Shown: positions 1 to 64,000 of the stretch, piece after piece | Position numbering within the stretch: the stretch's first letter is position 1 | How the letters are laid out: each line of letters opens with the position of its first letter | Position numbers and translations under genes: made by a program | Origin: Niastella vici | GTDB lineage: Bacteria; Bacteroidota; Bacteroidia; Chitinophagales; Chitinophagaceae | Direction of reading: 5' to 3' | Length of the DNA stretch: 64,000 bases | NCBI RefSeq assembly: GCF_002077945.1 | Contig: NZ_LVYD01000060.1 | Span: 1 to 64,000 of the forward strand | The notes under the pieces: model-generated | Told to the model about the DNA's origin: nothing | Seen by the model: only the letters and a program-made list of their open reading frames with translations | Database searches by the model: none

Positions 1-377
1 TGCGGCATAGTTAGCAACTTTTTAGCCGCCCTTTCCAAAAAACAGTGTTTGGTAGCTTACAGCTGTGTAATTCGAGTAAACTTCCATTGTGAAAATGAGA
101 AAGAAAGCCACAAATGGTAATTAAATGGAATTATAAAAGTAATAGTTGGCTATTTTACAATTTTTTGCAACGCTGCGCCATCTCCATTAAATGATCAAAC
201 ACATTTTTAGGTGCCTTCTTCAATCTGGTAATACTTACTATGAAGGTGGTTGTAGGAAATTGCTAATTTACGTTGTGTTGAAAAATTGGATGATAAACTT
301 TAAAATTACCTTCTGGTTTTATTGGTAAAGATCCCTGCCTCTTTAAAAAGACGGATCATAACGACGTTGCAACTTGC
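1..377. other. Intergenic, no supported gene
   Basis: AT-rich stretch at the window edge, downstream of the minus-strand lipoprotein gene. The only coding-like piece is a minus-strand frame of about 35 codons at 155-262, closed by stops on both sides, with a Lys/Arg-rich C-terminal appearance. It has no start codon worth naming and may be the eroded end of a lost gene. No promoter or RNA gene was recognised. Confidence 0.5.
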
Positions 378-1700
378 TTAATTATCTTTGACCTTTATAA
401 GCCATCCATCCATTAAACCATGGATAGTTCCTACATCGCCGTTGTTATTACTTTCAGTATTGCCGGCAACCCAAAAGCTTCCATCGGCATTCACTATAAC
501 ACCGCTTGCTTCGTCGAAACCTGAACCGCCAAAAGTTTTGCTCCATAGTTTTTGGCCACTGCTGTTCAGTTTCAGCACCCACAAGTCTTCACCTCCCTTG
601 TTTGCCGCTACATCGCCATCGGAAGAAGTGGAATACCCGGCTATTATATACCCCCCATCCGTAGTAATGGCTATTTGTGAATAATCGGCCACCCCATCAT
701 ATTGTGCACCACCCAGCAGACTGTTCCATGTTATATCACCACTGGCGTTCAGTTTCACTATCCACACATCGTTATTGCCGTGGTTTTTACCGGTTACATC
801 ACCATTTTCGCTGTTGCTGGTTGTGCCTGCGATAAGGCATCCGCCATCAGATGTGCTTTTTATGGAAGAGGCCCAGTCGTCCTTGATGCCACCCAGTAGT
901 TTGGTCCATACTTTATCTCCATTGCTGTTCAGTTTAATGACCCAGGCGTCATCCATGCCATGGCTGGCACCCACATCACCGCTGTTATTGCTTTCGGTAG
1001 TTCCTGCTATCAGTATAGATCCTTCGCTGGAAACGGCGAGTGTATTCCCTGAGTCATCACCAGTACCACCCAGTTTTTTCTGCCAAACAACATTCCCGCT
1101 ACTGTTCAACTTGGCAACCATTACGTCTTGATTACCGTTGAGATCTATACTATAACCGCATACGGCAAAACCGCCGTCGGGTGTAATAGCTATGGAGGTA
1201 GGATATTCATCTATAGTAGTGCCAATGAGTTTTGTCCAGGCAGTATCACCATTATTTTTCAGTTTTATGATCCACCAGTCAGACCCGCCATGGTTCGTGC
1301 CTACATAACCGCTTTTATTACTATGGGTTTCGGCAGCAACTACATAACCCCCATCGCTGGTTGCCACTGCACTAAAGGCCCCATCGTAATTGGCGCCGCC
1401 CAGCGCACGTGTCCAAATTGTATCTCCGTTACTGTTTAGCTTCACTATCCATGCGTCGCCCTGGTACGTTTGACTGGAACCAACATAATTGGTAAGGCCG
1501 GTCAGTAGAATACCGCCATCCAATGCCGGGGCCATGGAAATGATACCATCTTTATAGGTACTGCCCAGGGTTTTCTGTGTTACCAATTGCACATTATACG
1601 ATTGTTGTTGTTGGTTCTGGCTTTGCTGATCTTTTTTACAGGCCACAAAAGCGGCTGACAAAAGCAGGAGGGATAAAGCGCTTGTAAACTTACTGTTCAT
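378..1700 (-). CDS. Seven-blade-like repeat lipoprotein
   Basis: Predicted surface or periplasmic lipoprotein of 440 residues. It begins with a lipoprotein signal peptide whose lipobox ends at Cys21 (AFVAC followed by KKD) and a Gln-rich linker at about 26-35. The rest is about seven repeats of 50-60 residues, each carrying a W-I/V-K-L-N strand, a Gly-Asp-x-x-W-T-K-x-L-G-G turn and a T-x-D-G-G-Y strand. This spacing is typical of beta-propeller proteins of the delta-60/PQQ-like kind often found in Bacteroidota. No catalytic residues are evident, so a binding or scaffold role is an inference. It stands alone; a long inverted repeat (1736-1782) lies 36 bases upstream of its ATG. Substrate and partner are unknown. 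Confidence 0.75.
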   Translation of the reverse strand: MNSKFTSALSLLLLSAAFVACKKDQQSQNQQQQSYNVQLVTQKTLGSTYKDGIISMAPALDGGILLTGLTNYVGSSQTYQGDAWIVKLNSNGDTIWTRALGGANYDGAFSAVATSDGGYVVAAETHSNKSGYVGTNHGGSDWWIIKLKNNGDTAWTKLIGTTIDEYPTSIAITPDGGFAVCGYSIDLNGNQDVMVAKLNSSGNVVWQKKLGGTGDDSGNTLAVSSEGSILIAGTTESNNSGDVGASHGMDDAWVIKLNSNGDKVWTKLLGGIKDDWASSIKSTSDGGCLIAGTTSNSENGDVTGKNHGNNDVWIVKLNASGDITWNSLLGGAQYDGVADYSQIAITTDGGYIIAGYSTSSDGDVAANKGGEDLWVLKLNSSGQKLWSKTFGGSGFDEASGVIVNADGSFWVAGNTESNNNGDVGTIHGLMDGWLIKVKDN

Positions 1701-1735
1701 TTTATAGTGTTATAAGAGATTCAGAAGAAACGATC

Positions 1736-1782
1736 AAAAGGGGAATGAATATTGCAAACGGGTCAATATTTATTCCCCTTTT
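1736..1782. terminator. 18-bp inverted repeat, terminator-like or 5' leader hairpin
   Basis: Arms AAAAGGGGAATGAATATT (1736-1753) and AATATTTATTCCCCTTTT (1765-1782) pair over 18 bp with one G-U wobble around an 11-base loop. A and T runs at both ends make it look like a bidirectional terminator. It lies just upstream of the start of the minus-strand lipoprotein gene, so it could instead be a structured 5' leader or an attenuator. Confidence 0.5.
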
Positions 1783-2404
1783 ACATGTTTTCCCTAATAT
1801 CGTTTACTCCCCAGATTTACTATCCCGGTTATGCGGTAAACCAATTAGTGCAAAGAAGTATGAGGCGTTGAACGTTACTGACAAAAATTTTTGTTTACGT
1901 ATTGTTTTTTGCCACTTGCAGTAATGGAATAACATCTACCCTTTGGATCTGTGTAGTATTTTCTATTTGACGATTCATCAAGGCTACTCGCAGCACGTGC
2001 CTGTTTTGCCGCAGCAGTTTTTTTTCAACTGTGCGAAATATGCGGCGTTAGGTATGAAATTATAGTTCCTGCAAAGAACTAAATGCTACCATAATTACAG
2101 CCTGTTTTGCATTATTGCAGACTTGCTTCAGATCATTGCAGCCCGGAATGATTCATTGCAACCTGAATTCAATTCATTTCAATCTGGAAACGTTCCGTTG
2201 TCCTCCCGTTGCAACCCGGTTCCTGCCATACCTGCCCCGTATTTTTGCCGGTTTCTGCAACCCCATAGAATCCCTGCCCATCACCAGGTAATTCCCTTAT
2301 ACCTAAGCACATAGTCTATAGGAATACAGCCCGCTTTGTTGCGAATGGCGTACATTGCGGCGAGAAACCTATAGTATAGCAAAATCATTCAGGAGACTTA
2401 CCCC
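1783..2404. other. Intergenic spacer between divergent genes
   Basis: About 620 bases between the divergent lipoprotein and oxidoreductase genes. It holds three adjacent imperfect 20-21-base direct repeats beginning CATTGCA or CATTTCA (2134-2153, 2154-2174, 2175-2195). A related TTGCAACCCGG occurs at about 2209. A good Shine-Dalgarno, AGGAG at 2391-2395, precedes the ATG at 2405. No convincing TAnnTTTG promoter was found. A 63-codon frame inside it is low-complexity and not credited as a gene. Confidence 0.4.
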
Positions 2405-5227
2405 ATGACGAAGGAAAAGGAGATACAACAGGCCCTGGCAGCATACTTCCCGGCAGAAAGAGTAAAGACCCGCCCAATCGATCTGCATGCGTATTCATCG
2501 GATGCCAGTTTTTACTCCCTGGTGCCCAAGGCCGTGGTATTCCCGGTGAACATCGAGGAAGTGCAACTGCTTTTTCAGCTCGCCAAACAATACCAAACCT
2601 CCCTTACCTTTCGCACCGGCGGTACCAGCCTCAGCGGCCAGTCGGTTACCGAAGGCATACTCGTTGATCTGTCGCGCAACTGGCCCCTGGTAAAAGCTGA
2701 AATGGAAGGCAATGCCGTACGCGTGCAACCCGGTATTACCGGCAGCCGCGTGAACTATTTCCTGAAACAATATAAAAAGAAGATCGGGCCCGACCCGGCC
2801 TCTATCAACGCCGCCATGATGGGGGGCATCCTTTCCAATAACTCAAGCGGCATGTGCTGCGGCGTCGTCAATAATTCGTATCACACCGTACAATACCTGC
2901 AATTTGTACTGCCCAATGGGGAACTATTCAATACGGAAAACAAAGCCGATTACGAACGCTTTGAGACCACCCAGCCACAACTGTTCGCCGGTATTCAAAA
3001 ACTCACCCAACAGGTCAGGAACAATGCGGCCTTAACAGCGAAGATCAGGGAGAAATACAAAATAAAAAATACCGTCGGGTACAGCATCAATGCCTTCCTC
3101 GACTACGAGCACCCGTTAGATGTGCTGGCGCATTTGCTCATTGGCGCCGAAGGAACCCTGGCCTTTATTGCGGAAGCAGTGCTGCACACCATTCCCGATA
3201 AACCATATAAAAGCACCGGACTGCTGTTCTTTGCTTCGCCGGCTGCGGCCTGCAACGCCATCCCGGCCCTGAAGGAAAGCGATGCGGAAGCGCTGGAGTT
3301 TATGGACCGCGCCGCCATTCATTCCATTGAAGACCTCGCCGGCGCACCGGCCTTTTTAAAATCATTGCCCGAAAACAGCGCGGGCATCCTGTGCGAATAC
3401 CAGGCCGATACCGCAACAGGCTTGCAACAGAAAATGGAAAAAGCCGCGCAGCTCATCGAGGCGCTGCCCATCACGTATAAAACGGAATTCACCACCGATG
3501 AAACCATTCAGGCCGGCTACTGGAAGCTGCGCAAGGGCATGTACCCTGCCGTAGCTGCCGTCCGTCAAAAAGGCACTTCAGCATTGCTCGAAGATGTGGC
3601 TGTGCCGGTACAACACCTCGGCGCCGCCATCGAAGACCTGCAACAACTGTTCATCAAATACAAATATTACGATGCCATCGTATTCGGCCACGCAAAGGAA
3701 GGCAACCTGCACTTCCTGCTGTCGCAGTCGTTTGATACGCCTGAAGAAATAGCCGTTTTTGGCGCTTTTAATGATGAACTGGCGCAATTGGTGGTAAAAC
3801 GGTACAATGGGGCCTTAAAAGCCGAACATGGCACGGGCCGGGTAATTGCGCCCTATGTTGAAACAGAGTGGGGGGCCGACGCGTATGCCGTCATGAAGGA
3901 ATTAAAAGCCCTGATAGATCCCGGTAACATCCTGAACCCCGGCGTTATCATCAATGCCGATAGCCAGTGTCATTTAAAGAACCTGAAGCCCATGCCCGTG
4001 GTGGAAGCCGAGGTTGACAAATGCGTGGAATGCGGCTATTGCGAGAACCGCTGCCCCAGCCGCCATTTTACCCTTACCCCGCGCCAGCGCATCGTGCTGC
4101 GCCGTTCCCTGTCGCGGCTTAAAAAAGCAGGCGATACCGCCACGTATAACAGCATTGTAAAGGATTACGCCTACGATGGCCTCGATACCTGCGCGGTAGA
4201 TGGGATGTGCGCTACTGATTGCCCCGTAGCCATCAATACCGGTGAACTGGTGAAACGGTTACGCAAAGAAAACCACTCCAAAACCGGGAATGCCATTGCC
4301 GGGCTGGTGGCCAAAAATTTTGGATTGGTGGAACGGTTGATCAAAACCGGCCTGCGGAGCGGACAACTGGTGAATAGTATTTTGGGTAAGAACGCCATGT
4401 TCAAACTCACCAGCGGCATACGAAAAATAGCACCGGCATTTCCTTTATGGCCCACCCAATTGACTGCGCCGGTACCAGTTACGCCACAATTGCCCGAAAA
4501 GGCTGATGTGGTGTATTTTGTTTCGTGCATCAGCAGAACGATGGGCCGCGATATCGAGAAAAAAGAATCCATTGTGGAAGTGTGCCGCCGCCTGGCCACG
4601 AAAGCGAACATCCGGCTGCTCATACCTGCCAACCTCACCGGTACCTGTTGCGCCCAGCCTTTTTCTTCAAAAGGATTTGCACCGGCATACAGTTTCTTCG
4701 TCAATAAAACAATCACCACTTTGTGGGAGTGGAGCAAACAGGGCGCACTGCCCATTGTGCTCGACATTACTTCGTGTACGCATTCACTGCAAACCTGCCG
4801 CCCACACCTTACGCCGGAGAATCAACAGCGTTTTGATAAATTGACCATTATCGACAGCCTGCAGTTTGCCACCGATATGCTGTTGCCCCGGCTCACCATC
4901 ACAAGGAAAAAAGACAAAGCGGTGTTTCACCCCGTATGCTCGCTGCATAAAATGAACCTGAATAAGAACCTGTTGCAACTGGCAACTCAAACTGTACTGG
5001 AACCAATTATTCCCAGCACAGCAGGTTGTTGCGGCATGGCCGGCGACCGCGGCTTTTTTTATCCCGGGTTACCTGCTTCAGCCACCAGCGCCGAAGCGGC
5101 CGAAGTGAAGAACACCCAATGCAATGATTGCTATTCCACTGCAAAGACCTGTGAAATGGCGCTCGCCGAAGCATCGGGGAAGAACTATCGATCGATCTTG
5201 TATTTGCTTGATGAAGTAACGGATTAA
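2405..5227 (+). CDS. FAD-binding/(Fe-S) oxidoreductase, D-lactate dehydrogenase type
   Basis: A 940-residue fusion of a GlcD-like flavoprotein and a GlpC-like Fe-S protein, the architecture of Dld-II/FAD-FeS D-lactate (2-hydroxyacid) dehydrogenases that feed electrons to the quinone pool at the cytoplasmic membrane. The N-terminal PCMH-type FAD-binding domain (about 35-270) contains the R-T-G-G-T-S-L-S-G-Q loop. The FAD-oxidase C-terminal domain follows to about 520, ending with an H-G-T-G-R motif. Ferredoxin-like clusters start at Cys540 (CVECGYCENRCP) and Cys596. Two CCG-type cysteine pairs are seen at Cys748/749 and Cys875/876, as in heterodisulfide-reductase-like domains. The start is supported by AGGAG nine bases upstream. 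It stands alone, so the exact 2-hydroxyacid substrate is inferred from the family only. Confidence 0.85.
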   Translation: MTKEKEIQQALAAYFPAERVKTRPIDLHAYSSDASFYSLVPKAVVFPVNIEEVQLLFQLAKQYQTSLTFRTGGTSLSGQSVTEGILVDLSRNWPLVKAEMEGNAVRVQPGITGSRVNYFLKQYKKKIGPDPASINAAMMGGILSNNSSGMCCGVVNNSYHTVQYLQFVLPNGELFNTENKADYERFETTQPQLFAGIQKLTQQVRNNAALTAKIREKYKIKNTVGYSINAFLDYEHPLDVLAHLLIGAEGTLAFIAEAVLHTIPDKPYKSTGLLFFASPAAACNAIPALKESDAEALEFMDRAAIHSIEDLAGAPAFLKSLPENSAGILCEYQADTATGLQQKMEKAAQLIEALPITYKTEFTTDETIQAGYWKLRKGMYPAVAAVRQKGTSALLEDVAVPVQHLGAAIEDLQQLFIKYKYYDAIVFGHAKEGNLHFLLSQSFDTPEEIAVFGAFNDELAQLVVKRYNGALKAEHGTGRVIAPYVETEWGADAYAVMKELKALIDPGNILNPGVIINADSQCHLKNLKPMPVVEAEVDKCVECGYCENRCPSRHFTLTPRQRIVLRRSLSRLKKAGDTATYNSIVKDYAYDGLDTCAVDGMCATDCPVAINTGELVKRLRKENHSKTGNAIAGLVAKNFGLVERLIKTGLRSGQLVNSILGKNAMFKLTSGIRKIAPAFPLWPTQLTAPVPVTPQLPEKADVVYFVSCISRTMGRDIEKKESIVEVCRRLATKANIRLLIPANLTGTCCAQPFSSKGFAPAYSFFVNKTITTLWEWSKQGALPIVLDITSCTHSLQTCRPHLTPENQQRFDKLTIIDSLQFATDMLLPRLTITRKKDKAVFHPVCSLHKMNLNKNLLQLATQTVLEPIIPSTAGCCGMAGDRGFFYPGLPASATSAEAAEVKNTQCNDCYSTAKTCEMALAEASGKNYRSILYLLDEVTD

Positions 5228-5233
5228 AGTTAC

Positions 5234-5446
5234 TGGTTACCAGTTCCCGGTTCCCGGTTACCAGGAACTTAATGTCAGCATGCCCGCCATTAATCGAACT
5301 GTCATAAATTTCTGCCCGGTAACTGGCAACTGGCAACTGGTAACTGGCAACTGGTAACTGGCAACTGGTAACTGGCAACTGGTAACTGGCAACTGGTAAC
5401 TGGTAACTGGTAACTGGCAACTGGCAACTGGTACCCGGTACCCGGT
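5234..5446. repeat. Dispersed repeat element with 7-bp unit arrays, copy 1
   Basis: The left part (5234-5273) is made of 7-bp units of the ACCAGTT/CCCGGTT kind. After a unique core comes a right array (5321-5446) of sixteen AACTGGY units and two ACCCGGT units, which are the reverse complement of the left units. The core carries AATGTC, then 14 bases, then TAATCG, then about 10 bases, then ATTTCTGCCCGG. The second copy at 14855-14966 keeps the same core words at the same spacing. Because the unit length is 7, every frame through the array stays open and gives a spurious repetitive peptide on the minus strand. Confidence 0.8.
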
Positions 5447-5477
5447 AACAGCAACAACTGACTATTACTCAATAATC

Positions 5478-5509
5478 AACTATTTAAGAAAACGGTTTCT
5501 TAAATAGTT
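5478..5509. terminator. Perfect 14-bp AT-rich hairpin
   Basis: AACTATTTAAGAAA (5478-5491) and TTTCTTAAATAGTT (5496-5509) form a perfect 14-bp stem with the four-base loop ACGG. It lies between the repeat element and the response regulator gene. It could be a terminator for the upstream oxidoreductase transcript or a dyad operator; the stem is AT-rich and no T-run follows directly. Confidence 0.45.
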
Positions 5510-5997
5510 TCAAAATACCGGACGGCACAGGACGCAGAAAAAAAAATATTAATGCAACTTTACACTTCCCTTCCGTGTCTTACCAGAAAATATTAATCCT
5601 AAAAGTAATTGGTAATTCACCGAGATCAATTGCCTAATGAATTCATGAAATTTTAATGAGTGGTATAGGAATAATATTTAAAATATGTTATCTTTAAAAG
5701 AACAGGTTTAAATATCAGTTCCAACCGATTCAATTGTGCAACAATAACCAATCCTTGGCAGGTTTTCACTCGTTCCATCACTGTATTGATTCTCATTACC
5801 GTGTATAACAGAGATGAATTCGCTCCAATTTATTCAAAGATTCTACTCCGGAAACTCAGCTCTTACCCGCCGTGCCTTATCCGAACGTCACCAAGTAATC
5901 AATAACATTTTTCGTTCCTGCGAAGACACTATATGTCCATTGCATTGCCTGCCATGGCATGTAAACAGCTTTGTTACACTTTAAAACTCAACCAAAC
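5510..5997. other. Upstream region of the response regulator gene
   Basis: About 490 bases of AT-rich sequence before the response regulator. A 56-codon plus-strand frame (5814-5984) ends 13 bases before the regulator start; it resembles no family and has only a weak AGAG before its ATG, so it is not called as a gene. A TATCTTTA at 5689-5696 partly resembles the Bacteroidota -7 element but has no matching -33 element. Confidence 0.35.
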
Positions 5998-7059
5998 ATG
6001 AAAAAGATTCTTGTTATTGAAGACAATGCCGGGATCAGGGAGAACATTGCCGAGATACTGGAGTTGGCTAATTACAAGGTTTTTACAGCGGAAGATGGAA
6101 AAATGGGGATCGAAATTGCTTTGCACGAGAAACCTGACCTCATCCTGTGCGACGTAATGATGCCGCAATTAGACGGTTATGGCGTTCTTCACTTATTGCA
6201 TAAAAACCCCGCCGTTCGCAACACCCCCTTCATTTTCATGAGCGCCCGCGCCGAAAGGGCCGAAATGAGAAAAGGGATGGAACTGGGCGCCGATGATTAT
6301 ATCACCAAACCATTTGAGAAAACTGAACTGTTACAGGCCATTGAATGCCGGTTAAAGCGGGCCGAATGGCTGAAGCAGGAACTGGCGCCGCATGAAGCGC
6401 CGGTAAATGGCAATGGCCATGCCGTGAATGGGCTGTCGCCGCTTATAGCTGAAAGAGATATTTTATCCCTTTTAAGCGACAACCGCGACGTGTGCAAATA
6501 CAAAAGAAAACAGATCATTTATGTAGAAGGCAACCGCCCCGCCCGCCTGTATTATATAAAGAAAGGAAAGATAAAGACGTATAAAACGAATGAAGAAGGG
6601 AAGGAGCTCATCGTGGGCATCTATGGCGAAGGCGATTTCCTGGGGTATGTTGCCCTGCTTGAAGGCACGGTGTATAAAGAACGCGCCGAAACCATGGAAA
6701 ATACCGAACTGGCCATCATTCCCAAAGACGAATTTGATGCCCTCATGAATACGCGGCGCGAAGTAGTGCTGCGGTTTATGAACATGATGGCGAAGAACAT
6801 CACGGAAAAAGAACAGTTATTGCTGGGGCTCGCCTACAACTCACTCCGCAAAAAAGTAGCCGATGCATTGATCACGGTGAACCGGAAATACAAATCATCC
6901 ATCAACCTGAGCCGCGAGAACCTGGCGGCCATTGCCGGCACCGCCACTGCTTCCATGATAAGGACCCTCAGCGAATTCAAAAGCGAAAAGCTGATCGATA
7001 TTCATGACGGCGCCATCACTATCCTCAACGAAAAAGAACTGGAAAATTTATTGAACTAA
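5998..7059 (+). CDS. Response regulator fused to Crp/Fnr transcription factor
   Basis: A 353-residue predicted transcription factor. Residues 1-122 form a CheY-like receiver with acidic residues Glu8/Asp9, phosphoacceptor Asp52 in L-I-L-C-D-V-M-M-P, and the conserved Thr/Ser and Lys of M-S-A-R and T-K-P-F. A linker leads to a cyclic-nucleotide-binding-like beta-roll (about 150-265) and a Crp-type winged helix-turn-helix (about 290-345, L-S-R-E-N-L-A-A-I-A-G-T). The CNMP-like domain has no Cys ligands, so it is not an Fnr oxygen sensor. The ATG at 5998 is preferred over an upstream TTG because the receiver fold starts directly at MKKILVIED. No histidine kinase is adjacent, so this is probably an orphan regulator whose targets cannot be read from the context. 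Two hairpins follow the gene. Confidence 0.85.
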   Translation: MKKILVIEDNAGIRENIAEILELANYKVFTAEDGKMGIEIALHEKPDLILCDVMMPQLDGYGVLHLLHKNPAVRNTPFIFMSARAERAEMRKGMELGADDYITKPFEKTELLQAIECRLKRAEWLKQELAPHEAPVNGNGHAVNGLSPLIAERDILSLLSDNRDVCKYKRKQIIYVEGNRPARLYYIKKGKIKTYKTNEEGKELIVGIYGEGDFLGYVALLEGTVYKERAETMENTELAIIPKDEFDALMNTRREVVLRFMNMMAKNITEKEQLLLGLAYNSLRKKVADALITVNRKYKSSINLSRENLAAIAGTATASMIRTLSEFKSEKLIDIHDGAITILNEKELENLLN

Positions 7060-7110
7060 TGTATTGAAGGATACACATAGCCTGTAGTTAACTAAAAATA
7101 TTAAAAAGTA

Positions 7111-7136
7111 GGGGCCCCTTTTGCAATGGGGGCCCT
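7111..7136. terminator. GC-rich intrinsic terminator-like hairpin
   Basis: GGGCCCC (7112-7118) pairs with GGGGCCC (7129-7135) around a TTTTGCAATG loop, flanked by an A-rich left side and TTTGCTTT on the right. It lies about 50 bases after the response regulator stop and is the best candidate for its terminator. Confidence 0.6.
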
Positions 7137-7170
7137 TTGCTTTATGTTTATATGTATGAACATAAAAAAG

Positions 7171-7194
7171 GAGGCCCCGATGAATCGGCGCCTC
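7171..7194. terminator. Second hairpin after the response regulator
   Basis: GAGGC and GCCTC pair, then after one C-C mismatch CCGAT pairs with ATCGG around a GA loop. ATTTTTT follows seven bases later and AAAAAAG precedes it. It probably backs up the hairpin at 7111-7136. Confidence 0.5.
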
Positions 7195-7283
7195 GATCTG
7201 ATTTTTTAAATATCCTATGAAAAACCCGTTATGCGAATATATAACAGGTGCGTATAGTTTTTTATGATGGCTATCATACGTTA

Positions 7284-7317
7284 TTATGATTGTTGATAAA
7301 TGTTGATCATAATTTTG
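7284..7317 (+). promoter_or_regulatory. Candidate promoter and dyad before the sigma factor gene
   Basis: TAATTTTG at 7310-7317 fits the Bacteroidota -7 consensus TAnnTTTG. TTG at 7290-7292 is a possible -33 element, at a slightly short spacing of 17 bases. A perfect dyad, TTATGAT (7284-7290) and ATCATAA (7306-7312), overlaps it and could be an operator. The GTG start of the sigma gene is about 155 bases downstream. This is a consensus match by eye only. Confidence 0.3.
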
Positions 7318-7471
7318 CGGACCCGGTAATGTGCCCGGCAAAAAAATAAGGCAACCGGTCTGTATTCATCACAATCGATTGCGTTGCATTTAGCAATAAA
7401 TGCCCCTTTTTTATATTAACTTGGTCTCGGAACTGCTTTTCAACATTATTGAATGAATAATCAACGCTACG

Positions 7472-8053
7472 GTGTCATTGGATAATACATATACCGACCG
7501 CGAACTGTTACAACAGGTGGCCAGTGGTGATGTGGTGGCCTTCAGGCAATTATTTGACCTGTATAGAATGCGGTTGTTTTCTTTTGTATTGAAGATGACC
7601 CATTCCGCTGCAGATGCGGAGGAAATTGTACAGGAAGTATTCACGAAATTATGGACGAACCGCGACAGTCTTCCTGCCGTTGAATTTCCCGGGAAATATA
7701 TTTACACCATTGCGCGCAACAAAACATTGAACCATTTAGCCCGGGCGGCGCGCGATCAGCAGTTGCAACAACAATTATGGATCAATTTATCACCATACCA
7801 CAATACCACGGAAGATCTGTTACAGGCACAGGAAAGCCAGCGCCTGATCAATGAAGCAATCAATTTGCTCTCGCCACAGCGGCAAACCATCTTTCGCCTG
7901 AGCCGTGAACAGGGGCTTACGCATGAGGAAATTGCCGCCCGGCTGGGTTTGTCAAAAAGCCGGATCAAAAATATTCTCGTTGAGATCCTGAAACATATAA
8001 AGGAACAATTGGTTCGTTATTCTGCCATTCTCCCCATTTTATTCTGGTTCTGA
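7472..8053 (+). CDS. ECF RNA polymerase sigma factor (FecI-like)
   Basis: A 193-residue sigma-70 family factor of the extracytoplasmic-function type that directs RNA polymerase to the adjacent glycan locus. Region 2 spans about 20-95, with the acidic stretch A-D-A-E-E-I-V-Q-E-V-F-T-K-L-W. Region 4 (about 128-180) includes L-T-H-E-E-I-A-A-R-L-G-L-S, the -35-binding helix-turn-helix. It starts at GTG; no in-frame ATG precedes the fold. A FecR-type anti-sigma gene follows after 122 bases, and then a SusC with an STN signalling domain, the usual trans-envelope arrangement for glycan-induced transcription. Activity is therefore expected to be released when the SusC binds its ligand. Confidence 0.9.
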   Translation: MSLDNTYTDRELLQQVASGDVVAFRQLFDLYRMRLFSFVLKMTHSAADAEEIVQEVFTKLWTNRDSLPAVEFPGKYIYTIARNKTLNHLARAARDQQLQQQLWINLSPYHNTTEDLLQAQESQRLINEAINLLSPQRQTIFRLSREQGLTHEEIAARLGLSKSRIKNILVEILKHIKEQLVRYSAILPILFWF

Positions 8054-8175
8054 GCCCTTCAATCACCAACTTTCTCTTTTTTTTAAAAAAAGTTTCAATT
8101 TTCCCGGTCCTGCTTCTTTTTTCAACTGTCTGTATAGTTAATACCATTAACCATAAATCATTAATACTTTATTAC

Positions 8176-9360
8176 ATGTCCTTCACCGACCGCATACAAT
8201 ACCTGTTTGACCGGTACATGCAAAAAACATGTACCCGCGAGGAATTACAGGAATTATTACAACATATAGCCAACCCCGCGCACCGGCCATACCTCGAAAA
8301 ATTGATGGATACCGAATATGACACCATGCAGTCGCTGGCTGTTGCACCGGACACCGATTGGGAATTTATGTTTCAACAGGCTGTGCAATCGAATGAGAAC
8401 AAAATAGTTCCCTTAGGTAAACCGCACCGGTTTCGATGGATGCGGGTAGCTGTTGCCGCCATTGTTGTACTGGCAGTGGGTGTAACAGGTTACTGGTTTA
8501 TTAACCGGCCGGCAAAAAATAAAATGGCTGAACAGGTACAACCCGTTCAACACCCGAATGATGTACAACCCGGCGGAAATAAAGCGGTGCTGACGCTGGC
8601 CGATGGATCCATCATAACCCTCGACAGTGCAGCAAATGGGCAACTTGTTCAACAGGGAAACAGTGTGGTGAACAAGACAAAAGATGGGGAGCTGAAGTAT
8701 GAAGTAAGAAGTACGAAGTATGAAGTTGCCTATAATTCATTGTCAACCCCACGGGGCGGTCAGTATCAGCTTGTGTTGCCCGACGGCAGCAAAGTATGGT
8801 TGAACGCGGCTTCTTCTATTCGTTATCCGGTGGCATTTGCTAATAATGAACGCCGGGTAGAATTGACCGGTGAAGCCTATTTTGAAGTGGCAAAGGATAA
8901 AACCCGGCCCTTTCATGTAGCCGTTAATGGAATGCAGGTGGAGGTGCTCGGCACTCATTTTAATATAAACGCGTACGATGACGAGCCGGCAATCAAAACA
9001 ACATTGTTGGAAGGCTCTGTGAAAGTTACAAAAGCTGATGCAACAGTTTTATTGAAGCCCGGAGAACAGACCTCATTATCCCAGTCATCCCATCTATCCC
9101 AACCCATCCCAGTTGAGACAGAAGAGGTAATGGCCTGGAAGAACGGCCTCACCGCTTTCAAAAGCGCTGATCTCAAAAGCATCATGCGGCAGGTGGCAAG
9201 ATGGTATAATGTAGAGGTGGAGTATGAAGGCAACATTCCATCACGCACCTTTACCGGTGGCATTTCAAGGAATGCCCGCCTTTCTGAACTGTTGCATTTG
9301 CTGGAAGTAAGCAAGGTGCATTTCAGGATTGAAGGGAATAAATTAATTGTAACGCCTTAG
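8176..9360 (+). CDS. FecR-family anti-sigma factor
   Basis: A 394-residue inner-membrane protein that holds the preceding sigma factor inactive until signalled by the SusC STN domain. An N-terminal cytoplasmic helical part (1-85) is followed by one membrane segment at about 90-109. The periplasmic FecR domain (about 188-290) carries L-S-T-P-R-G-G-Q-Y and L-P-D-G-S-K-V-W-L-N-A. A C-terminal DUF4974-type domain covers about 320-394. Two low-complexity inserts are in frame: five 7-bp GAAGTAN units (8694-8728, residues 173-184) in the linker before the FecR domain, and an ATCCCANNN run (9078-9112, residues 301-312) before DUF4974. Both lie in linkers, so function is probably kept. Confidence 0.9.
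   Translation: MSFTDRIQYLFDRYMQKTCTREELQELLQHIANPAHRPYLEKLMDTEYDTMQSLAVAPDTDWEFMFQQAVQSNENKIVPLGKPHRFRWMRVAVAAIVVLAVGVTGYWFINRPAKNKMAEQVQPVQHPNDVQPGGNKAVLTLADGSIITLDSAANGQLVQQGNSVVNKTKDGELKYEVRSTKYEVAYNSLSTPRGGQYQLVLPDGSKVWLNAASSIRYPVAFANNERRVELTGEAYFEVAKDKTRPFHVAVNGMQVEVLGTHFNINAYDDEPAIKTTLLEGSVKVTKADATVLLKPGEQTSLSQSSHLSQPIPVETEEVMAWKNGLTAFKSADLKSIMRQVARWYNVEVEYEGNIPSRTFTGGISRNARLSELLHLLEVSKVHFRIEGNKLIVTP
8694..8728 (+). repeat. In-frame array of five 7-bp units in fecR
   Basis: GAAGTAT, GAAGTAA, GAAGTAC, GAAGTAT and GAAGTTG follow each other without a gap. They encode a short Lys-Tyr-Glu-Val repeat between two predicted domains of the FecR protein. The 7-bp period equals that of the intergenic elements at 5234 and 14855, though the unit sequence differs. 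Confidence 0.75.
9078..9112 (+). repeat. 9-bp ATCCCANNN repeat in fecR
   Basis: Three 9-bp units, ATCCCAGTC, ATCCCATCT and ATCCCAACC, plus a fourth ATCCCAG after one extra base. The run encodes a Ser/Gln/Pro-rich linker (residues 301-312) between the FecR and DUF4974 domains. It is in frame and probably neutral. Confidence 0.6.
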
Positions 9361-9388
9361 GTATATAGAATTGTTGGTCCAAAAAAAA

Positions 9389-9413
9389 CCGTTCCGGGTA
9401 GTAGCCGGAACGG
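9389..9413. terminator. 9-bp hairpin between fecR and susC
   Basis: CCGTTCCGG (9389-9397) and CCGGAACGG (9405-9413) form a perfect stem with a 7-base loop, preceded by eight A residues. The T-run lies on the minus-strand side only, so on the plus strand it is a stem without a U-tract. It may separate the regulatory pair from the SusC transcript or protect the 3' end of the former. Confidence 0.5.
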
Positions 9414-9504
9414 CGAATGATCTGGATTGAAACAATAGTCCCCGATAGTTATCAGGGAAAGAAACATTGACTGTTTATTGCTTAACCCAAAACAAAACAA
9501 AGGT

Positions 9505-12500
9505 ATGAATTTAAAAATTCATTCGCCGCTGTTCAGGAAAGCCCATGCGTGTAAGCCAGGCTCTTCTGGGTGGAGTCGAAGAACCAAAACACTGCTGATC
9601 ATGAAGCTAACTGCCATCATTGTATTGGCAACCTGTTTACAGGTGAGTGCAACAGGCTATGCGCAAAAGATCTCTTTATCGGAGAAAAATGCGCCCCTGG
9701 AAAAAGTACTGCAACAAATTAAAAAGCAAAGCGGGTACCAGATCTGGTATGAAGACAAACTGCTGCAAAGATCATTGCCGGTAAATATCTCCGTTAAAAA
9801 CGTTTTGCTCGAAGACGCGCTGAAACAGGTGTTCATCAATCAGCCGCTTTCTTTCGAAGTAATTGGCCAAACCATTGCGGTGAAGGAAAAAGCATTGACG
9901 CCGGTAACAACACCGCCACCATCAGCTGGTCCGCCGCCGGTTGATATAACCGGCCGCGTATTGAACGAACAGGGTGAACCACTGGCAGGGGCAACCGTTA
10001 GTTTGCAACGGGGTGGTAATATTCAAACCGATGCCAATGGTATCTTCCTGATAAAAGATGCCCGGCCCGAAGATGTGGTCACTGTTTCCTACACCGGTTA
10101 TGAACCGGTCACTATAAAAGTAGGTAACAAAACTTTATTGTCTGTGGTCATGAAGCTCGCTGAAAAGGGGCTCGATGAAATGGTGATCGTTGCCTATGGC
10201 AAGCAAAAAAAGATAAGTGTCACGGGCTCCGTTGCTTCGGTGAACATGCAGGATATGCGTACGCCGGTGCGCTCACTCACCAATGCGCTGGCCGGCAAGG
10301 TTGCCGGTGTTATATCCATGCAAACCGGTGGCGAACCGGGTTATGATAATCCTACGTTCACCATCCGGGGTATTGGCACTTTCACCGGTGGCACATCGCC
10401 CCTGATCATCATCGATGGCGTGCAACGCGATGATGTGAACAGTTCATTTGGCGGCGCCTATAATAATATAGATCCGGAAGACATCGCTTCCATCTCTTTG
10501 TTGAAAGATGCTTCTGCTACGGCTGTTTACGGCGCCCGCGGCGCCAATGGGGTGCTCATCATCACTACCCGCAAAGGCGCTGCCGGCAAACCCCGGGTTT
10601 CCATAAAATCGGAATCGGGCGTGAGCGGGCTAACCAAAACGCCAAAAATGCTCGATGGCGTTTCCTACATGAAATTAATGAATGAAGCAAAGACCAATAT
10701 GGGCGAAGCGCCGGTATACAGTGATGACGCCATTCAGAAAACAGCCAGTGGTCTTGATCCCTACCTGTACCCAAATGTGAACTGGATCAAGACGATCTAT
10801 AAAGACTATACGCCCATGTATAACGCGAATGTGAATGTAAGCGGTGGCGGCGAGGCAATGCGGTATTACATTTCGGGTTCTTTTTACGACCAGGACGGCA
10901 GTTATAAAGTGTCTAAAATAAACGGGTACAATCCCAATCTCAATTTCAAACGGTACGATTTCCGGAGTAATATAGATGTGAACGTAAGTAAAACCACCCA
11001 GCTTTCGCTGAACCTCGATGCCATGCTGGTGAACAGCCGCTACCCGGGCACTTCGGCCGGCCGTATCTGGTATGCTGCCTACGCCACCAATCCCATCGCC
11101 TTCCCGGTGTCGTACCCCGGTGGCAAGTGGGCCGGCCCCCGCAACAATGGCGGTTCCAATCCTTTTAACCTGGTGCAGAATTCAGGGTACAGTACCGAGT
11201 TCAGGCCCACTATACAATCTATTGTCAGCCTTAATCAACGGCTCGACGTTATTACCAAAGGGTTGGGTGCCATGGCCCGGTTTTCCTTTGATTCATACGG
11301 CGAATTTGATAACAGCCGTAATGGCGTAAACGACCTGTGGTATGCGGGGTCAAGAGATGCAAATGGTAACCTGGTGTATGAACATGTGCGTACAGGCAGT
11401 CAGTTCCTGGGCTATTCTTCCAGCTCTACGGGCCAGCGGGTCATGTACCTGGAAGGGAACATTACCTATGACCGCTCATTGGGACCACACAGAGTGGGCG
11501 GTTTATTGTTATACAATATGCGCAACCGCGTAGTGGGTACGGCCAGCGATGTGAAGTATGCCATTCCATACCGTAACCAGAGTTTTGCCAGCCGCATTAC
11601 TTATTCATACAATGATAAATACCTGGCCGAAGTAAATGCCGGCTATACCGGTTCAGAAAACTTTAAGAAAGGCGAGCGGTTTGGATTTTTTCCGGCCGTG
11701 TCAGTGGGCTGGGTAATTTCCCGCGAAAGTTTTTTTGACCCCTTAGCCAATACGGTTAACCTGTTAAAAATAAGAGCCTCGCATGGCGTTACGGGCAACG
11801 ACCAGATAGGTAATGGCGACCGGTTCGGCTACCTCACCTATATCTCGGGCGGTAATTCGGCTGCTTTTGGGTTGTCGCCCACTTATTACGGCGGTATTAC
11901 CGAAAGTGTATTTGGCGTAGAGAACCTGCGTTGGGAAAAATCGACCAAGGATAACCTGGGCCTCGAGCTGGGGTTGTTCAACAAAATAAATATCGTGGCC
12001 GATGTGTTCCGCGACCGCCGCAAAGACATTTTGATCCGGCGTCAATCTATTTCCTCCATAGGCGGGTATTCGTTGAGCAGCATCTATGCCAATATGGGCG
12101 AAATGAGTAACAAAGGCCTCGATGGCAGTATTGAATACAACGATAAATACGGCAAAAATGTACGGTTGCGCCTGTTCGGTAATTTCACTTATTCAAAGAA
12201 CAAGATCATTTATGCCGATGAACCCAAACGTACCAATGCTTATCAGCAATGGGAAGGGCACCGGTATCCTGAGTTTACCGGTTATACGTCAGAGGGATTG
12301 TTTGTTGACCAGAACGATATTGATAAACATCCTGAACAAAAGCTGGGCAGTGTGCTTATTCAACCCGGCGATGTTAAATACCGCGACCTGAATGGGGATG
12401 GAACCGTAGATGCCAATGACTGGAGTTACCTCGGCAAATCTTCTTTTCCAACCCTGTTGTACGGGCTGGGTTTTACCATTGGCGTAAAACAGTTCGACCT

Positions 12501-12972
12501 CTCGGTTTTTCTGCAGGGCGTGTCTGATGTAGGCATAATGGCCAACGGCTCGGGTATCGCCAGCGTTGACGGCGCTGCCGCCGGGGTGGGGGTTGTTCCC
12601 TTTGCCGGCATTGGCCAGTATCCCGGTAATGTACTATCGAATGTAACCAGCAGGTGGACGAAAGAGAACCCGGTACAGAACGTAGATTATCCGCGCCTGA
12701 GCGTATCGAACCTCAGCAGTAATAATTATCAGAACAGCAGCTGGTGGTTAAAAGACGGAAGCTTTTGCCGCGTGAAGCAGGTTTCAGTAGGATATGATCT
12801 GGGTGCAACATCCCTCAAAAGAGCAGGTATTGCCAGCCTGTATTTTTATGCCGCCGCACAAAACCTGTTCACTTTTTCAAAGTTCAAATTGTGGGACCCC
12901 GAACTCGGCTCGTCAGGCGCCACCTATCCGCCTGCGCGTACGGTAACTGTTGGAGTAAGAGCTCAATTTTAA
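9505..12972 (+). CDS. SusC/RagA TonB-dependent outer-membrane transporter with STN domain
   Basis: A 1155-residue glycan importer of the outer membrane. After a long N-terminus with the signal peptide ending near residue 53 (A-T-G-Y-A-Q), an STN domain covers about 57-127. A carboxypeptidase-regulatory-like beta-sandwich (about 147-225) follows, then the TonB-box area, plug (about 240-360) and 22-strand barrel. The STN domain marks it as a transducer that signals to the FecR/ECF pair upstream. The ATG at 9505 is chosen over an upstream in-frame TTG at 9478. The C-terminus ends in the aromatic residue Phe, as usual for outer-membrane barrels. The SusD partner starts 20 bases downstream. Signature plug sequence: S-A-T-A-V-Y-G-A-R-G-A-N-G-V. 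Confidence 0.95.
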   Translation: MNLKIHSPLFRKAHACKPGSSGWSRRTKTLLIMKLTAIIVLATCLQVSATGYAQKISLSEKNAPLEKVLQQIKKQSGYQIWYEDKLLQRSLPVNISVKNVLLEDALKQVFINQPLSFEVIGQTIAVKEKALTPVTTPPPSAGPPPVDITGRVLNEQGEPLAGATVSLQRGGNIQTDANGIFLIKDARPEDVVTVSYTGYEPVTIKVGNKTLLSVVMKLAEKGLDEMVIVAYGKQKKISVTGSVASVNMQDMRTPVRSLTNALAGKVAGVISMQTGGEPGYDNPTFTIRGIGTFTGGTSPLIIIDGVQRDDVNSSFGGAYNNIDPEDIASISLLKDASATAVYGARGANGVLIITTRKGAAGKPRVSIKSESGVSGLTKTPKMLDGVSYMKLMNEAKTNMGEAPVYSDDAIQKTASGLDPYLYPNVNWIKTIYKDYTPMYNANVNVSGGGEAMRYYISGSFYDQDGSYKVSKINGYNPNLNFKRYDFRSNIDVNVSKTTQLSLNLDAMLVNSRYPGTSAGRIWYAAYATNPIAFPVSYPGGKWAGPRNNGGSNPFNLVQNSGYSTEFRPTIQSIVSLNQRLDVITKGLGAMARFSFDSYGEFDNSRNGVNDLWYAGSRDANGNLVYEHVRTGSQFLGYSSSSTGQRVMYLEGNITYDRSLGPHRVGGLLLYNMRNRVVGTASDVKYAIPYRNQSFASRITYSYNDKYLAEVNAGYTGSENFKKGERFGFFPAVSVGWVISRESFFDPLANTVNLLKIRASHGVTGNDQIGNGDRFGYLTYISGGNSAAFGLSPTYYGGITESVFGVENLRWEKSTKDNLGLELGLFNKINIVADVFRDRRKDILIRRQSISSIGGYSLSSIYANMGEMSNKGLDGSIEYNDKYGKNVRLRLFGNFTYSKNKIIYADEPKRTNAYQQWEGHRYPEFTGYTSEGLFVDQNDIDKHPEQKLGSVLIQPGDVKYRDLNGDGTVDANDWSYLGKSSFPTLLYGLGFTIGVKQFDLSVFLQGVSDVGIMANGSGIASVDGAAAGVGVVPFAGIGQYPGNVLSNVTSRWTKENPVQNVDYPRLSVSNLSSNNYQNSSWWLKDGSFCRVKQVSVGYDLGATSLKRAGIASLYFYAAAQNLFTFSKFKLWDPELGSSGATYPPARTVTVGVRAQF

Positions 12973-12992
12973 AGCGATTAAACGGAATCAAT

Positions 12993-14825
12993 ATGACTAT
13001 CAATAAATGTTTTCAAGGTGTCCTGTATTTGTTATTGCCTGTTGTAATGGTATCGTGCTATTACCTCGATAAAAAACCGGATAACCTGCTCACGGAAGAT
13101 ATGATCTGGCAAACCCGCGCCAATGCCGAATCTTATTTGAATAACATCTATGGGTATATGCATAATACCGATGGCGGTGATTATGCCAGCATGGGCGCCA
13201 GCGATGAAACCAGTGTGTGCATTCCCGGCGTAAACGTTCGCCAGATGATTGCCGGTAACTGGAGCGCCGCCAGCGGTTATTTTTATAACTGGGGCGCTTA
13301 TTATGTTGGCATCAGGCAGAGCTATGTATTTGAAAACAATATCGGCAAAGTGCCGGTGGTGGAACTGAGCGATGAATTGAAAACGCAGTACAAAGCCGAG
13401 AACCTGTTCCTGCGGGGCTGGTTTTACTGGCAATTACTGAAACAATATGGTCCCTTTGTAAAAGTGACCGGTGTATTGACCCAGGGTGAAGATTATAATC
13501 AATATGCCCGGACGCCCTTTGATACCTGCGTGGCCTATATCAACGAGCTCATGGATAAAGCGGCGCAAACCCTGCCACAGGCATGGGGTTCTTCAGCCAA
13601 TTACGGCCGCCCTACCAAGGGATCGTGCCTGGCGGTAAAAGCACAACTGGCCCTGTTTGCGGCCAGTCCGCTCTGGAATGGCAATGCCCGGTTTGCAGCA
13701 TTCAAAAACCAGGATGGTACGCAACTGGCGCCCACCCAATACGATGCAGCCAAATGGAAAACGGCAGCCGACGCCGCAAAAGCTGTGATCGCACTCAATA
13801 CTTATAAATTATACACCAATCTCGACGATGGCGGCGCCACCTTCGATCCTTATTTATCGTGCCGCGATGTTTTTTTGACCACCTGGAATAGTGAGATCAT
13901 TCTCTCGAATAACAACTGGTCGTATTGGGGCTGGACGAAATGTTCATCTCCCGGCCCGGGTGGCTATAACATGTACAATGCCACGCAGAACCTGGTAGAT
14001 GCGTTCAGTATGAAGAACGGCCGCACCATCGATGACCCCGCGGCCGGTTATGTGGAAACCGGGTTTGCATCAGCCGGCGGCGCCAACGCCTGGGAACACA
14101 AAAAAGGCGACTGGAACATGTACGCCAACCGGGAGCCCCGCTTTTATGTCAGTATCCAGTACAATGGCCGGGCGGTATTACCTGCACCTACAGTAGATGA
14201 TAAGAACTATTATTCTTCAGACGTCAATAAAGACGCTACGGGCCGTACGGAATTTTATTACAACGGTAAGAGCGGACAAAAATCAGCGGGCACCAATAAT
14301 ATCACGGGGTATGATGTGCTGAAAAGGATCAGTCCATCTGATAACATCCGCAGTGATGCCACTACCTACCGGCCTTACATCCTGATCCGCTATGCAGAGA
14401 TCCTGCTGGATTATGCAGAGGCATTGAATGAATATGACCCCGCCAATGGTGATGTGGTAAAGTACCTGAACCTGGTGCGTGAGCGGGCCGGTTTACCCGG
14501 TATTGAAACGGTATACCCATCTGCGGTAGGAAATAAAGAGGAGATGCGCAAGCATATTTTAAGGGAGCGCGAAGTGGAACTGTGCTTTGAAGGCGACCGC
14601 TATCATACCCTGGTAAGAAGACTGCTGTTAGGCAAAACGGAGTACCAGACCATTTATGGCATGAATGTGAATGCCGATGACGGCGGACTGGGATTTTCTT
14701 TCACCGGTTTTTACCAGCGTACGTTATTCCAGAAAAGATACTGGGACGATCGCATGTACCTGTTCCCTATTGCGCAAAGCGATATTGAAAGGGACCGGTC
14801 CCTGGTTCAAAACCTGGGTTGGTAA
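12993..14825 (+). CDS. SusD/RagB-family glycan-binding lipoprotein
   Basis: A 610-residue surface lipoprotein that caps the SusC barrel and binds the target glycan. The lipobox ends at Cys22 (V-M-V-S-C). Tetratricopeptide-like helices follow, and the C-terminal SusD region contains Y-R-P-Y-I-L-I-R-Y-A-E-I-L-L-D-Y-A-E-A-L-N and R-E-R-E-V-E-L-C-F-E-G-D-R, both hallmark segments. The ATG at 12993 is used because upstream in-frame codons lie inside the susC gene and would abolish the signal peptide. It is longer than many SusD proteins (about 500-550), which suggests extra binding loops. It lies in the same operon as susC; after it the operon is interrupted by a repeat element. Confidence 0.93.
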   Translation: MTINKCFQGVLYLLLPVVMVSCYYLDKKPDNLLTEDMIWQTRANAESYLNNIYGYMHNTDGGDYASMGASDETSVCIPGVNVRQMIAGNWSAASGYFYNWGAYYVGIRQSYVFENNIGKVPVVELSDELKTQYKAENLFLRGWFYWQLLKQYGPFVKVTGVLTQGEDYNQYARTPFDTCVAYINELMDKAAQTLPQAWGSSANYGRPTKGSCLAVKAQLALFAASPLWNGNARFAAFKNQDGTQLAPTQYDAAKWKTAADAAKAVIALNTYKLYTNLDDGGATFDPYLSCRDVFLTTWNSEIILSNNNWSYWGWTKCSSPGPGGYNMYNATQNLVDAFSMKNGRTIDDPAAGYVETGFASAGGANAWEHKKGDWNMYANREPRFYVSIQYNGRAVLPAPTVDDKNYYSSDVNKDATGRTEFYYNGKSGQKSAGTNNITGYDVLKRISPSDNIRSDATTYRPYILIRYAEILLDYAEALNEYDPANGDVVKYLNLVRERAGLPGIETVYPSAVGNKEEMRKHILREREVELCFEGDRYHTLVRRLLLGKTEYQTIYGMNVNADDGGLGFSFTGFYQRTLFQKRYWDDRMYLFPIAQSDIERDRSLVQNLGW

Positions 14826-14854
14826 GCTTTTTTAAATTTAGAGTTTCAACATAT

Positions 14855-14966
14855 GGGTACCGGTTACCAGTTACCAGATGCCGGGCCTCGAATGTCGATC
14901 ACTCTAACTATAATCGGGTTTGCTGAATTTTTTGCCCGGAAACCGGAAACCGGTAACCGGCACACC
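14855..14966. repeat. Dispersed repeat element with 7-bp unit arrays, copy 2
   Basis: Left units ACCGGTT, ACCAGTT and ACCAGAT; right units AACCGGA, AACCGGT and AACCGGC in opposite orientation. Between them the core words AATGTC, TAATCG and ATTTTTTGCCCGG occur at the same distances as in copy 1 at 5234-5446. It sits in the 158-base gap between susD and the IPT/NHL gene, so it may affect downstream transcription of the glycan locus. The array is much shorter than in copy 1. Confidence 0.7.
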
Positions 14967-14983
14967 AATTACAAATAAAAATT

Positions 14984-16300
14984 ATGTTGAAGAATATAAC
15001 TACACCTTTACTGGCAGGTTGTCTTTTTATGATAGCCTGTGCAACAGGTTGCAAAAAAGACGGCGGTAATGGGCATAATGCCGGCGCGCCCGTTATCATT
15101 AACAGCTTCTCCCCTGTGCAGGGCGGTGGCGGTACGGAGGTACTGTTCACCGGTTCCAACTATATCAATGATACCAACCAGATCACGGTAACCCTGAATG
15201 GAAAACCACTAAAAGTAGTGGGCGTAAACGGGTCGCAAATAATGGCCGTGGTGCCAAAGAAAGCAGGCTCAGGCCATTTTGTGGTAACGATCAACGGCGA
15301 CAGTGTGGTAAGCAGCGGTACTTTTAATTATGTATATACCAGAACGGTAAGTACGTTTGCCGGCGGCGACAAGGCCGGTTTTACCAATGGCAAAGGTACC
15401 GATGCCCTGTTTGATTTCAGTGGACAGAGCTGGTACCGCAGCATGGGTATAACGGTGGATGACAACCTGAATTTGTATGTGGCCGATTGCGGGAACCATT
15501 GTATAAGAAAGATCGACAGCAATGGCAATGTAACTACCTTCTGCGGCAGCCCCGCCGCTTCGGGGTATGCCGATGGCAAGGGAACGGTTGCCCGGTTCAG
15601 TCTGCCTTATGATGTGGCCCTCGATGCAACCGGAAATGTCTGGTGTGTTGATCCCGGTAACTGGGACATCCGCAAAATTGCACCCGATGGCACCGCCACT
15701 ACCTGGGCCTGGGGTAACCAGGCGCCATGGAGTATCTCGGTCAATAAAACCACCGGTACGGTATATTACTCCAGTTGCGACCCCGCGGGTAATATTTACC
15801 CGGTCACTGCGCAGTGGACAACCGGCGCGCCGGTAGTTTCGGGCCTCAATTACCCCGCCGGTATGAGGTTCGATAAGAACGGTAACCTGTATGTGGTATT
15901 AAACGGAGATCATGTTATCAAAAAGTTTGCTGCCGGTAGCTTCACGGCCACAACCGTTGCGGGGCAAACCGGTATTGCCGGTTATGCAAACGGCACCAGC
16001 ACCCTAGCTAAATTCGACCATCCCTGGGGGCTGGCCATTGACAATAGCGGCAACCTGTATGTAGCGGGTAATGGTACCTGGGATGGCGGCGCTTACAATA
16101 CCGATCAGGCCATACGCTATATAGAAGCAGGCACCAATACGGTGAGCACCTTTGCCGGCAGCGGCAGCGCCGGTTATGCCGATGCGGTAGGCGAGGCGGC
16201 TGCCTTCAGCGCGCCCACCGGCGTGGCCGTTGATAAGAACGGAACGGTGTATGTGCTCGATAAAAATAATAACCGCATAAGAAAGATCATCTCTGAATAG
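14984..16300 (+). CDS. IPT/TIG and NHL-repeat lipoprotein
   Basis: A 438-residue exported lipoprotein, with Cys19 or Cys23 as the lipidated residue followed by K-K-D. An IPT/TIG Ig-like domain (about 36-115, P-V-I-I-N-S-F-S-P-V-Q-G-G-G-G-T-E-V) is followed by NHL-type propeller repeats (about 120-436) with repeated G-N-L-Y-V-A-D and N-x-x-I-R-K-I motifs. This domain order is common in PUL-encoded surface glycan-binding proteins downstream of SusD. No catalytic motif is seen, so glycan capture at the cell surface is the inferred role. It is separated from susD by a repeat element and followed by a hairpin at 16317-16338. Confidence 0.8.
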   Translation: MLKNITTPLLAGCLFMIACATGCKKDGGNGHNAGAPVIINSFSPVQGGGGTEVLFTGSNYINDTNQITVTLNGKPLKVVGVNGSQIMAVVPKKAGSGHFVVTINGDSVVSSGTFNYVYTRTVSTFAGGDKAGFTNGKGTDALFDFSGQSWYRSMGITVDDNLNLYVADCGNHCIRKIDSNGNVTTFCGSPAASGYADGKGTVARFSLPYDVALDATGNVWCVDPGNWDIRKIAPDGTATTWAWGNQAPWSISVNKTTGTVYYSSCDPAGNIYPVTAQWTTGAPVVSGLNYPAGMRFDKNGNLYVVLNGDHVIKKFAAGSFTATTVAGQTGIAGYANGTSTLAKFDHPWGLAIDNSGNLYVAGNGTWDGGAYNTDQAIRYIEAGTNTVSTFAGSGSAGYADAVGEAAAFSAPTGVAVDKNGTVYVLDKNNNRIRKIISE

Positions 16301-16316
16301 TATAGCCAGGAGGAAT

Positions 16317-16338
16317 GCTCCCGGTAATTGCCGGGAGC
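16317..16338. terminator. Hairpin after the IPT/NHL gene
   Basis: GCTCCCGG (16317-16324) and CCGGGAGC (16331-16338) form a perfect 8-bp stem with the loop TAATTG. It can be extended by GAGG/CCTC outside a small bulge, and a short T-rich stretch follows. It probably causes partial termination between the binding-protein genes and the downstream enzyme genes. Confidence 0.55.
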
Positions 16339-16387
16339 ACGCCTCTTTACTGAATTTTCCCTTATTTATTTTAATGCATTGTATCGT

Positions 16388-17938
16388 ATGTTAACCATCC
16401 TAGACCACACCTGTGGCAAAACCCTGCGCACAACGGCTTTTTTGTGCGTGCTGGCAGCTGCAGCCTGCAGTAAAAAAAGCAGCCCTTCTTCCGAAACCAC
16501 GAATACGGCAACCGGCTATTATGTATCGCCCGATGGCAGTGATGGCAATACAGGCACTATCAATAATCCTTTGCGAAGCATCAACACCGCTTTAAGCAAA
16601 GTGCTGCCCGGCGATACGGTCTTCGTTCGGGGCGGCACGTACAGCGAAAAGATCGTGTTCCCAAAATCGGGCCGGCTCGATAAATACATTACATTAAAGG
16701 CCTATGCCGGTGAAAAACCGGTGATCGACGGCACCGGTCTTTCTGTTGTTGGAAAAGAAGCGCTGGTGACCCTGCGCAATAACAGTTTCATCATTTTTGA
16801 AGGCTTTGATGTGTGTAATTTTAAAAGCGCCACACCCTGGGTAAATGCGAATGGGATACTGGTTGACCAGGGATCGAAAAACATCCAGCTCAAAAAGAAC
16901 CGCATCTATAATATTGAACACAATGTAAAACCTGATGACGGCAGAAGCGGCCACGGTATTGAGATCATTGGCAATACCGATGTAATGATGAAAAACATCC
17001 TGGTTGAAGAAAATGAGATCCACGACTGCAATACCGGCTATAGCGAAAACCTCACCATCAATGGGTATGTAGATAGTTTCATCATCAGGAAGAATAAAAT
17101 ATACAATGCGGAGAATATTGGCATCGATGCGGCCGGCGGTTATTCGGCCAACACCAATGCCGCTTACAATTATGCCCGCAACGGGCTCATCAGTGAAAAT
17201 GAACTGTATAATATCGATATGACCACCGGGCCTATCGGTGGGGCGCATGGCCATGGGGCCATTGGTATTTATGTAGACGGCGCCCGGAATATTATTGTAG
17301 AACGGAACAAGGTGCATGAATGCGACCGGGGTATCGGTATTGTCAGTGAGAACGACGCCTATCCAACGAGTAACTGTATTGTACGGAACAATTTTGTATA
17401 CAACAGTTGGCGCACCGGCATTTACCTCGGGGGCTATCTGAATTATACCTCAGGGGGTACCAATGATTGTTATGTGGTGAACAATACTTTGTATTATAAC
17501 AATATTGAGACGGGCGCCTTTGGCGAAATAGAAGGCGAGATCAGGTTAACAGAGCGCTGCAACAATAATGTTATAAAGAACAATTTGGTGTATGCCCGCC
17601 CAACAGATGTGTTTGTACATAAATACACCACTACCGGCACCAACAATATCGTCGATAATAACCTGTACTACACTACCGGAACGGCCGGCTGGATCTGGAA
17701 CGGCACGGCGTATGCCGACTTTGCTGCCTGGAAGACAGCCTGTGGCGGTGATGCCGGTTCTACCTACGGCATCGATCCGTTATTGCTCAATACGGCATTG
17801 CCCGATCTGCATCTTCAAAACGGTTCACCGGCAAAAAATACCGGTGTTATTATTGATGCAACCATACAGGGCGATAGGGATATAGATGGCAACCCGCGTA
17901 TTGTAAACAACAAAATCAGCAAAGGAGCGCAGCAATGA
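16388..17938 (+). CDS. Parallel beta-helix lipoprotein, copy 1
   Basis: A 516-residue lipoprotein with lipobox Cys27 (L-A-A-A-A-C). The start of the mature protein, Y-Y-V-S-P-D-G-S-D-G-N-T-G-T followed by G-D-T-V-F-V-R-G-G-T-Y, is typical of right-handed parallel beta-helix proteins related to PL9-type lyases and DUF1565 proteins. Asn-rich ladder repeats (N-K-I-Y-N, N-N-F-V-Y-N, N-N-T-L-Y-Y) fill the middle and C-terminus. A lyase, epimerase or glycan-binding role is possible; the sequence alone does not decide. The ATG at 16388 is preferred to an upstream TTG because it gives a clean signal peptide. Its stop overlaps the start of a closely similar paralogue of equal length by four bases (ATGA). 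Confidence 0.8.
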   Translation: MLTILDHTCGKTLRTTAFLCVLAAAACSKKSSPSSETTNTATGYYVSPDGSDGNTGTINNPLRSINTALSKVLPGDTVFVRGGTYSEKIVFPKSGRLDKYITLKAYAGEKPVIDGTGLSVVGKEALVTLRNNSFIIFEGFDVCNFKSATPWVNANGILVDQGSKNIQLKKNRIYNIEHNVKPDDGRSGHGIEIIGNTDVMMKNILVEENEIHDCNTGYSENLTINGYVDSFIIRKNKIYNAENIGIDAAGGYSANTNAAYNYARNGLISENELYNIDMTTGPIGGAHGHGAIGIYVDGARNIIVERNKVHECDRGIGIVSENDAYPTSNCIVRNNFVYNSWRTGIYLGGYLNYTSGGTNDCYVVNNTLYYNNIETGAFGEIEGEIRLTERCNNNVIKNNLVYARPTDVFVHKYTTTGTNNIVDNNLYYTTGTAGWIWNGTAYADFAAWKTACGGDAGSTYGIDPLLLNTALPDLHLQNGSPAKNTGVIIDATIQGDRDIDGNPRIVNNKISKGAQQ

Positions 17939-19485
17939 ACGCATATTTATATGTTAAGCACAAACTCATCTTTTTTATTTTTTTAGGGTTGGCCATACCG
18001 GCCTGTTCAAAAAGTAAAAGCGGTCCGTCGCCTGAAGTGGCTGCCGGGCAGGTGTATTATGTATCGCCCAATGGCAGTGATGGCAACACAGGCACCCTGA
18101 CGGCGCCGTTCAAATCAATTACTGCCGCCCTCAATAAAGCGGTAGCGGGTGATACCGTATTGGTACGTGGCGGTACCTATTACGAAAAAATAAGTTTTCC
18201 CAGGTCGGGCACTTCCGAAAAAACAATAACGCTGAAAGCCTATGCGGGTGAAAAGCCGGTTATTGACGGAAGTTCGATCACCGTGAGTGGCTGGCTGGCG
18301 CTCGTTAGCTTCAATGCCGTGCGTTATATAACCCTCGAAGGTTTTGAGATCTGTAATTTGTTTACTGCTGCCCGCGCTGCAGATCCCGAAGGCATCTACA
18401 TTGATGGCAATTCGAAAAATATAACGATAAAGAATTGCAACATTTATAATATTAAGAACAGTGCCAGCCTCAACGACTGGCGAAGCGGCCATGCCATCCT
18501 GGTGGCTGGTAATGGCACAGCGGCCATCAGCGATCTTGTTATTACCGGATGCACCGTACATGATACCCAAACCGGCACCAGCGAAAACATTACCCTGGCA
18601 GGCAATATCGACGGTTTTACCATAAGTAATAATACAATTTACAACACCGAGAACATCGGCATTATTATAGCCGGTGGCGATGGGTTAAATCCTTCCGGAA
18701 ATGTGGCTACCAATTTTGCCCGCAATGGCGTGGTAAGCGACAATGTATTGTATAATATCTCCATGGCGAACAGTGTGGCTATCTGGGGCGCTAACAATTA
18801 CGGCGCTATCGCCATTTATGTGTGCGGCGGGGCCAATACAGTCATTGAAAGAAATAAGGTCTATAACTGCGACCGGGGAATTGGATTGGTAAGCGAGAGT
18901 AAGATCTATGCAACCAGGACGACTATTGTTCGGAATAATTTTGTGTATAACTGTTGGCGTACCGGTATTTACATGGGTGATTATTTGAACTACGTCGGCA
19001 GTGGCACCAAAAATTGTTATGTGGTGAACAACACGCTGTTCCAGAACGACCGGGTAACCGGTGCATTCGGCGAAATAGAAGGGGAGATCCGCCTTACGGA
19101 AAACTGCGACAGCAACGTGGTGAAAAATAATCTTGTTTACGCACGGCCAACCGATGTGTTTATACACAAATACACGGCTACCGGCAGTAATAATAGCATT
19201 GATAACAACCTGTATTATACCACCGGCACCGCGCAATGGATCTGGAACGGTACGGGCTACACAGATTATACTGCCTGGAAAACAGCCTGCAGCGGCGACG
19301 CTGCTTCCACCAATGGCATTGATCCGTTATTGACGGGCACCGCGGCGCCCGATCTGCATCTTCAAACCGGTTCGCCGGCAAGGAACACCGGCGTGATCAT
19401 CTCCACCGCTGTTAATGGTAATACGGATATAGATGGCAATGCCCGGATTGTAAACAACAAAATCAGCAAAGGAGCACAGCAATGA
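17935..19485 (+). CDS. Parallel beta-helix lipoprotein, copy 2
   Basis: A 516-residue paralogue of the preceding gene. It has the same mature N-terminus, the same G-D-T-V-L-V-R-G-G-T-Y strand and an almost identical C-terminal block, T-D-I-D-G-N-A-R-I-V-N-N-K-I-S-K. The lipobox is at Cys24 (A-I-P-A-C). Similarity runs over the whole length, so it arose by tandem duplication and has since diverged in the central helix turns, where substrate contact would be expected. Start and stop both overlap neighbours by four bases (ATGA), so it is translationally coupled to the genes on both sides. The catalytic status is unknown, as for copy 1. Confidence 0.8.
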   Translation: MNAYLYVKHKLIFFIFLGLAIPACSKSKSGPSPEVAAGQVYYVSPNGSDGNTGTLTAPFKSITAALNKAVAGDTVLVRGGTYYEKISFPRSGTSEKTITLKAYAGEKPVIDGSSITVSGWLALVSFNAVRYITLEGFEICNLFTAARAADPEGIYIDGNSKNITIKNCNIYNIKNSASLNDWRSGHAILVAGNGTAAISDLVITGCTVHDTQTGTSENITLAGNIDGFTISNNTIYNTENIGIIIAGGDGLNPSGNVATNFARNGVVSDNVLYNISMANSVAIWGANNYGAIAIYVCGGANTVIERNKVYNCDRGIGLVSESKIYATRTTIVRNNFVYNCWRTGIYMGDYLNYVGSGTKNCYVVNNTLFQNDRVTGAFGEIEGEIRLTENCDSNVVKNNLVYARPTDVFIHKYTATGSNNSIDNNLYYTTGTAQWIWNGTGYTDYTAWKTACSGDAASTNGIDPLLTGTAAPDLHLQTGSPARNTGVIISTAVNGNTDIDGNARIVNNKISKGAQQ

Positions 19486-21149
19486 ATTATAAAGCCGTTG
19501 GTCTTGTTCCGGTTTTGTTGATGTACTGGTTAGGGGCGTTTGCCCAAACTACCGTCGCCTTCGGCAATGCCGATGTACGATATGCTAAAAATAGTCCACC
19601 CGCACGGCAGGATATTTCAACGCAATGGACGGCCACTGCGTGGAAAGGAGAAAAAGTGCATACCCAGCTGGTAATACGTGCTACAACGCCGGTGAAAGCA
19701 CTGCGTATCACAAGCGGGGTATTAAAAGATGGTAAAGGGCATAGCATTGCAGCCGCTGTTGTATCAACCGGTTTTATCAGGTATGTACTAAGCGACAGCC
19801 TGAATAAAGAAGGACATGGTTGCGGTATTTCTACCACGGCTGAATCGCGGGTTGAGCTGGTAGCGGATGGCATTGATTACATTCCGCAAAAAGCGGTGGC
19901 CGCAGGCACCACCCAACCGGTATGGGTTAGTATAACAGTGCCGCCTACTACCGTACCCGGAAATTATACCGGTAAACTGTATGTTCATATCGATAATAAG
20001 GTGCGTACCTTACCTTACCAGGTACGGGTAAAACCATACCAGCTTCCGCCGCCTGCCCAATGGAAATTCCATCTTGACCTGTGGCAGAACCCCTATGCGG
20101 TGGCCCGGATGTTTGGGGTGCCCGAATGGTCGAAAGCGCATTTCGACCGGCTGCGCCCCTATATGCAATGGTTGGCCAATGCCGGACAAAAGACCATAAC
20201 GGTGAGTATGATCCACGATCCCTGGCGCGGCCAAACGTATGATATCTACAAATCAATGATCAAATGGATAAAGAAGAAAGATGGCGCCTGGGCATATGAT
20301 TACAGCATTTTTGATCAATGGATAAATTTCATGCAATCGTTGGGGATCAACAAAGGGATCAATTGTTACACCATGGTTCCCTGGAATAATAAATTTTATT
20401 ATTACGATGAAATTTTGCAACGCGATACCCTGCTGATAGCAAAAACCGGAACGCCCGAATATGAAGCCCACTGGCGGCCCATGCTTACCAGTTTTGTGCA
20501 ACACCTGAAAGAAAAAGGGTGGTATAATAAAACGGCCATAGCCATGGATGAGCGGCCGCTGGAGGATATGCAAAAAGTGATCAAACTCATCAGGAGCGTA
20601 GATGCGAATATGAAGATCTCCCTGGCGGGAAGTTATCACCCTGAAATAGCCAATGAAGTATATGACTATTGCATTGCGTCGGCAGAAAAATTTGATTCAT
20701 TGGTATTGCATAAGCGCATCGATGCCGGGTTGCCTACCACGTATTACACGTATTGCTGGGAAGGGCATCCCAACACGTTTACTTTTTCGCCGCCCGCGGA
20801 AAGCGCCTGGCTGGGCTGGTATGCCGCCAATAAGCAATTCAACGGGTATTTGCGCTGGGCTTACAATTGCTGGCCCCGTGATCCCATGCAGGATGCCCGC
20901 TATAGTACCTGGTCGGCAGGCGATACGTATTTCGTTTATCCGGGGGGAAGTTCTATAAGATTTGAGCGACTGATAGAAGGTGTCCAGGATTATGAAAAGA
21001 TCAGGCTATTGAAAGCTCTATATAAAGACCAGCCGGCAAAATTGCAGCCGCTGCTGGATGTATTAAAAATATTTGAAACGGCTGCATTGCCCGATCAACC
21101 GGCAGCGGTGCAATTACAAAAAGCAAAAGCGGTATTACATGCTTATTAG
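19482..21149 (+). CDS. GH123-like (DUF4091) glycoside hydrolase
   Basis: A 555-residue secreted protein with a signal peptide ending near residue 22 (L-G-A-F-A-Q). A beta-sandwich (about 25-185) precedes a TIM-barrel of the DUF4091/GH123 type. The adjacent acidic pair Asp356-Glu357 in A-I-A-M-D-E-R-P corresponds to the Asp-Glu pair that serves as oxazoline stabiliser and acid/base in GH123 beta-N-acetylgalactosaminidases. The C-terminus shows W-S-A-G-D-T-Y-F-V-Y-P-G and E-G-V-Q-D-Y-E, typical of the family. Removal of a beta-linked GalNAc (or other HexNAc) is therefore the likely reaction. It overlaps both neighbours, so it belongs to the enzyme operon of the PUL. Confidence 0.8.
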   Translation: MNYKAVGLVPVLLMYWLGAFAQTTVAFGNADVRYAKNSPPARQDISTQWTATAWKGEKVHTQLVIRATTPVKALRITSGVLKDGKGHSIAAAVVSTGFIRYVLSDSLNKEGHGCGISTTAESRVELVADGIDYIPQKAVAAGTTQPVWVSITVPPTTVPGNYTGKLYVHIDNKVRTLPYQVRVKPYQLPPPAQWKFHLDLWQNPYAVARMFGVPEWSKAHFDRLRPYMQWLANAGQKTITVSMIHDPWRGQTYDIYKSMIKWIKKKDGAWAYDYSIFDQWINFMQSLGINKGINCYTMVPWNNKFYYYDEILQRDTLLIAKTGTPEYEAHWRPMLTSFVQHLKEKGWYNKTAIAMDERPLEDMQKVIKLIRSVDANMKISLAGSYHPEIANEVYDYCIASAEKFDSLVLHKRIDAGLPTTYYTYCWEGHPNTFTFSPPAESAWLGWYAANKQFNGYLRWAYNCWPRDPMQDARYSTWSAGDTYFVYPGGSSIRFERLIEGVQDYEKIRLLKALYKDQPAKLQPLLDVLKIFETAALPDQPAAVQLQKAKAVLHAY

Positions 21150-22917
21150 AATACAATTTTTGGTAGGCGGCTTTTTATTAGCATTGACCGCATTCACGCA
21201 ACAGGCGCCTTCTTATAACTGGCACAACCCGGTTGATAATCCATTTCCCGTTATTGAAGGACAGGCATGGCCGGCTGCAGCATTACAGGCGCCCTATGAT
21301 CGCTTTCCGGCCCGTGCAGAAAAGGAGCTGAATCCCAATGTGTGGAATATTTCGCACAGCAGTGCGGGGTTGTACCTGAAATTCAAAACCAATGCTTCGG
21401 ATATAATTGTACGGTATGTTGTTAAGGGATCCCGTGAAATGACCCACATGCCGGCTACCGGGGTAAGCGGGGTAGATCTGTATGCGATAGATCCCAATGG
21501 ACAGTTGAAATGGGCGCCCGCCCGCCATTCGTTTGGGGATACGGTTGAATACCGGTTTTCGAACCTCGTGGTGAGCCGTGAATTTCCCGGTAAGGACTAT
21601 GAATACAGATTGTATTTTCCGCTGTATAATTCGGTGGCCTGGCTTTCCATTGGCGTTCCGGGTAATAGTTCCTTTCATTTTATGCCGGTATCGCCCGAAA
21701 AACCCATTGTAGTATATGGTACCTCCATTGCCCAGGGGGCCTGCGCTTCCCGGCCCGGTATGGCCTGGACCGCCTTATTGCAACAACAATTAGACCGGCC
21801 GCTGATAAACCTGGGTTTCTCGGGATCAGGAAAACTGGAACCAGCTGTCATTGCCCTGATGAATGAAATTGATGCGCGGGTATATGTGTTGGATTGTGTT
21901 CCCAACTTAACGCAACGTGCCGGTATTACAGAAAAGGAATTGGAAAACAGAATATGGGCGGCTGTAAAAGCCTTGAAAGAAAAACGGCCCCAGGTGCCCG
22001 TGTTGTTGGTTGATCATAGCGGCGGTGCTGAAAACAATATAATGGATACAGCAGCACAGCATGATTATGAAAATGCCAACAAGGTGCTGCAACGCAGTTT
22101 TGATAAAATGAAGGCGGCGGGCATTACCGGTATTTATCTTTTAACGAATAAAGAGATTGGCCTGGGTGTATACAGTACTGTAGATGGATTGCATCCAAAC
22201 GATGTGGGCATGATGGAATATGCAAAGGCCTATGAAAAAAGCATCCGTACTATTTTACAGGAGCCCACAGGGTTGTTGACTACTACCATTCCGGTTACAC
22301 AATACCGCGATGGGTATTATGACTGGCGCAGCCGGCATAATGAAATAATTACCGGAAACAAATCAACAGCGCCCCGCATTGTTTTCCTCGGTAATTCCAT
22401 TATTCATTACTGGGGTGGGCGGCCTGCCGCTCCATTGTCGCGCGGCGCCGATTCCTGGAATGAATTCCTGGAGCCGGCCGGGGTTAAAAACTTTGCTTTT
22501 GGCTGGGACCGGATCGAAAATGTACTATGGCGGGTATACCACGATGAACTGGACGGTTTTGATGCAGCGCAGGTATGGGTAATGATCGGTACAAATAATT
22601 TAACCATCAATACAGATGGGGAAATAACAGCCGGATTAAACAGGTTAATTGATGCTATAAAAGTTCGCCAGCCTGCTGCTTCCATTGTGTTATCGGGCAT
22701 TTTGCCCCGCAGAGAGCTGGAAAAACGGATTGTTGCCCTGAATACCCGGATTGCTACCCTGGCCGGCCAGTTAAAAGTACAATACGTAAACCCGGGTATT
22801 GTATTATTAAACGGGCATAAGAAAATTGATGAATCCCTGTTCGAAGACGGATTGCATCCCAACGCAGCCGGATATAAAAAATTAGCAGTAGCCATTAAAC
22901 CTTATTTAAAAAAGTAA
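21139..22917 (+). CDS. Double SGNH-hydrolase esterase
   Basis: A 592-residue secreted protein with two complete SGNH-type hydrolase modules. A signal peptide (about 1-20) leads into the GxDLY-type N-terminal domain (S-G-V-D-L-Y near residue 112). Module one has Ser196 in G-T-S-I-A-Q-G and Asp349/His352 in D-G-L-H-P-N-D. Module two has Ser420 in L-G-N-S-I-I-H-Y, a G-T-N-N block and Asp570/His573 in D-G-L-H-P-N-A. Both triads look intact, so it should be bifunctional, removing O-acetyl or related ester groups from the glycan before glycosidases act. The ATG at 21139 overlaps the GH123 gene by 11 bases; a further upstream in-frame ATG lacks a signal peptide. Confidence 0.85.
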   Translation: MLIRIQFLVGGFLLALTAFTQQAPSYNWHNPVDNPFPVIEGQAWPAAALQAPYDRFPARAEKELNPNVWNISHSSAGLYLKFKTNASDIIVRYVVKGSREMTHMPATGVSGVDLYAIDPNGQLKWAPARHSFGDTVEYRFSNLVVSREFPGKDYEYRLYFPLYNSVAWLSIGVPGNSSFHFMPVSPEKPIVVYGTSIAQGACASRPGMAWTALLQQQLDRPLINLGFSGSGKLEPAVIALMNEIDARVYVLDCVPNLTQRAGITEKELENRIWAAVKALKEKRPQVPVLLVDHSGGAENNIMDTAAQHDYENANKVLQRSFDKMKAAGITGIYLLTNKEIGLGVYSTVDGLHPNDVGMMEYAKAYEKSIRTILQEPTGLLTTTIPVTQYRDGYYDWRSRHNEIITGNKSTAPRIVFLGNSIIHYWGGRPAAPLSRGADSWNEFLEPAGVKNFAFGWDRIENVLWRVYHDELDGFDAAQVWVMIGTNNLTINTDGEITAGLNRLIDAIKVRQPAASIVLSGILPRRELEKRIVALNTRIATLAGQLKVQYVNPGIVLLNGHKKIDESLFEDGLHPNAAGYKKLAVAIKPYLKK

Positions 22918-22937
22918 TAACCAAAACACGATAGTTG

Positions 22938-25070
22938 ATGCGATTAAGTATGTACGTTTTATTGCTGCTGGCGCCGTTTTGTTTGCGTGCAGGTGATTTC
23001 GATGGTATTATGCAACTGGCCAAACGAAGAGTGCCCTGGCTGGCCAATAACCTTGTTTTTGCAAAAATGGAACCGGTGAAAGACCGGGAAACTTTTCGCG
23101 TACAATCTCAAAATGGAAAAGTGGTGATTGCCGCCACCGGCCCCAATGCCGCTGCGGTGGGGTTAAACTGGTACCTGAAATATTATTGTCACCGGTCTAT
23201 GTCGCACATGGGCGATAATTTATCGCCCGTACAACCATTGCCGGTGGTGAAAGAGCCGGTTGTTATTGATGCCATGGCGCAATACCGGTTTGCCCTGAAC
23301 TATTGCACGTATAATTACACCATGAGCTTTTACAACTGGATCGATTGGGAACGCGAGCTCGACTGGATGGCCCTGAATGGGGTGAACCTGATGCTGGTTG
23401 CCAATGGGGAAGAAGCCGTATGGCAAAACGTATTGCGGCAGCTGGGGTACAGCGAAAAAGAAATAAGTGAATTTATAACGGGACCTGCCTATAACGCCTG
23501 GTGGCTGATGGGCAATATTGAAGGGTGGGGCGGGCCCATGCCGCAAAGCCAGATCGATAGCCGGAAAGTGCTGGTGCAAAAAATGATTGCCCGGATGCAG
23601 GTGCTGGGTATTGAACCGGTGATGCCCGGTTTTTATGGAATGGTGCCGCACAACTTCAATAGCAAAACAAGAGCGCATATCATTACACAGGGTACCTGGG
23701 GCGCTTTTACGCGCCCTGCTATCCTCGACCCTACGGATACCGCTTTTAACCGGGTAGCCGGCATTTTTTATTCGGCAACCAAAAAACTGTATGGGCAGCA
23801 TCTTCGCTTTTTTTCGGGCGATCCGTTTCATGAAGGCGGTATAACAAAAGGAGTAGACCTCGGAAAAGCCGGCGCCAATATCCAAAAGGCCATGCAGCAA
23901 CAGTTTCCCGGCGCCATTTGGGTATTGCAGGGCTGGCAGGATAATCCTAAAAAAGAACTGCTGGCAGAAACTGACCGGTCCCATTTGCTTATCCAGGAAT
24001 TATTTGGGGAGAATACCAATAACTGGGAAACCCGGAACGGGTATGAAGGCACGCCTTTTATCTGGTGTTGTGTAAACAATTTTGGCGAGCGGCCGGGGTT
24101 GAATGGCAAACTGGAACGATATGCCGGTGAAGTGTACCGGGCTGCAACCGGCCCTTTTAATACTTATATGAAAGGCGTGGGCATTATGCCCGAAGGGATC
24201 AATAATAACCCGGTATCGTATGACCTGGTGCTTGAACTGGGCTGGCATAATAAACCGGTTGAAACCGGTAGCTGGATCAACGATTACATAACAGCGCGGT
24301 ATGGAAAACCCAATGACGATATTGCCACTGCCTGGAAGCTATTCCTGCAAACGATCTACAGCAATCCCGGGTACCAGGAAGGCCCACCCGAAAGTGTCTT
24401 ATGCGCCCGGCCGGCCCTGCAGATAAAATCTACTTCGAGCTGGGGTAAATTGAAAAAAGGATATGATACGGCGCTGTTTGTAAAAGCCGTAAAAGCCTTT
24501 GCTGCGGCCGCACCTGCATTTGCCAACAGTGAGCCGTATAAAATTGACCTCATTAATTTTACCCGCCAGGTACTGGCTAACCGGGCCGACCAGGTATTTG
24601 ACAACCTGGTAAAAGCGTATACCGGAAAAAATACCGCTGCCTTTAATACCGCGGCCAACGAATTTTTAACATTGCATACCCGTACCAATGACCTGCTCAA
24701 CACACATTCCTGGTACCGGTTAAGTAGTTACCAGCAACAGGCGTTGCGGGCGGGCAATACGCCGGTTGAGAAAAAGAATAACCTGCACAATGCCATGATG
24801 CTGATCACCTATTGGGGCGAGAACAACCGGAAGGAAGATAATTTACATGAATACGCGTATAAGGAATGGGCCGGTATGATGCAGTCGTTTTATCAACAAA
24901 GATGGAAGTTGTATTTTGATCACCTGCGCAATGAGCTGGAAGGAAGAACAACCACGCCGCCCGATTTTTTTGCCTGGGAAAGGGAATGGGTACAACAAAA
25001 TGAGCAGGTGAAAAAGGAATCACTGTCCGGCCAGTCTTTGAATAAAATAATTCAGCAGGTATTATATTGA
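22938..25070 (+). CDS. GH89 alpha-N-acetylglucosaminidase, copy 1
   Basis: A 710-residue secreted enzyme of the NAGLU family (PF05089), with a signal peptide of about 18 residues. It hydrolyses terminal alpha-linked N-acetylglucosamine. The N-terminal alpha/beta domain, the TIM-barrel (A-L-N-Y-C-T-Y-N-Y-T-M-S-F and W-W-L-M-G-N-I-E-G-W-G-G-P) and the C-terminal helical domain are all present. Candidate catalytic acids are Glu299 in F-H-E-G-G and Glu419 in M-P-E-G-I-N-N-N, matching the conserved pair of NAGLU/CpGH89. The ATG at 22938 is chosen over the TTG directly before it. It is followed without a gap by a second GH89 gene. Confidence 0.92.
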   Translation: MRLSMYVLLLLAPFCLRAGDFDGIMQLAKRRVPWLANNLVFAKMEPVKDRETFRVQSQNGKVVIAATGPNAAAVGLNWYLKYYCHRSMSHMGDNLSPVQPLPVVKEPVVIDAMAQYRFALNYCTYNYTMSFYNWIDWERELDWMALNGVNLMLVANGEEAVWQNVLRQLGYSEKEISEFITGPAYNAWWLMGNIEGWGGPMPQSQIDSRKVLVQKMIARMQVLGIEPVMPGFYGMVPHNFNSKTRAHIITQGTWGAFTRPAILDPTDTAFNRVAGIFYSATKKLYGQHLRFFSGDPFHEGGITKGVDLGKAGANIQKAMQQQFPGAIWVLQGWQDNPKKELLAETDRSHLLIQELFGENTNNWETRNGYEGTPFIWCCVNNFGERPGLNGKLERYAGEVYRAATGPFNTYMKGVGIMPEGINNNPVSYDLVLELGWHNKPVETGSWINDYITARYGKPNDDIATAWKLFLQTIYSNPGYQEGPPESVLCARPALQIKSTSSWGKLKKGYDTALFVKAVKAFAAAAPAFANSEPYKIDLINFTRQVLANRADQVFDNLVKAYTGKNTAAFNTAANEFLTLHTRTNDLLNTHSWYRLSSYQQQALRAGNTPVEKKNNLHNAMMLITYWGENNRKEDNLHEYAYKEWAGMMQSFYQQRWKLYFDHLRNELEGRTTTPPDFFAWEREWVQQNEQVKKESLSGQSLNKIIQQVLY

Positions 25071-25078
25071 TAGCAATA

Positions 25079-27241
25079 ATGCGCATACAACGAATAACGG
25101 CCATTGCAGCAGTGGCCTGTGTAATACAGGTTGCGGCTTCCGCACAAAATACAACCGCGCTCAATGCATTGATCGGGCGAAGGGTCCCTTTTTTAAACAA
25201 CAAGGTTGTTTTTACGCGCATACCCAACGTGCAGAAGGATACCGCATCCTATTATACAAAGGGGCAACGGTTATATATTCAGGCGTCCAATACAACAGCC
25301 GCTGCTTTTGCATTGAATGATTATTTGCGTACCTGGTGCGGCATTAGTTTTTCTCATACCGGCGACCAGGTAAAGATGCCGGCTTCATTGCCTGAAGTAA
25401 GAAAGGCCATTCCTGTTGCGGCTAACTTCCGGTACCGTTATGCATTGAATTATTGCACGTATAATTATACCATGAGCTTTTGGGGATGGAAGGAATGGGA
25501 ACATGAGCTGGACTGGATGGCCCTGAATGGTGTGAACCTGATGCTGGCGCCTGTAGGTACGGAAGTGGTTTGGCAACAGGTATTACGGGAAATAGGATTT
25601 AGTGAAGCCGATATCAGCGCTTATTTACCGGGCCCTGCTTTCAACGCCTGGTGGTTGATGGGAAATATACAGGGGTGGGGTGGGCCGGTAAGTGATACCA
25701 TGATACAAAATTGGCGCAGCCTGCAGCAACAACTGTTACCGCGCATGCATGACCTGGATATACAACCGGTATTGCAGGGCTTTTGCGGATTGGTACCCTC
25801 CACTATTAAAAAATATTTTCCAACTGCACGCACCATTGACCAGGGCTCCTGGGGGAAAGGGTTTGTGCGGCCTGTTTTTTTATTGCCGCAGGATAGTTTA
25901 TTTAAAACAATTGCCGGTAAATACTATACACAGTTGCGTAAGTTATATGGCAATACCGTGTTTTTGGGCGGCGATCTGTTTCATGAAGGCGGTGCTACGG
26001 GTAATATCGATCTGGCTGAAACGGCCGCATTGATCCAGGCCGGTATGCAGCACTATTACCCGGGTAGTACCTGGGTGCTACAGGCCTGGCAGGATAATCC
26101 GAAAAAGGAGCTGCTGAAAGGGTTGGATGTTCGCCATACATTGATCCTCGACCTGCGCGGTGATGCCGATAATAACTGGGAGCGCACCAATGGTTTTTCC
26201 GGTTATCCCTGGATCTGGTGCTCGATGGTGAATGGTGGCGGCACCCTGGGGATGGAAGGCCGGCTGCTTAGAATACTGAAAGAACCGGTGCGTGCCAAAG
26301 CAACGGCCGCCGGCCGTTCCATGGTAGGCACAGGAATTGTTCCGGAAGGTATTGCCAATAACGATATCATGTACACCTCGCTGTTACTGGCAGCCTGGCA
26401 AAAAGAAATCAATGATGTGGCGGTGTTTTTGAAAAGATATGTAGTTGCCCGTTATGGAAAATACGATGCCGATATTTATAATGCCTGGCAATTGTTATTG
26501 CAGTCGGCTTATATTTCGCATACCAATGAACTAACAGGTGCTTTTGAGTCCATCTTCTGCGCACGGCCCGATTCCAATTTTATTATCAGCGCCTCTACCT
26601 GGGGCTGTAAAAAACTTCCTTACGACACGGCGATATTTTACAGCGCCGCTGCCTGCTTTGCCAAAGCCGCTGCCCGGTTTGCTTCTTCAGAAACCTACCG
26701 CTACGATCTCACCGATCTATGGCGACAGGTTATAGCCCTGAAAGCCCGTCAACCTTATGCGGCCTTTATGAAAGCATGGCAAGAACATGACCTGGCAGCA
26801 TTCAAAAGCAATGCAGCTGAATTTACTGCTTTGCTGCAATTGCAAAACCGATGGACGGCAACCAACGCCGGGTTTTGTTTACGCACCTGGCTACAGCAGG
26901 CAGAAAATAAGTGGCCGGATGAAAAGGACAAAGCACTGGCTGTATGGAATGCAAAAGTACAGATCAGCTATTGGGGGCATTCAGCCAATCCGGAAACCCT
27001 GGGCCACGATTATGCCAATAAGGAATGGAGCGGGTTGCTAAGCGGGTATTACCTGCCGCGCTGGCTTGCATTTTTTGACTATGTGGAAAAGCGGCTGCAG
27101 GGCATTTCTTGCGCCTGGCCCGATTTCTTTACTATGGAAAAAAACTGGACAGAACAAAATACAGCGCTGACCGGCAAAGGCGAAGATGGTATAGCTATTT
27201 TGCCCGAAGTGATGCGGCTGATCGCAGGCGAAAGGCCCTGA
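25079..27241 (+). CDS. GH89 alpha-N-acetylglucosaminidase, copy 2
   Basis: A 720-residue secreted NAGLU-family enzyme with a signal peptide ending near V-A-A-S-A-Q. It shares the motifs A-L-N-Y-C-T-Y-N-Y-T-M-S-F-W and W-W-L-M-G-N-I-Q-G-W-G-G-P with copy 1, and both catalytic acids are kept: Glu303 in F-H-E-G-G and Glu423 in V-P-E-G-I-A-N-N. Divergence from copy 1 is clear throughout, so the two probably prefer different linkages, aglycones or positions in the chain. The start at 25079 lies eight bases after the previous stop. Two different GH89 enzymes in one locus indicate that alpha-GlcNAc is a main feature of the target. Confidence 0.92.
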   Translation: MRIQRITAIAAVACVIQVAASAQNTTALNALIGRRVPFLNNKVVFTRIPNVQKDTASYYTKGQRLYIQASNTTAAAFALNDYLRTWCGISFSHTGDQVKMPASLPEVRKAIPVAANFRYRYALNYCTYNYTMSFWGWKEWEHELDWMALNGVNLMLAPVGTEVVWQQVLREIGFSEADISAYLPGPAFNAWWLMGNIQGWGGPVSDTMIQNWRSLQQQLLPRMHDLDIQPVLQGFCGLVPSTIKKYFPTARTIDQGSWGKGFVRPVFLLPQDSLFKTIAGKYYTQLRKLYGNTVFLGGDLFHEGGATGNIDLAETAALIQAGMQHYYPGSTWVLQAWQDNPKKELLKGLDVRHTLILDLRGDADNNWERTNGFSGYPWIWCSMVNGGGTLGMEGRLLRILKEPVRAKATAAGRSMVGTGIVPEGIANNDIMYTSLLLAAWQKEINDVAVFLKRYVVARYGKYDADIYNAWQLLLQSAYISHTNELTGAFESIFCARPDSNFIISASTWGCKKLPYDTAIFYSAAACFAKAAARFASSETYRYDLTDLWRQVIALKARQPYAAFMKAWQEHDLAAFKSNAAEFTALLQLQNRWTATNAGFCLRTWLQQAENKWPDEKDKALAVWNAKVQISYWGHSANPETLGHDYANKEWSGLLSGYYLPRWLAFFDYVEKRLQGISCAWPDFFTMEKNWTEQNTALTGKGEDGIAILPEVMRLIAGERP

Positions 27242-27290
27242 ACCAATAATAACATAAATTGAACTTCACCAATTAGCAAAACAAACACCA

Positions 27291-28652
27291 ATGTATACGG
27301 CAAAGAAGAGCTTCCTTTTTATTTTTTCCCTGTTATTGTTCCGGGAAATGCATGCGCAAAAGAAATTAGGGACTGAAACGCGGCAGCAAAAAGAAAAACG
27401 AATGGCCTGGTGGGCGCATGATCGCTTTGGGATGTTCATTCACTGGGGATTGTATGCCCAGCCTGCCCGGCACGAATGGGTGAAACGCTGGGAACGCATG
27501 AGCAACGAACAGTATCAACCGTATTTTGACATGTTCAATCCCGATATGTTCGATCCTAAAACCTGGGCTAAGCAGGCAAAAGCCGCAGGAATGAAATATG
27601 CCGTATTGACGACCAAGCACCATGAAGGTTTTTGTTTGTTCGATTCAAAATATACCGATTATAAAGCCACCAACACCAAAGCAAAACGTGATCTCGTAAA
27701 AGAATACGTGGATGCGTTCAGGGCAGAAGGAATTAAGATCGGGTTTTATTATTCATTGATCGACTGGCATCATCCTGATTTTACGGTAGATGGCATGCAT
27801 CCCCTGCAGCCCAAAAGTGAAGCGGATTCAGATTACGCCAAAATAAATAAGGGAAGAGATTGGGCGAAGTATAAAGCTTATTTGCATAATCAGATCAGGG
27901 AGCTGCTCACCAATTATGGCAAAATAGATATTCTTTGGCTCGATTTTTCTTATCCAAACCCTAACGGCCATGGTAAAGGCAAAAACGACTGGGGGTCTGT
28001 TGAGCTCCTGAAAATGATCAGGCAGTTGCAACCCGGGATCATCGTCGATAACCGGCTCGATCTCGATGAATATGCAGATGGCGCCGATTTTGCCACACCC
28101 GAACAGGTAAAGCCATCGGAGTTACAAAGCCAGTATGGTGGTTTGCCATTTGAAACCTGCCAAACGTTTTCCGGTTCCTGGGGCTATTTTCGCGATGAGA
28201 ACAGCTGGAAATCGAACCGCGAACTGCTTACCCTGCTCATAACTGCCGTAAGCAAAAGTGGTAACCTTATTTTAAATGTAGGACCCACAGCCAGGGGCTA
28301 TTTTGATTACCGGGCTGTTCGGGCATTGGACAGTTTGGCCATGTGGATGAAATATAACAACCAGGCCATTTATGGTTGTACACAGGCGCCTGCAGAATTT
28401 AAAGCGCCGGAGAACACGTTGCTTACTTATAATCCCGTTACAAAGAAATTATACCTGCACCTGATGCAATACAACCAGGCAGCCCTTACCCTGCCCGGTT
28501 ATGCCGGCAAAATAAAGTATGCCCAGTTCCTGCACGATAATTCAGAAATAAAATGGCAGGCGGCCGGTGATAATGGTTCAAACCTGGTTATAAAATTACC
28601 ACAACAGCCGAATGTTGAAATTCCTGTTATTGAATTGACGTTACAACCATAG
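27291..28652 (+). CDS. GH29 alpha-L-fucosidase, copy 1
   Basis: A 453-residue secreted enzyme (PF01120) that removes terminal alpha-L-fucose with retention. The signal peptide ends near residue 23 (E-M-H-A-Q). The barrel carries R-F-G-M-F-I-H-W-G-L-Y, T-T-K-H-H-E-G-F and the nucleophile Asp218 in I-L-W-L-D-F. The C-terminal beta-sandwich is short. The acid/base position varies between GH29 subfamilies and was not assigned. It is preceded by a 49-base gap and followed three bases later by a second fucosidase gene. Confidence 0.93.
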   Translation: MYTAKKSFLFIFSLLLFREMHAQKKLGTETRQQKEKRMAWWAHDRFGMFIHWGLYAQPARHEWVKRWERMSNEQYQPYFDMFNPDMFDPKTWAKQAKAAGMKYAVLTTKHHEGFCLFDSKYTDYKATNTKAKRDLVKEYVDAFRAEGIKIGFYYSLIDWHHPDFTVDGMHPLQPKSEADSDYAKINKGRDWAKYKAYLHNQIRELLTNYGKIDILWLDFSYPNPNGHGKGKNDWGSVELLKMIRQLQPGIIVDNRLDLDEYADGADFATPEQVKPSELQSQYGGLPFETCQTFSGSWGYFRDENSWKSNRELLTLLITAVSKSGNLILNVGPTARGYFDYRAVRALDSLAMWMKYNNQAIYGCTQAPAEFKAPENTLLTYNPVTKKLYLHLMQYNQAALTLPGYAGKIKYAQFLHDNSEIKWQAAGDNGSNLVIKLPQQPNVEIPVIELTLQP

Positions 28653-28655
28653 ATA

Positions 28656-30044
28656 ATGAAAAAATTATTAACAGTAATTATTTTATTAGCGGGCAGCCGT
28701 TTGCATGCCCAATACCAGCCGCCCAACGATCCGCTGGTAATTAAAAAGCTGGCCGAATGGCAGGACCAGAAATTTGGCCTGTTTATGCATTGGGGGCCTT
28801 ACAGTCAGTGGGGCGTAGCCGAAAGCTGGACCATTTGTCCCGATGACTGGGTGGTGCGTACCGGCCCGTATGCCGGTAATTATTTTGACTATAAAAAAGC
28901 CTATGAAAACCTGTCAACCACATTTAACCCCGTAGCGTTCGATCCGGGGAAATGGGTGAAGGCGGCCAAAGCAGCCGGTATGCGGTATGTGGTATTCACC
29001 ACAAAACACCACGATGGGTTTTGTATGTTCGATACAAAGCAAACCGATTATAAGATCACAGGCACGCAATCGCCCTTTGCCGGCAACCCGCGGAGTAATA
29101 TCTCAAAAACGATCTTTGACGCTTTTCGCTCAGCAGGCTTTATGACCGGCGCTTATTTTTCAAAACCTGACTGGCATAGTGAAAATTTCTGGTGGTCCTA
29201 TTTCCCGCCCAAAGACCATAATGTAAACTATAGCACTGCCAAATATCCCGACCGCTGGAAACAATTCCAGGATTTTACCTATAACCAGATTGAGGAACTG
29301 ATGACTGGTTATGGACCGGTAGATATTTTGTGGCTCGATGGCGGTTGGGTGCGTCCATCGCAAAAAGCGGATGATCCATTTAATATGGATATAAATATGC
29401 CCCGCATTGCAGCCATGGCAAGAAGCCATCAGCCCGGTTTAATAGTGGTAGACCGTACGGTGCCCGGCGAGTTTGAAAATTATACTACCCCCGAACAGGA
29501 AGTGCCGGAAAAACCATTACCGTATCCCTGGGAAACCTGTATGACCATGGGCAATTCATGGAGCTACAGTAAGAACGATCAGTATAAAAGTGCGCATCAT
29601 TTACTGGAACTGTTGGTAAAGATCGTATCGAGGGGCGGTAACTTTTTATTAAATGTTGGCCCCGATGGCAATGGCGATTGGGACCCGGTGGTGTATCAGC
29701 GGTTACAGGAAATAGGCGCGTGGATGACTATTAATGGCGAATGTATTTATGCCTCCCGGCCAGTTGCTCCTTATTCAAGTGACAATCTTTATTATACCCG
29801 GTCAAAAGACAGTAAGCATGTTTTTGCCTGCTGGTTGTCAGAAAAGGAAAACGTGCAGTTGCCGGCCACTATTCAAATACGGGTGAGTAAAACCGGTAAA
29901 CCAAAACTGGTTACTGTATTGGGAGCGCCTAAGCAGAAAATAAAATGGACGTACGTCAATGAGGTGGTAACTGTACAGGTGCCGGCAGCATGGCAAAATA
30001 ATTCCGGGTTTAAACACAGCGTGGTATTTAAAGTAACCTGGTAG
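28656..30044 (+). CDS. GH29 alpha-L-fucosidase, copy 2
   Basis: A 462-residue secreted GH29 enzyme, last gene of the glycan locus. It has a signal peptide (about 1-18), the F-G-L-F-M-H-W-G-P-Y and T-T-K-H-H-D-G-F motifs, and the nucleophile Asp228 in I-L-W-L-D-G-G. The active-site surroundings differ from copy 1 (a longer loop at W-S-Y-F-P-P-K-D-H-N and D-G-G-W-V-R-P), which suggests another fucosyl linkage. Its stop lies only four bases from the stop of the convergent lipid kinase gene, and its likely terminator (30078-30099) is inside that gene. Confidence 0.93.
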   Translation: MKKLLTVIILLAGSRLHAQYQPPNDPLVIKKLAEWQDQKFGLFMHWGPYSQWGVAESWTICPDDWVVRTGPYAGNYFDYKKAYENLSTTFNPVAFDPGKWVKAAKAAGMRYVVFTTKHHDGFCMFDTKQTDYKITGTQSPFAGNPRSNISKTIFDAFRSAGFMTGAYFSKPDWHSENFWWSYFPPKDHNVNYSTAKYPDRWKQFQDFTYNQIEELMTGYGPVDILWLDGGWVRPSQKADDPFNMDINMPRIAAMARSHQPGLIVVDRTVPGEFENYTTPEQEVPEKPLPYPWETCMTMGNSWSYSKNDQYKSAHHLLELLVKIVSRGGNFLLNVGPDGNGDWDPVVYQRLQEIGAWMTINGECIYASRPVAPYSSDNLYYTRSKDSKHVFACWLSEKENVQLPATIQIRVSKTGKPKLVTVLGAPKQKIKWTYVNEVVTVQVPAAWQNNSGFKHSVVFKVTW

Positions 30045-30048
30045 CTGC

Positions 30049-30948
30049 TTATATCAAAAACGTCAACGCATTCTTTTGCACCCGTATACGTACGGGTGCA
30101 TTTTCTTTTAATTTGATGGTTTCATCATCCACATGCACATGCGTGCCTTTCCATTTTATTTGTATGTCTTCTGCTTTGAGTGTTACAAACGAAAACGATA
30201 CTTCTGCATCATTGATCCTGGTGTTAACATATGCGGCGAATTTGGGCTGGTCATCACCAGGTATCAACACCACTTCAAACCGGCCATCGCCCGGATGCCC
30301 ATGCGGCGATAAAAAAAGATTGGGGCCAATGAAACGGGTATTCATAATTTCAGCCATCAGGAATTCACCTGAATGGTCTTCCCCGTCAATGATGAGTTCG
30401 CAATAATGCGGCTTATACGAATGGGAGATGCTGCGCATCAGTTGTAAGGCGGCTTTCATTTTTTCGTCTTTGTCTTCAATGTCGTTCTTGCCCTGTTTAT
30501 GCATTTCCTGCATCAGGTAAGGGAATAATCCATACCCAAAGCTTTCAATAAAATAGAGCGTTTTTTCTTCTACATCAAAAACCTCACCCACATCAATGGC
30601 TGTAGTTTGCATGGTGCTCCAGGAGCGGATGATATCAACAGGCTCGCCGTTTATATTTAACGATTCCGCGATATTGTTGGCTGTTCCAAATGGCAGAATG
30701 GCTACCGGTATTCGTTTGATGGAAAATTCTTTTTTCAGTAACAGGGATACCACTTCTTTAACAGTTCCGTCGCCGCCCGCGATCACAATAAAGTCGGTCT
30801 CCCGGTCAATGTTTTTCCATTCGTCAGCGTCGTCTGTAGAACAATATCTACACACATATCCGGCGCCTTCGATCAAACGTAATAAAGCTGATTTTGAATG
30901 CGCTTCGTCGCCTGCGCCCGGATTGTGTATTAGATGAATATTTTTCAT
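30049..30948 (-). CDS. Diacylglycerol/lipid kinase family protein (YegS/BmrU-like)
   Basis: A 299-residue cytoplasmic or membrane-associated lipid kinase of the DAGK catalytic family (PF00781). The nucleotide-binding loop G-G-D-G-T is at residues 58-62 and the P-F-G-T-A-N-N motif at 86-92; a C-terminal beta-sandwich follows. Bacterial members phosphorylate diacylglycerol, phosphatidylglycerol or other lipids; the substrate here is unknown. The ATG at 30948 is preferred because the preceding in-frame codons run into the divergent SurE gene and do not resemble the family. The last codons contain a hairpin that probably ends the convergent fucosidase transcript. Confidence 0.85.
   Translation of the reverse strand: MKNIHLIHNPGAGDEAHSKSALLRLIEGAGYVCRYCSTDDADEWKNIDRETDFIVIAGGDGTVKEVVSLLLKKEFSIKRIPVAILPFGTANNIAESLNINGEPVDIIRSWSTMQTTAIDVGEVFDVEEKTLYFIESFGYGLFPYLMQEMHKQGKNDIEDKDEKMKAALQLMRSISHSYKPHYCELIIDGEDHSGEFLMAEIMNTRFIGPNLFLSPHGHPGDGRFEVVLIPGDDQPKFAAYVNTRINDAEVSFSFVTLKAEDIQIKWKGTHVHVDDETIKLKENAPVRIRVQKNALTFLI
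30078..30099 (+). terminator. Intrinsic terminator of the glycan operon, inside the lipid kinase gene
   Basis: GCACCCGTA (30078-30086) and TACGGGTGC (30091-30099) form a perfect 9-bp stem with the loop TACG, followed directly by ATTTTCTTTT on the plus strand. It lies 34 bases after the last fucosidase stop. The same bases code for the final V-R-I-R-V-Q segment of the convergent lipid kinase. Confidence 0.7.
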
Positions 30949-31024
30949 GGCTCTACTTCTATAAAAATTAGAGCTGATAAAATTATACCAGCCATGCTGG
31001 CATGATAATCTCATGCATAACTTC

Positions 31025-31765
31025 ATGAAAATACTCATCACCAACGACGATGGAATTTATAGTCCGGGCATTGCCGCTTTGGCAACCGTCGCTTCCCGGT
31101 TTGGTAAGGTGACGGTGATTGCGCCCGATGTGGAACAAAGCTCCATGGGACATGCCGTAACGCATTCCCGGCCTTTGTCGTTAAAGAAATCACCCATTGC
31201 TTTTGATGGCCAGGGAATTGAGGCCTGGAAGGTAAATGGCACGCCGGCCGATTGTGTGGCCCTTGGTACGCATATATATGCGCATACTGATGTGGTTTTA
31301 TCGGGTATAAACATGGGGCCCAACCTCGGTAATTCCATGTGGCATTCCGGAACGCTGGCTGCGGCCAAGCAGGCGGTGCTGTTAGGCATCCGGGGCATTG
31401 CATTGAGTACGCCGGTCGATAAATCGGAACCCGATTTTGAGGCGTTAGCACCCTTTGTTGAAAGAACGCTGGCGCTATTATTTGAAAATACCGCATTGGG
31501 TTTATACAACGTGAACTTTCCGCCGCAACCGCTGGGTATACAATGGACCCGGCAGTCTGTCAGGCTCTACGATGGCAAAATTGTACCGGGGGTTGACCCA
31601 ATGGGCCGCAAGCATTACTGGTTCACCGTAACGCCGCTGGAGCCGGCTGAAGAAGGCACCGACCGCTGGGCAGTTGAGAACAGTTATGTTTCCATTACCC
31701 CGCTGCGGCTCGATTTAACCGATGAGCAACGGTTGAAGGAAGTAATGCGGATGCAGCCGGTTTAG
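31025..31765 (+). CDS. surE: 5'/3'-nucleotidase SurE
   Basis: A 246-residue metal-dependent nucleoside monophosphatase. Typical SurE landmarks are present: I-L-I-T-N-D-D-G at the N-terminus with the two metal-binding Asp residues, the conserved Ser in Q-S-S-M-G-H-A, and G-I-N-M-G-P-N-L-G around the metal-binding Asn. The ATG at 31025 puts the first strand at residue 2, as in other SurE proteins; an upstream ATG at 31013 would add four residues and cannot be excluded. It is divergent from the lipid kinase and convergent with the ATPase at the end of the injection-system operon. The two stop codons overlap and sit in a small hairpin. Confidence 0.93.
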   Translation: MKILITNDDGIYSPGIAALATVASRFGKVTVIAPDVEQSSMGHAVTHSRPLSLKKSPIAFDGQGIEAWKVNGTPADCVALGTHIYAHTDVVLSGINMGPNLGNSMWHSGTLAAAKQAVLLGIRGIALSTPVDKSEPDFEALAPFVERTLALLFENTALGLYNVNFPPQPLGIQWTRQSVRLYDGKIVPGVDPMGRKHYWFTVTPLEPAEEGTDRWAVENSYVSITPLRLDLTDEQRLKEVMRMQPV

Positions 31766-31774
31766 TTTACCGGC
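31756..31774. terminator. Hairpin spanning two overlapping stop codons
   Basis: GCCGGT (31756-31761) and ACCGGC (31769-31774) pair around TTAGTTT. The loop holds the surE stop TAG (31763-31765) and the reverse complement of the ATPase stop TAA (31762-31764). The stem is short, with no clear T-run, so it may only be a weak bidirectional terminator. Confidence 0.3.
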
Positions 31775-33111
31775 ATCACTGTTTTGCCGTTGATGGTAAA
31801 AGGTTTGCCTTCTTTATGCATCTCCCGTTTTATTCCGTTCAATACATCATCGAGGGAAATTGACGATCTGTCTTTTTCCAATGCTTTCAGGCAGGCATAC
31901 TGTACAATGTTAATGATGTTGCCACCGGTGAGCTCGTATTTCTTTACCAGCGCGGGGATATCCATACCATCTGAAAATGCAATGTGGCGGGGGAACGATT
32001 TCTTCCAGATGAGGGCCCGGTCATCTTCAGCAGGCAGGGTAAAGCGAATGATCGTATTGAATCTTCTGATAAATGCATCGTCGATATTATTTTTCATATT
32101 CGATGCCAGTATCACCAGTCCATCAAAATCTTCCACCCGTTGCAGCAGATAAGATACTTCCTGGTTGGCATATTTGTCGTGCGCTTCCTTTACGCCGGTG
32201 CGTTTTCCAAACAACGCATCCGCTTCGTCAAAAAACAGGATCCAGTTCTTGGCCTCGGCCCTGGCAAAAAGATGCTCGAGATTCTTTTCGGTTTCTCCAA
32301 TGTATTTCGAAACTACCATCGACAGATCGATGCGGTATACATCGCGCCCGGTATATTTTCCGAGCAGGCTGGCCGTAAGGGTTTTGCCGGTGCCGGGCGC
32401 ACCATGGAACAACACGCGATACCCTTTTTTCAGCCTGTCGCGCATACCCCAGTCATTCATCAACACTTCCCCATGATAGATCCATTGCTCCAGCTCTTTC
32501 ACCTGTTGCATGATCTCTTCACTCAGCACCAGGTCGTCCCACTCCAGCTCCGTTTGCATCAATTTGGCGGGAAAGCTTGCGCTGAAATGCGGGCGGGTGA
32601 GTTTTCCGGTAGTGAACAACTCGGCATATTCCTGCGAAAGCACCAGCCGGCCACTGGTTATGGGCTCACCGGCGGGCACTTCTTCGAGCCACAGGATCCT
32701 GTTCTTTGCAAAAAAATGATCGGCATCGAACAGCTGATGCAGGCGAAAGCGATGTTGATAATTTTCTCCGGCCAGCAGAAATAGTACGGTGTCGCCGGTA
32801 GGGAGAAAGCTTCTTGCGTTTTTGCCGCGCACGCCACCCATTACGGGAAGATCGGTGGGTTCCTTCAGCGCGTCCATAATGGCTTCATCGAAAAGGGCTG
32901 CTTTTATATGTGGCGCCAGGGCAATCCATAACAGGATGATGGCTTCTGCCTCGAGCCGGTGTTGCTTTGCAAAGGCCACCATATTAAGTTCCCAGGTGGC
33001 GGGCTGGGGAAATACCGGCTGCTCCTGTTCTATACCCTGTAGCAGCGCAATACGGTATTGTATCAGCTGGCGCAGGAAGGTTAGTTCTGCCGGCAATGAA
33101 TGATCGTTCAT
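31762..33111 (-). CDS. eCIS AAA+ ATPase (Afp15-like)
   Basis: A 449-residue cytoplasmic ATPase, last gene of the contractile injection operon. An N-terminal domain (1-200) of the type seen in eCIS ATPases precedes the AAA+ module, which has Walker A G-A-P-G-T-G-K-T at 237-244, Walker B L-F-F-D-E-A-D with Asp295/Glu296, sensor-1 Asn in I-L-A-S-N, and an Arg finger in I-R-R-F. In Afp and PVC systems the equivalent ATPase is needed for assembly, possibly for sheath or cargo handling; that role is inferred from family and position. It lies nine bases after the small charged protein gene. Confidence 0.88.
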   Translation of the reverse strand: MNDHSLPAELTFLRQLIQYRIALLQGIEQEQPVFPQPATWELNMVAFAKQHRLEAEAIILLWIALAPHIKAALFDEAIMDALKEPTDLPVMGGVRGKNARSFLPTGDTVLFLLAGENYQHRFRLHQLFDADHFFAKNRILWLEEVPAGEPITSGRLVLSQEYAELFTTGKLTRPHFSASFPAKLMQTELEWDDLVLSEEIMQQVKELEQWIYHGEVLMNDWGMRDRLKKGYRVLFHGAPGTGKTLTASLLGKYTGRDVYRIDLSMVVSKYIGETEKNLEHLFARAEAKNWILFFDEADALFGKRTGVKEAHDKYANQEVSYLLQRVEDFDGLVILASNMKNNIDDAFIRRFNTIIRFTLPAEDDRALIWKKSFPRHIAFSDGMDIPALVKKYELTGGNIINIVQYACLKALEKDRSSISLDDVLNGIKREMHKEGKPFTINGKTVMPVN

Positions 33112-33120
33112 AGTATCGCT

Positions 33121-33456
33121 TTATGATGATTGTTTGTCCTTATCCTGCTTCATGCGCTCGTCGTTCGTGGCTGTCTTTTTGTCCTCCTCAGGCGTAGCCG
33201 CCTTTTGTATGGCCTCGTCTTTTTTATCCTTGGTGGGGTCTTGTTTGGCAACCGCATTGGCCGTTTTATTGGCTTCTTTTTCCAGCGCATCTTCTGCGGT
33301 GCCTGCTTCATTTGGTTTGGCCTGGAAGAAAGCGCCCTTGCTTCCTTTGTCACCTGATTTTTCCCCTGACCGGCTGAAGAATTTTTCTTCCTGCGGTTGC
33401 TCGTTCTCGTGCTGATGCGCATTGCGCTGGCGGTATACCCTACTTCTGTATGACAT
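33121..33456 (-). CDS. Small charged protein sharing the payload N-terminal motif
   Basis: A 111-residue, highly charged, predicted disordered protein without a signal peptide. It lies between the DUF4157 payload gene and the ATPase gene and is coupled to both (17 and 9 bases apart). Residues 43-69 (F-F-Q-A-K-P-N then E-D-A-L-E-K-E-A-N-K-T-A-N-A-V) resemble the N-terminal motif of the 2011-residue protein, K-L-A-I-G-x-x-D-D-x-x-E-x-E-A-D-x-x-A-x-x-V, in a degenerate form. A role as a loading tag, chaperone or minor cargo is therefore possible, but this rests on motif likeness only. Confidence 0.6.
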   Translation of the reverse strand: MSYRSRVYRQRNAHQHENEQPQEEKFFSRSGEKSGDKGSKGAFFQAKPNEAGTAEDALEKEANKTANAVAKQDPTKDKKDEAIQKAATPEEDKKTATNDERMKQDKDKQSS

Positions 33457-33473
33457 AATTTACTGTTTAAGCA

Positions 33474-36400
33474 TTATTGAAAAAAATGACCTGAATTTCC
33501 TCCCAATCGGGTGTTGCCCGCGCTGTACAGGGGCCGTCCATCGGGCCCGCGGAGCGCTAACAGGGCAGCTCTTATATTGGCATCGATCGTTGTGCTGGCC
33601 AGGTTCAGATCGCTTATGACCGCGGCACGCGTTTTCGATGCAGGGGCTGCAGTGCATATATCGGCAAACATATTTTCATACTTCGTTCTGTCTCTTTTCG
33701 CTGCCTGCAGCATTGACCAGTAATACAGGCTTCCCAGGTTCACATAGCCGGCGGCGGTAGTTACCAGCCCTGGTGCCGGCGTTGCGAGGTTTTCGTCGAG
33801 CATATATTTGCCCTGTGCTTCGTAGGCCCTGGCCTCCAGCGCCAGGGAATCGACCAACTGCTCTGTAGGCCGGCTCAGGTCATCTGCTGCATGCGTGAGT
33901 TCATGTATGATAAGCGCCCGGTGATCGAGCTGGAAAATATCTACATCGGTTGGTACGTACATCGTATTCGCTTTACGGATATCCTGGTCGGTTGAGTAGC
34001 TGTAACCGGCGTCGCCGCTGCCTAATAATCTTCTGTATACGGAGGGAATAAGTGCGTCCACCTTTATAGTGCCGTTCAGGATGGCCGATGCAGTGGAGTG
34101 ATTGTACCTTCTGGCAATGACATACACGGTGCCGGCCATGATCTGATCGCCCGGTGTGCCGTCAACCGCTGCATTGTTCATGGCGGTAAGCACTTCCAGC
34201 AGTGGGACCACGGGCTGACTGAAACTGGCCGAAATGGTGAGCTTGATCGCCTGATCGGCAAATTGTGTTCCGCCCACTTGTTGTATGTGTTGCTCAATGT
34301 CCTGGTCAATGCCCTGCTGTGCCTGCGCTATGGTTTCGCCCGAGAGGCCCAATACGGCCTGCAATAAACGCAGCATGTAACCGCTAAAGCCGGGCGGAAG
34401 CGCCGTGCGGTCGAAATTGATCACATAATTCTTATCGGCCTCCAGTATGTTGCTCATAGAAAGGATCAATGGCCCGCCCCGGTGCGCCCGCATCAGGGTT
34501 ACATTCACCGGGTTGCGCATGGCTGCCATCAGCAGCAATTCGGCATGTAAAATGGAACCGTTGCGTTCAATGGCATTCTTTCTTAATACCCGGATCTCAT
34601 TGTCGCTCAGCACACCATCGGCCACAAAGTTCTTTACGGTGTTGAAGAAGCCGCTGTTCAAGCCATCATGTCCCGGGTCAAATATATAGTTGCCGGTAAA
34701 GGTGGTGCCGGTTGGGTCTTTCTCCGCCTTTCTTTTCACCGGCTCGCCATGCCCCTGTTGTACGATATGAGTGAGCTCATGCGCCAGTAATTTTTTGCCT
34801 TCCGTGGAGGCAGGTTCGTATTTACCATTATTGAAGAAGATGTGGTTGCCGTGGGTGAAGGCCTGTGCGTTGACCTCGCTTGCCAATGCTATTGCTTCAT
34901 TGTCATAATGAACACGAACAGTGGAAAAATCACAACCAAACTGTTTGCCCATTTCGGCTCGTACGTCAAGGGGCAGTGGCTGGCCGTGTGCTTTGGCCGT
35001 TTCCATTCTTTCTGCAAAATCATCGGGTACGGCATAGCCATGTTCGCCCGGTACTTCTTTTTTCTGTAGTGGGTTTGTTTGTTGGGAAGCCGGGGCCTTG
35101 GTCGATTTATTGGCATTGGGATCGGGCGGCACCAGCATTTCAAGCTGCATTTTGTCATCCAGGGTAAGGGTAGGGCGGTTGCGCATAAAATCATCAATGA
35201 TCAATAGCTTCGACGCCGCGGTAAAACCGGGTTCGTTTTGCAGCCATTTATAAAAAGCGTCGTATTCTTCCCGTTCATACCCAATGATCGCGTTCCTGAG
35301 CATTTGCCTGATCTCGGGTTTTAGCTTTTTATTTTCGTCCACAATTTTCCAGGCCTGTGTTCTTTTGTCGAAATAATCCTGGTTGATGGATTGGTTGAAG
35401 GCAAATACCTCTTTGGTGTACGCGCCGCGGTAAGCGACGCCCACACTGGTTTTGATCCTTTCTGCCGTTTTTGCTTCCTCTTCTTTGGGATCGGGCGCTT
35501 TTCCGTCAACGCCGTCTTTCGCCTTTTCTTTAAAGGTTTCGGGATCTTTGGCGTGCTCACCGATCTTGTCTTTCAGCTCGCTGCCAACGTCTTCAGGCGC
35601 CAGGCTGTTGTTCTCCCCAAATTTCAACGGCACTTTCAGGGTGCCATCGAACCAGCTGAATTTGTATTCACCTTTCAGGTCGTCGGGTTTCCATTTGTGT
35701 TCCCATAGTGTTACATCGGTAAGCAGTAAGTTGAGATAAACTTCCACGCCCACTTCCACATCGTAGCCGATCTTTGAATCTACCTCGAAGTCCATTTCGG
35801 CGGTCTTGAATTCAAGGCCTTTATCTGCCGAGAAGCCGGCCTGCACCTTCGCGTGTGCCGTTGCATCGAAAGCGGTGAGCTTCAGATTTAACCGGCCTGT
35901 TCCGCGCACGCCGGCAATCAGCACTTCCAGTCCGGCCGAGGCGCCAATAAACGCATCCACCCCTGCCGCCACGCCGGTACTGAGTGAAATGTCTGACGTG
36001 ACCTTCGCTTTGCTCAGGTCTTTCAAACTTACCGGCTCCAGGGTAACATTGGTGCCTTTATCGAGCGTGAGCCCTTTGAAGTCATAGAACAATCCTACTC
36101 CTGCTTCGAGCCCCAGCACCAGGGAGGCAACGCCGCAGGAGGCTACCGGAATGCTTTTTTTGAAGTCGAATATTTTAAGTGCTTCATCGGTGTGCATGTC
36201 TCCTTTCTTCCCTTTCACTATGTTCTTGTCTTCCTTTACCTCTATTTTTCCGCCGATGATAAGGTCCCCGTCTTTGGTGATCTTCACGTTCAGTGTGCCG
36301 TCAACGTCCTTGACGATATCGAGGGTTACCGTACCTGAAGCATAAAAGGCCAGTTCTTTGCCAACGCCTTCGATCTTTTTTCCTTCCTCGTCAAGATTGC

Positions 36401-39400
36401 CGTTGGTTACACCCAGTTCGAAATCTCCCTTCACCTTTCCTTTTTCAAAATTCACTTTAGCCGATACATCAAATACGCCTTTTGAAAATCCCACTTTCAC
36501 TTCTGTGATGGTAAGCCCGGCAATATTGATATTGGGATTAAGCGTTCCTTTGATACTAACATCCCAGCCCGCATCGCCTTTTTCAAATACGGCCTGCACT
36601 TTGGCATCGGATTTCAGCTTGTTACCGAACTCGATGTCGCCTGCTATCTTCAATCCGCCATTTTCCTGTTGTTCCACCTTGATGCCGATCTCCTTTACGC
36701 CCGGAATATTCAATTGCGCCTTGCCTTCACCAGTGATCTTGTTATCGGCATAGCCTAATTTCACCGTCAGCTCTTTTACGCCGGGGATCTTTTCTTTTTC
36801 CAACGTAACAGAACCAGCGAATTTGAACTCTTTGTCGATATAGGATGCTTCGATCTTTGACTTGAAGAGCTCCGGATCAAATTCAAACATGCCTTTGATA
36901 CCGAAACCATCGTGCGTACTGCCAAGACCCGTTAACTGTCCCTTGCCAACTTTCTCCACTTCGAACTCAAGAAAACCCTGCACACCCAGTCCCTTCTTCG
37001 TGCTGGCGAAAATAGACAGGCTAAGATCGTTGATCTTAAATGGCTTTGGGAACTTGTCTTTGAAATCGTCGACCTGCAATTGTTTGCTTACCGTAAAATC
37101 ATCGCCCTGTAAACTGAATTCGATGGGTGTTTTGTCGATGATGGGAATGGTGGTGATGATGTTTCCATTAAGGATAAGACCTGCGGTTTCGTGCAGGCTG
37201 AACTCAGTAAGCTGAATAGGGCTGAGGCCATTGAATTCAAGAATACCTTCGAGGCCTTTGTTTTTATCCCAGGCTGAAAAGTCAAAATAACCTGTATTTA
37301 AAAGGAAAGGCATTTTTTTGAATGGCACCTCAAAAGGCCTGCCGGCCTTCATTCGCTTGGTAAAGTTCTGGCTAAGTGTTACATTGACCTTTCCAAAATC
37401 CTGGTCATCTGCCGTTCCCGGCGTGTATTCGAAACCGGTAAGGTCTATCCCGGGTAACCAATTCTTCTTAGGGCCTTTAAAGGGCAGCGCTATCTTCATT
37501 GGGATGCCGGAGCCTTTCCGGATGTACAGCACAAACTCTTTATCTGAACCCTGTGATGCCTTGATCTCACCGGGAGTCATTTCTCTTATCTGCAGCAAAT
37601 GTTTACCATCTTTGATTTCGTCTACATTCCAGTATACATTACTGTTTGCCTGTCCCGCATAGGGCAGGTTCCAGGCTTCTATTTTATGGAAATGGGTGAT
37701 ATAATCTGTATTGAGTACTTTTCTGTCGGGAAGATCGGGATTTGTCTTTTTCAATTCAGGCCGGGCCTCATCCATTCTTTTTTCCCGTTCTATCTTTATT
37801 GCATTACCGGAACTGGTATTGGCCAGTTTGTCGGTCAATTCATAATTGGTCTCAATATTGTCACCGCCCAGTTGCAGCTCTACAATATGATCTACCTGGT
37901 GAATATTGCCTTTGCTGAACCGGTTCCATTTGGGGTTGATGGCTTCTTCCTGTATTTGCTCCAGCTTGCCGATGATCCGGAATTCCGAATTTTTTGCTTT
38001 TAAAAAATAGATCCCGTCGTTGCTCTTTTGTTTATCTTTCAAAAAGTCTGCTGTCTTTGCATACACTGCGCTTTGAACAAATTCTTTCCAGATCTCATTA
38101 TGATCACGCACTTTTGGCCGGGGCGAGAGGGCGTGCAGTGGCAGCTTGAACTTCTCCTGGTTTCTTTTTTTGAAGTCGGGAAGAACAATTTTCTCCAGAT
38201 GTAATTCCAGCTTCCCCTTATCGAACCGGGGGAGTTTATTGGGATCATTGGCCGGTTTGTTATCATCCCCATTCCGTTGTATCAGCTTCCGCTTTGCCGA
38301 GGCGCCTTGTTGTATGGTATGCGTTAGCTCATGTGCCAACAGGTGCTGCCCATCTTTGGTAGCCGGGTTGTATTTTTCGCGGTTGAAATAGATGTCTTTG
38401 CCATGGGTGAATGCCTGTGCGTCGATCGCCCTGCTCATATCAGCCGCACGCTGGTCGGTATGAATGCGCACCCCGCTGAAATCGGCGCCCATGGCCGACC
38501 CCATGGAACTTTGTACTTTGCCCGGTAGCGGATCGCCTTTTCCTTTGGAAGCCGTAATGGATTGTTCTACCGAAGCAGGTGCTGTTGCATTTTCGGCTTT
38601 GCCTTTTCGTTGTATTTTTTTTCGTTGTACGGGCGAACCGGCGCCAAAAGCCGTAAAAAATCCGGTATACGCACTTAAGGGCCTGGTATTTTCCTTTACC
38701 TCACTGTACAACCCACTGTTGCCATCGATGCTGTACACATTGTTGCCATCTATTTTCACAATGATACAATGGTGCTGATAAGGTTGATCGATATACCCGA
38801 TATCGCCGGCCTGTGGATTGGTGGTTTGCTGAAGGGTGCCGAATGCGGATACCCCTTTCCCGATCTGCCAGTTCCCGATATCTTTTCCGGCACGCTTATG
38901 CGCCCATACGGAGAATATACCGCACCAGGAAGGCAGCTTTGCCCCCGCGGTTTGAATGGTGGCATCGTCCCAAACCCCGGGCGCCGCCAAATGAAAGATG
39001 TCGAGCAGGTATTTGGCGCCTACCCGCTGACCGCCTTCCGCATGTTTCGCTTCTATTTTGCCGATCATCGATCGCGCTGCGGCAACAACCGATTCGCGTG
39101 AGCCGTTACTGTCTATGTCTTCACCGAGCCGTTGAATACTGGCGGGTTTAAGGAAGATATAGTCGCCTTCTTCGCATTCGCGGCCGCGTTGTGCCGGTTC
39201 CTTTTTGGTTTGAACCGAAGGGCCGCCCTGGATACTGCTTACTACTTTGCTGGCCATTTGATCTGCTTCGGCTTCATACGGATCATCAGGCGCACCGATG
39301 GCCAGTTTTGCCTGCACTTCGTCTGCCACCTGGTCTGCTTCCTGCTCCATAACGTCATCGGCCTTTCCAATGGCCAGCTTGGGTTGAATGCTTTCGGGAT

Positions 39401-39509
39401 GGGTAAAAAATGCAGGGGCGCTGGTAGTGCTTCCTTTCCGGTCAAAGAAAGGCGCACCGCTATGCGAAGCAGTGGTAGCCGGTTGTGCCAGTTTTGCGGT
39501 TTTACCCAT
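33474..39509 (-). CDS. Giant DUF4157 eCIS payload candidate, multi-domain
   Basis: A 2011-residue protein inside the eCIS operon. Residues 44-66 and 68-90 are two copies of the K-L-A-I-G-x-x-D-D-x-x-E-x-E-A-D motif found before DUF4157 domains. Residues about 135-290 resemble a CHAP/NlpC-P60-like Cys-His domain, with Cys196 in P-S-W-C-G-I-F and His246/247. A first DUF4157 (PF13699) ends in HELTH at 393-397. An HNH-like segment follows at 537-558 (D-H-I-V-E-L plus Asn551 and Asn555). Residues about 700-1400 are amphipathic beta-strand repeats. A second DUF4157 has HELTH at 1577-1581, and a third HELTH at 1869-1873 lies in the C-terminal part. DUF4157 is the domain most linked to eCIS effectors; function as injected toxin is inferred. 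Confidence 0.8.
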   Translation of the reverse strand: MGKTAKLAQPATTASHSGAPFFDRKGSTTSAPAFFTHPESIQPKLAIGKADDVMEQEADQVADEVQAKLAIGAPDDPYEAEADQMASKVVSSIQGGPSVQTKKEPAQRGRECEEGDYIFLKPASIQRLGEDIDSNGSRESVVAAARSMIGKIEAKHAEGGQRVGAKYLLDIFHLAAPGVWDDATIQTAGAKLPSWCGIFSVWAHKRAGKDIGNWQIGKGVSAFGTLQQTTNPQAGDIGYIDQPYQHHCIIVKIDGNNVYSIDGNSGLYSEVKENTRPLSAYTGFFTAFGAGSPVQRKKIQRKGKAENATAPASVEQSITASKGKGDPLPGKVQSSMGSAMGADFSGVRIHTDQRAADMSRAIDAQAFTHGKDIYFNREKYNPATKDGQHLLAHELTHTIQQGASAKRKLIQRNGDDNKPANDPNKLPRFDKGKLELHLEKIVLPDFKKRNQEKFKLPLHALSPRPKVRDHNEIWKEFVQSAVYAKTADFLKDKQKSNDGIYFLKAKNSEFRIIGKLEQIQEEAINPKWNRFSKGNIHQVDHIVELQLGGDNIETNYELTDKLANTSSGNAIKIEREKRMDEARPELKKTNPDLPDRKVLNTDYITHFHKIEAWNLPYAGQANSNVYWNVDEIKDGKHLLQIREMTPGEIKASQGSDKEFVLYIRKGSGIPMKIALPFKGPKKNWLPGIDLTGFEYTPGTADDQDFGKVNVTLSQNFTKRMKAGRPFEVPFKKMPFLLNTGYFDFSAWDKNKGLEGILEFNGLSPIQLTEFSLHETAGLILNGNIITTIPIIDKTPIEFSLQGDDFTVSKQLQVDDFKDKFPKPFKINDLSLSIFASTKKGLGVQGFLEFEVEKVGKGQLTGLGSTHDGFGIKGMFEFDPELFKSKIEASYIDKEFKFAGSVTLEKEKIPGVKELTVKLGYADNKITGEGKAQLNIPGVKEIGIKVEQQENGGLKIAGDIEFGNKLKSDAKVQAVFEKGDAGWDVSIKGTLNPNINIAGLTITEVKVGFSKGVFDVSAKVNFEKGKVKGDFELGVTNGNLDEEGKKIEGVGKELAFYASGTVTLDIVKDVDGTLNVKITKDGDLIIGGKIEVKEDKNIVKGKKGDMHTDEALKIFDFKKSIPVASCGVASLVLGLEAGVGLFYDFKGLTLDKGTNVTLEPVSLKDLSKAKVTSDISLSTGVAAGVDAFIGASAGLEVLIAGVRGTGRLNLKLTAFDATAHAKVQAGFSADKGLEFKTAEMDFEVDSKIGYDVEVGVEVYLNLLLTDVTLWEHKWKPDDLKGEYKFSWFDGTLKVPLKFGENNSLAPEDVGSELKDKIGEHAKDPETFKEKAKDGVDGKAPDPKEEEAKTAERIKTSVGVAYRGAYTKEVFAFNQSINQDYFDKRTQAWKIVDENKKLKPEIRQMLRNAIIGYEREEYDAFYKWLQNEPGFTAASKLLIIDDFMRNRPTLTLDDKMQLEMLVPPDPNANKSTKAPASQQTNPLQKKEVPGEHGYAVPDDFAERMETAKAHGQPLPLDVRAEMGKQFGCDFSTVRVHYDNEAIALASEVNAQAFTHGNHIFFNNGKYEPASTEGKKLLAHELTHIVQQGHGEPVKRKAEKDPTGTTFTGNYIFDPGHDGLNSGFFNTVKNFVADGVLSDNEIRVLRKNAIERNGSILHAELLLMAAMRNPVNVTLMRAHRGGPLILSMSNILEADKNYVINFDRTALPPGFSGYMLRLLQAVLGLSGETIAQAQQGIDQDIEQHIQQVGGTQFADQAIKLTISASFSQPVVPLLEVLTAMNNAAVDGTPGDQIMAGTVYVIARRYNHSTASAILNGTIKVDALIPSVYRRLLGSGDAGYSYSTDQDIRKANTMYVPTDVDIFQLDHRALIIHELTHAADDLSRPTEQLVDSLALEARAYEAQGKYMLDENLATPAPGLVTTAAGYVNLGSLYYWSMLQAAKRDRTKYENMFADICTAAPASKTRAAVISDLNLASTTIDANIRAALLALRGPDGRPLYSAGNTRLGGNSGHFFQ

Positions 39510-39518
39510 AGATTGTTT

Positions 39519-40802
39519 TTATCGCCATTCTACACGGATCAGTTGATTAAGCCAGGGAAATTTTATGATGCTCAGGTTCCAGGGCAGATGATCAAGCAAC
39601 ACATCGATACCACTGGTTTCTAACGTGAATGTGATCGTTGTTTGTTCCAGGAATAATTTTCCGGGCCGGCTTAAAAAGCCTTCCCTTAATCCTGCTGCCG
39701 AGGTATTATTTATGATAGTCCATTGTGCAATGGCTGCGTGCAGCATGTTCCCGGTTTCCTCTTTTTCCGGTTCGGTTAGCGCATAAGCGCCTGCTTCCAA
39801 CACCTCCCATAAAGGCATGCCGCACAAAGTTTTTGCGACTGCCAGTTCATGATCTTTCGGATTGGTATTGCCGGTAGCTGCATAATAGATCAGGAGCACC
39901 GCCTTTGCTTTCGCCGCCTCGTTTATAAACAAGCCGTTTTCGAGTAACGACAGGTGGTTGAAGAGGTGTTTGAAAAAAGGGTGCAGCAATACCACGCCGG
40001 CAAAGGCGCAAAAAATACCTTCCTGCAACGGCGAGGGTTGCGCTTCCGGAATTACAGCTTCCCCGGTCGTTCCGGGCAAATGGGGCAACGCTTCTCCGGG
40101 CTGCCACGTTGTTTTACCGGCAGCAAATTGCAGCAGGGCCGCTGACCATAATTGATGTTTAGTTCGCTGGTATTCGGGTGATAATTCCATTTGGCTGGCC
40201 ATTCTATCGATCTCAGCTGGTAAGCCGGGCTGCGGTTTCGCGGTGAGCACCCCGGCCAACTGTTGCAAAAAATGCGCAGAATGGTCGCGCACCACGCGTA
40301 ACAGGAACCAGCGATGTTGCTTAAGAAGATCTTTTGTTCGCGCTGTCAACTGGTGATCAATGGCCAGCTGGTGCAAAACCTGTTCAAGCCAGGCTGCGGG
40401 CGTATGCTGCAATGCCCAGGGCAGCACCCCGTTTTCCATATAATACAGCCATTGCCCGCAGGCATGCGCCGGCCTGGTCCTTACCGTAACACTGGTTGCT
40501 TTGTTGGTTTCCTCCCTGCCAGTAGCAGAAAGCCTTTCGGATAATGACTGTTTAAGGATCTGGTAAAGCTGTTCGCTGTTTGCTATGAGTTTTTCATTTT
40601 TCCAGTGCAGGTTGCCCAGATCGATCTCGACCCGGTCAAGACTGATCATTTCGTTGGGTGATGATAGTTCGGTGAGTACTTTATCGAGCGCAGGAGCCAC
40701 CTGGTCATAGAAATAATCCCTGGCACTTTGCTGTATCGAAAAGGCATCGTGCCCTGCAGCAAGCTGTAAAGAGATCAATTGTTTTCTGATGACGTGCTTC
40801 AT
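39519..40802 (-). CDS. eCIS tape-measure protein
   Basis: A 427-residue protein matching the contractile-injection tape-measure family by its N-terminus. It has an amphipathic start (H-V-I-R-K-Q-L-I-S-L-Q-L), Y-F-Y-D-Q-V-A-P-A-L-D-K-V-L, and I-S-L-D-R-V-E-I-D-L-G-N-L, typical of Bacteroidota CIS tape-measure proteins. The family sets tube length inside the assembling particle. At 427 residues it is short compared with phage tape measures, suggesting a short tube or that only part of the length is set by it. The start overlaps nothing; the 1604-residue baseplate gene ends two bases before it in the operon. Confidence 0.8.
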   Translation of the reverse strand: MKHVIRKQLISLQLAAGHDAFSIQQSARDYFYDQVAPALDKVLTELSSPNEMISLDRVEIDLGNLHWKNEKLIANSEQLYQILKQSLSERLSATGREETNKATSVTVRTRPAHACGQWLYYMENGVLPWALQHTPAAWLEQVLHQLAIDHQLTARTKDLLKQHRWFLLRVVRDHSAHFLQQLAGVLTAKPQPGLPAEIDRMASQMELSPEYQRTKHQLWSAALLQFAAGKTTWQPGEALPHLPGTTGEAVIPEAQPSPLQEGIFCAFAGVVLLHPFFKHLFNHLSLLENGLFINEAAKAKAVLLIYYAATGNTNPKDHELAVAKTLCGMPLWEVLEAGAYALTEPEKEETGNMLHAAIAQWTIINNTSAAGLREGFLSRPGKLFLEQTTITFTLETSGIDVLLDHLPWNLSIIKFPWLNQLIRVEWR

Positions 40803-40803
40803 G

Positions 40804-43800
40804 CTATTCGTCTTTTTTCTTTTTTCGTTTAGGCGGTGCTTCCTTTGGTGCTTCCTTTGGTGTTTCCTTCGGTTGCTTTACCGGTTCTTTTGTTGGCGCT
40901 GTGCCGGTCCCCTGCTTTCTGCCGCAATAATCTTCAAAGCAATAGATCTCATTGATCTGGTCTATGAAGCCTAACGGGCGCAACACCCGGTCTTTTTCAT
41001 CCCAGCAGGTTTGTTTCGGTGGCGTGGGGTCTTTGCAAGGTTGGCAGTCAACACAAGCGGGCAAACATTCGTAATAGGTGCTGAAAAGCAGGTCAATGAA
41101 ATTGCAGGCATTAAAATCAACGTTGCAATTCGTAAGACCGGCCATCCATTTTTCCCACTGGAAATAAGTTGATTCGAGCCGGCAAAAATCAATGGGTCTT
41201 AGCCAGATGATCCGCAACAGTACATGGGCAGGTGCTTCGCGGTATAACAATTGTTCAAACAGCAGCCGTTCTTTTTCATCGCGGAACCGCTTACTCCAGG
41301 CAGGCAGGAAAACGGTAGCGATAAAAGAATAGGGATCGGTGCCTGGTTTGAAGCAGACGTTTATTTCTTTTCCGGCACACCCAAAATCTTCCTGCACCCA
41401 ATGCGGGAAATCACAATCTGTTCCGCAGGCTGCCAGCTTCCTTCTGCAACGGCAATCTTCTTCTTTAAAGGGGCGTAGCAGAATATGTTCTATCAAATGC
41501 ATGCCCTGCATATTGATGAGCCGTTTAGCCCTTTCCACCGCCTGGCAATCTTCTTTTATTGTGGGATAACATTGCGGGTTAATGGCGATGATATCCGACT
41601 GCGGCGCGGGTTTTTGCGAAGTGATGATCGACGGGTGAAAGCTATGCAGCGCTATGCCATACGAGTTGTCTTCGCAGTAAATGACAGCCCGGTAGTTTTT
41701 CTTATCGGCCAGCATTTTCAATGCTGGTTCCAGGGCGGCAAGGGCTTCGTAACAGGTGGCGTAACAGCAGGTGCTTTTCCAGGCCACTGTACAATTGTTT
41801 TTCTCCTTCCTGTCGTTACCACAGTCGTTATATCCGGGAAATTTGATCTCCAGGCAGTATTTGAATTGTTCGGGCTCGCCTTTGTTTGTTTTGAGTTTTG
41901 TTCGCACAATAGGGAAGAGGCAGGCCCAGGTGCGTAATTCCTTTTCCCAGGCTTCTATCCATTGTTTCTTTTCTTCATCGGTTAATTGCGGTTTGTTTTC
42001 GGTTGACCGTATAACGATCTGCGTATTGGGGAAGCTGTGCTCGAGATAGCCATTGGCGGTATAGGTGGTGTTGCCTTTATTGCCTGCGAGTATCAATTCG
42101 GCCAGCCGCACAAAGATGTCACAACGGTCCTGCGAGGGAATTTTATCGAGGTTTATTCTTGCAAAAGGTTTTCCTTCCTTATTGAACAGCTCACCCGTTG
42201 CACCATTAAAGGACCAGGCGTTATTTTCGATATATGCCTTTGCCTGTTCCTGCAATGCTTCGAGCGCTTTTTCCTGTTCCTTTTCTGAATCATACTGGCA
42301 GGGGTGTTGCAACGAGCCCTGCCCGCAGGTACCATAAAATGAAAAACAGGCTTTATTGCGCTGATAGGTCCAGAAGGCCTTTTCGCCCTGGGCGGCACAA
42401 ATGAACTTTTCAATGCCTTTAGGTCCCCAGGCGTCTTCAATGGTGGCAAATACATCGGTGCTTTGCGCCAGCACTTCGCGTATAAACAGCTTAAAAGAAT
42501 AGGTATGGTAAATGATGCCATTATCATAACTGCCGGTGCACGCACAATCGGCGAAATAATTGCCTGCATAACCGGCAAGCAGCTGGAAAAAAGCAAATTC
42601 CTCAAAGGCTTCTTCTTTGGTTTCAAAATGCGTGGTGCTGATCCAGTTGCCCTGTAATTTATCATCAAGCCGCAGGTTAAAGTAATATTTAATGTTGGCG
42701 GGGTCATCGGCTGCGCCCGGCGCCGGTGCTGTATATTCTTTGCAATACAGTTCGGCATAGGGAATAGAGGTGATATCGATCTTCCTGAAAGGATAGAGCG
42801 ACAATACTTTTATCAATTCATTGAGCCAGCCGGCTCCCCAGGTATTTTCAAGGGTTGTTTGGGTGGCAGCGGGTATCCGAACAATGGTGTTGGCGGTGGC
42901 GGGCTGATTGTCATAAATAATGTAATCGCCATAACTGCCCGTTGCCGCGCCATAGGTGAGCACATCGATCAGGTTGTTATTAAAAGCATCGATCGCTTCC
43001 TGCTTACTGTTATATATTTTAATTCCCTGAAATAAAACGAGGTCGCCTGGTATGCTGCCCAGGTTTTTTACCGGAATAATAAAAGGGTATTGACCCGGAT
43101 TGGTTTCGATTAACAGGTCCTGGTTGAACAGCACAATGGGTATTTGGTTAATAAGGTCCCTGGTAAGGGCCGCCAGCTGGTGTCGGCTGCCAAGGGCCGT
43201 TGCCTTGTCGGTAAAAGGCATCGAGAAAAACGCAGGAAGATGTTCTTTGTCGACCAGCCGGTATACATAACCTAATCTTTCGGCAGCTGCACCTGCATCC
43301 CGGTCAGCGATCTTGTTGATGTTGCTGCCACCTTTCAGAAGCGGATCAAAGAAGTAAGTGTCGTCGAAAGGCTCAACAACAAAAGGGCAGCCATAATTTT
43401 TTTTACCGGAATATATACCTGCAATAGCTTTTACTTTTTTCTCAAAACCCGATACATTATAATTGATGAGGCTATCTAACTGGTAATTGAAGGCTTTTCC
43501 CCGGTTACGGCTCAGGTCGGGATATTGCAGCAGGTACTGTTCGGCGGCATAGATATCCGTTACCCCCATTGCCGACTTCCAGTTGTAGATGACAAAGTCG
43601 GTAAATTGTTCTGCAAATCTCGACAGCAGATGGGTCAAAAAACCAGTTCTTCTTTTTTCATAAAGTTCCTCATCTTCAACCAGGATACCCAGGTAATCGG
43701 TGTAGGTGATCAGGTTCAGCTCAAGATCAAAGGTAAACTGGGTGCCGCCGGTTATAAAGCTGCGGTAATTTTTTTCAAATACACCCGCATATTGTACACT

Positions 43801-45618
43801 CGATGCATGTTTTTGGGCATCTTCTTCTGTATCGAATACTTTATTGCCTATCATTACAAAATCACCGGTTGAAGAAACGATGGCATACAGCCATTTAAGG
43901 TCCTGGGCCTGTTGGGTGACAACCGTTGATTCGCCTTCATTGATAAGGTCGTTCATTAACAGATCGGTTGACTCATACACGCTGTACAGGCTGGTGAAAG
44001 TGTAGGGCGAAAAACCGGCGAGCAGGGTAGCCGCGGGCTGTGCTGTGAAGACCGTTGTATCCCACGTGCTTTTATCAACGGGATAAGCCAGTACGGTGCC
44101 GGCAGGGCCCAGCCCATTGCCTGCGCCAAAACGCAGCAGTTTGTCCATCTCCGGTATACTGGTAATGTTATTCAAAAAATAAGTATGCTGCGACTGCGCA
44201 CTGACAGGATGTGCAAAGGAGAAAAGCTGGCGGACGTTCTGCAATTGGGAAAGGTAGTTGGCCAGCATTTGATCAAAGAACATCAGGTAGCCGCGCAGTT
44301 GCAGCATCTGGGCTTTACGCAGATCGCTGGCGTCGTCGGGGAGGTCGCCTTCGCCAATGCCGTAAACAGCCGGGAAATCGTGCATGATGGAATAATGTTC
44401 ACCCAGCTCAGGATGATATACACCTTGTGGAAGTGGGGCATCGAGGTAGGGCGAAGGCATTTTGTACAATATTTTCCCATTGTACAGCCAGCCCAGTTCC
44501 AACTGGGAATTGAATTTGTCCTGGTCAATAGTGACCGGTAACCCGTTCATGGTAAACTCAAAACCCGAGCAGGATAAAGAGAATACCGGTACATGGTTTT
44601 GCGGCAGATGGAAGATCCAGTCTGAGTTTGTTTTTCCATCGGTCGAAAGGCATTGTTTGCCACAGCTTCTGAATTTTAACCGCGAAACTTTTCTTACGCC
44701 TTCCACGTTAAAGATCTCGTGATAGATGTCGCTCGTATGGATCTCTTTTTTCAGCGTAATGGATTCCAGTTCGGCTGTGTCTATAAAGCCATGGCTTTGC
44801 TTGCTGAAAGGCCTTCCGGCAAAAGCTTCATCCATGGAATAGCCTTTGTTAAGCAGTTGATCTAACGTATAGAACCGGGGGGTGGGAGAAAAAAACGCCC
44901 GTAGCCGGTTGGCTACGTTCATATACACCTCTTCTGCGTTTGCTCCATTTTCAATTTCAATAGTGGCGCAAACCCCGGTTTCCAGTTTGCAGAGTATATA
45001 AATGTCGGCGAAATCTTCACAAAGGTTCCGGTGCGCCATCAACACTTTTCTCACTTCACCGGTTATCTGTTTAATGAATTGCTCTTTATCGGCTTCTTCA
45101 ATAGCCGGGTCCTCATTCTCAAAATCCCTGTCAACATCTTTTTCAGTTTCTATAAAAACATGATAAATGCCATTGAGGAATTGTTCGCAGGTACCGGTTG
45201 TATTCGGGTTGTTAGGCCGGCAAATGTCTTTTATATCCCGGGCCGGTTGTAGCCAGGCATTGCGAATACCGGGAATATCAATAAGCAGTTTGCGGTAGTC
45301 GTTTATGGTAAGTGGGTTGTTGGTGAGTATTTGGGCTGGGGTGAAAAAATTATCTTCCGGTTTGGGCGATGCCGGGTCTTTTGCCAGAATATCTGCCACC
45401 GGCAGGTTGGTGCGGTAACCCAGATCGAGCAGGGCGTAACAGAGTTCTTCAAAAATGGTGATGCCCGGATCGTGCAGGTTATGATCGCTCCAGATCTTAC
45501 CTGAGAGTTTTCCTAAGTAATCAATGCCTTCCGTACGCAGCCTGGTAAAGTCGAGGTAATCAGGAAAGCCTGCATTGTTCTTACTAATGGTGATCGCTTT
45601 TGTTGTATTGGCTGTCAT
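40804..45618 (-). CDS. eCIS baseplate wedge protein (Afp12-like), Cys-rich
   Basis: A 1604-residue protein. Its N-terminus has the baseplate-wedge signature S-D-H-N-L-H-D-P-G-I-T-I-F-E-E-L (residues 44-59) found in gpJ/Afp11/Afp12-type proteins. Length is well above that of Afp12. The last 120 residues hold an unusual number of cysteines (including C-V-D-C-Q-P-C) and end in a Lys/Glu/Pro tail encoded by three 12-bp repeats (40835-40870, GGTGCTTCCTTT type), then a run of Lys. These parts could be surface decoration or receptor-facing. Position after the Afp11-like gene and before the tape measure supports the call; a detailed domain assignment was not possible. Confidence 0.75.
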   Translation of the reverse strand: MTANTTKAITISKNNAGFPDYLDFTRLRTEGIDYLGKLSGKIWSDHNLHDPGITIFEELCYALLDLGYRTNLPVADILAKDPASPKPEDNFFTPAQILTNNPLTINDYRKLLIDIPGIRNAWLQPARDIKDICRPNNPNTTGTCEQFLNGIYHVFIETEKDVDRDFENEDPAIEEADKEQFIKQITGEVRKVLMAHRNLCEDFADIYILCKLETGVCATIEIENGANAEEVYMNVANRLRAFFSPTPRFYTLDQLLNKGYSMDEAFAGRPFSKQSHGFIDTAELESITLKKEIHTSDIYHEIFNVEGVRKVSRLKFRSCGKQCLSTDGKTNSDWIFHLPQNHVPVFSLSCSGFEFTMNGLPVTIDQDKFNSQLELGWLYNGKILYKMPSPYLDAPLPQGVYHPELGEHYSIMHDFPAVYGIGEGDLPDDASDLRKAQMLQLRGYLMFFDQMLANYLSQLQNVRQLFSFAHPVSAQSQHTYFLNNITSIPEMDKLLRFGAGNGLGPAGTVLAYPVDKSTWDTTVFTAQPAATLLAGFSPYTFTSLYSVYESTDLLMNDLINEGESTVVTQQAQDLKWLYAIVSSTGDFVMIGNKVFDTEEDAQKHASSVQYAGVFEKNYRSFITGGTQFTFDLELNLITYTDYLGILVEDEELYEKRRTGFLTHLLSRFAEQFTDFVIYNWKSAMGVTDIYAAEQYLLQYPDLSRNRGKAFNYQLDSLINYNVSGFEKKVKAIAGIYSGKKNYGCPFVVEPFDDTYFFDPLLKGGSNINKIADRDAGAAAERLGYVYRLVDKEHLPAFFSMPFTDKATALGSRHQLAALTRDLINQIPIVLFNQDLLIETNPGQYPFIIPVKNLGSIPGDLVLFQGIKIYNSKQEAIDAFNNNLIDVLTYGAATGSYGDYIIYDNQPATANTIVRIPAATQTTLENTWGAGWLNELIKVLSLYPFRKIDITSIPYAELYCKEYTAPAPGAADDPANIKYYFNLRLDDKLQGNWISTTHFETKEEAFEEFAFFQLLAGYAGNYFADCACTGSYDNGIIYHTYSFKLFIREVLAQSTDVFATIEDAWGPKGIEKFICAAQGEKAFWTYQRNKACFSFYGTCGQGSLQHPCQYDSEKEQEKALEALQEQAKAYIENNAWSFNGATGELFNKEGKPFARINLDKIPSQDRCDIFVRLAELILAGNKGNTTYTANGYLEHSFPNTQIVIRSTENKPQLTDEEKKQWIEAWEKELRTWACLFPIVRTKLKTNKGEPEQFKYCLEIKFPGYNDCGNDRKEKNNCTVAWKSTCCYATCYEALAALEPALKMLADKKNYRAVIYCEDNSYGIALHSFHPSIITSQKPAPQSDIIAINPQCYPTIKEDCQAVERAKRLINMQGMHLIEHILLRPFKEEDCRCRRKLAACGTDCDFPHWVQEDFGCAGKEINVCFKPGTDPYSFIATVFLPAWSKRFRDEKERLLFEQLLYREAPAHVLLRIIWLRPIDFCRLESTYFQWEKWMAGLTNCNVDFNACNFIDLLFSTYYECLPACVDCQPCKDPTPPKQTCWDEKDRVLRPLGFIDQINEIYCFEDYCGRKQGTGTAPTKEPVKQPKETPKEAPKEAPPKRKKKKDE

Positions 45619-45628
45619 TCCTGTTTAT

Positions 45629-48600
45629 TTAACCGATAATAATTGGTGGTGTTTCCCGGATGGGTACTGGTTTATGGTCGCAGCAATCTTCCTGGCGGCA
45701 TTTGCACCAGGTTTCGCAGCCGGGATCATCGATACAAACATCTACTGAGCCGGCAATGAGAATGCTTCTTGCCGTTATGGGTTGAACCACACCGGTGTTA
45801 CCGGCCACGCCGGCCGTTGGTTGTTTAAGGTCTTCATGCACCATGTGCAGTTCTATGATATAGTCGATATAATCCCTTGTTTCGAGGAAGCGGATAATAT
45901 CTGAACGGTAAACGGGTTGGCCGAATGACAATTTTTCGTACTCGCCAATGGCCCAGGGCGCCAGGAAATTCCTGATATCGGCCTGCAGCTTTTCTTTATA
46001 ATACACTTCATCTTTACCGGGTAATAATTTTACCCTAATGCAGAAATTCACCTTTTCATATCTTGGGTTCATCACTTTAAGCCGCACAAAAGGTGAAGTG
46101 ACCTTGCGCACCGTTTCTTCTATATTTTCCAACAGGCTTACCGGTACTTTCGGTTCATAAGACCCTGCTGCTTTTAGTTTGGTCATGTCGGGTATTACCG
46201 CTACCAGTACATAACCGGGCGCTATTGTGAAATCGTTGATGTATTCATTGGCGTTCAATCCATAGGTATGATTGATACATTTCGCTTTATAAACCGTTGG
46301 GAAATTTGCCAGTACAATGCGTTCGTAGTCGAATTTCTGAATGGCGCGATTCTTATGCCGCAGCAGTTCACTAACGCGTACATAAAAAAGTCCTTCCGTT
46401 TCCGGTTGCTGTCCGCCGAAAGATTCATAAGGCTGCGTGATCGTGGATACCGCAGAATCGGCTTCCTGCAGTTTGGCAATGGAGCCGGCCGGCAGGGCAG
46501 TGTTTAACCGCAGTTTATCGTTGGCTTCCTCATTGGTAAAGCTTACTTTAAGGGCCTGGGTATGCAAACCCACCAGTTCGCTTACTGAGGTTGTATGGCA
46601 GGGCATAGATACGCGCAGCCAGTGCAGTGAACCGGGCAAAATGGTGTTGTTCTTACTGATATTGCCGGGGATCGAAAATTTCACAATGCCCGAAGTGGTC
46701 AACCCGTTGGTTTCATCGTTCAGGACCTCAAACCCCGGCCGCATCAATTTCCACCGGTTATTTTCCAGGTAATACCATACAGGTTGTTCCCGTTCCGATT
46801 CCGAATCGGCAGTGGCTTCTGCAAACTGCATCAATAAACTGAGGTTGGCGCCGGGTGTAAGCGATTCCAGGCCAATATAAAGCGTTCCTTCATCACAGAT
46901 AGTGGGAAACAGCATGGCGCCCTGTTCCAGTTCTTCGGGTTTAAAACATCCTGTATACGGATACAGATGAATAAGGTCGATATCGTGTGCAGTAGCGGTG
47001 GCTGTGTAATCGAGGGTGAGCGACCGCATGATGGGCGTCCAGGGTTCGTTGGGAATAACGGCCTGGTATTTATCACTGCTGCTGATAATGCCTTTTATAA
47101 CATTGATCTGGTTTCGGAGGCTCACTACATCCACCTTCAGATTACCGCCCGGCGAGTTGGCTAAAATGTTCCTGATGGCATTGGCATTAGCGGTGGCTAT
47201 GCTGCCGGCAATACCAGCCCGGGCTGCAATGCCGCCGGGATCATTGATATCGGAACGTACGTTCTCGGCGAGCGTGGCCGAGGTGTTCACATTGCCTTCA
47301 ATAAGCGTGGTATCGAAGACCACCAGTGCATTGGCGCCATCGTAATAGATCGCATCTTCGATCTTTTCTTTAGGTAACTTTCCCAGCGCCATCATTTGCC
47401 TGGCCAGTACATAAGAATATACTTTATGACAAAAGTCCTGTACCTGCAGGTTGAACCTGATAAAACCATCCCGCGTGCTCACTTCATAACGGTCGAGCCT
47501 GTCTTTATTTATTTTATAGCGTTGCGCAAGGGGGAAGAATTCTTTTTTCAGGTAGATGGTTTGCTGCCCTGGGATGGCGCTGCAGAGAACAAAATTATTA
47601 TGGGTAAAGAGCCGGCGGTCGTTGTAAGGCTGGCCCTTAATGGTTACCGTTGTAGTGGCGGGGTTGGCGTGTACCAGTTCCTTTTTCCAGTCGCCATCTT
47701 CCAGTACGGCAATATTTATAAGGAAGCGATTGGGGTCGAGCCCGTCCTTTAAATAGCCTTTATAGTAGTCTGCGAAATTACCCGGGAGGTCTTTCCAGTC
47801 AATATGTAAATAAATACGGTCCCACTGCTTTAACAACATCTCCTTGCTTCCGAGGTAAAAGTTAGGCCCTATAAGATTGGCATTACCCAGTGCATTCAAT
47901 GCAGGAAGCGGTTTCTTGATGTCGAAATCAATAACCTCGGGCCGGGTGCCAAACGGGTAAACCGGCGTGTTCACGTTCTGCAGGCTTTCGTCGTTTTGCA
48001 CCACAAAGTTCTTCAATCCACAAACCTCTACATCTATTTTGCTGTCACTGCCGGCTTTTACATCGCGGAAGAAATGATAAAGAGAAACCTTCTGTGTTTT
48101 GTTTTCAAAAGGCCTTTCACAACAAGTGGTGGTAGTATCGCGGCAAAGGTCGGCCAGGGTCTCAATTTTGATCTTGTCGTCGAGCTCGATCTTTACCAGT
48201 GGTAATTCGGTTTGCAGGTCTTCTTTTAACAGACCGGCATTGTAAAAGGTTATTTTGTCCTGTTCGGGAAGAATGGTTGAAATAATTTCCAGTACAAATT
48301 CTCCCGTGGAGGCATTGAAATTTTTTAGATTGATGGCCAGGTTTTGGTCTTCGGGTTTCACCCAACCTTTTTCACCACTGAATAGGGGTTGCAGCGCTTT
48401 CCGGGGGTACACCAGGTCTTTTAGGATACCCTGTTCTACCGGAGTGAATTTGGTGGTGTATTCAGCGGCAGTGATCGTGATCTCGAACAGGTATTCCTCG
48501 CGGCCGCAGTAGCAAAGGTCTATGTCTTCTTTTTCGCCCAGGTCGGGATTGGCCTGCCCCGGTCGTTTATATTTTACCAGCAGCAGGTCTTCCAGTTTTT

Positions 48601-50194
48601 TGCGCAGGTCATTCGGGATGCCTTTTTTTACCAGTGCTGCAATGATGGGCCTGTTGATGTAATAATAGGTTTGTTTTAAGATGGCCTGCACCTGTTTGAA
48701 AAATGCCAGCGAGGGAAAGCCGGGCGTACAGGTACCGGTAGCAAGGGTGGGTATTACTACTGCTCCCTGCGTTGAACGGTCGTCGCAACAGGGATTGGCG
48801 GTGGGCTTTTCGGGTTGTTGCGTGGCGCAATAATTATTGATGACCTTACAGGGCAGGGTAATATGGATCTTCCGGTTGCCTTCCTGCAAATACAAAATGG
48901 GTGAGGCCAGCACAAAACCTAAACGCGCGTTGGGGTAGGGGTACAGAAAATTATTTTCGGGATCGCGGTATTTACTCCATTTAGCCCCTAACGTTTCTCT
49001 TGAAGCTGGCTCGTCAAAAGGTTTGTCAACGCCATCGGCCATGGTGGCATCGGGCGCCATATACACGCCTTCAACAACAGAGAAGGTGTCACATTCTTTA
49101 CGAACAGGATAGCGAACAGGCGCAGGTTGTAAGAAAAGGGTGCGCTGTTCTTTTACCTTTGCTGTATTTACAACGATCTCTTCACCGGAAGCAAAAATGA
49201 TATCTGCTTTGTTGGCATCCTTTCCGTCCTTAAAAGCCAGCCCTTTCTTAAGCAGGTATTTGTTGAGTTGTTTTTGAATTTCTATTACCAGGTAAGCGTG
49301 ATCGGGTTGGGCTGGTTTGGGTTTTAATTGCAGCACCTGTTTGTAAAAATAATCGAGGTGCTTTTTGGCAAAACCGTTCAGGTCGGTTTGCAAATAGTTG
49401 AACAGCTTTATGAAGGCGAAAATAATGGCCAAATGCGGCGGATGATTTTCCTGCAGTTCTTTCTCTAAGGGAATAAGACTTGCTTCCAACCCCATTTCTG
49501 CCGATGCGGAGAATAGTTTCAATGCATCGCGCATGGTTTGGATGAGCCTGTAAACATTATTATACAGGCCGGTGAGTCTTTTATAATAAGTGCCACCTGC
49601 CAGCAGGTAGCTGGTATCTTCTTTTGTAAGATCGCTGGCCGACAGCATCCATTCCGGATGGCTGGCAAATGAGGTAAAATCCAATGCCTGCGTTCCAAAC
49701 TTATTGGTGGCGGCATTGGCATAAGCAATCAACAGCTTTAAGGAATTGCCCAGTTTGTCTTTCATCAGCTTCTCCATCACCGGTTCCAGCGCCGTATGCT
49801 GGCCGGCGATCTGCAGGTGCCACTGGTCTATCTTTTTGAAAAGAACATACAGCGAGCGCAAGAGCAGGTACAGACCGCCCTTTGACGGTTTTTTTAAAAA
49901 CCTTTTTTTGTATGACTCGAATTTTTCTTCTGCTTCTTTGCTGTCGTATTTGGCAATGCCGGCGAGCATAAATGGCAAACTGGTAGAAAAGAATGCCTGC
50001 CAGTCGCTTATTTTCAGGTGTTCATCGTAGTACTGAACATGTCTGCTGAGTTGAACAAAAAAATCGAGGAGATCGGCCAGCGACCGGTTGTCGATGGTTG
50101 TTTTGCTCGATAGCAAATCCGGATCGATCCTGTTCCGTTGGCTGGTGCCCGGGTCGTTTTTGAAGGGATGTATAAGATTCTTACAATCGATCAT
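45629..50194 (-). CDS. eCIS baseplate J-like protein (Afp11-like)
   Basis: A 1521-residue baseplate protein. The C-terminal third shows the baseplate J/gp47 pattern: E-L-L-R-H-K-N-R-A-I-Q-K-F-D-Y-E, N-x-x-Y-E-K-V-N-F-C-I-R-V-K, and S-F-G-Q-P-V-Y-R-S-D-I-I. In phage and Afp these proteins join baseplate wedges around the spike. It is longer than Afp11 because of a large N-terminal part of unknown fold. The C-terminus is Cys-rich, with six cysteines between 1487 and 1505 (C-I-D-D-P-G-C-E-T-W-C-K-C then C-C). It follows the gp25 gene by 12 bases and precedes the Afp12-like gene by 10. Confidence 0.78.
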   Translation of the reverse strand: MIDCKNLIHPFKNDPGTSQRNRIDPDLLSSKTTIDNRSLADLLDFFVQLSRHVQYYDEHLKISDWQAFFSTSLPFMLAGIAKYDSKEAEEKFESYKKRFLKKPSKGGLYLLLRSLYVLFKKIDQWHLQIAGQHTALEPVMEKLMKDKLGNSLKLLIAYANAATNKFGTQALDFTSFASHPEWMLSASDLTKEDTSYLLAGGTYYKRLTGLYNNVYRLIQTMRDALKLFSASAEMGLEASLIPLEKELQENHPPHLAIIFAFIKLFNYLQTDLNGFAKKHLDYFYKQVLQLKPKPAQPDHAYLVIEIQKQLNKYLLKKGLAFKDGKDANKADIIFASGEEIVVNTAKVKEQRTLFLQPAPVRYPVRKECDTFSVVEGVYMAPDATMADGVDKPFDEPASRETLGAKWSKYRDPENNFLYPYPNARLGFVLASPILYLQEGNRKIHITLPCKVINNYCATQQPEKPTANPCCDDRSTQGAVVIPTLATGTCTPGFPSLAFFKQVQAILKQTYYYINRPIIAALVKKGIPNDLRKKLEDLLLVKYKRPGQANPDLGEKEDIDLCYCGREEYLFEITITAAEYTTKFTPVEQGILKDLVYPRKALQPLFSGEKGWVKPEDQNLAINLKNFNASTGEFVLEIISTILPEQDKITFYNAGLLKEDLQTELPLVKIELDDKIKIETLADLCRDTTTTCCERPFENKTQKVSLYHFFRDVKAGSDSKIDVEVCGLKNFVVQNDESLQNVNTPVYPFGTRPEVIDFDIKKPLPALNALGNANLIGPNFYLGSKEMLLKQWDRIYLHIDWKDLPGNFADYYKGYLKDGLDPNRFLINIAVLEDGDWKKELVHANPATTTVTIKGQPYNDRRLFTHNNFVLCSAIPGQQTIYLKKEFFPLAQRYKINKDRLDRYEVSTRDGFIRFNLQVQDFCHKVYSYVLARQMMALGKLPKEKIEDAIYYDGANALVVFDTTLIEGNVNTSATLAENVRSDINDPGGIAARAGIAGSIATANANAIRNILANSPGGNLKVDVVSLRNQINVIKGIISSSDKYQAVIPNEPWTPIMRSLTLDYTATATAHDIDLIHLYPYTGCFKPEELEQGAMLFPTICDEGTLYIGLESLTPGANLSLLMQFAEATADSESEREQPVWYYLENNRWKLMRPGFEVLNDETNGLTTSGIVKFSIPGNISKNNTILPGSLHWLRVSMPCHTTSVSELVGLHTQALKVSFTNEEANDKLRLNTALPAGSIAKLQEADSAVSTITQPYESFGGQQPETEGLFYVRVSELLRHKNRAIQKFDYERIVLANFPTVYKAKCINHTYGLNANEYINDFTIAPGYVLVAVIPDMTKLKAAGSYEPKVPVSLLENIEETVRKVTSPFVRLKVMNPRYEKVNFCIRVKLLPGKDEVYYKEKLQADIRNFLAPWAIGEYEKLSFGQPVYRSDIIRFLETRDYIDYIIELHMVHEDLKQPTAGVAGNTGVVQPITARSILIAGSVDVCIDDPGCETWCKCRQEDCCDHKPVPIRETPPIIIG

Positions 50195-50206
50195 GGCCTT
50201 AGTTCA

Positions 50207-50632
50207 TTAAATGGGTTTTACTGCTTCATTCACGTAGAAGGGATACACATAATTAAATCGTGAGTTCGTTCCCGGAATGCTGTAAGTGATGTTTATCAAA
50301 AATCTGCCTTCCAGATTGTCGGCTGAACCTTCGCTGGTTACATCGAGCTGTTCTACCACTATCCTTGGTTCGTAATAGAGGATAGAATTGGCAACACGTT
50401 CTTTTATATAACCGATAGTGGTGCTGTTCAAACTTTCGAATACATAGTCGTTCAAATTGCAACCGTAATCGGGCTGCATTACCCGCTCACCCAGCGAGGT
50501 AGACAGCAGGATGTTCAAACTTTGCCTGATGTCTTCTTCATCGCTCACCATGTCAACAGTGCCGGTCACTTTGCTGAATGTGGGCGGGAAGGCCCATCCT
50601 TTTCCTAAAAAGCTGTTGTTGCTATTTTCCAT
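50207..50632 (-). CDS. GPW/gp25-family baseplate protein (Afp9-like)
   Basis: A 141-residue protein of the gp25/GPW lysozyme-fold family (PF04965), which joins sheath and baseplate in T4, T6SS and eCIS particles. Typical segments are D-I-R-Q-S-L-N-I-L-L-S-T-S-L-G-E-R-V-M, P-D-Y-G-C-N-L-N-D-Y-V-F-E and E-P-R-I-V-V-E-Q-L-D-V. The start lies one base past the PAAR gene stop, so the two are translationally coupled. Confidence 0.92.
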   Translation of the reverse strand: MENSNNSFLGKGWAFPPTFSKVTGTVDMVSDEEDIRQSLNILLSTSLGERVMQPDYGCNLNDYVFESLNSTTIGYIKERVANSILYYEPRIVVEQLDVTSEGSADNLEGRFLINITYSIPGTNSRFNYVYPFYVNEAVKPI

Positions 50633-50633
50633 A

Positions 50634-50930
50634 TTATCCTCCTATTAAAACGGTTGGGTTGCCAGCTACTATTACCCCGCCATGTGCGGTAAGATCGCCC
50701 TGCCTGGCTGCGGGCTTGCCACCGATGAGTACGGTTGTGGAGCCCTGCACAATGATATCGGGCGGGCCCGTGCATACGAGCATGTCGCCGACAACCGCCG
50801 CTGGCATACCGCCGATGAGTACGGTAGCCACGCCGGGACCCGTAACCGGCCCGCCCACATGGGGCACGCCGCCGGGGTTCACGAGGGGGCAGGTGTGCAG
50901 GTCTGTTATTCTGGCTGCTGATGGCATCAA
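50634..50930 (-). CDS. PAAR-domain spike tip (Afp10-like)
   Basis: A 98-residue PAAR protein (PF05488-like). It sharpens the spike and can anchor effectors. Repeated V-L-I-G-G-x-P-A-A turns, D-L-x-x-x-G and the metal-binding His/Cys residues (H-T-C and H-G-G) are present; no extra C-terminal effector domain is attached. Its start overlaps the stop of the VgrG-like gene by four bases. Confidence 0.92.
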   Translation of the reverse strand: MMPSAARITDLHTCPLVNPGGVPHVGGPVTGPGVATVLIGGMPAAVVGDMLVCTGPPDIIVQGSTTVLIGGKPAARQGDLTAHGGVIVAGNPTVLIGG

Positions 50931-52702
50931 TTTATTTTTATGAGTGATCCTTTTATTTCTGCAATACCCGAGGCCGTTAGCCCCACCATGGCGCCATCCA
51001 TACTTACCGATCCGTCGGCTTTTATGCCCAATGTGGCGCCGCCGATAGAAAGGGACGCGCCTGCCTTCAGCGTAAGGTTAACCCCTGCTTCTATATCTAT
51101 ATTTTGCGGACTGCTTAGTTTTACGCCTGAGCTGTTCAAAGAAAATTTGTTGTCGTTCTGGTCTTTGATCTCTATTGTTTTTGCTGCTTCATCCAATTTT
51201 ATACTGTTGCCGGCAGGCGTATCGATGGTAATGGTTTTTGTGCCGTCATTAAAGTGAATGCGCATTTTACTTCGGGTGAATATGCCCTTTTCATCGTTCT
51301 GGTCCGAGGCGCTTAACGGCGCTTTTTTCGCACTGCTGTTGAGCATGCCCAACACCACCGCATCGTTGGGGTCGTCATTGATAAACCCAACGATCACTTC
51401 GTCGTCCTGTTCGGGTCTGAAAAAAGTGCCTCTTTCAGAACCGGCGTCTAAACAGGCTACCCGCGACCAAATGCCATTGGCCTTGTTATCGATCGTTGGA
51501 ATTTTTACCAGTATCCTGTCTTCTCCATCGGGGTCAGTTGCCAGGTGCACTACTTTACCGATCTGCAAACCGCGGATGCCACCCACCAAACCGGCTGCCG
51601 GTTCATCATTGATGTCTTTATAGATCTTTGCATAGGCTTCGGGGTCGAGGCCAAACTGAATATTGGTTTCCCAGGAGCCATTGCCGATATCATGTTTCAC
51701 CGCGGTAACGAAGACATTCCCATTATACCGGTCGCCCACACCATCGAGCTTGAGCATATCGCCGGGTTTAATGCCTGAAAACCCGGTAACCTTTACGCGG
51801 CCGCGGATCTTTGCCAGCCGGCTTCGCATCATTACGCCATCTGCCCACAACTTTAACTCCTGCTCGGTCTTATAACCACTGTGGTGTAATTCAAATTCGT
51901 TGAGGTCAATGGTATCGGCCAGTTGAGCGCCGGCCAGGTTGCCGGGTTGGTTAATGTCTTTTGCTTCTTCCGTATCGGCAGTGAATAATTTCTGGTTCGT
52001 ATAATCCCAGGCAGTGGCCTTTACCTGCTTCCACTGGTTGCGGGCATCCATCTCGGCTTCAAACTCCATGATTGAAGTTCCGTAGCTGGCCTGCAGTACG
52101 GGTTCTGCACCGGTTGCCGGTGTAAAGGTTTTGATCTTCCCATCTTCAACCGTTACCAGCGTGCCACTGCTTTCGGCTCGCAGCAGCAGAAAATCCCAGT
52201 CGGTAATATGATGCTGCACCAGCTCTTTGTGTGTGATGTTGGTTTCTTTTGCTTCTACTGCCAAACCATTATAGGCTTTCACCAGTTCTTCGATGGCCTG
52301 GCTGTCTTTTACTTTTTCAAAATATTTACTCTTTCTTCCCATGGTCATCTTCACCGCTTCATCCCGGCATTCAACCAGCAACTGCGAGTTGCCATTGGGT
52401 TTTACCTGGATGCCCTGTTTGGTGATAATGCCTTTGAACACCTGTTTGTTATTACCGTCGTACCCCAGTTTGATCACAATTTTTTTGCCGGGAATGAATT
52501 CATTGCCATTGCTGAGCTCGAAAGTTTTTGCGGCGGCATCGCCATCCCTCAGGGTAAACCGTACCAACGGGATGCGGTTTATTTCCCTGATCGCCGTGAG
52601 CATGGTCAACTGGTACGAAGCATTCATGGCCTGCCCATCTATGAGGATATCATATGTGGACACATCATGTTTTGAAGGATTGGGAATGATGAGCTCCTGC
52701 AT
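50927..52702 (-). CDS. VgrG-like spike protein (Afp8-like)
   Basis: A 591-residue central spike. The N-terminal part (about 1-350) is a gpD-like hub domain. A gpV/gp5-type OB fold (about 375-460) contains G-E-D-R-I-L-V-K-I-P and D-E-V-I-V-G-F-I-N-D-D-P. The C-terminus (about 480-591) is a repetitive beta-helix needle with S-I-K-L-D, S-V-S-M-D-G and L-T-L-K-A-G-A-S-L-S-I-G. The PAAR tip gene follows with a four-base overlap, and the LysM gene precedes with its stop codon sharing one base with this start. Confidence 0.9.
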   Translation of the reverse strand: MQELIIPNPSKHDVSTYDILIDGQAMNASYQLTMLTAIREINRIPLVRFTLRDGDAAAKTFELSNGNEFIPGKKIVIKLGYDGNNKQVFKGIITKQGIQVKPNGNSQLLVECRDEAVKMTMGRKSKYFEKVKDSQAIEELVKAYNGLAVEAKETNITHKELVQHHITDWDFLLLRAESSGTLVTVEDGKIKTFTPATGAEPVLQASYGTSIMEFEAEMDARNQWKQVKATAWDYTNQKLFTADTEEAKDINQPGNLAGAQLADTIDLNEFELHHSGYKTEQELKLWADGVMMRSRLAKIRGRVKVTGFSGIKPGDMLKLDGVGDRYNGNVFVTAVKHDIGNGSWETNIQFGLDPEAYAKIYKDINDEPAAGLVGGIRGLQIGKVVHLATDPDGEDRILVKIPTIDNKANGIWSRVACLDAGSERGTFFRPEQDDEVIVGFINDDPNDAVVLGMLNSSAKKAPLSASDQNDEKGIFTRSKMRIHFNDGTKTITIDTPAGNSIKLDEAAKTIEIKDQNDNKFSLNSSGVKLSSPQNIDIEAGVNLTLKAGASLSIGGATLGIKADGSVSMDGAMVGLTASGIAEIKGSLIKIN

Positions 52703-53412
52703 CAGTGTTCGTTTTTGTCGAATGGTGGAAAATTCAATTGAATGGCCGGTTTGATCTTTCTGATACTGGTGAGTTGATTCACTTTTGCCACCTGCATCAC
52801 ATATTTGGGATCGTTGTAGATACTGTAGGTCAGCCGGTCGAGCCGGTCGCCCTGCACTACGATCCTTGAATGGGTGAGGTCGGGTGACGATGCCCTTGAT
52901 TCGGCCAGCAATTGTTCGCGCGACTTATGTGCAATAAAGGTAGCGGTGACCTTTACCCGCAGGGGCGAACCATCCGGTTCAAACAACGTGTAATTGAGGT
53001 CGAGGTTGCCCAATACACATTTGAAATTCATATCAGAGCCCCACATGACTATTAAGAACCGCGGGCGATGGATCTTGCCATCGAAATTATACACGCAATT
53101 TTTAAGGTCCTCTATCTGGTCATGCACCGGCTTTTTTTTGTAATCACTGTTTTCGCCCCCATAGCCTTCCATAGTGCGGGTGCCATCGAGAATGAACTCG
53201 AGCCGCAATTGCTCGGGTTCAGTACCCTTGTACTTGGCTTCGGTGCCGGCATTGCCATGCCCGCCCGAGGTATCAGCATTCACTTTCAGTGTTTGCATGA
53301 ATGACTCAGGATTGATGGGCGTACTGAAAGCCTTTGACGGATCTTCGTTCTTGAAATCGCGCTGTTCAAATGAACGGATCACCAGTTTCTCCAGTTTTTT
53401 TCTATCGCTCAT
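52702..53412 (-). CDS. LysM-containing hub/adaptor protein (Afp7-like)
   Basis: A 236-residue protein ending in a LysM-type domain (about 175-225, V-Q-G-D-R-L-D-R-L-T-Y-S-I-Y-N-D-P). In eCIS and T4-like particles (gp53) this protein links tube initiator and baseplate rather than binding peptidoglycan. The N-terminal part has no separate domain I can name. It overlaps the DUF5908 gene by 11 bases and the VgrG-like gene by one. Confidence 0.85.
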   Translation of the reverse strand: MSDRKKLEKLVIRSFEQRDFKNEDPSKAFSTPINPESFMQTLKVNADTSGGHGNAGTEAKYKGTEPEQLRLEFILDGTRTMEGYGGENSDYKKKPVHDQIEDLKNCVYNFDGKIHRPRFLIVMWGSDMNFKCVLGNLDLNYTLFEPDGSPLRVKVTATFIAHKSREQLLAESRASSPDLTHSRIVVQGDRLDRLTYSIYNDPKYVMQVAKVNQLTSIRKIKPAIQLNFPPFDKNEH

Positions 53413-53581
53413 TTTTTTCTTTTAAAATGGCCAGTACTTTGTCAACACATTCCTTGATGAGGTCTTCGCCCGGTGCGGCGTTGGAGGAAGCTCCCTTGCC
53501 CGGGGCATTTGTTCCGGTGCCGGGGGCCTGAGCGCCATCAACGGTTGCCTTGATCACCAGTTCTCTTATTTCAATTGGCAT
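53402..53581 (-). CDS. DUF5908-family small eCIS protein
   Basis: A 59-residue protein starting M-P-I-E-I-R-E-L-V-I-K-A-T-V, the hallmark of the DUF5908 family found between tube and LysM genes in Bacteroidota eCIS operons. The middle is Gly/Ala/Pro-rich and low-complexity, and the end is a short charged helix (C-V-D-K-V-L-A-I-L-K-E-K). The reading frame is closed by TAG at 53402-53404, and the gene overlaps the next start by 11 bases. Its role in the particle is not known. Confidence 0.8.
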   Translation of the reverse strand: MPIEIRELVIKATVDGAQAPGTGTNAPGKGASSNAAPGEDLIKECVDKVLAILKEKNER

Positions 53582-53590
53582 TACTGACAG

Positions 53591-54091
53591 TTATTTGGTG
53601 TTGAAAGACTTTAACTCGGAAAATATCAGGCGGTTGTAATTGAGTTCCAGGGTTTCTATCAGCACTTCACTTCTTTCGGCATTCATTTCAGCGATCTTCC
53701 AGCTTCTTGGCCATACATTGGTTACCGTCCAGCTCATCAATGGCTGGTGATCTTCGCCCAACAGATCGATAATAACGGTATCAATCACCTGGAAATTCTC
53801 GTTTCCGGTAGCCGCATCAAATGGTTCGCCTTCAAAGGTTTTTTTCAGCCAGTTGGCAACAGGGGAACTGAGGGGGCCTATGAGGCCTCTTTTCAGTACC
53901 AGGGGACCAAACCTTCTTCGGGTGGGGATCACGTGTTCGAACCGGTTTTCCCCACCTTCCTTGATGGTTTCAATATCAAGCGTTGAGTCGAGGCCGGCCA
54001 CCGATTGAAATCTTACATCAACCGAACCCCTGTCGCCCGCTGAAAAATGTACCGCGAAATGAAAACCTGTTGTTTGATAGAATGTATCCAT
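53591..54091 (-). CDS. eCIS inner tube protein, second type (Afp5-like)
   Basis: A 166-residue protein of the gp19/Hcp-like tail-tube family. It has F-Q-S-V-A-G-L-D (as in tube proteins V-S-G-L), R-R-R-F-G-P-L-V-L-K-R-G and L-M-S-W-T-V-T-N-V-W-P. It is a diverged paralogue of the neighbouring tube gene and probably forms the tube initiator ring near the baseplate, as Afp5 does. Four bases separate it from that gene. Confidence 0.88.
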   Translation of the reverse strand: MDTFYQTTGFHFAVHFSAGDRGSVDVRFQSVAGLDSTLDIETIKEGGENRFEHVIPTRRRFGPLVLKRGLIGPLSSPVANWLKKTFEGEPFDAATGNENFQVIDTVIIDLLGEDHQPLMSWTVTNVWPRSWKIAEMNAERSEVLIETLELNYNRLIFSELKSFNTK

Positions 54092-54095
54092 TCAT

Positions 54096-54560
54096 TTACT
54101 TTTTCGCTTCTACAATCGTAAGCCCTTCATGCGCCAGTTCCATGCTTTCGATAGCGATCTCGCTGGCATCTGCCTTCAGATCGGATGAAGTGACCTTGGT
54201 GGGCCATGCTTTGGCAACCGACCAGCTTATAACCGGTTTATGCTCTTCATCGAGCAGGCGGATGGTTACATCCCTTCTGAATTTTTCTTTTCCTTCCTGG
54301 AACATCATGGTCTTTTTCCATTGCTCAAAGAATTCGAAATCGCCGGCAAAAGTGCCGCGTTTGAGGGTGATGTTCTTGTACTCGGTTAAACCGGGCTGTT
54401 TGGTTTTATTGAATTGCGGGCTGCTGCCTTCGCGGTATTCAATCACCTTTGTTTCAAAATCCAATCCGCTTACTTCGGTGAAGCCTATCCGGGTTCCGCC
54501 CCAATCCAGTTGAAAATGGAACTTTGGGAGCGGGTATGTTTTTTTTGGATCGTCTGCCAT
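54096..54560 (-). CDS. eCIS inner tube protein (Afp1-like)
   Basis: A 154-residue tail-tube protein with F-T-E-V-S-G-L-D, N-I-T-L-K-R-G and I-S-W-S-V-A-K-A-W-P-T-K. It forms the hollow shaft of stacked hexamers through which cargo passes. The position just after the sheath gene and the family length (about 150) support it as the main tube subunit. Confidence 0.9.
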   Translation of the reverse strand: MADDPKKTYPLPKFHFQLDWGGTRIGFTEVSGLDFETKVIEYREGSSPQFNKTKQPGLTEYKNITLKRGTFAGDFEFFEQWKKTMMFQEGKEKFRRDVTIRLLDEEHKPVISWSVAKAWPTKVTSSDLKADASEIAIESMELAHEGLTIVEAKK

Positions 54561-54589
54561 GAGTTGTAATTTTTATTTGTTGAATGAGC

Positions 54590-55978
54590 TTATTTTTCGC
54601 TGAGCATTTTGTGCATGAAGGTGAGCACGATGAATTCGGCGGGCCGTACCACGGCCATGCCTATTTCTACGATCATTCTGCCTTCCCAGATATCGAGCTC
54701 GGTCATGGTGCTGCCCAGTCCAATGTGAACGTAGAAGGCTTCCGCTGTAGAAGCGCCCATGAGGGCCCCGTTCTTCCATTGGGTAGTGAGGTAATTTTCG
54801 ATCATCGATTTTACCCGCGTCCAGGTGTTCTGGTCATTGGGTTCAAACACGAATTGTTCGGTAGCGTTCTTGACAGATTCTTCTACCATGTTGAAGAAGC
54901 GGCGAACCGGAACATAACGCCATTCATTATCATTACCGGCCAGTGTTCTGGCGCCCCAGATAATAGCCGGGCCGCGGCCGGGGAATGAACGGATAACATC
55001 GATTGATTTGCCCGATACTTCATCAACGTTGAGGCCGGCCTGTTGTTTACCGGTAACGATGAGCTGGGGGCGGGTGGCGCGACTGATATTTACATTGGCC
55101 GGCGCTTTCCATACACCGCGTAAATTGTCGGTAGCGGCGTATTGACCCACCACGGCTGGCGCAGCTGGTAACAACATCTCCAGCCCATTGATGGCGGCTT
55201 TGGCCATATTGTAATACTTTAAATTAGCTGCTTTCAATGCATCGAGCGTGGCAGAACCGCCCACGCCGGTAACTGTTACTAAGGTTTCGTCGGAGTAATC
55301 GTATGTAAGCAGGGTATATAGCCTGGGGTAATAGGCCGCTCCATATTTCAACTTCAGCACATCGTTGGAAAGGGTGCTGCGAAGATCGGCCGCGGCGGTG
55401 GCGCCACTTGGGTATACATCCATTACGGTGAACCTGTCCTGCAATTCAACACACTGGTCAAGGGCTTTGTCAAAAATGCCATAGTATTGAGCAACGGCCG
55501 ATCCGCCGGTAATATTAACGGCTTCGGGAACCACCAACAGGGTTACTTCATTGATAGTGCCTGCATCATCGATGCCATGTTCGAGGTCGGTGTTAGTGAT
55601 CGCTCCCGGGTAAATGCCTACTGAAATAATATAGCATGGCCCGCCGCCATTGGCAAAGAATAATTGCATGGAGTAGTACAACAGATGTACCGAGGCTGTG
55701 GCCGGGTTAATAGTGGCAGTCACCGCTACATCTGATGTTCCGGCGCCGGTAAAGGCCGCCACCAAACCTGTTTCCGGATCGGCTTTGCCAAAATATCTTT
55801 CATATTCCAGCATGGAGGTGATCCTGGTTGGCTTTCTGATTAGATCACCTGCAATTTTCAGGTCTGCCTTTTGGGTATACCCTATAAAGGCAGGAATGGC
55901 TGTTTCTACTGACGCGATGGAGGGTGGAAGCTTGGGTATTTCTTGAATATAGACACCCGGTGTTTTAAAATCTAGCAT
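54590..55978 (-). CDS. eCIS contractile sheath protein
   Basis: A 462-residue phage-tail-sheath-family protein. It starts M-L-D-F-K-T-P-G-V-Y-I-Q-E-I, the strand exchanged between subunits. C-terminal sheath motifs include G-P-A-I-I-W-G-A-R-T-L, R-F-F-N-M-V-E-E-S and the region near the C-terminus, V-V-R-P-A-E-F-I-V. It is the only sheath gene here, whereas Afp and PVC carry three, so one subunit probably forms the whole sheath. It follows the unknown 436-residue gene by 32 bases and precedes the tube gene by 29. Confidence 0.93.
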   Translation of the reverse strand: MLDFKTPGVYIQEIPKLPPSIASVETAIPAFIGYTQKADLKIAGDLIRKPTRITSMLEYERYFGKADPETGLVAAFTGAGTSDVAVTATINPATASVHLLYYSMQLFFANGGGPCYIISVGIYPGAITNTDLEHGIDDAGTINEVTLLVVPEAVNITGGSAVAQYYGIFDKALDQCVELQDRFTVMDVYPSGATAAADLRSTLSNDVLKLKYGAAYYPRLYTLLTYDYSDETLVTVTGVGGSATLDALKAANLKYYNMAKAAINGLEMLLPAAPAVVGQYAATDNLRGVWKAPANVNISRATRPQLIVTGKQQAGLNVDEVSGKSIDVIRSFPGRGPAIIWGARTLAGNDNEWRYVPVRRFFNMVEESVKNATEQFVFEPNDQNTWTRVKSMIENYLTTQWKNGALMGASTAEAFYVHIGLGSTMTELDIWEGRMIVEIGMAVVRPAEFIVLTFMHKMLSEK

Positions 55979-56010
55979 TTTTATTCAGTTGACTGTGAAT
56001 GGATGTTGTT

Positions 56011-57321
56011 TTATACCAGTGGAAATAAATTTGATTGTGGCACCTGCATGTTCAGGGTGATCTTGTTCCCATCTCTTCGTACCTCCATATCGGGGTCAGG
56101 ATTCGGAAGCAGCTGGAAACTGTTATCGGGCTTTTTCAATTTCACAGGTGTGTAACTCATAGGCACCGGATTCTTGGATACAAGTACGCCGCTGTTGTCA
56201 TTTAGCAGGTCGGTGGTTGCCGGCGTCAATTTGAATTTCTTTTGCCGGTTATTGGAATATTGCCAGTAGGCCGACTTGCTCTTCATCCACAGTTCGAAAA
56301 TGGGGGCGGGTTGTTTTATACCGCCCGGCGATATGCGGGTAAAAAGATAGCCGCTGGCGTCGAGCAGGTCAAAGCTGGCGTTTGCCGGTTTTATTACCAG
56401 GTCAATTACGCCAATGCAGGAAGCAGGCTCTATGGCATCGTGGGCAAAAAGAAGGTTGTTGAACGTTTTTGAATAGCCGCCGCTCCCTGTTACTTCCAGT
56501 TTGTATAACTGATCGGGCGTTACTGCCTGGTAGCTGATGGCTTTTACGATCTCTTTATTGGTATGGAAATCGACGGTGACATTTTGCATGGGTTTGGGCG
56601 AGGCGAGATCGAGCTGTTGCACTATCGTACTGGTTGAATCTTTTAAAATGAAACTGGCATTGGTGATGTTGTCAAGCTCATTGAACGTATACACAAATGT
56701 CAGCGGCAACAGCAGGGCGTCGTTTGTATTAATATATTGTGTGCCTGGCAGCGTGAGCCAGGGATCAATTGCCCCATTGTTTAAAAATGATTTGGCTATG
56801 CCGGCATGTAAGGCGAGCTCACTTTGCACATATGATTGGGTGTTAACAAATGCAGGGATTGGGGCCGTTAAAAAAGGGAATGTTCTGGCCGCAGTAAGGT
56901 CGTTGCTGCTGAAATACCATAATGGTTGTAATGGCCCCGGGCTGATCTCTGCGGAATACCGGCTGATATTTTTTTTCGGCCGCACCATTATGCGCAGGCA
57001 AAGCTCATTGGGCAGGTTTACAAAAGGCCGGTAAACAATAGTGCCATCCATCAGTTTTTCTTTTCTGCATTGTACGGCCAGTTTGAAACCGGCGTAGGCG
57101 GGTAACACCCGCACATAATGGTCGGGGAAAGTATTGTTGGTGGAATGGGCAACAAATTCAAGGTCTTCGTGAATGGAAGGCAGGTCTTTCACAAACCGGT
57201 CGAACAGGAAATTCATCCGGTCCTGCTGAGCGGCTTTTTCAAAAATGGTTTCACCCTTTTCCAGCGTGCAATAATATTCATGCAGCCATTTTACCTCACA
57301 TAATATTTTATATATGGTCAT
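56011..57321 (-). CDS. Conserved-position eCIS protein of unknown function
   Basis: A 436-residue protein between the DUF4255 gene and the sheath gene, with gaps of four and 32 bases, so it belongs to the operon. I do not recognise a domain. There is no signal peptide or membrane segment. The sequence is rich in beta-strand and aromatic residues with segments such as F-V-N-L-P-N-E-L-C-L-R-I-M-V-R-P-K and F-V-Y-T-F-N-E-L-D, compatible with Ig-like folds. As no separate tail-fibre gene (Afp13) is seen in the operon, this protein is one candidate for a surface or receptor-related part; a cap or assembly factor is equally possible. Confidence 0.6.
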   Translation of the reverse strand: MTIYKILCEVKWLHEYYCTLEKGETIFEKAAQQDRMNFLFDRFVKDLPSIHEDLEFVAHSTNNTFPDHYVRVLPAYAGFKLAVQCRKEKLMDGTIVYRPFVNLPNELCLRIMVRPKKNISRYSAEISPGPLQPLWYFSSNDLTAARTFPFLTAPIPAFVNTQSYVQSELALHAGIAKSFLNNGAIDPWLTLPGTQYINTNDALLLPLTFVYTFNELDNITNASFILKDSTSTIVQQLDLASPKPMQNVTVDFHTNKEIVKAISYQAVTPDQLYKLEVTGSGGYSKTFNNLLFAHDAIEPASCIGVIDLVIKPANASFDLLDASGYLFTRISPGGIKQPAPIFELWMKSKSAYWQYSNNRQKKFKLTPATTDLLNDNSGVLVSKNPVPMSYTPVKLKKPDNSFQLLPNPDPDMEVRRDGNKITLNMQVPQSNLFPLV

Positions 57322-57325
57322 GCTA

Positions 57326-57952
57326 TTATGGGTGCTTTTTTATAACGTTGGTGGTTACTTCTTCTATCAGCGGTACTTCTCTTCTTATACTTCTTTCTGT
57401 AATGCTCACCATACGTACCTTATACATAACGAATGGGATCTGGCGGCCGCCCAGTGAACCCCAGAGATGGTTGATTTGCTCGAAAGTGAGGGTATACATT
57501 TCGAGGTTCAGCTTCAGCGATGCGATATCGGGGTTTGAAAAATCGCTCAATTCGGGCGGAAGCGGTACTGATGAAGTGGCAGGCGTAAAAATATTTTTCC
57601 CCTGAAAAAATTCTATCACCAGGGAAAGGCGGTGTAATGATTGTACATAACCGTTATTGGGTGGCACCCCGCCGGGAAAATTGGCGGTTATAAGTACATA
57701 GAGGTTCAGATAAACAGGCCGGTTCTCATACCGCGCTTTGCCATCGGGCCATTTGCTGAATGTTTGTCCGTTTTTAAAACTGCTTTCTTCTTCAATGTTA
57801 ACGAGCGAGATAATAATATTATCCTGCAGGTCGGCGCCATGCTCTGTTTCGAAAAGACCAATATTTTCGATGATCACATCGGCCGGATCGCCTTGTGTTA
57901 CCATATAGGCCGTCAATTCCTCGCGCAAAAGGATCAAGGCATTTGCTATCAT
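57326..57952 (-). CDS. DUF4255 (Pvc16/Afp16-like) tail terminator
   Basis: A 208-residue DUF4255 family protein (PF14065), first gene of the operon. In Afp/PVC the equivalent Afp16/Pvc16 caps the tube and sheath and stops their growth. It shows the family start M-I-A-N-A-L-I-L-L-R-E-E-L, the middle S-L-V-N-I-E-E-E, Y-L-N-L-Y-V-L-I-T-A and V-E-F-F-Q-G-K. The ATG at 57952 is chosen because the upstream in-frame 16 codons are Asn/His-rich and unlike the family. The operon promoter must lie in the 57953-58438 spacer. Confidence 0.88.
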   Translation of the reverse strand: MIANALILLREELTAYMVTQGDPADVIIENIGLFETEHGADLQDNIIISLVNIEEESSFKNGQTFSKWPDGKARYENRPVYLNLYVLITANFPGGVPPNNGYVQSLHRLSLVIEFFQGKNIFTPATSSVPLPPELSDFSNPDIASLKLNLEMYTLTFEQINHLWGSLGGRQIPFVMYKVRMVSITERSIRREVPLIEEVTTNVIKKHP

Positions 57953-58438
57953 ATTATTATTTCGGTTTGGGCAAAAGTTGTACGATGCGTGGTTGTACAC
58001 ACATGCACACTTTTAGCATTACCATAAAAAGATTTAAATCAGCAAAAGGACAGCAAAATCTGCTTCACAATCCAGGACAATAGGATATCTGATGCGATAG
58101 TATCAGCAAGAATAATTCTCAAAAGGGTTACAGAAGCTACTAATTCAGGAAACTTTTCTCGGGATTATGTTCAGGGGTTTATAATATATTAAAAGTACAA
58201 TGATCTTACATCTTCCCAATACCACTAAGTGGTAAAATTTTTCCACATATGATGTGAATTGACGATCATGCCTGTTCGATTGCCAATGGAGTGGTTCCGG
58301 TAAACCCGTTTTTCCATTCGTTGAATAAATGATGTCGTTCGTTGAAACGGCTTTTTAGAATAATTTATATAAGTGCAATTATTTATATCAGGTAGCGTTT
58401 AGATAAGTTGGTATGATAAAAATGCCAGTACATTATCT
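57953..58438. other. Divergent spacer upstream of the eCIS operon
   Basis: About 490 AT-rich bases between the eCIS operon (minus) and the lipoprotein esterase (plus). A perfect palindrome TACCACT-A-AGTGGTA at 58220-58234 is a likely regulator site. A direct repeat of ATTTATAT occurs near 58365-58390. No coding stretch and no exact TAnnTTTG promoter were found on either strand. Confidence 0.4.
58220..58234. promoter_or_regulatory. Perfect 7-1-7 palindrome, candidate operator
   Basis: TACCACT and AGTGGTA are exact inverse complements separated by one A. The site is about 270 bases upstream of the first eCIS gene and 205 bases upstream of the divergent esterase. Its shape resembles two-heptamer sites of LuxR/NarL-type regulators. 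The binding protein is unknown. Confidence 0.35.
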
Positions 58439-59668
58439 ATGAAAAAAGGAAGCTTCATTGGCCTGGTTTCCATACTATTGTATTGTTCCTGCCAGAAATC
58501 TTCAAGCAATGACCCGGCACCTGTTACCAATTCAGACAGCGCTACCGTAACCGTGGTAAATGGTTATGGCAGTGGTAAATACAAGATCGGCGACACCGTG
58601 CACATTTGGGCCAACCCAACTTCGGATAGTTATGTTTTTGATCAGTGGACCGGCTACAGCAGCCTGTTGCAGAACAGTGGTGAATGGCATAATGAGTTTA
58701 TAATGCCATCACAGAATGTGACTGTAACGGGTAACCAGAAAGCCATTACGCCATTTACCCTGAAGTATGAAAAGATCAAAGGCGTGAGCATTTCCAAGAA
58801 CGTATATTATTATTTTCCCACCACGCAAAAAGGAGTGGCTTTTCTGCTACACGGTTCCGGTGGCAATGCGTTGAACCTGGTTACCAACTATGAGTGGTTG
58901 CAAATGATCAAAGACCTGGTAACAGCCGGTTATGCCATCATTGTAACCGAGGCGGAAGAGGCTTCTTTGAATAAGGACGTGAACGGTAATGGTTCCATTC
59001 AATGGAATACCACCCCGGTCGATAGTACTACCAATGTTGATCTGGGTAATATAAAAGCCCTGCGCGATACATTTTATGCAAGAGGTTATACCAATGCGTC
59101 GGTACCCCTGTATTCAATTGGTATGAGCAATGGGGGGGCATTCTCCTGCATCTTGTCGTATGTATTCAAATTTAAATCGGGTGTGTCTTATTGCGCCCAG
59201 GCGTATAAGGCCATATTTAATGTATCAACCGTGCCTTACCAGTTCTGTATGGCAAAGAACGATGATCAGCCCGAAGTTGGCGCAACGGGTAATGCCGACG
59301 CGCTCACCAATTCGCAGGGGCTTAATAGCCGCGGTGTATGCAGTAAATACTTCATAACCGATCGCAGTCCGGTGTATCCCGAGCGTTTTGCGCGGTTGTC
59401 AGATATCAGCGTTGCTACCTCAACGGCGATCTTTAAGGAGCTCAAGAATAACAACTGGCTCACCGATAAAAACTTTATGAAAGCAAACTCTGATAGTGTG
59501 TCAAAAGTTTGCCTGGCCAATACGGCTACCTATCCAACGTATAATTCATTGAACGCGGTGCTGCGCTATTTTGTGAACATGGAGATCGATGTGATGTTCG
59601 CGGGGCATCAGTTCTATAGCGATTTTGACAAAACCACGATAAAGTTTTTGGATTCGAGGTGTCAGTAA
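58439..59668 (+). CDS. Exported alpha/beta-hydrolase lipoprotein
   Basis: A 409-residue lipoprotein with Cys16 or Cys18 as the lipid site. A small beta-rich domain (about 35-100) with G-D-T-V-H-I-W-A and F-D-Q-W-T-G-Y resembles Listeria-Bacteroides (InlB B)/bacterial-repeat modules, which are often found on surface proteins. The alpha/beta-hydrolase domain (about 120-405) has the oxyanion segment L-L-H-G-S-G-G, nucleophile Ser230 in G-M-S-N-G-G, and a late His in F-A-G-H-Q-F-Y. Esterase or lipase activity on an extracellular substrate is inferred. It stands alone, divergent from the eCIS operon and convergent with the next gene across a strong terminator. Confidence 0.75.
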   Translation: MKKGSFIGLVSILLYCSCQKSSSNDPAPVTNSDSATVTVVNGYGSGKYKIGDTVHIWANPTSDSYVFDQWTGYSSLLQNSGEWHNEFIMPSQNVTVTGNQKAITPFTLKYEKIKGVSISKNVYYYFPTTQKGVAFLLHGSGGNALNLVTNYEWLQMIKDLVTAGYAIIVTEAEEASLNKDVNGNGSIQWNTTPVDSTTNVDLGNIKALRDTFYARGYTNASVPLYSIGMSNGGAFSCILSYVFKFKSGVSYCAQAYKAIFNVSTVPYQFCMAKNDDQPEVGATGNADALTNSQGLNSRGVCSKYFITDRSPVYPERFARLSDISVATSTAIFKELKNNNWLTDKNFMKANSDSVSKVCLANTATYPTYNSLNAVLRYFVNMEIDVMFAGHQFYSDFDKTTIKFLDSRCQ

Positions 59669-59693
59669 AGACGGGTTTATAAGTTTGTGAGTT

Positions 59694-59740
59694 AAACCAG
59701 TTGAAAAGTTGATAGTTCCTGTCAGCTTTTCAACTGGTTT
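59694..59740. terminator. Strong bidirectional terminator between convergent genes
   Basis: AAACCAGTTGAAAAG and CTTTTCAACTGGTTT form a perfect 15-bp stem. It extends by four more pairs (one G-U) to a 9-base loop, then ATTTTCTTC follows. It lies 26 bases after the hydrolase stop and serves the convergent esterase as well. Confidence 0.75.
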
Positions 59741-59865
59741 ATTTTCTTCAGATAGTATTCTCTCACATCGCTCTATTTATAGTAGGGCCATTCACTGACT
59801 TTAAAGCTGCGGTAGGCGGGTGACAGGTCGTAAAACCGCAACAAAGTATCCAGGGAGACTGTGAT

Positions 59866-60858
59866 CTATCTGATCTTCCTGAAGGGTGTTTTATTATTTT
59901 CATAAACAATAAAACCGGTCGCCTTTCCTGCTTTACCTGTTACGAATTGGATCTCCACCGGAAGGTGCTTGTCTATAAAAAATACTGTTTCAGAAGCCGC
60001 CAGCAAAGGGAACGTTTTATTCCGGTGCGTAGCCTGCAACCCATTTTCCTTTACCTGCACCACAACGGTATCATTTTCCAAACCGACATAGGTTCCGGAA
60101 TACTTTTCAAGCAACCTGGTATTGACGGTAGTTGACTGCGTATATTCGAATTTCTTTTGTGATAACAGCCATTGATATAAACTGTCATTGTTGTACGTTG
60201 CCGTCCAGCTATCGTGTTCCGCATCCGGATATACGGTAAGCTTTGCGGCGGGGTTATAGACCTTGAGTGCGCTGATCATTTTTTGACTAAAAGCCAGGGG
60301 AACGTTGTTATCCTTGGCTCCATGAAAACACCAGACGGCGGTATGGCGAAGTTTCCAGATCTCAGCCGTGTCGCCGCCACCGCAAATAGGAACTATGGCT
60401 GCAAATTCTTCGGGGTGTTCAATGGCAAGGCTCCAGGTGCCAAACCCGCCCATGCTTAAACCCGTTAAATATATTCTGTCTGCATCCACCCGGTATTTCT
60501 GTTTACAGGACTGCAAAAGGGCATACAGATCGGCTGTTGACCACCGCTGCTCCTGTTGGGACGTTTGAGGAGAAACTACAATGAAAGGGAATTTTTTTCC
60601 CTGTGCTACCAGTTTGGGCGGGCCATGTTTTTTAACCTTTTCAAGATCATCACCTCTTTCTCCGCTTCCATGAAGAAAGATCAGTAAGGGCCACTTTTTC
60701 AAAGTATCCTGCTGCTGGTAACCGTCAGGAAGATACAACAGGTAGTTAACAGCTCTTATATATTGTTCATTCGTTTGCTGCGCCTTAGCAGGCAGGCTTA
60801 TTGTCAAAGCCCAAAAACAGGTGACGCATATTAGTAGTGTTTTATTAACAATTCTCAT
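59866..60858 (-). CDS. Secreted prolyl-oligopeptidase-like esterase
   Basis: A 330-residue secreted alpha/beta-hydrolase with a signal peptide ending near residue 27 (L-P-A-K-A-Q). The triad is visible: Ser135 in G-L-S-M-G-G-F-G-T-W, Asp183 in H-G-A-K-D-N-N-V-P and His215 in D-A-E-H-D-S-W. The oxyanion segment F-L-H-G-S-G-E-R-G-D places it with the COG4099/carboxylesterase-type 'predicted peptidases' often found with glycan-degrading genes. A C-terminal extension (about 240-330) forms a small beta-domain. The TAG stop is followed in frame by 30 coding-like codons to a second TAG, which may mark a shortened C-terminus. Confidence 0.82.
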   Translation of the reverse strand: MRIVNKTLLICVTCFWALTISLPAKAQQTNEQYIRAVNYLLYLPDGYQQQDTLKKWPLLIFLHGSGERGDDLEKVKKHGPPKLVAQGKKFPFIVVSPQTSQQEQRWSTADLYALLQSCKQKYRVDADRIYLTGLSMGGFGTWSLAIEHPEEFAAIVPICGGGDTAEIWKLRHTAVWCFHGAKDNNVPLAFSQKMISALKVYNPAAKLTVYPDAEHDSWTATYNNDSLYQWLLSQKKFEYTQSTTVNTRLLEKYSGTYVGLENDTVVVQVKENGLQATHRNKTFPLLAASETVFFIDKHLPVEIQFVTGKAGKATGFIVYENNKTPFRKIR

Positions 60859-60911
60859 TGAATGGGTTTTTATTTATTCCTGATGGAATTTACTAAGAAA
60901 GTGCCACATAG

Positions 60912-61010
60912 AACAATACCGCAGGACAAACCCTGTGGGAAGACCCGCAAGGATATATCAACAACTCGCCCAGCTTCAGGGCTAACATGATCACTACACC
61001 GGTGCGCATA
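60912..61010 (+). pseudogene. Remnant of an S9-type prolyl oligopeptidase gene
   Basis: A short open stretch of 33 codons between two stops. It contains L-W-E-D-P-Q-G-Y-I-N-N-S-P-S-F-R-A-N and T-T-P-V, the pattern of the C-terminal catalytic part of S9 peptidases (L-W-x-x-P-x-x-Y-I-x-N-S-P-x-F). Nothing before or after it continues this domain. It is read as an eroded fragment; a second coding-like run (61003-61101) in another frame ends with a stop at 61099 and was not identified. Confidence 0.4.
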
Positions 61011-61013
61011 TGA

Positions 61014-61231
61014 TTTCTACAATCATCCTAAAAAGAATGTACCTGTACTCGGGGTTCGTAAACAACTCCATAATAAAATTGAGGACCACTTCATACCGTG
61101 AAAACACCTTTTTTTGCCTTAGTTAAGTAAAATAGAGGAACCCTTCTTCGGTTATTTCTTTAAATATTAGTAATCTCGATACCAGGAGATCGTTTGGTTT
61201 CCATCCTAACTGTTGTAATAATATACAGGAT
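61014..61231. other. Spacer upstream of the hydrolase/TIR/ATPase operon
   Basis: AT-rich spacer that should hold the promoter of the operon. An imperfect dyad ATCTC/GAGAT at about 61171-61188 was noted, and ACAGGA just before the ATG at 61232 is a fair ribosome site. No exact Bacteroidota promoter was found. Confidence 0.3.
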
Positions 61232-62689
61232 ATGCCAATTCAAAAAATTCTATCTGACGCTGCAATTTCAGCCGCGCAGGGTGTTTCCAAAATAGTCTTA
61301 GGTAAATTACTTCAATCAGTCAAGGGCGAAAAAAAAGGAACTATTATTCCATATCGTTCCGAAGGAAATGAGAGCATTGTTTGCTTTGTTCATGGCTTTT
61401 CTGGTGACCCTGAATCCACATTTAAACCTATTCCTGAATTCATTATTGCAGAAAGCGAACTGAATGGTTGGGATGTAATAAGCATCGGTTACTCCACTGA
61501 CTTAATGCCAAATATTGGAAAAGGCATTTGGGCAGCAACTCCTGACATTACAAAAATTGCTAGTTATCTGCAAACAAATCTTGAAATACTGTTTGAACAT
61601 TATAACAGGGTAGCTCTAATCGGGCATAGCATGGGAGGATTAGTCATTCAAAGAACAATTCTAAATAGAGACGATATACACAAGATTTCTCATGTTCTTT
61701 TTTATGGTACGCCAAGCGGCGGTTTAAAAAAAGCTTGGCTCTTGAGATGGTTTAAAAACCAGATTAGTGATATGGACTATGAAGGCGAATTCATTAAAAA
61801 ACTTCGCAATGAATGGAATAATAGGTTTAGTCATAAATACCCATTCAAATTCGCAACTGTTGCAGGCGAGTTGGACGAATTTGTTCCCACAAATTCAAGC
61901 TTAGACCCCTTTACAAAAGATTATCACTGCATTACAGCTGGCAACCATATCACAATGGTGAAACCTGAGAGTAATATGGACACTTCATTTCAGGTTATTA
62001 AAAAAATGTTGGGTATTGGCAGCGGAATATCGTATTTAATTGGTAATGATAAGGACTTGAATAACCTAATAGCAAGGTATTATGAAGAAGCTGATATACT
62101 TGGTAAGAAGCTACCTGATTTGGATGCGAAAGGATTTAAGAAATACATTTTTGCTTTAGAAGGAATTGGCAAAATTGATGACGCAATTAAGATGTTGGAA
62201 GAATCTGAAATCATAAAATTCAATACAGATTTTATGGGAATTTTAGGTGGAAGATTTAAAAGAAAATATCTTGTTGAAGAAACAACGGCATTTTTAGAAA
62301 AAGCTATTTGTTGGTATGATAAAGCGTTGCAGTTATCGTTACGATCAAATAACAGTTCTCAAATATATTATCATGCAATAAATCTTGCTTTTCTCTTTTT
62401 AATGCTTGATGAAACAGATTTAACTAAAACTAAAGAAATGGCTCAATTGGCTTTGAAGCATTGCCAAATTGCTAAGGGAGGTCAATATTGGGAAGACGCA
62501 ACAATTGCCGAGGCATATCTGTATCTGAATGCGTTTGAACAAAGCAAAATCTTTTATACTTCAGCAATAAATAAATGTAATCAAAGTATAAGGGAAACAA
62601 GCTCAATGCTTATTAATGCTGTTTATGCCTGTAATAGTCTTAATAGGCCTGACTGGAAAAAAGAGCTTGAAAATGTTTTTAGCATCTAA
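61232..62689 (+). CDS. Alpha/beta hydrolase fused to TPR-S (DUF4071)-like domain
   Basis: A 485-residue cytoplasmic protein. Residues about 40-265 form a lipase-like PGAP1/DUF676-type alpha/beta hydrolase: oxyanion segment F-V-H-G-F-S-G-D-P, nucleophile Ser133 in I-G-H-S-M-G-G, Asp215 in G-E-L-D-E-F and His239 in A-G-N-H-I-T. Residues about 280-485 are helical and carry G-R-F-K-R-K-Y, W-Y-D-K-A-L, Y-Y-H-A-I-N-L-A and Y-W-E-D-A-T-I-A-E-A. These match the TPR-S (TRAFs-binding, DUF4071) pattern of nucleotide-linked immune sensors. A sensor-effector in which ligand binding releases the hydrolase is inferred. There is no signal peptide. Start has ACAGGA upstream. TIR and ATPase genes follow in the same AT-rich operon. 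Confidence 0.75.
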   Translation: MPIQKILSDAAISAAQGVSKIVLGKLLQSVKGEKKGTIIPYRSEGNESIVCFVHGFSGDPESTFKPIPEFIIAESELNGWDVISIGYSTDLMPNIGKGIWAATPDITKIASYLQTNLEILFEHYNRVALIGHSMGGLVIQRTILNRDDIHKISHVLFYGTPSGGLKKAWLLRWFKNQISDMDYEGEFIKKLRNEWNNRFSHKYPFKFATVAGELDEFVPTNSSLDPFTKDYHCITAGNHITMVKPESNMDTSFQVIKKMLGIGSGISYLIGNDKDLNNLIARYYEEADILGKKLPDLDAKGFKKYIFALEGIGKIDDAIKMLEESEIIKFNTDFMGILGGRFKRKYLVEETTAFLEKAICWYDKALQLSLRSNNSSQIYYHAINLAFLFLMLDETDLTKTKEMAQLALKHCQIAKGGQYWEDATIAEAYLYLNAFEQSKIFYTSAINKCNQSIRETSSMLINAVYACNSLNRPDWKKELENVFSI

Positions 62690-62706
62690 TTAAATTTAGT
62701 TTTTGA

Positions 62707-63321
62707 ATGGCATATAAATACGACATATTCATTAGTTACAGACGGGATAACTTAACTCGTAAATGGATTGAAACACATTTTGTTCCGTTACTCGAACACC
62801 ATATTAATCTTGAGCTCGGAAGAATACCTGTTATCTATATAGATACTCTGCTTGAAAATGGAACGACTTGGCCTATTGCATTAGGGAATGCATTAGGAGC
62901 ATCAAGAACAATAATTCCTCTATGGACAAAAACATTTCTTAACAGTGTATGGTGCTCGTGTGAAATCGGTCACATGCTTGAAAGAGAAAGAAAGTTTGGC
63001 TTTAGAACTATTCAAAATCCAGGCGGATTAATTTTCCCAACAATCATTCATGATGGTGAAACTATGCCAGTTAATCTTACTACAATTCAAAAAATTGAAA
63101 TTCAAGAATGTTACAATGTAAGAATGTCTATTGATAGTCCTAAAGCAGAGGTTCTTGACGACAGATTAAGACCTTTAGGAAAAGATATTGCAGATGCCAT
63201 AAACAATGCACCAGTGTGGCAACAAGATTGGCAAATTGTAGCAGTAAATAGTTTTGTTCAACAATTTCATATCGAAGAACAGCCCTCTCAAAGTCAACCT
63301 CCAAAATTTTCCAACCCATGA
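62707..63321 (+). CDS. TIR-domain protein
   Basis: A 204-residue protein that is mostly one TIR domain. The first strand Y-D-I-F-I-S-Y-R-R (residues 5-13), the W-P-I-A-L-G-N-A-L-G-A-S-R segment and the catalytic motif S-V-W-C-S-C-E with Glu86 are intact, as in TIR proteins that cleave NAD+ or make cyclic ADP-ribose-type signals. A C-terminal helical part (about 150-204) ends in a Gln/Ser/Pro-rich tail. It follows the hydrolase gene after 17 bases and overlaps the next gene by four (ATGA), so the products are probably made together. NADase or cyclase function is inferred from the family. Confidence 0.88.
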   Translation: MAYKYDIFISYRRDNLTRKWIETHFVPLLEHHINLELGRIPVIYIDTLLENGTTWPIALGNALGASRTIIPLWTKTFLNSVWCSCEIGHMLERERKFGFRTIQNPGGLIFPTIIHDGETMPVNLTTIQKIEIQECYNVRMSIDSPKAEVLDDRLRPLGKDIADAINNAPVWQQDWQIVAVNSFVQQFHIEEQPSQSQPPKFSNP

Positions 63322-64000
63322 GTAGTATAATTACATTTTATTCTTACAAAGGAGGTGTTGGGAGAACCATGGCCTTAGCCAACATTGCTTATGAACTTTC
63401 AAAAAGAAATTCTAAAGTTTTGATTGTTGATTGGGATTTGGAAGCCCCTGGTATTGAAAGGTATTTTAGTGGATTCAAAATAGAAAATACATCAGAAGGG
63501 CTTCTGCAACTTTTATTATCCTATAAGAATGATGCCAAGCCCGACTACAGAAATTTTCTTTGGCAAATTGAAACAGGAACAAGCTTTCCAATTTCCTTGC
63601 TTCATAGCGGTAGAGATAAAGACCCTGCATCATATTCTGCATTACTTCAAAATTTTGATTGGGGCGATTTCTTTACCAAGGAAAATGGTGGCAATCATAT
63701 AGAGAATTTACGGAAGCAATGGCAAAATGATTTTGATTTTGTCTTGATTGATAGTAGAACTGGCTTAAGTGATTCAAGTGGAATTTGCACCATCATGATG
63801 CCTGATATTTTGATCCCAATGTTTACAGCAAACTATCAAAGTCTCTTTGGCATTCGTGACATTGTTAAGTATATTCAAAATGCAAGGCAAAAACTTGAGG
63901 TTGACAGAATGGCTTTGACGGTTTTGCCGATACCTTCAAGATTTGGAACCCGTGTTGAGTTTAAAGAATCTCAAGAATGGCTTGAAAGAATTTCCGATAT
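63318..64000 (+). CDS. ParA/MinD-like ATPase with KGGVGRT motif, partial
   Basis: The N-terminal 227 residues of a protein that continues past the window end. It is a SIMIBI-class P-loop ATPase, with the deviant Walker motif S-Y-K-G-G-V-G-R-T at residues 9-17 (Arg instead of the usual Lys) and L-I-V-D-W-D-L-E-A-P-G at about 41-51. Further strands read V-L-I-D-S-R-T-G-L-S-D and L-T-V-L-P-I-P-S-R-F. This KGGVGR variant is known from NTPase-centred conflict systems, where it often occurs with TIR-like and TPR partners, rather than from plasmid partition. Overlaps the TIR gene by four bases. C-terminal domains (possibly TPR or effector parts) cannot be seen. Confidence 0.85.
   Translation, partial: MSSIITFYSYKGGVGRTMALANIAYELSKRNSKVLIVDWDLEAPGIERYFSGFKIENTSEGLLQLLLSYKNDAKPDYRNFLWQIETGTSFPISLLHSGRDKDPASYSALLQNFDWGDFFTKENGGNHIENLRKQWQNDFDFVLIDSRTGLSDSSGICTIMMPDILIPMFTANYQSLFGIRDIVKYIQNARQKLEVDRMALTVLPIPSRFGTRVEFKESQEWLERISD

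What the first reader, a model, noticed from the sequence alone, without database searches (positions are those of the whole stretch)
61232..64000. Candidate conflict system: hydrolase-TPR-S + TIR + KGGVGR ATPase
Seen: three tightly packed genes (17-base gap, then a 4-base overlap) encoding an alpha/beta hydrolase with a DUF4071-like C-terminus, a TIR domain with catalytic Glu, and a deviant P-loop ATPase. Known: TIR domains in bacterial defence make NAD-derived signals or deplete NAD+, TPR-S domains are linked to nucleotide-centred immune systems, and KGGVGR ATPases occur in NTPase conflict systems. Inferred: the TIR enzyme makes a signal that the TPR-S part senses, releasing the fused hydrolase against membrane lipids or another target, with the ATPase as regulator or sensor. 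I know of no described system with exactly this trio.
Basis: partly seen in the sequence, partly recalled or inferred. Interest (0 to 1): 0.85.

Follow-up and report, generated by a model that had tools for sequence, protein, structure and literature searches.

The report
Acquired TIR, hydrolase and ATPase cassette
Three packed genes on foreign-looking DNA pair an enzyme that probably cuts NAD+ with a sensor-fused, lipase-like enzyme and an unusual ATPase; they look like a bacterial self-sacrifice defence made from known parts in a combination not met elsewhere in this study.

Summary
The three genes are real and correctly placed. Gene 1 (61232-62689) is an alpha/beta hydrolase fused to a TPR-S sensor (Pfam E 5.9e-14, over its cut-off). 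Gene 2 (62707-63321) is a TIR with the WCxxE glutamate. Gene 3 (63318-65276, running past the window) is a 652-aa KGGVGR ATPase with a second TIR lacking that glutamate and an unnamed C-terminal module also seen on a DUF4062 protein. GC is 0.346 against 0.481 (sd 0.016) nearby, so the cassette is probably acquired.

Two pairings recur: 9 of 10 hydrolase-TPR-S genes lie beside a TIR or MAP3K_TRAF_bd-TPR-S gene (control 2 of 219 ORFs), and a small TIR lies directly upstream of a KGGVGR gene in 8 of 45 loci read, in Bacteroidota and two rhizobial plasmids, with swapped KGGVGR tails.

Best reading: the KGGVGR protein licenses the TIR, whose NAD-derived product is sensed by TPR-S and frees the hydrolase. 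Gene neighbourhood supports the TIR/TPR-S link; the signal, the ATPase's role and antiphage function are inferred. New variant of a known kind.

The parts
61232..62689 (+). Gene 1: alpha/beta hydrolase (GHSMGG, S133; D215; H239) with C-terminal TPR-S sensor (residues 293-388)
62690..62706 (+). 17-base gap between genes 1 and 2
62707..63321 (+). Gene 2: small TIR protein, WCSCE with E86 at the catalytic place
63318..64000 (+). Gene 3, start: KGGVGR-variant ATPase (overlaps gene 2 by 4 bases). Runs past the window to 65276 on the same contig (L002:3319-5277), 652 aa, with a second TIR (residues 330-459, no glutamate at the WCxxE place) and an unnamed C-terminal module (about residues 507-652)

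Best explanation
A horizontally acquired conflict operon, most likely antiphage and abortive. The KGGVGR protein of gene 3 is the sensor or licensing switch. When triggered, it lets the TIR of gene 2 cleave NAD+, perhaps by assembling it on its own glutamate-less TIR. The ADP-ribose-type product (or a cyclic form) is bound by the TPR-S part of gene 1, which frees the fused hydrolase to attack the cell's own membrane lipids or another ester and stops the infected cell. Shown here: gene content, domains, conserved residues, foreign base composition, recurrent TIR/TPR-S neighbourhood, recurrent TIR/KGGVGR pair. Inferred: what gene 3 senses, that it controls gene 2, the identity of the signal, its binding by TPR-S, the lipid target, and defence as the purpose.
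For: Domains over curated cut-offs. Triad and TPR-S residues invariant in 10 of 10 relatives. TIR or MAP3K_TRAF_bd-TPR-S gene within two ORFs on the same strand in 9 of 10 hydrolase-TPR-S loci, control 2 of 219; these neighbours were confirmed with Pfam. Small TIR directly upstream of KGGVGR in 8 of 45 loci, in Bacteroidota and two rhizobial plasmids, WCxxE in 8 of 8. KGGVGR tails are swapped between relatives. Nearest solved hydrolases by sequence are a putative lipase (E 9e-10), BlEst2 and PlaB phospholipase, and one relative locus (G027) carries a patatin. Foreign GC. KGGVGR proteins match the PADLOC candidate PDC-M28B (3e-21).
Against: The trio was found once only. TIR-KGGVGR pairs without gene 1 are the rule (7 of 8), and hydrolase-TPR-S genes without KGGVGR are the rule (9 of 10). 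Small TIRs are upstream of KGGVGR in only 8 of 45 loci, and in 0 of the 17 read from family f18. No direct evidence of antiphage function; PADLOC gives gene 1 only a weak LmuA match (6.4e-4) and gene 2 nothing significant (ThsB 0.059). No usable structure model. The HMMs were trained partly on the loci they count.
Confidence: 0.5

Rival explanations
1. Two systems side by side. Genes 2 and 3 are a self-contained pair that acts by NAD+ depletion (TIR as executioner, KGGVGR protein as sensor); gene 1 is a separately acquired effector that answers to whatever NAD-derived signal is made nearby, or is a passenger.
For: The TIR-KGGVGR pair stands without gene 1 in 7 of 8 loci, and gene 1's relatives stand without KGGVGR in 9 of 10. 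Portal-triggered NADase depletion without a second effector is reported for a DUF4062 protein (PMC13174449).
Against: All three genes share one low-GC block with a 17-base gap and a 4-base overlap. Hydrolase-TPR-S genes keep TIR or TIR-like neighbours, so a link of gene 1 to gene 2 is the expected arrangement.
Confidence: 0.3
2. The cassette is a stress or development regulator rather than a defence: an FxsC-like TIR and a KGGVGR ATPase used in host signalling.
For: Gene 2 has a sub-cut-off match to FxsC_Nterm (30 of 130 bits; the G176 relative 52 bits). A two-component-type regulator (named by eye) lies downstream on the other strand.
Against: The FxsC cut-off is not reached; no NCBIfam match of genes 1-3 passes its cut-off other than AAA_KGGVGR. 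Low GC, and no gene-1 or gene-3 match in the 5 congeners sampled, argue against a core regulatory role.
Confidence: 0.1
3. Gene 1 belongs with the contractile injection system 3 kb upstream, as a lipase cargo, and genes 2 and 3 are bystanders.
For: VgrG-like and tail-tube-like genes lie at 50927-54091. In one relative (G361, L061) tail-sheath-like genes, named by eye, follow the hydrolase pair.
Against: A GC step and two divergent hydrolase-like genes separate gene 1 from that cluster. No such genes were noticed at the other relatives' loci read, and TPR-S with a TIR neighbour recurs instead.
Confidence: 0.03

Closest known systems
TPR-S / NAD+-derived-signal conflict systems (Burroughs and Aravind 2020, J Bacteriol; recalled, not held; Pfam PF20308 TPR-S)
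   Same: TPR-S fused to an effector, with a TIR or TIR-like gene beside it
   Different: The partner here includes a KGGVGR ATPase carrying a second TIR, seen beside no other hydrolase-TPR-S gene in this study
Thoeris
   Same: A TIR NADase as presumed signal maker commanding a second effector
   Different: No ThsA-type effector; gene 2 is not matched by ThsB models (0.059); effector is hydrolase-TPR-S
Swarozyc / DUF4062 NADases (PMC13174449, preprint 2026)
   Same: Gene 3's C-terminal module is 40% identical over 139 aa to the tail of a DUF4062 protein in G009
   Different: No DUF4062 domain in the cassette; not tested whether that module is the portal-binding auxiliary domain
PADLOC candidate PDC-M28 (KGGVGR-type protein)
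   Same: Gene 3 matches PDC-M28B at 3e-21
   Different: A predicted candidate only; its partner gene was not compared here
FxsC (FxSxx-COOH systems)
   Same: Distant TIR similarity of gene 2
   Different: 30 bits against a cut-off of 130; no radical-SAM gene noticed among the neighbours (by eye)

Membership tests
TPR-S effector systems | TPR-S domain over the curated cut-off | tested here: met
   52.9 bits of 27.6
TPR-S effector systems | NAD-processing (TIR or TIR-like) gene next door | tested here: met
   Gene 2; 9 of 10 relatives, control 2 of 219
TPR-S effector systems | TPR-S binds an NAD-derived signal and switches the effector | not testable with these tools
   Needs binding and activity assays
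TIR NADases | TIR fold family with the catalytic glutamate | tested here: met
   Gene 2: TIR_2 34.6 of 28 bits, WCSCE. Gene 3's TIR lacks it
KGGVGR ATPases (NF047398) | Score over the curated cut-off | tested here: met
   150-152 bits of 90
Thoeris | ThsB-type TIR with ThsA-type partner | tested here: not met
   PADLOC: gene 2 ThsB 0.059; gene 3's second TIR ThsB 0.0072; no ThsA match
CBASS | CD-NTase gene | tested here: not met
   None of the three proteins matches one in PADLOC; the neighbours were read by eye only
FxSxx-COOH system (FxsC) | FxsC model over its cut-off | tested here: not met
   30 bits of 130
Swarozyc | DUF4062 domain | tested here: not met
   No DUF4062 match in genes 1-3
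Antiphage defence system | Protects cells from phage | not testable with these tools
   Bench test proposed

The most novel reading that the evidence does not exclude
KGGVGR ATPases are the shared sensor-switch of a large, undescribed class of immune operons. In one branch the switch drives a small NADase TIR, here perhaps through a catalytically dead TIR of its own, while the rest is swapped: a small hydrophobic protein beside the pair in two genomes, a hydrolase-TPR-S here, and lysozyme-like, carrier-protein, TPR or FGE-sulfatase tails elsewhere. This cassette would be a case in which such a switch commands a lipase through a diffusible signal.
Probability: 0.3. Interest if true: 0.75.

Novelty: new variant of a known kind. 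Interest (0 to 1): 0.5.

Why it matters
If right, it gives a compact three-gene test of the prediction (recalled) that TPR-S reads NAD-derived signals, for which the listings showed me no experiment, and a first handle on KGGVGR ATPases, a word found in one paper of the held library, a mushroom-lectin review.

Tried and rejected
Conserved three-gene system: rejected; the trio was seen once.

DUF676 as the hydrolase's family: below cut-off; PGAP1 passes barely.

Thoeris, FxsC and CBASS labels: not met.

Mobile cargo: no relative of gene 1 in viral contigs with the two patterns used or in plasmids at 1e-10; none of gene 3 in phages at 1e-10. Ten KGGVGR relatives were found in viral contigs.

More carriers of the C-terminal module: only itself in 295 class genomes; the G009 protein had come from the family search.

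Empty-site test: inconclusive; each flank gene has a match at 1e-60 in 2 of 10 genus genomes, own included, and no other genome has both.

Structure: both single-sequence models are poor (mean pLDDT 35 and 40), so no fold search was made.

Promoter scans: nothing above chance. Gene 1 N-terminus as a membrane helix: its best hydrophobic moment, 0.47, is above the 95th percentile (0.42) but below the maximum (0.51) of the rest of the protein, so not decided.

A P-x-[L/F/M] motif within the last 11 residues of the 8 small TIRs was noticed after the fact and could not be tested on new pairs.

Genome-contig scan with a single sequence gave one ParA-like hit and used that cap.

Full report
What is there. 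Gene 1 is 485 aa: an alpha/beta hydrolase with GHSMGG (S133) and a C-terminal TPR-S domain at residues 293-388, 52.9 bits against a cut-off of 27.6; PGAP1 just passes (24.6 of 24.3) and DUF676 does not. Gene 2 is a 204-aa TIR (34.6 of 28 bits). Gene 3 starts inside the last 4 bases of gene 2. The contig continues, and gene 3 proves to be 652 aa: KGGVGR ATPase (150 of 90 bits), a TIR at 330-459 (48.4 of 28), and a C-terminal stretch with no Pfam match (157 residues scanned). The genes on both sides are on the other strand, so the operon is these three genes.

Acquired DNA. The cassette's GC is 0.346; in 570 overlapping stretches of the same length in window 1-61000 the mean is 0.481, sd 0.016, minimum 0.437, and the drop begins and ends about where the three genes do. 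An empty-site comparison in the genus was inconclusive.

Gene 1 and its relatives. In 294 family genomes, 9 have a match: own, two close relatives (G086 66%, G027 51%) and 6 weak hydrolase matches. In 395 phylum genomes a 3-row profile finds 10 at 1e-15: in eight, own included, the match spans hydrolase and TPR-S; in G513 and G488 it covers only the hydrolase half. In the ten hydrolase-TPR-S proteins, S133, D215 and H239 are invariant, as are G336, G340, R341, K343, R344, Y380 and N384. Neighbours (named with Pfam): TIR-WD40 (G086); TIR-TPR-S and patatin (G027); a caspase fused to the hydrolase-TPR-S, with a TIR next (G406); TIR plus nSTAND1 on one side and MAP3K_TRAF_bd-TPR-S on the other (G387); TIR and MAP3K_TRAF_bd-TPR-S (G459); MAP3K_TRAF_bd-TPR-S (G361, G656, G326). 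By HMMs built in the box, 9 of 10 have such a gene within two ORFs on the same strand; the tenth (G539) lies about 140 bases from its contig end. Control: 2 of 219 ORFs that lie more than four ORFs from a focal gene, in the same 36 regions and window 1-58000. Those HMMs were trained on some of the same sequences, which is why Pfam was used as a second witness.

Gene 2-gene 3 pair. I read 45 KGGVGR loci for a small TIR gene directly upstream. Bacteroidota outside family f18: 6 of 9 (G000, G176, G097, G126, G410, G540; not G292, G501, G713). In one search a further 86 genomes had only weak matches (best E 1.3e-6), taken for ParA/MinD relatives and not read. Family f18: 0 of 17 loci read, of 31 listed; one of the 17 has a TIR ORF three ORFs downstream. 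Plasmids: 2 of 9 read, of 11 records found (Sinorhizobium chiapasense, whose KGGVGR protein also carries a TIR, and Rhizobium beringeri). Viral contigs: 0 of 10, one of them without upstream sequence and two alike. In all, 8 of 45. Of the eight small TIRs seven pass the TIR_2 cut-off and G410's does not (24.4 of 28); all eight keep WCxxE. The ATPase part has 38 invariant positions in eight proteins, while the tails differ: TIR plus module (here), phosphopantetheine-carrier (G097), GH25 lysozyme-like (G410), TPR (G126), FGE-sulfatase (R. beringeri), TIR (S. chiapasense). G097 and G410 also share a small hydrophobic-looking protein beside the pair (50% over 125 aa, no Pfam match). So the pair is a core with changing riders; here the rider is hydrolase-TPR-S, and no other hydrolase-TPR-S gene was found beside a KGGVGR gene.

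Second TIR and C-terminal module. At the WCxxE place gene 3's TIR reads SSFLNIV, so it is probably non-catalytic; the S. chiapasense one is unclear at that column. The module is 40% identical over 139 aa to the tail of a 355-aa DUF4062 protein in G009. A 2026 preprint (PMC13174449; abstract, passages and part 1 of 2 of Results read) reports DUF4062 as a TIR-like NADase whose C-terminal auxiliary domain binds a phage portal. Whether our module is that domain was not tested; the link supports a sensing or adaptor role by analogy only.

How it most likely works. Trigger at gene 3 (inferred); licensing of the gene 2 NADase (inferred; the pseudo-TIR as scaffold is a guess); an NAD-derived signal (passages of PMC7159879 and PMC8195603 state that TIR domains make ADP-ribose signals in such systems); sensing by TPR-S (predicted by Burroughs and Aravind 2020, recalled; paper not held); attack on lipids (inferred from the nearest solved relatives, a putative lipase, BlEst2 and PlaB phospholipase, and a patatin in G027). 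I give this 0.5. The chief rival, 0.3, is a separate TIR-KGGVGR system with a signal-answering hydrolase beside it.

Literature. Searches: TPR-S or KGGVGR (30 of 65 papers listed), conflict-system terms, TIR + anti-phage + TPR-S (none), Thoeris with lipase or TPR, TIR with MinD/ParA-like ATPase, Thoeris types III/IV, DUF4071 or PDC-M28, TIR with phospholipase, KGGVGR alone (one mushroom-lectin review). The listings showed no description of this gene set; passages of PMC9503650 were also seen. Most subscription papers are not held, so prior description cannot be excluded.

Verdict. Observation confirmed; interpretation partly supported; a new variant of a known kind, worth a bench test.

Noticed in passing
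window 50927-58000 (-): A contractile-injection-type cluster: a VgrG-like protein (232.7 bits of 121.8) and a tail-tube-like protein (TIGR02241, 92.7 of 62.4) passed their cut-offs; a sheath-like gene was named by eye. It ends about 3 kb before the cassette.
   Followed up: partly
L061 10425-14999: In G361, tail-sheath- and tube-like genes (named by eye) follow directly on the hydrolase-TPR-S and MAP3K_TRAF_bd-TPR-S pair.
   Followed up: no
window 63295-63321 and the small TIRs of L016, L046, L048, L105, L106, L118, L124: P-x-[L/F/M] lies within the last 11 residues of all 8 small TIRs, possibly a docking tail; seen after the fact.
   Followed up: partly
L046 11662-12120 and L106 5527-6048: A small hydrophobic-looking protein, 50% identical over 125 aa, sits beside the TIR-KGGVGR pair in G097 and G410 with no Pfam match.
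   Followed up: partly
L106 6053-8101, L046 9209-10957, L124 4965-7250: KGGVGR ATPases fused to a GH25 lysozyme-like domain, a phosphopantetheine-carrier domain and an FGE-sulfatase domain.
   Followed up: partly
L116 1206-6806: A KGGVGR gene with two small genes before it and two asparaginase-like genes after it (by eye).
   Followed up: no
L015 8835-12821: Patatin, TIR-TPR-S and hydrolase-TPR-S in one row in G027: two lipase-like enzymes with one TIR.
   Followed up: partly
L120, L121, L122 and L138, upstream of the KGGVGR gene: An MqsA-like antitoxin or similar small gene abuts the KGGVGR gene instead of a TIR (annotation; L138 by eye).
   Followed up: no
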